Below, piece after piece: positions 1-7,689 of a stretch of 7,689 nucleotides of DNA. The notes under the pieces are model-generated. The model was not told the origin of the DNA. It searched no databases and was given only the letters and a program-made list of their open reading frames with translations. The stretch spans positions 1 through 7,689 of the forward strand of contig JAJXXG010000465.1 of assembly GCA_021781255.1 (NCBI GenBank). Reading direction: 5' to 3'. This DNA comes from Acidobacteriota bacterium. GTDB taxonomy: Bacteria > Acidobacteriota > Terriglobia > Terriglobales > Acidobacteriaceae. How positions within the stretch are numbered: position 1 is the first letter of the stretch; each line of letters starts with the position of its first letter. Both the position numbers and the translations under genes were made by a program.

Positions 1-256
1 GCGAATAAAACACGAATGTCTAGAGCCCATTTTCAACTCCATCACGGAACATTCCCCGAGTCAACCATTCCAATCCTGAAAGGTGGCCACGCTCCGTCTT
101 TATTTTTAAATCAGTAAGTTGACGGTTCCTAAAAGGCAGGTTCCTGCCTTGGAGCCCATGGTTTTGCATCAGCGAAGCACTCCAAACCAGGCTGCAGCGG
201 AGCTGGTCGACTGCATGGGAGGTTGCTTTTTGATGTGGACACGATATCTAGATAGT
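1..256. other. Non-coding left flank
   Basis: No gene is supported here. The open frame that crosses it on the minus strand is a read-through of the adjacent tRNA remnant. The only structure I see is the hairpin at 133-150 and a direct repeat GGTTCCT at 124-130 and 139-145. Because it lies beyond the 3' end of the tRNA remnant, it is most simply host DNA downstream of the original tRNA-Thr gene. It could instead be an older element in the same tRNA site. Confidence 0.5.
131..150 (-). terminator. Possible intrinsic terminator downstream of the tRNA
   Basis: AAGGCAG (133-139) and CTGCCTT (144-150) form a 7-bp stem with a 4-nt loop. Read on the minus strand, the stem is followed by a short run of four T (131-134), some of which also pair in the stem. 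It lies about 107 bp beyond the tRNA 3' end on the minus strand, where a tRNA terminator could sit. The T-run is short, so this is tentative. Confidence 0.35.
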
Positions 257-305
257 TGGAGCCGACGATCGGACTTGAACCGATGACCTGCTGATTACGA
301 ATCAG
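257..305 (-). repeat. attL: 3' half of tRNA-Thr(CGT), integration scar
   Basis: On the minus strand this reads as the 3' half of a tRNA. It has the anticodon arm with loop TTCGTAA (anticodon CGT, bases 297-299), a 5-nt variable loop, and a T arm with a perfect ATCGG/CCGAT stem and loop TTCAAGT. The acceptor strand CGTCGGC, discriminator T and encoded CCA (257-259) follow. To the right of 305 nothing resembles a D arm or the 5' acceptor strand, and the outermost anticodon-stem pair (290/306) is already broken. The tRNA is therefore truncated at the anticodon stem. A tRNA 3' fragment next to an integrase gene is the standard mark of tyrosine-recombinase integration. The polarity predicts that the intact tRNA-Thr lies at the far right end of the element, outside this window. 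Confidence 0.85.
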
Positions 306-322
306 TTTTTCGCGGCGATTCT

Positions 323-330
323 GCTGACAC
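323..330 (+). repeat. GCTGACAC motif, copy 1 (beside attL)
   Basis: A single copy of the 8-mer 18 bp inside the tRNA remnant. It has the same orientation as the copies at 388, 431 and 442. The location suits an integrase arm-type site or a regulator box. Confidence 0.5.
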
Positions 331-367
331 AAAACAAAGGCCTTTCTCAGAAATCCTTTTTATATCC

Positions 368-396
368 TTGACATACGCCGCCGACCGGCTGACACT
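368..396 (+). promoter_or_regulatory. Candidate integrase promoter
   Basis: A perfect -35 TTGACA at 368-373 is followed after 17 bp by a weak -10 (GACACT, 391-396, 3 of 6 consensus bases). The -10 would overlap the GCTGACAC motif at 388-395, so a protein bound there could block it. The -10 is poor, so the call rests mainly on the -35 and on location. Confidence 0.3.
388..395 (+). repeat. GCTGACAC motif, copy 2
   Basis: A second isolated 8-mer between attL and the integrase gene. It overlaps the proposed -10 of the integrase promoter. Confidence 0.45.
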
Positions 397-430
397 CAGA
401 GACAGCGAAAGTCACCAGAGTACGCTTTTT

Positions 431-449
431 GCTGACACAGTGCTGACAC
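431..449 (+). promoter_or_regulatory. Tandem box A: two GCTGACAC copies, 11-bp period, before int
   Basis: GCTGACAC (431-438), AGT, GCTGACAC (442-449) ends 15 bp before the integrase start codon. Its reverse complement matches box B (2695-2713) at 18 of 19 positions. The 11-bp period puts both copies on one face of the helix. Location suggests an operator for autoregulation or paired arm-type sites of the integrase or Xis. Confidence 0.65.
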
Positions 450-464
450 GAAAGGCGGCGAGAC

Positions 465-1811
465 ATGGCAGAAATAACCTCCCAGCCCGCAAGCAAGATC
501 ACGTCACTCTCTTCCAGGCGAGTGGTAAGGCCTCGCAAACCTGCCCAGCGAATTACAGAAAAGGCGCTGGCCGCTCTCATGAAAGAACCGCCAGCGAAGG
601 GTTATCGGGTCATTTGGGATACCGAGCCCGGTTTCGGCGCGAGGATCACGGCGTCTGGCCGTATAAGTTTCATTCTCATTTACAGGTTCAAGGGCGGACC
701 GCAACAGTCCTACACCATCGCGCAGCACCCTTACATGAGCTTGGAGGATGCTCGCGTCGAAGCCGGGAACCTCAAGAAGAAGATGCGCGATCCGGACAAT
801 CCAATAAACCCGCTGGACATGCGTAAAAAGGAACGTCAAGACCGTAAGTCGGCGCCAACGATCGCCGACCTGGCACAAGAATATTTGGATATGCACGCTG
901 TGAACAAACGGTCAAGCTCCCAGCGCAATGATCGCCAGATGATAAACCGCCTGATTCTTCCATACTTCAACGACGGCAAGACGAGATTGGATGACATTGC
1001 CAGTAACACTGTACAAAAGCTGCACAATTCGTTGCGAACGACTCCCTACCAGGCTAACCGCGTTCTATCGTTGTTATCCAAAATGTTCAACCTTGCGGTT
1101 GAGTGGGAGTGGGAGGGGATGAAGAAGAATGTTGCGAAGAACGTTCCGCGCTTCGACGAACCTAAGCGCGAGGGCTTTCTCGACACCGCACAGTTGCAGG
1201 ACTTTCGGCACGCGCTGGACATCTACGAGGATCAGAATGCGGCCGACGCGCTGCGATTGCTCATGCTGACGGGATCGCGCGCGAGCGAAGTGATGAAGTC
1301 CGAATGGAAACACTTCGACTTGAATCGTGGAGTCTGGACAAAACCAAGCCACCACACCAAACAGAAAAAAACTGAGCATGTACCACTGAGCAAACCCGCG
1401 TTGGAATTGCTTCTGCGAATGAAGCCGAAGAACGCAACCGGGCCGCTATTTCCGGGCAAGGAAAAAGATGGGGAGACGGAGAAGAGAGCACGCACAACGC
1501 TTCGCAATCCCTGGGTGCAAGCGTGCAGAGCGGCCGGCCTGGCAGAGGAAACGACCATCAAGAGAGGCAAGCGAAAAGGCGAAAAACGCTACCGGCCCAC
1601 GGTTCGCATCCACGATCTGCGCCACTCCTTTGCGTCGCATCTGGTCTCGAAGGGTGTGGGGCTGTACGAGGTCGGCACGCTGCTTGGGCACACGGAGGCC
1701 GAAACTACGAAGCGATACGCCCACTTGCAAGATAGAACCCTACGCGATGCGACGAACGTGTTCGGGGATATTTATTCGGAGACTGCCACGCCGAAGACGG
1801 GGACGCGATGA
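465..1811 (+). CDS. int: Tyrosine recombinase / phage-type integrase
   Basis: A site-specific recombinase that would integrate and excise the element at the tRNA-Thr site beside it. The 448-residue length is usual for P4-type integrases. An N-terminal arm-binding region (about 25-115, with GFGARITASGRISFIL) is followed by a core-binding domain (about 130-225) and the catalytic domain. All catalytic residues are visible: R272 (TGSRASEV), a likely beta-hairpin lysine near K299, H383 and R386 (HDLRHSF), H409 (LLGH) and nucleophile Y418 (KRYAH). A basic insert lies just before the HxxR box (residues 367-376). The start at 465 has a weak AAAGG at 451-455. The gene points away from the attachment site, and its 3' end overlaps the next gene by ATGA. 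The enzyme appears intact, so the element may still be mobile. Confidence 0.97.
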   Translation: MAEITSQPASKITSLSSRRVVRPRKPAQRITEKALAALMKEPPAKGYRVIWDTEPGFGARITASGRISFILIYRFKGGPQQSYTIAQHPYMSLEDARVEAGNLKKKMRDPDNPINPLDMRKKERQDRKSAPTIADLAQEYLDMHAVNKRSSSQRNDRQMINRLILPYFNDGKTRLDDIASNTVQKLHNSLRTTPYQANRVLSLLSKMFNLAVEWEWEGMKKNVAKNVPRFDEPKREGFLDTAQLQDFRHALDIYEDQNAADALRLLMLTGSRASEVMKSEWKHFDLNRGVWTKPSHHTKQKKTEHVPLSKPALELLLRMKPKNATGPLFPGKEKDGETEKRARTTLRNPWVQACRAAGLAEETTIKRGKRKGEKRYRPTVRIHDLRHSFASHLVSKGVGLYEVGTLLGHTEAETTKRYAHLQDRTLRDATNVFGDIYSETATPKTGTR

Positions 1812-2602
1812 TGGCAAGGGCTGCGCGCTCCGAGTGGATGCTTGGCAGTGATCCATTTGCCAGACCTGACGGCTATGTGGCCTTCACAATGGCATTCCCC
1901 TGTACTTGCGCTGATGTGATTGCCAGGATTGCAGAGGAACTAAAATTGACCCTCAAGAGTCTCCCCCTTGATTTCGGTTCTCAGCCGTTTCCTTGGTGGA
2001 AGCTATGGAGCGCCGGCCTGTGCGATGACATGGAGAACGGTGAGAACGATGAAAAGCGGATGCGCGTCCACGGGTCCGCTAAGGATGTGGTCGAGGCGCT
2101 GTGCCGATGCTTTACAAATGTGGACTGCAAAATCAGCGCCAGAACACTTGAATTCCGCGTGAAAGAACCATCCGAGGCGCCCGATGTATTGCGAAGGGAG
2201 AAGCTGCTGCAGATTGCAGCTACAGTTGGCCGCGGTCGACTCGCCCCCGAGGAATGGAGCAGGATCTGCGTTGAACTCGACAATGCCCAGGTCACACCCC
2301 GTGAGTGTCTGGAGCGTGAGGGGCGCGCCTTTTACATGCAATTGAAACCGGAGGATCGTCCCCGCACGGTTGCCGATCTCTTCCAGAGGTATCCAAGACT
2401 CGCAAGGCGGGGATTGCAACGGCTCAGGGACAGGTATCAGAATGACGCCCCAAAATCTTCAAAAGAACAATCGGTCTCCCCAGAAACGGAGAAAAAGTTC
2501 AGATCTGAATGGGAGTTGAAGCTTGCCGATTCAGAAGGAGACTCAGCCGAGCTTTTATCAGGCAAACGCCATTTGCGAAGACATTTGAAGCTAGACCGCT
2601 GA
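1808..2602 (+). CDS. Hypothetical protein translationally coupled to integrase
   Basis: I do not recognise this 264-residue protein. Its start overlaps the integrase stop as ATGA; a second ATG follows at once, and GGGGA at 1799-1803 can serve as ribosome binding site. The N-terminal part (1-70) is hydrophobic and tryptophan/phenylalanine-rich, with a cysteine pair (PCTC, 31-34). A second cysteine group lies at 99-107 (CRCFTNVDC). The C-terminal half is charged, with a basic helical stretch (about 185-212, FQRYPRLARRGLQRLRDRY) that could bind nucleic acid, and a polar tail. There is no signal peptide and no clear membrane segment. Coupling to int suggests co-production with the recombinase, for example as an accessory or directionality factor, but that is only context. 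The composition looks somewhat less GC-rich near the 3' end. Confidence 0.8.
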   Translation: MMARAARSEWMLGSDPFARPDGYVAFTMAFPCTCADVIARIAEELKLTLKSLPLDFGSQPFPWWKLWSAGLCDDMENGENDEKRMRVHGSAKDVVEALCRCFTNVDCKISARTLEFRVKEPSEAPDVLRREKLLQIAATVGRGRLAPEEWSRICVELDNAQVTPRECLEREGRAFYMQLKPEDRPRTVADLFQRYPRLARRGLQRLRDRYQNDAPKSSKEQSVSPETEKKFRSEWELKLADSEGDSAELLSGKRHLRRHLKLDR

Positions 2603-2694
2603 TCCCCAATCAGCGCATCTCGCTTGTTACGATCCTCGCCTCACCCTTTGTTCATGCGGTTCCCACGATAGTTTGCCGCGGCCGCTCTGAGAGC

Positions 2695-2713
2695 GTGTCA
2701 GCACAGTGTCAGC
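2695..2713 (-). promoter_or_regulatory. Tandem box B: two GTGTCAGC copies, 11-bp period, before the xis/rep unit
   Basis: GTGTCAGC (2695-2702), ACA, GTGTCAGC (2706-2713). This is box A in inverse orientation with one mismatch in 19. It lies upstream of the Xis-like gene, at a distance of about 210 bp. Confidence 0.65.
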
Positions 2714-2751
2714 AATAGCCGGCAATCGGCGCGTCGATTCCCTTCCAAACA

Positions 2752-2856
2752 TTGACAAATCGTCCGCGCTACGTTTGCGGACAAATTGTGGATAACCTCA
2801 GAACCCGCACGAATACTGATCGCGAACACCGTCGAATCGTCCGGACGGCGTTCGCG
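2752..2856. other. Candidate replication origin (DnaA box, direct repeats, hairpins)
   Basis: Seen in the sequence: TGTGGATAA at 2787-2795, the exact complement of the DnaA consensus TTATCCACA. Direct repeats GACAAAT start at 2754 and 2780, and AATCGTCCG at 2758 and 2835. GTCCGC (2762-2767) is inverted as GCGGAC (2777-2782). A strong hairpin has arms 2821-2833 and 2844-2856, 12 of 13 paired, with a 10-nt loop. These sit immediately upstream of the replication genes, as plasmid origins often do. No obvious AT-rich unwinding region is visible, and one DnaA box can occur by chance. The hairpin has no T-run, so it is not a convincing terminator. Confidence 0.4.
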
Positions 2857-2883
2857 TGCATTTAGTGACTCTGAAACGTCCTC

Positions 2884-2914
2884 CATAATTCCCCCAGTGT
2901 CACGAAAAGGGGGA
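2884..2914 (+). promoter_or_regulatory. Possible -10 and RBS-sequestering hairpin before the Xis-like gene
   Basis: CATAAT (2884-2889) matches a -10 box at 5 of 6 positions, but no good -35 precedes it. TCCCCC (2890-2895) can pair with GGGGGA (2909-2914). The G5 run is the only plausible Shine-Dalgarno for the ATG at 2923, so the stem would hide the ribosome binding site. A partial GTGTCA half-motif lies in the loop (2897-2902). Confidence 0.35.
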
Positions 2915-2922
2915 TGTTGGCA

Positions 2923-3156
2923 ATGCTTGAGTCCGAAGGTCTGCTCGATGACTACTTTCGAAAAAGTGCCCTTGTGGGCCAATTGAAAAAATCTACGCGA
3001 TGGCTGGATCGACTGGAAAAGCAGGGGAAGGGACCGCCGCGAACAAAAATCGGCCGATTGGTTCTCTATCGGAAATCGGCAGTCCGCGACTGGCTTGTTG
3101 GTTTAGAACAGTCTCCCCCCAGCCCAAGGCAACCGCGCCGCGGCCGGCAGCGGTGA
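2923..3156 (+). CDS. Small helix-turn-helix protein, AlpA/Xis-like
   Basis: A 77-residue DNA-binding protein of the MerR-like/HTH_17 excisionase type. The core reads LKKSTRWLDRLEKQGKGPPRTKIGR followed within a few residues by VLYRKSAVRDWL: a recognition helix, a short wing with PP and a final YRKSAVRDWL helix, as in AlpA-family regulators and recombination directionality factors. The C-terminal tail is proline- and arginine-rich. An in-frame ATG at 2914 directly abuts GGGGG and leaves no ribosome spacing. ATG 2923 has that G5 run 9 nt upstream, so I prefer it. It lies first in the replication unit and overlaps the next gene. It may act as Xis for the integrase, as repressor at the GCTGACAC boxes, or both; the sequence cannot separate these. 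Confidence 0.85.
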   Translation: MLESEGLLDDYFRKSALVGQLKKSTRWLDRLEKQGKGPPRTKIGRLVLYRKSAVRDWLVGLEQSPPSPRQPRRGRQR

Positions 3157-3743
3157 CAGTCGAATCCATTGCGGAGATAGCAGAGCGGATGGCAGAACTT
3201 CTGCGCGCTCGCCGCATCGGAGGTGGACGCTGGCAAGCTCGATGCCCAGCTCATCCCGATAAGAAACCATCGTTGACGATCACGATTGGCGAGCGTTGCG
3301 TTCTGCTCCGCTGTTGGTCTGCGGGCTGCTCCGTCGAGAGCATTATGGCAGCCCTGCAGTTGCCAGTGGCGTCATTGTTCGGTGATGCGCAAACCACACC
3401 GGCAGAACGTGCAGAAGCGGCGAAGGCCAGGACTGCACGCGATGCCGAAGAGTTACACCAGCGCGCCGTCGACCGCAAGGAACGCGATCGGGTTTTCAAG
3501 TTGGAGCGGTTGATGGACGCCCTGGGCGCGAAGCTGCTTTTGCGGCCGGGCGATGAAAAGTTGGTTGCATTGTTTCATCAGGTCTGCGATCGCCTTCACG
3601 ATCTGGAGCCGATCACGCCTGGCAGCTTTGATGGGCCGCTTCGACTGGAAGCTCCGCACGAAGTACCGAAATGGATCCACGATGCGTTGGTAGAAATCAG
3701 CCAAGATTTTCAAGCAGAGGATACGACGGATGAGGACCACTGA
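3153..3743 (+). CDS. CHC2-type zinc-finger primase-like protein without catalytic domain
   Basis: A 196-residue protein in this reading. It carries a primase-type zinc ribbon: GGGRWQARCPAHPDKKPSLT, then LLRCWSAGCSVESIMAAL, typical of the N-terminal DNA-binding domain of phage and plasmid primases. The ligands are C31, H34, C54 and C59. The second pair is C-x4-C, one residue longer than the common CHAGC form. A long charged helical region follows (about 75-190). No TOPRIM or archaeo-eukaryotic primase catalytic motifs are visible, so it probably guides another enzyme. I chose GTG 3153 because it overlaps the previous stop as GTGA. ATG 3189, with GGAG 12 nt upstream, is an alternative. An ATG at 3000 would overlap the HTH gene by 157 bp and is unlikely. 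The 3' end overlaps the ATPase gene by 14 bp. Confidence 0.85.
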   Translation: MTVESIAEIAERMAELLRARRIGGGRWQARCPAHPDKKPSLTITIGERCVLLRCWSAGCSVESIMAALQLPVASLFGDAQTTPAERAEAAKARTARDAEELHQRAVDRKERDRVFKLERLMDALGAKLLLRPGDEKLVALFHQVCDRLHDLEPITPGSFDGPLRLEAPHEVPKWIHDALVEISQDFQAEDTTDEDH

Positions 3744-5022
3744 TTTGCCTGAGCCAGCACCACGCGAACGCCTCAGCAAGTTTTCCGGCGATGAGATTGC
3801 CGAGCTGTTGGATATACCAGCGCGAGCGCCTAGGCCGAAATCCGATGCGAAAACCCCGTCGACATCTCCGGCCCCTGCGAAGAAGCCGGCGATACTGCTC
3901 AAGAGTTTGGGAGCCCTGATGTCTGAGCCGATCGTTGCAGTGGATTGGACCTGGGGCGGCCGCTTGGTCGCGGGAAGCGTTTCCATTCTTGCCGCCAAAC
4001 CGAAGGCGGGCAAAAGTACATTGGCGCGCAATCTTGCGCTCGCAGTGGCGAGGGGAGAGTCGTTCCTTGGTTGGTCCGCGAAGCCGGGTGCGGTCTTGTA
4101 CCTCGCCCTTGAGGAACGTTCTGCGGACGTAGCCGGAGACTTTCGCTCCATGGGTGCGGATGGGAGCGAGAACATCATGGTCGCGGATGCTGGAACCGGG
4201 ATTGAAGTTGTAGAGCTAATCAAATCCGCACGGCCGGTCCTTCTTGTGGTCGACCCTTTGTTTCGACTGGTGAACATCAAAGATGAGAAGGCATACGCCG
4301 AAACCTATACGGCACTGGGGCCGCTGATCGATGCGGCGCGCGACACCGGAACGCACATTCTCTGCCTTCACCATTCTTCGAAGCTTGCGAAGACAGAGGC
4401 GATCGACTCTCCGCTTGGATCGACCGCTCTCGGCGGCGCCGTCTCCACATTGCTTGTCCTGCGAAGGTCGGAAAAGTTTCGCTCTCTCGAAACTGTTCAG
4501 CGCGTGGGCCAGGATTTGCCGGAGACGATCCTGGAGTTTGAATTGGAAACCAAGCGCCTCTCGCTTGGAGGCAGCCGCGAGGGGAGAGAAATCCTAGATG
4601 TGGCCAGCGAAATTCTGGCATGTCTGAATGGCAAGAGCCTGATCGAGCCCGAGATAAACGACGTTTGCGAAGGCCGAACTTCTCTCAAAAGGCAAGCCAT
4701 TCGAGACCTCGTCGGCCGCGGGAAAGTTATCCGCTCAGGATCGGGGAGACGTGGCGATCCGTACACCTATGCAAAAGCCTGTTCTCTTGTTCCCGACCCT
4801 ATAGAAAAAAACGGGAACAAGAAACCTACAGAGGATTCTCCAGAAGATCAAGAAAAGCTTGTTCCCAATATCCATAGATGTAGTGGGAACAAGAAAACAA
4901 GAAACGGAAACGAGCCTGAATCCGGCATAAATGGCGGTCAAAAGCTTGTTCCCGGCGAAACGGCACCCGACCCACATTCCGAAGAGGGCGGGAACAAGCT
5001 TTCAGGGGAGGTAAGGATATGA
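3730..5022 (+). CDS. RepA-like RecA-fold ATPase (AAA_25), probable replicative helicase
   Basis: A 430-residue hexameric-helicase-type ATPase resembling plasmid RSF1010 RepA. After a proline-rich linker (1-60) come Walker A AAKPKAGKST (88-97), an acidic LALEER segment (125-130), Walker B LLVVD (171-175) and a histidine sensor motif HILCLHHSSK (209-218). A winged-helix-like part spans about 286-347 (REILDVASEIL to GDPYTYA). The tail (350-430) is low-complexity and hydrophilic. It repeats LVP and GNK three times each, at 353/362, 377/386 and 406/421, encoded by identical codons that form DNA inverted repeats. AGAGGA at 3716-3721 is well spaced for ATG 3730. It would unwind the element DNA together with the zinc-finger protein upstream. 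It is not DnaB, and no primase domain is fused. The 3' end overlaps the next gene by ATGA. Confidence 0.92.
   Translation: MRTTDLPEPAPRERLSKFSGDEIAELLDIPARAPRPKSDAKTPSTSPAPAKKPAILLKSLGALMSEPIVAVDWTWGGRLVAGSVSILAAKPKAGKSTLARNLALAVARGESFLGWSAKPGAVLYLALEERSADVAGDFRSMGADGSENIMVADAGTGIEVVELIKSARPVLLVVDPLFRLVNIKDEKAYAETYTALGPLIDAARDTGTHILCLHHSSKLAKTEAIDSPLGSTALGGAVSTLLVLRRSEKFRSLETVQRVGQDLPETILEFELETKRLSLGGSREGREILDVASEILACLNGKSLIEPEINDVCEGRTSLKRQAIRDLVGRGKVIRSGSGRRGDPYTYAKACSLVPDPIEKNGNKKPTEDSPEDQEKLVPNIHRCSGNKKTRNGNEPESGINGGQKLVPGETAPDPHSEEGGNKLSGEVRI
4785..4822. repeat. Inverted repeat 1 within repA 3' end
   Basis: TCTTGTTCCCG (4785-4795) and its exact complement (4812-4822) form an 11-bp stem with a 16-nt loop. 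It is the first of three such pairs inside the ATPase coding region. Confidence 0.85.
4858..4893. repeat. Inverted repeat 2 within repA 3' end
   Basis: CTTGTTCCCA (4858-4867) and TGGGAACAAG (4884-4893) form a 10-bp stem with a 16-nt loop, the same loop length as pair 1. The left arm with its flank (AAAAGCTTGTTCCC, 4853-4866) is repeated exactly at 4940-4953. Confidence 0.85.
4941..5002. repeat. Inverted repeat 3 within repA 3' end
   Basis: AAAGCTTGTTCCCG (4941-4954) and its exact complement (4989-5002) form a 14-bp perfect stem with a 34-nt loop. The right arm ends 3 nt before the strong ribosome binding site (GGGGAGG, 5005-5011) of the next gene. The stem could therefore also influence its translation. 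Confidence 0.85.
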
Positions 5023-5504
5023 GCGCCGCATTGGAATTAGTCCGAGCTGTCGAAGCGAATGGCGGTCAAATTCGCGTCGAAGATGGCTGCCTGGTAATCG
5101 CTCCGGGCGAGGCTGCGGAGCCGGTGATGGCCGAGCTGCGTTTGCACAAAGCGGAGATCATCGCATTGCTCTCTTCGCGTCCGATCGACCAGGCGCCACC
5201 GTTGGATGAACCCGACGCCTGGCGCGGTCCGTTTCGCCAGTGGATGACAGAGCAATGCGTCTCTAAAGATCGTTGCTTCGGCGGAATCGGCCGCTTGCTC
5301 ATCCATTTTGCGGAGTGGTCCATCGCGAATGATTCCGTTCCATGCACACGTCCGACATTCGAGACGCTGCTCACTGAGGCTGGATTCCTGCAAGCGGATG
5401 GTTTCGTGTCCGGACTGTTTCTGGCCGAAGATTGGGGCGCGGCTCGCTGTAAGCCGAGCACGAAGCAAACGCGGACGAGAAGCGGCATCTGTTCGGCTCG
5501 CTGA
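5019..5504 (+). CDS. TubC-type docking domain plus primase C-terminal-like domain protein
   Basis: A 161-residue protein. Residues 1-51 (LELVRAVEANGGQIRVEDGC to LRLHKAEIIALL) fit the TubC N-terminal docking fold (PF18563): helix, beta-hairpin, then helix with the characteristic LxxHKAEIIALL. Such domains are best known from NRPS/PKS assembly lines, where they grip the C-terminal tail of the preceding protein. Residues 69-137 (FRQWMTEQCVSKDRCFGGIG, then LLIHFAEWSIAND and FETLLTEAGF) resemble the winged-helix domain at the C terminus of P4-type primase/helicases. The last 24 residues are basic and lack obvious homology, possibly a frayed end. The start overlaps the ATPase stop as ATGA, with GGGGAGG 7 nt upstream, so both proteins should be made together. 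I infer a replication-accessory role, not a biosynthetic one. Confidence 0.8.
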   Translation: MSAALELVRAVEANGGQIRVEDGCLVIAPGEAAEPVMAELRLHKAEIIALLSSRPIDQAPPLDEPDAWRGPFRQWMTEQCVSKDRCFGGIGRLLIHFAEWSIANDSVPCTRPTFETLLTEAGFLQADGFVSGLFLAEDWGAARCKPSTKQTRTRSGICSAR

Positions 5505-5516
5505 TAGGTTATCAGC
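5500..5516. repeat. Short hairpin at the end of the replication unit
   Basis: GCTGATA, 3-nt loop GGT, TATCAGC: a perfect 7-bp stem overlapping the stop codon at 5502. There is no T-run directly after it; T6 lies 33 bp further at 5550-5555. It could be a processing or stabilising stem or an operator. It is not a convincing intrinsic terminator. Confidence 0.4.
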
Positions 5517-5594
5517 CGGTCGACAGACATAGAAGTCAGCAAGCTACTGTTTTTTAAATAACATACGCGATAGGTTCTAAATCATGGCCGTCTC

Positions 5595-5613
5595 ATGTCA
5601 GCACGATGTCAGC
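5595..5613 (-). promoter_or_regulatory. Tandem box C: two ATGTCAGC copies, 11-bp period, before the small-gene cassette
   Basis: ATGTCAGC (5595-5602), ACG, ATGTCAGC (5606-5613), matching box B at 16 of 19 positions with the same 11-bp period and orientation. It lies in the 174-bp gap before the cassette of small genes. A degenerate single copy (AGTCAGCA, 5534-5541) precedes it. Confidence 0.6.
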
Positions 5614-5678
5614 AAAAATGGCGCCGAGAGCAAGTTGGAAGTGACGGCCGCCCACAAATTGCAAGCCGGAGGTACAAA

Positions 5679-5903
5679 GTGAAATTCATTGCGAACCACC
5701 GACTGCATTTTCGTTCGGGGAATCGGCAGCTCGTGATTATCGAGCAGTCTGGCGCCCAGGAGATCCCCGATTGGGCTTTGAATGATCCTCTTTTTTCGGC
5801 TGCGCTGTCAGTCGGGTTTATAAGACGCGCGGAATCGGAACCGGACGCAACACTCCAACCTGCACCCGTGGCAGAAACGCGGGCCCGGAGGCGAGCGAAA
5901 TGA
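5679..5903 (+). CDS. Small conserved-looking protein of the accessory cassette
   Basis: A 74-residue protein of unknown function. It opens with KFIANHRLHFRSGNRQLVII, a beta-strand-rich stretch, followed by a motif (QEIPDWALNDPLFSAAL) that looks conserved, and a basic tail ending RARRRAK. I recall similar short proteins in phage-like gene runs but cannot name the family. An in-frame ATG at 5595 exists but is itself part of the TGTCAGC repeat and has no ribosome binding site. The GTG at 5679 has GGAGG at 5668-5672, 6 nt upstream, and begins exactly at the plausible protein start. It overlaps the next gene by ATGA. Confidence 0.75.
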   Translation: MKFIANHRLHFRSGNRQLVIIEQSGAQEIPDWALNDPLFSAALSVGFIRRAESEPDATLQPAPVAETRARRRAK

Positions 5904-6067
5904 CAGACAAGCGATCCGATCGGCTGATCCGCGGACAATTTACGACGATGGACGCCGGCGAAATTCCGAAGCCTCAGCCGGCGCTCGCACAACGCACCGA
6001 CACAGATACCAAACGAGCTGCGGAATGGCGCGATTTTATCCGTCGCGGCCTGGAGGATCGAGATTGA
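5900..6067 (+). CDS. 55-residue hypothetical protein
   Basis: A tiny open frame starting MTDKRSDRLIRGQF and ending RRGLEDRD. It is hydrophilic, strongly charged, with no membrane segment or recognisable domain. Support comes from GGAGG at 5887-5891 (8 nt before ATG) and from two 4-bp overlaps: ATGA with the preceding stop and TTGA with the following start. This places it inside an unbroken coupled chain. Function is unknown. Confidence 0.7.
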   Translation: MTDKRSDRLIRGQFTTMDAGEIPKPQPALAQRTDTDTKRAAEWRDFIRRGLEDRD

Positions 6068-6309
6068 AAGATCCGCTCAAAACGAAAAGAGGTCGAGCGT
6101 GCATTGTTCTGCGCCGGGAACTTTCGCGGGGACCTGTGCCGGTGGCGGAGTTACGCGCTCGTCTCGACTGCTCGGAGAGGACTCTTCAAAATGCCGGCCG
6201 CTTGATCGGTATTCAGAGAAGCCGCGCGGGACTACGCGGGCCCTGGCTGTGGCAACTTGCAGCACAGTCTCAACCAAACGCCGAAACCACCGAAAGGAAC
6301 ACAGCATGA
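6064..6309 (+). CDS. Winged-helix-like small DNA-binding protein, TTG start
   Basis: An 81-residue protein. The centre reads GPVPVAELRARLDCSERTLQ and ends in a wing-like GLRGPWLWQL. This pattern (PVPVAEL, then a helix, SERTLQ as recognition helix, and a wing ending W-x-W) is that of the winged-helix domains found at the ends of RepA-like ATPases and primases of mobile elements. A longer reading from ATG 6025 overlaps the previous gene by 43 bp. TTG 6064 instead gives a TTGA overlap and has GGAGG at 6052-6056, 7 nt upstream, so I prefer it. It may be a regulator or a detached replication domain. Its 3' end overlaps the next start as ATGA. Confidence 0.75.
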   Translation: MKDPLKTKRGRACIVLRRELSRGPVPVAELRARLDCSERTLQNAGRLIGIQRSRAGLRGPWLWQLAAQSQPNAETTERNTA

Positions 6310-6482
6310 ACTTTGCCGACACAAACGGACCGATTCCTGAAGGGCAATTCGATCCAATCACTCCATCGCGGAACGTGCCGAATCCGATCCCGACGAAGGA
6401 CGAAGGACCGCTTGATCTTCCGTTAGGACCGCAGGACGTACCTGGTGCAGCCAATAATCCTCGGAATCGTGAAGGCAGTTGA
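6306..6482 (+). CDS. 58-residue proline-rich hypothetical protein
   Basis: Begins MNFADTNGPIPEGQFDPITP and continues with repeated P, N, G and D residues. It is probably disordered; no domain is recognised. AAGGA at 6294-6298 lies 7 nt before the ATG, which overlaps the preceding stop as ATGA. The frame stays open upstream to 6099, but that extension overlaps the winged-helix gene completely and has no ribosome binding site. It may be a linker, scaffold or minor structural protein of a phage-like cassette; that is speculation. Confidence 0.65.
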   Translation: MNFADTNGPIPEGQFDPITPSRNVPNPIPTKDEGPLDLPLGPQDVPGAANNPRNREGS

Positions 6483-6513
6483 ACGCGCTGGACATGCCAA
6501 GAGATGACACGCG

Positions 6514-6906
6514 ATGACGAAAGTGAAGAAGCCTACAGCCACCGGGAAGGCCCGCAAGAAGCAACAGGCAATTACTGCGCTGTTGGAGGCGCCAACAATT
6601 CGCGAAGCCGCGGAGGCGTGCGGGGTTTCGGTGCGCACACTACAGCGATGGCTCGCCGAGTCCTCTTTTTCGGAAGAATACCGGCGAGCGAAGGTTTCAT
6701 TGTTGTCGGCCGCAGCAGGGAGACTGTCCGCAGCTACAGGCCTCGCAACGTCGGTTTTGATGCACATCGCGGCGGATCAACATTCCCCGTCCGCAGCGAG
6801 AGTCACCGCGGCGCGCGCGATTATCGAACACGCGCAACGCGATCGCGAGCAGGATGATTTGGCGGTGAGAATCTCCAAACTTGAATCGATCAGGGAGGAA
6901 GCGTGA
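6514..6906 (+). CDS. Helix-turn-helix protein resembling terminase small subunit / phBC6A51 type
   Basis: A 130-residue protein. After a lysine-rich N-terminus, residues 16-49 (QQAITALLEAPTIREAAEAC, then GVSVRTLQRWL) form a clear helix-turn-helix like those of transposase N-termini and phage terminase small subunits. Residues 52-111 (FSEEYRRAKVSLLSAAAGRL and on to ARAIIEHAQR) are all-helical, as in phBC6A51-type phage HTH proteins, where a central domain mediates oligomerisation. A coiled-coil tail ends ISKLESIREEA. The ribosome binding site is weak (AAGAG at 6499-6503, 10 nt upstream), unlike its neighbours, and 31 bp separate it from the previous gene. It could recognise a packaging site or act as a regulator. 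No large terminase is visible in the window. Confidence 0.75.
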   Translation: MTKVKKPTATGKARKKQQAITALLEAPTIREAAEACGVSVRTLQRWLAESSFSEEYRRAKVSLLSAAAGRLSAATGLATSVLMHIAADQHSPSAARVTAARAIIEHAQRDREQDDLAVRISKLESIREEA

Positions 6907-7178
6907 CGCTCGAGGAACTAAAACGGCGAATGACTGCGCTGGAGAAATCAGACGGCGGCGATGTGACGTTTCGGCTCACCGATGGCACCACGACAACACT
7001 GAGACGACGCGAAGCACTGGACGCGATGCGGGAGGCGATTGCCGGCGTGGACAGTCCCCGAGCGCGCGCGATGACCATGGCAACATCCGCGTCGGACGGT
7101 TCCCGGTTGCATGAAATGGCGCGAGCATTTCTCGCCGGACCTGTGCCCCGCGGAACGCTCAACGAGCAGCAAGACTAA
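6903..7178 (+). CDS. 91-residue hypothetical protein, GTG start
   Basis: Unknown function. It begins with a helix (TLEELKRRMTALEKS), then a beta-hairpin (DVTFRLTDGTTTTLRRREAL), followed by helical segments to the end. The GTG overlaps the previous stop as GTGA, and GGAGG at 6894-6898 is 4 nt upstream, which strongly supports this start. The coupling to the HTH gene suggests the two act together. Confidence 0.75.
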   Translation: MTLEELKRRMTALEKSDGGDVTFRLTDGTTTTLRRREALDAMREAIAGVDSPRARAMTMATSASDGSRLHEMARAFLAGPVPRGTLNEQQD

Positions 7179-7198
7179 AAAATCCGAGGAGAATCGAC

Positions 7199-7689
7199 AT
7201 GGAAAACAATCTCGAAACAAATGCCGGCGCGATCGATCTTAATGTCGAGCGTGCAAAACTTGCCAGCGCCAAGGCCGCCGTCCAAGAGCACGAATTGGTG
7301 ATCGCACAAGAGGAGTTACGCCTGGCTGAGCAGTCTCACGCATCTGCACTGGAAGAATGTCGGACCGCACAGACGGCTTTCGATCGACTCGACGCCGAGA
7401 CGAATGAGGCGCAGCATCTGGCCTTACAAGCGGCCACCGCGAAAGAGGGAGCGGCGAAGGCTATCGACACGCACCGCAGAAATCCGCCAACCACGCGATT
7501 CGATAGCGGCCGTCCATTGAGTCAATTGGCCATGAAGGAATGGCGAGAAGAACTGCCGAAGCTAATCGCAAAAAAAGAATCGGCGGACGCTGCACACACG
7601 CAAGCATTCGCGACGCTGCAACGCCTTCAGGGCGAGCGGCGCCTGGCGGGAACAGCCTTGGAGACTGCGAGCTGGCGCGCGAGCGATGC
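7199..7689 (+). CDS. Coiled-coil protein, 3'-truncated by the window edge
   Basis: An open frame of 163 complete codons that runs off the right edge with no stop. It starts MENNLETNAGAIDLNVERAK, with AGGAG at 7187-7191, 7 nt before the ATG. Residues 17-90 are a continuous alanine- and glutamate-rich helix with heptad-like spacing (LASAKAAVQEHELVIAQEEL and on). A break follows at 93-106 (RRNPPTTRFDSGRP) before a second coiled coil. The whole is hydrophilic with no signal peptide or membrane segment. The shape resembles phage scaffolding or minor structural proteins as well as generic coiled-coil proteins, so no function is assigned. Confidence 0.8.
   Translation, partial: MENNLETNAGAIDLNVERAKLASAKAAVQEHELVIAQEELRLAEQSHASALEECRTAQTAFDRLDAETNEAQHLALQAATAKEGAAKAIDTHRRNPPTTRFDSGRPLSQLAMKEWREELPKLIAKKESADAAHTQAFATLQRLQGERRLAGTALETASWRASD

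What the first reader, a model, noticed from the sequence alone, without database searches (positions are those of the whole stretch)
4785..5002. Six alternating 9-bp repeats inside the 3' end of the RepA-like gene
CTTGTTCCC at 4786, 4858 and 4945 alternates with its complement GGGAACAAG at 4813, 4885 and 4990, forming stems of 11, 10 and 14 bp. In the protein they encode LVP and GNK, always with identical codons, including the wobble bases, while the sequence between diverges. This suggests selection on the DNA: an origin or iteron array bound by RepA or a partner, embedded in the gene's low-complexity tail.
Basis: partly seen in the sequence, partly recalled or inferred. Interest (0 to 1): 0.75.

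Follow-up and report, generated by a model that had tools for sequence, protein, structure and literature searches.

The report
Replication-origin repeats inside a helicase gene
Six copies of an 8-base DNA signal sit inside the end of a mobile element's helicase gene, and relatives carry their own matched versions, so this is probably the landing pad (replication origin) that the helicase itself recognises, hidden in its own coding sequence.

Summary
Confirmed: six exact CTTGTTCCC/GGGAACAAG copies, alternating, in the last 240 bases of an AAA_25 (RepA-like) helicase gene and nowhere else in the window. The protein does not explain them: 20,000 synonymous recodings never gave more than four copies. 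Sixteen of 21 loci examined have arrays at this place, with element-specific units (CTTGTTCC, CTGGTTCC, CTTGTACG, CTGGTTCG, AGGTTCCC, AGGTTT) whose arms mostly change together, whatever the reading frame. In more distant relatives the same covariation shows in the peptides. The unit type tracks the protein's C-terminal winged helix, most strongly around the start of the recognition helix, while it switches repeatedly on the ATPase tree. Arrays are AT-rich, dyads frame TATA, and stems do not clearly extend beyond the unit, which argues against hairpins. Best reading: an iteron-type replication origin bound by the helicase's own winged helix, embedded in the gene's disordered 3' tail. DNA-level selection is strongly supported; binding is inferred from covariation; origin activity is untested. 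It works like SaPI Rep/ori or lambda O/ori, but the initiator family, the frame-indifferent embedding and the apparent recognition code look new: a new variant of a known kind.

The parts
3730..5022 (+). AAA_25 / RepA-like (RecA-fold) helicase gene, 430 aa, the proposed initiator
   Evidence: Pfam AAA_25 E 2.7e-27; AF2 model matches RadA and RSF1010 RepA
4576..4776 (+). coding sequence of the C-terminal winged-helix domain (residues 283-349), proposed iteron-binding domain
   Evidence: AF2 helices 283-298, 306-312, 317-329, strands 333-336, 346-349; 10-residue blocks 281-350 at pLDDT 92-95
4675..4716 (+). recognition helix and the residue before it (316-329), among the residues that covary most with the repeat unit
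   Evidence: mutual information
4786..4793 (+). iteron 1 CTTGTTCC (dyad 1, left)
4800..4803 (+). TATA between the arms of dyad 1
   Evidence: 12 of 19 dyad loops in 15 arrays hold TATA
4814..4821 (-). iteron 2 (dyad 1, right, inverted)
4858..4865 (+). iteron 3 (dyad 2, left)
4886..4893 (-). iteron 4 (dyad 2, right, inverted)
4945..4952 (+). iteron 5 (dyad 3, left)
4991..4998 (-). iteron 6 (dyad 3, right, inverted)
4751..4950 (.). lowest-GC stretch of the window (150-bp windows at 41-43% against 56% overall), overlapping dyads 1 and 2: candidate unwinding region
4804..5019 (+). disordered C-terminal tail of the protein (residues 359-430), i.e. most of the array read as protein
   Evidence: AF2 pLDDT below 50 from 359, blocks from 361 at 32-42
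3000..3743 (+). primase-like partner with a weak CHC2 zinc finger match, upstream and overlapping the helicase gene
   Evidence: PHROG DNA primase E 7e-11, Pfam Zn_ribbon_DnaG E 0.006, below its cut-off
465..1811 (+). tyrosine integrase of the element
   Evidence: Pfam Phage_integrase E 2.8e-22

Best explanation
The array is an iteron-type replication origin (or at least the sequence-specific loading site) of an integrative element, embedded in the 3' end of the gene for its own initiator helicase. The C-terminal winged helix of the RepA-like AAA_25 protein binds 8-bp units set as inverted pairs around an AT-rich TATA core. Opposed helicase rings assemble, the AT-rich DNA opens, and the element's primase starts synthesis. 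The protein tail encoded by the array is disordered and free to be whatever the DNA spells. Shown: the repeats, their DNA-level selection, their element-specific covariation, their geometry and AT-richness, and the statistical link of unit to winged helix. Inferred: binding by the winged helix. Not tested: origin activity, ring assembly and priming.
For: Not protein-driven (none of 20,000 above four copies). Arrays at the same place with element-specific units: 16 of 21 loci examined with wide flanks. In G001, G657, G666 and G742 copies of one orientation are read in different frames. Reverse-complement covariation S-X-P/G-Y-E: 76 of 133 pairs against 13% expected, maximum 34% in 10,000 permutations. 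Unit type against protein columns: top 8 of 294 columns lie in the winged helix, 8 of top 10 of 260 in the first homologue set; the signal is highest in the turn and recognition helix and falls in the wing, nearer the array. Unit type needs 13 changes at fewest on the best ATPase-only tree, while residue G against not-G tracks GGAC against GGAA cores in 34 of 36. Array GC below the gene body in 16 of 16. TATA in 12 of 19 dyad loops against 1.3 by shuffling. Spacing inside dyads nearly fixed, more variable between. Unit almost confined to the tail in loci of 8-20 kb when it is 7 or more bases long. Precedents: SaPI Rep and SCC Cch2 recognise iterons beside their gene with the C-terminal domain (PMC7581432, passages); lambda ori lies inside gene O (PMC6022878, passages).
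Against: No replication or binding data. Five of 21 AAA_25 loci lack an array, as does G492; the five have no comparable tail. In eight of nine viral-contig relatives my inverted-repeat scan showed no clear array. Winged helix and array are neighbours, so physical linkage alone could tie them; the low information of the wing may partly reflect that it is conserved. Helix 1 and helix 2 are also raised above the ATPase. Only four well-supported independent contrasts exist (sign test p 0.125, cannot reach 0.05). The recognition rule failed in 2 of 8 new proteins. In Thermus ICETh2 loss of a PrimPol did not impair element replication (PMC7693054, passages). Units were chosen after inspection for the count, and in G634, G835b and G356 denser repeats lie elsewhere.
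Confidence: 0.68

Rival explanations
1. The repeats are single-strand hairpins (mRNA, or ssDNA extruded for priming, as in the stem-loop origin of pRN1), and pairing rather than protein recognition is selected.
For: Stems of 11, 10 and 14 bp. pRN1 and relatives use a stem-loop beside the gene of a winged-helix replication protein (PMC4234260, passages). Arms stay largely complementary in relatives. The second outer flank pairs slightly more than chance (12 of 25 against 7.4; 76 of 2000 shuffles).
Against: Complementarity does not extend into the loop beyond chance (11 of 25 at the first inner position against 8.8 expected). Arms of one array share one sequence instead of each stem having its own. 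Several arrays have unequal numbers of left and right arms or tandem copies 8 bp apart (G666, G144, G835a, G001). Unit type tracks the winged helix.
Confidence: 0.13
2. An operator array: RepA or another element protein binds the sites to control transcription of the genes downstream, which start at 5019.
For: The array ends 20 bp before the next gene. TATA lies within dyads. Element-specific operators with cognate repressors are commonplace (recalled).
Against: The unit is almost absent from the rest of the fetched loci, other gene starts included. Covariation is with the winged helix of the helicase itself. I did not look for promoters.
Confidence: 0.1
3. A partition, packaging or recombination site of the element rather than its replication origin, still bound by RepA or a partner.
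For: A single cluster per element fits any cis site. Terminase-like small subunits lie nearby in the window and in G144.
Against: The partner implied by covariation is a helicase, next to a primase-like gene or, in many homologues, fused to primase domains.
Confidence: 0.06
4. Protein-level selection for LVP/GNK-type peptides, or chance.
For: Peptide repeats are conserved in close relatives.
Against: Synonymous resampling; different peptides (FSCS, GTREQ, RTSVQ, SXP) for the same or covarying DNA in relatives; disordered tail.
Confidence: 0.02

Closest known systems
SaPI Rep / ori and SCCmec Cch2 / putative ori (PMC7581432, passages read)
   Same: Element-encoded helicase whose C-terminal domain recognises short iterons just beyond the end of its own gene; primase partner
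   Different: Those iterons lie downstream of or between genes; those helicases are of another family, not the RecA-fold AAA_25 (recalled); no in-frame embedding
Phage lambda O protein / ori-lambda (PMC6022878, passages read)
   Same: Initiator sites inside the initiator's coding sequence, made of inverted repeats next to an AT-rich unwinding region
   Different: O is not a helicase (recalled); here a helicase carries the sites in a disordered 3' tail and the unit varies between elements with the winged helix
RSF1010 RepA helicase (1nlf, 1g8y)
   Same: RecA-fold hexameric helicase domain (1nlf: Foldseek E 4e-12, TM normalised to target 0.67)
   Different: The solved chains are 242-254 residues, too short to include such a winged helix and tail; in RSF1010 origin recognition is done by RepC (recalled)
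pRN1 ORF904 and stem-loop origin (PMC4234260, passages read)
   Same: Replication protein with C-terminal winged helix and origin just downstream of its gene
   Different: One 100-nt stem-loop conserved in structure but not sequence; SF3 helicase; not in the coding region
PrimPol-PV1 multidomain primases with RepA-type helicase and C-terminal WH (PMC5862659, passages read)
   Same: The domain set: PrimPol with RepA-type ATPase and C-terminal WH, WH suggested for origin recognition
   Different: In the passages I saw, no origin sequence is identified for the RepA-type members

Membership tests
Iteron-type replication origin | several short repeats of one sequence clustered at the initiator gene | tested here: met
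Iteron-type replication origin | adjacent AT-rich unwinding region | tested here: met
   array overlaps the lowest-GC region of the window; 16 of 16 arrays below gene body. AT-rich sequence only; unwinding itself not tested
Iteron-type replication origin | repeats bound specifically by the cognate initiator | not testable with these tools
   only indirect: unit and winged helix covary
Iteron-type replication origin | supports autonomous replication | not testable with these tools
   needs an experiment
Iteron-type replication origin | mostly direct repeats, as in classical iteron plasmids (recalled) | tested here: not met
   orientation alternates or is mixed; nearer to origins built of inverted sites. 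'Iteron-type' is used here for how it works, not as membership
RSF1010 RepA-like (AAA_25) helicase | RecA-fold ATPase domain | tested here: met
RSF1010 RepA-like (AAA_25) helicase | hexameric helicase activity | not testable with these tools
   not assayed
Lambda-type embedded origin | initiator sites lie inside the initiator's coding sequence | tested here: met
   position of the repeats; that they are initiator sites is inferred
Lambda-type embedded origin | homology to lambda O | tested here: not met
   Pfam, PHROG and NCBIfam hits listed are helicase, primase, other ATPase or unknown families, none an O-like initiator
pRN1-type stem-loop origin | selection on pairing of a long stem irrespective of sequence | tested here: not met
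   no clear stem extension beyond the unit; unequal arm numbers
SaPI Rep / Cch2 type initiator helicase | C-terminal DNA-binding domain after the helicase domain, iterons at or beyond the gene's end | tested here: met
   as an arrangement only: winged helix at 283-349, then the array
SaPI Rep / Cch2 type initiator helicase | homology of the helicase domain | not tested
   no direct comparison made; no such helicase among the 50 rows shown

The most novel reading that the evidence does not exclude
A multi-phylum class of integrative replicons in which the initiator helicase's winged helix and its own origin form one exchangeable specificity cassette at the 3' end of the gene. The protein's disordered tail is simply the origin read as protein, in any frame, and a residue-to-base code can be read off sequences (mostly RG against RA/RT at the recognition helix for GGAC against GGAA cores; R-G-W-x-V-G for most GGACT; wing T against K/R for CTGG against CTTG). 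Repeated cassette exchange would then create new incompatibility groups. Arrays were seen as DNA only in Acidobacteriota genomes and one Planctomycete-type contig; elsewhere they are inferred from peptides.
Probability: 0.5. Interest if true: 0.82.

Novelty: new variant of a known kind. Interest (0 to 1): 0.72.

Why it matters
Primase modules with RepA-type helicases are widespread in integrated elements (PMC5862659, passages), and the passages I read name no origin for them. If right, an origin can be located, and its initiator's DNA specificity partly predicted, from sequence alone in many such elements. It also explains puzzling low-complexity protein tails as DNA sites read through by the ribosome, a warning for anyone who interprets such tails as protein domains. 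The natural unit/winged-helix pairs make a recognition code directly testable in vitro.

Tried and rejected
Protein-level or chance origin of the repeats: rejected by synonymous resampling and by relatives. Hairpin reading: tested by stem extension; not supported. In that test the first outer position scored high (20 of 25), largely because I had trimmed the unit there; the second outer position was borderline (12 against 7.4, 76 of 2000).

Genome G911 looked at first like an array running past a stop codon into noncoding DNA. tblastn with three homologues reaches only their C-terminal part there, so the gene appears truncated at its 5' end; it is taken as a remnant and not used as evidence for noncoding function, though it is counted among the 16 arrays.

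The single-protein scan of viral contigs found no relative; the alignment scan found nine, of which one (L135) has a clear array. Phage and plasmid records hold only distant matches, at most 31% identity in the rows shown. A single-sequence fold of the winged helix alone was poor (pLDDT 51) and is ignored. The first G911 blast inside one search failed for a missing file and was redone. In one search loci matched on the minus strand were not turned round; they were redone. ARAGORN found no tRNA. Two residue classes rest on four proteins each; with the LVP-type proteins left out (45 proteins) again 8 of the top 10 columns were in the winged helix, but residue 316 ranked second. One search dropped 11 rows (5 ties, 4 unparsed, 2 short). 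The regular expression limits the gaps it can see. Literature: ten searches showed, in listings of at most 20 papers each, none that I could see describing iterons in AAA_25 tails; only the open-licence library was searched.

Full report
What was claimed and what is there. The window holds six exact copies of CTTGTTCCC/GGGAACAAG at 4786, 4813, 4858, 4885, 4945 and 4990, alternating in orientation, and no other copy even with one mismatch. They lie in the 3' end of a 430-codon gene (3730-5022) whose product has an AAA_25 ATPase domain. The gene follows a tyrosine integrase, a weakly excisionase-like gene and a primase-like gene with a weak CHC2 zinc finger match, which suggests an integrative element. 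A weak tRNA-like match lies at 260-316. Recoding the tail 20,000 times with the gene's own synonymous codon usage never gave more than four copies of any 8-mer, against six observed.

Relatives. The one relative found in genome contigs (an Acidobacteriaceae MAG, L001, 59-60% identical) has the same unit at the same place, with extra tandem copies 8 bp apart. Searches of 396, 300, 397, 14, 193 and 12 genomes (overlapping draws) gave relatives with DNA. I fetched wide flanks for 20 places and scanned 21 loci, the window included, for the densest 8-mer cluster without any preset motif. In 9 of 21 the top cluster is in the AAA_25 tail (window, G001, G505, G657, G666, G742, G144, G835a, G853). In 4 the tail cluster ties for top (G612, G654, G246, G911). 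In 3 other repeats are denser, but a tail array was seen by eye (G634, G835b, G356). In 5 there is none (G563, G478, G612b, G505b, G698), and these lack a comparable tail. G492 also lacks an array.

Element-specific units. The unit differs between elements, and within an element most arms share it: CTTGTTCC (window, G001, G505), CTGGTTCC (G657, G666), CTTGTACG (G742, G612), CTGGTTCG (G654), CTTGTTC[TC] (G634, two variants mixed), AGGTTCCC-like (G144, G835a, G246, G853, G356), AGGTTT (G835b), GTGTTCCC (G911). Single arms deviate, e.g. one in G001, G742 and G612. In the window each orientation keeps one frame (LVP or GNK). In G001, G657, G666 and G742 copies of one orientation are read in different frames, for instance CS and VP in G001 and TGS and LVP in G666. 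Spacing between unit starts is 28, 44, 28, 59, 46 in the window; 28, 56, 28, 59, 46 in G505; 28, 64, 28, 60, 46 in G657. In 26 of the 120 listed homologues whose peptides fit an LVP/GNK pattern, the gap inside dyad 1 is 6 residues in 26 of 26, inside dyad 2 in 25 of 26, and inside dyad 3 it is 12 or 13; the gap between dyads 1 and 2 takes four values and that between 2 and 3 takes three.

Other lineages. A relative on a viral contig (L135; a protein containing the identical stretch is named Thermoguttaceae) has a tail array built on ATTCGGTTCCC. Among its homologues, which include proteins named Deltaproteobacteria and Chloroflexota, tails show S-X-P peptides and G-Y-E-S peptides in which Y is what the reverse complement of X's codon would encode: V/T, I/I, L/R, C/H, S/L. 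Of all 240 proteins of both homologue sets, 180 had a tail and 44 both peptides; 26 of these 44 match by their commonest residues, and 76 of 133 peptide pairs match against a permutation mean of 13% (maximum 34% in 10,000).

The winged helix. The AF2 model (33-row alignment) has a mostly confident ATPase domain, a confident winged helix at 283-349 and a disordered tail from 359. Foldseek places it with RadA and RSF1010 RepA. I asked which protein columns carry information about the unit type. In 42 typed proteins of the second homologue set the eight best of 294 columns all lie in the winged helix; the best two, tied, are the second residue of the R-[GA]-x-x-x-[SG]-K segment at the start of the recognition helix and a residue seven before it. 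Mean excess information is 0.09-0.11 in the ATPase, 0.16 in helix 1, 0.20 in helix 2, 0.32 in the turn, 0.19 in the recognition helix and 0.09 in the wing, although the wing is nearest to the array. Simple linkage would predict a rise towards the array, but the wing is also well conserved, which lowers its information. In 93 typed proteins (of 120) of the first set, 8 of the best 10 of 260 columns are in the winged helix, the best being residue 316 (two classes of four proteins each). On the best tree of the ATPase domain alone the five unit types of 39 proteins need 13 changes at fewest, against 20.3 for shuffled labels; 15 of 36 inner branches are well supported. Residue G against not-G agrees with GGAC against GGAA cores in 34 of 36 proteins (Fisher 7e-8, not corrected for kinship); the well-supported independent contrasts number four, on average 3.9 agree and none disagrees, too few for significance. 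On 46 proteins not used before, 8 could be scored and the rule was right in 6; one of these is close to a protein used before. Both failures carry K instead of R before that residue, as does one success.

Origin-like features. The array overlaps the lowest-GC 150-bp windows of the whole window (41% against 56%), and 16 of 16 arrays are lower in GC than their gene body. TATA occurs in 12 of 19 short dyad loops against 1.3 expected by shuffling, partly through the ATA isoleucine codon, used 20 of 41 times in the tails but 22 of 319 in the gene bodies. The unit is absent or nearly so elsewhere in the loci wherever it is at least 7 bases long (0-2 copies; the two 6-base units have 4 and 10).

Hairpins. 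If pairing were selected, stems should extend with their own compensatory changes. Across 25 dyads the inner flanks pair no more than chance (11 of 25 against 8.8 at the first position, 6 against 5.9 at the second); the second outer flank is borderline. Several arrays have unequal numbers of arms in the two orientations.

Mechanism. Best supported is recognition of the 8-bp units by the helicase's own winged helix and loading at inverted pairs that frame an AT-rich core, i.e. an origin. Binding is inferred and origin activity untested. The arrangement resembles SaPI Rep and SCC Cch2, where the C-terminal domain recognises iterons beside the gene (PMC7581432, passages), and the embedding resembles lambda, whose origin, four inverted-repeat iterons plus an AT-rich region, lies inside gene O (PMC6022878, passages). 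pRN1 has a winged-helix replication protein and a stem-loop origin downstream (PMC4234260, passages). PLE RepA is paired with repeats in a region needed for replication (PMC7145576, passages). PrimPol-PV1 proteins join PrimPol, RepA-type ATPases and a C-terminal WH, and the WH was suggested there for origin recognition (PMC5862659, passages). Against a replication role stands ICETh2, where a PrimPol mutant showed no loss of element replication (PMC7693054, passages).

Novelty. Iteron origins and origins inside initiator genes are known. A RecA-fold helicase that carries its own origin in a frame-indifferent coding tail, in several lineages, with a readable winged-helix/unit code, did not appear in the listings of the ten literature searches named under Tried and rejected. 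I rate it a new variant of a known kind.

Noticed in passing
window 4930-4942 and 5058-5070: Exact 13-bp direct repeat AATGGCGGTCAAA, one copy between dyads 2 and 3, the other inside the next gene. Several other arrays have a loosely similar box (AAACAYTG) roughly 16 nt upstream of the corresponding unit, seen by eye.
   Followed up: partly
window 5019-5504: The gene directly after the array overlaps the helicase stop codon (ATGA) and has no Pfam, PHROG or NCBIfam match; the gene at this place in G001 and several other relatives begins alike. A conserved partner of unknown function.
   Followed up: partly
window 260-316 (-): tRNA-like covariance match below Rfam's gathering score (24.4 against 29 bits) just before the integrase, not called by ARAGORN: possibly a partial attachment site.
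   Followed up: no
window 6514-6906; L175:10703-11260: Terminase-small-subunit-like genes downstream of the helicase in the window (PHROG E 1.6e-7) and in G144 (Terminase_2), hinting at a phage or phage-satellite lifestyle.
   Followed up: no
L187:4271-5081 (G911): A helicase gene that appears to lack its N-terminal part still carries an array that runs past its stop codon.
   Followed up: partly
L135:6100-6560: Array with a longer unit (ATTCGGTTCCC), arms up to 16 bp, in a Planctomycete-type element.
   Followed up: no
P0139 and similar tails: Peptides such as RESNGNRMESN suggest tandem units 10-11 bp apart, i.e. one helical turn, unlike the 8-bp steps in Acidobacteria; codons are inferred.
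   Followed up: no
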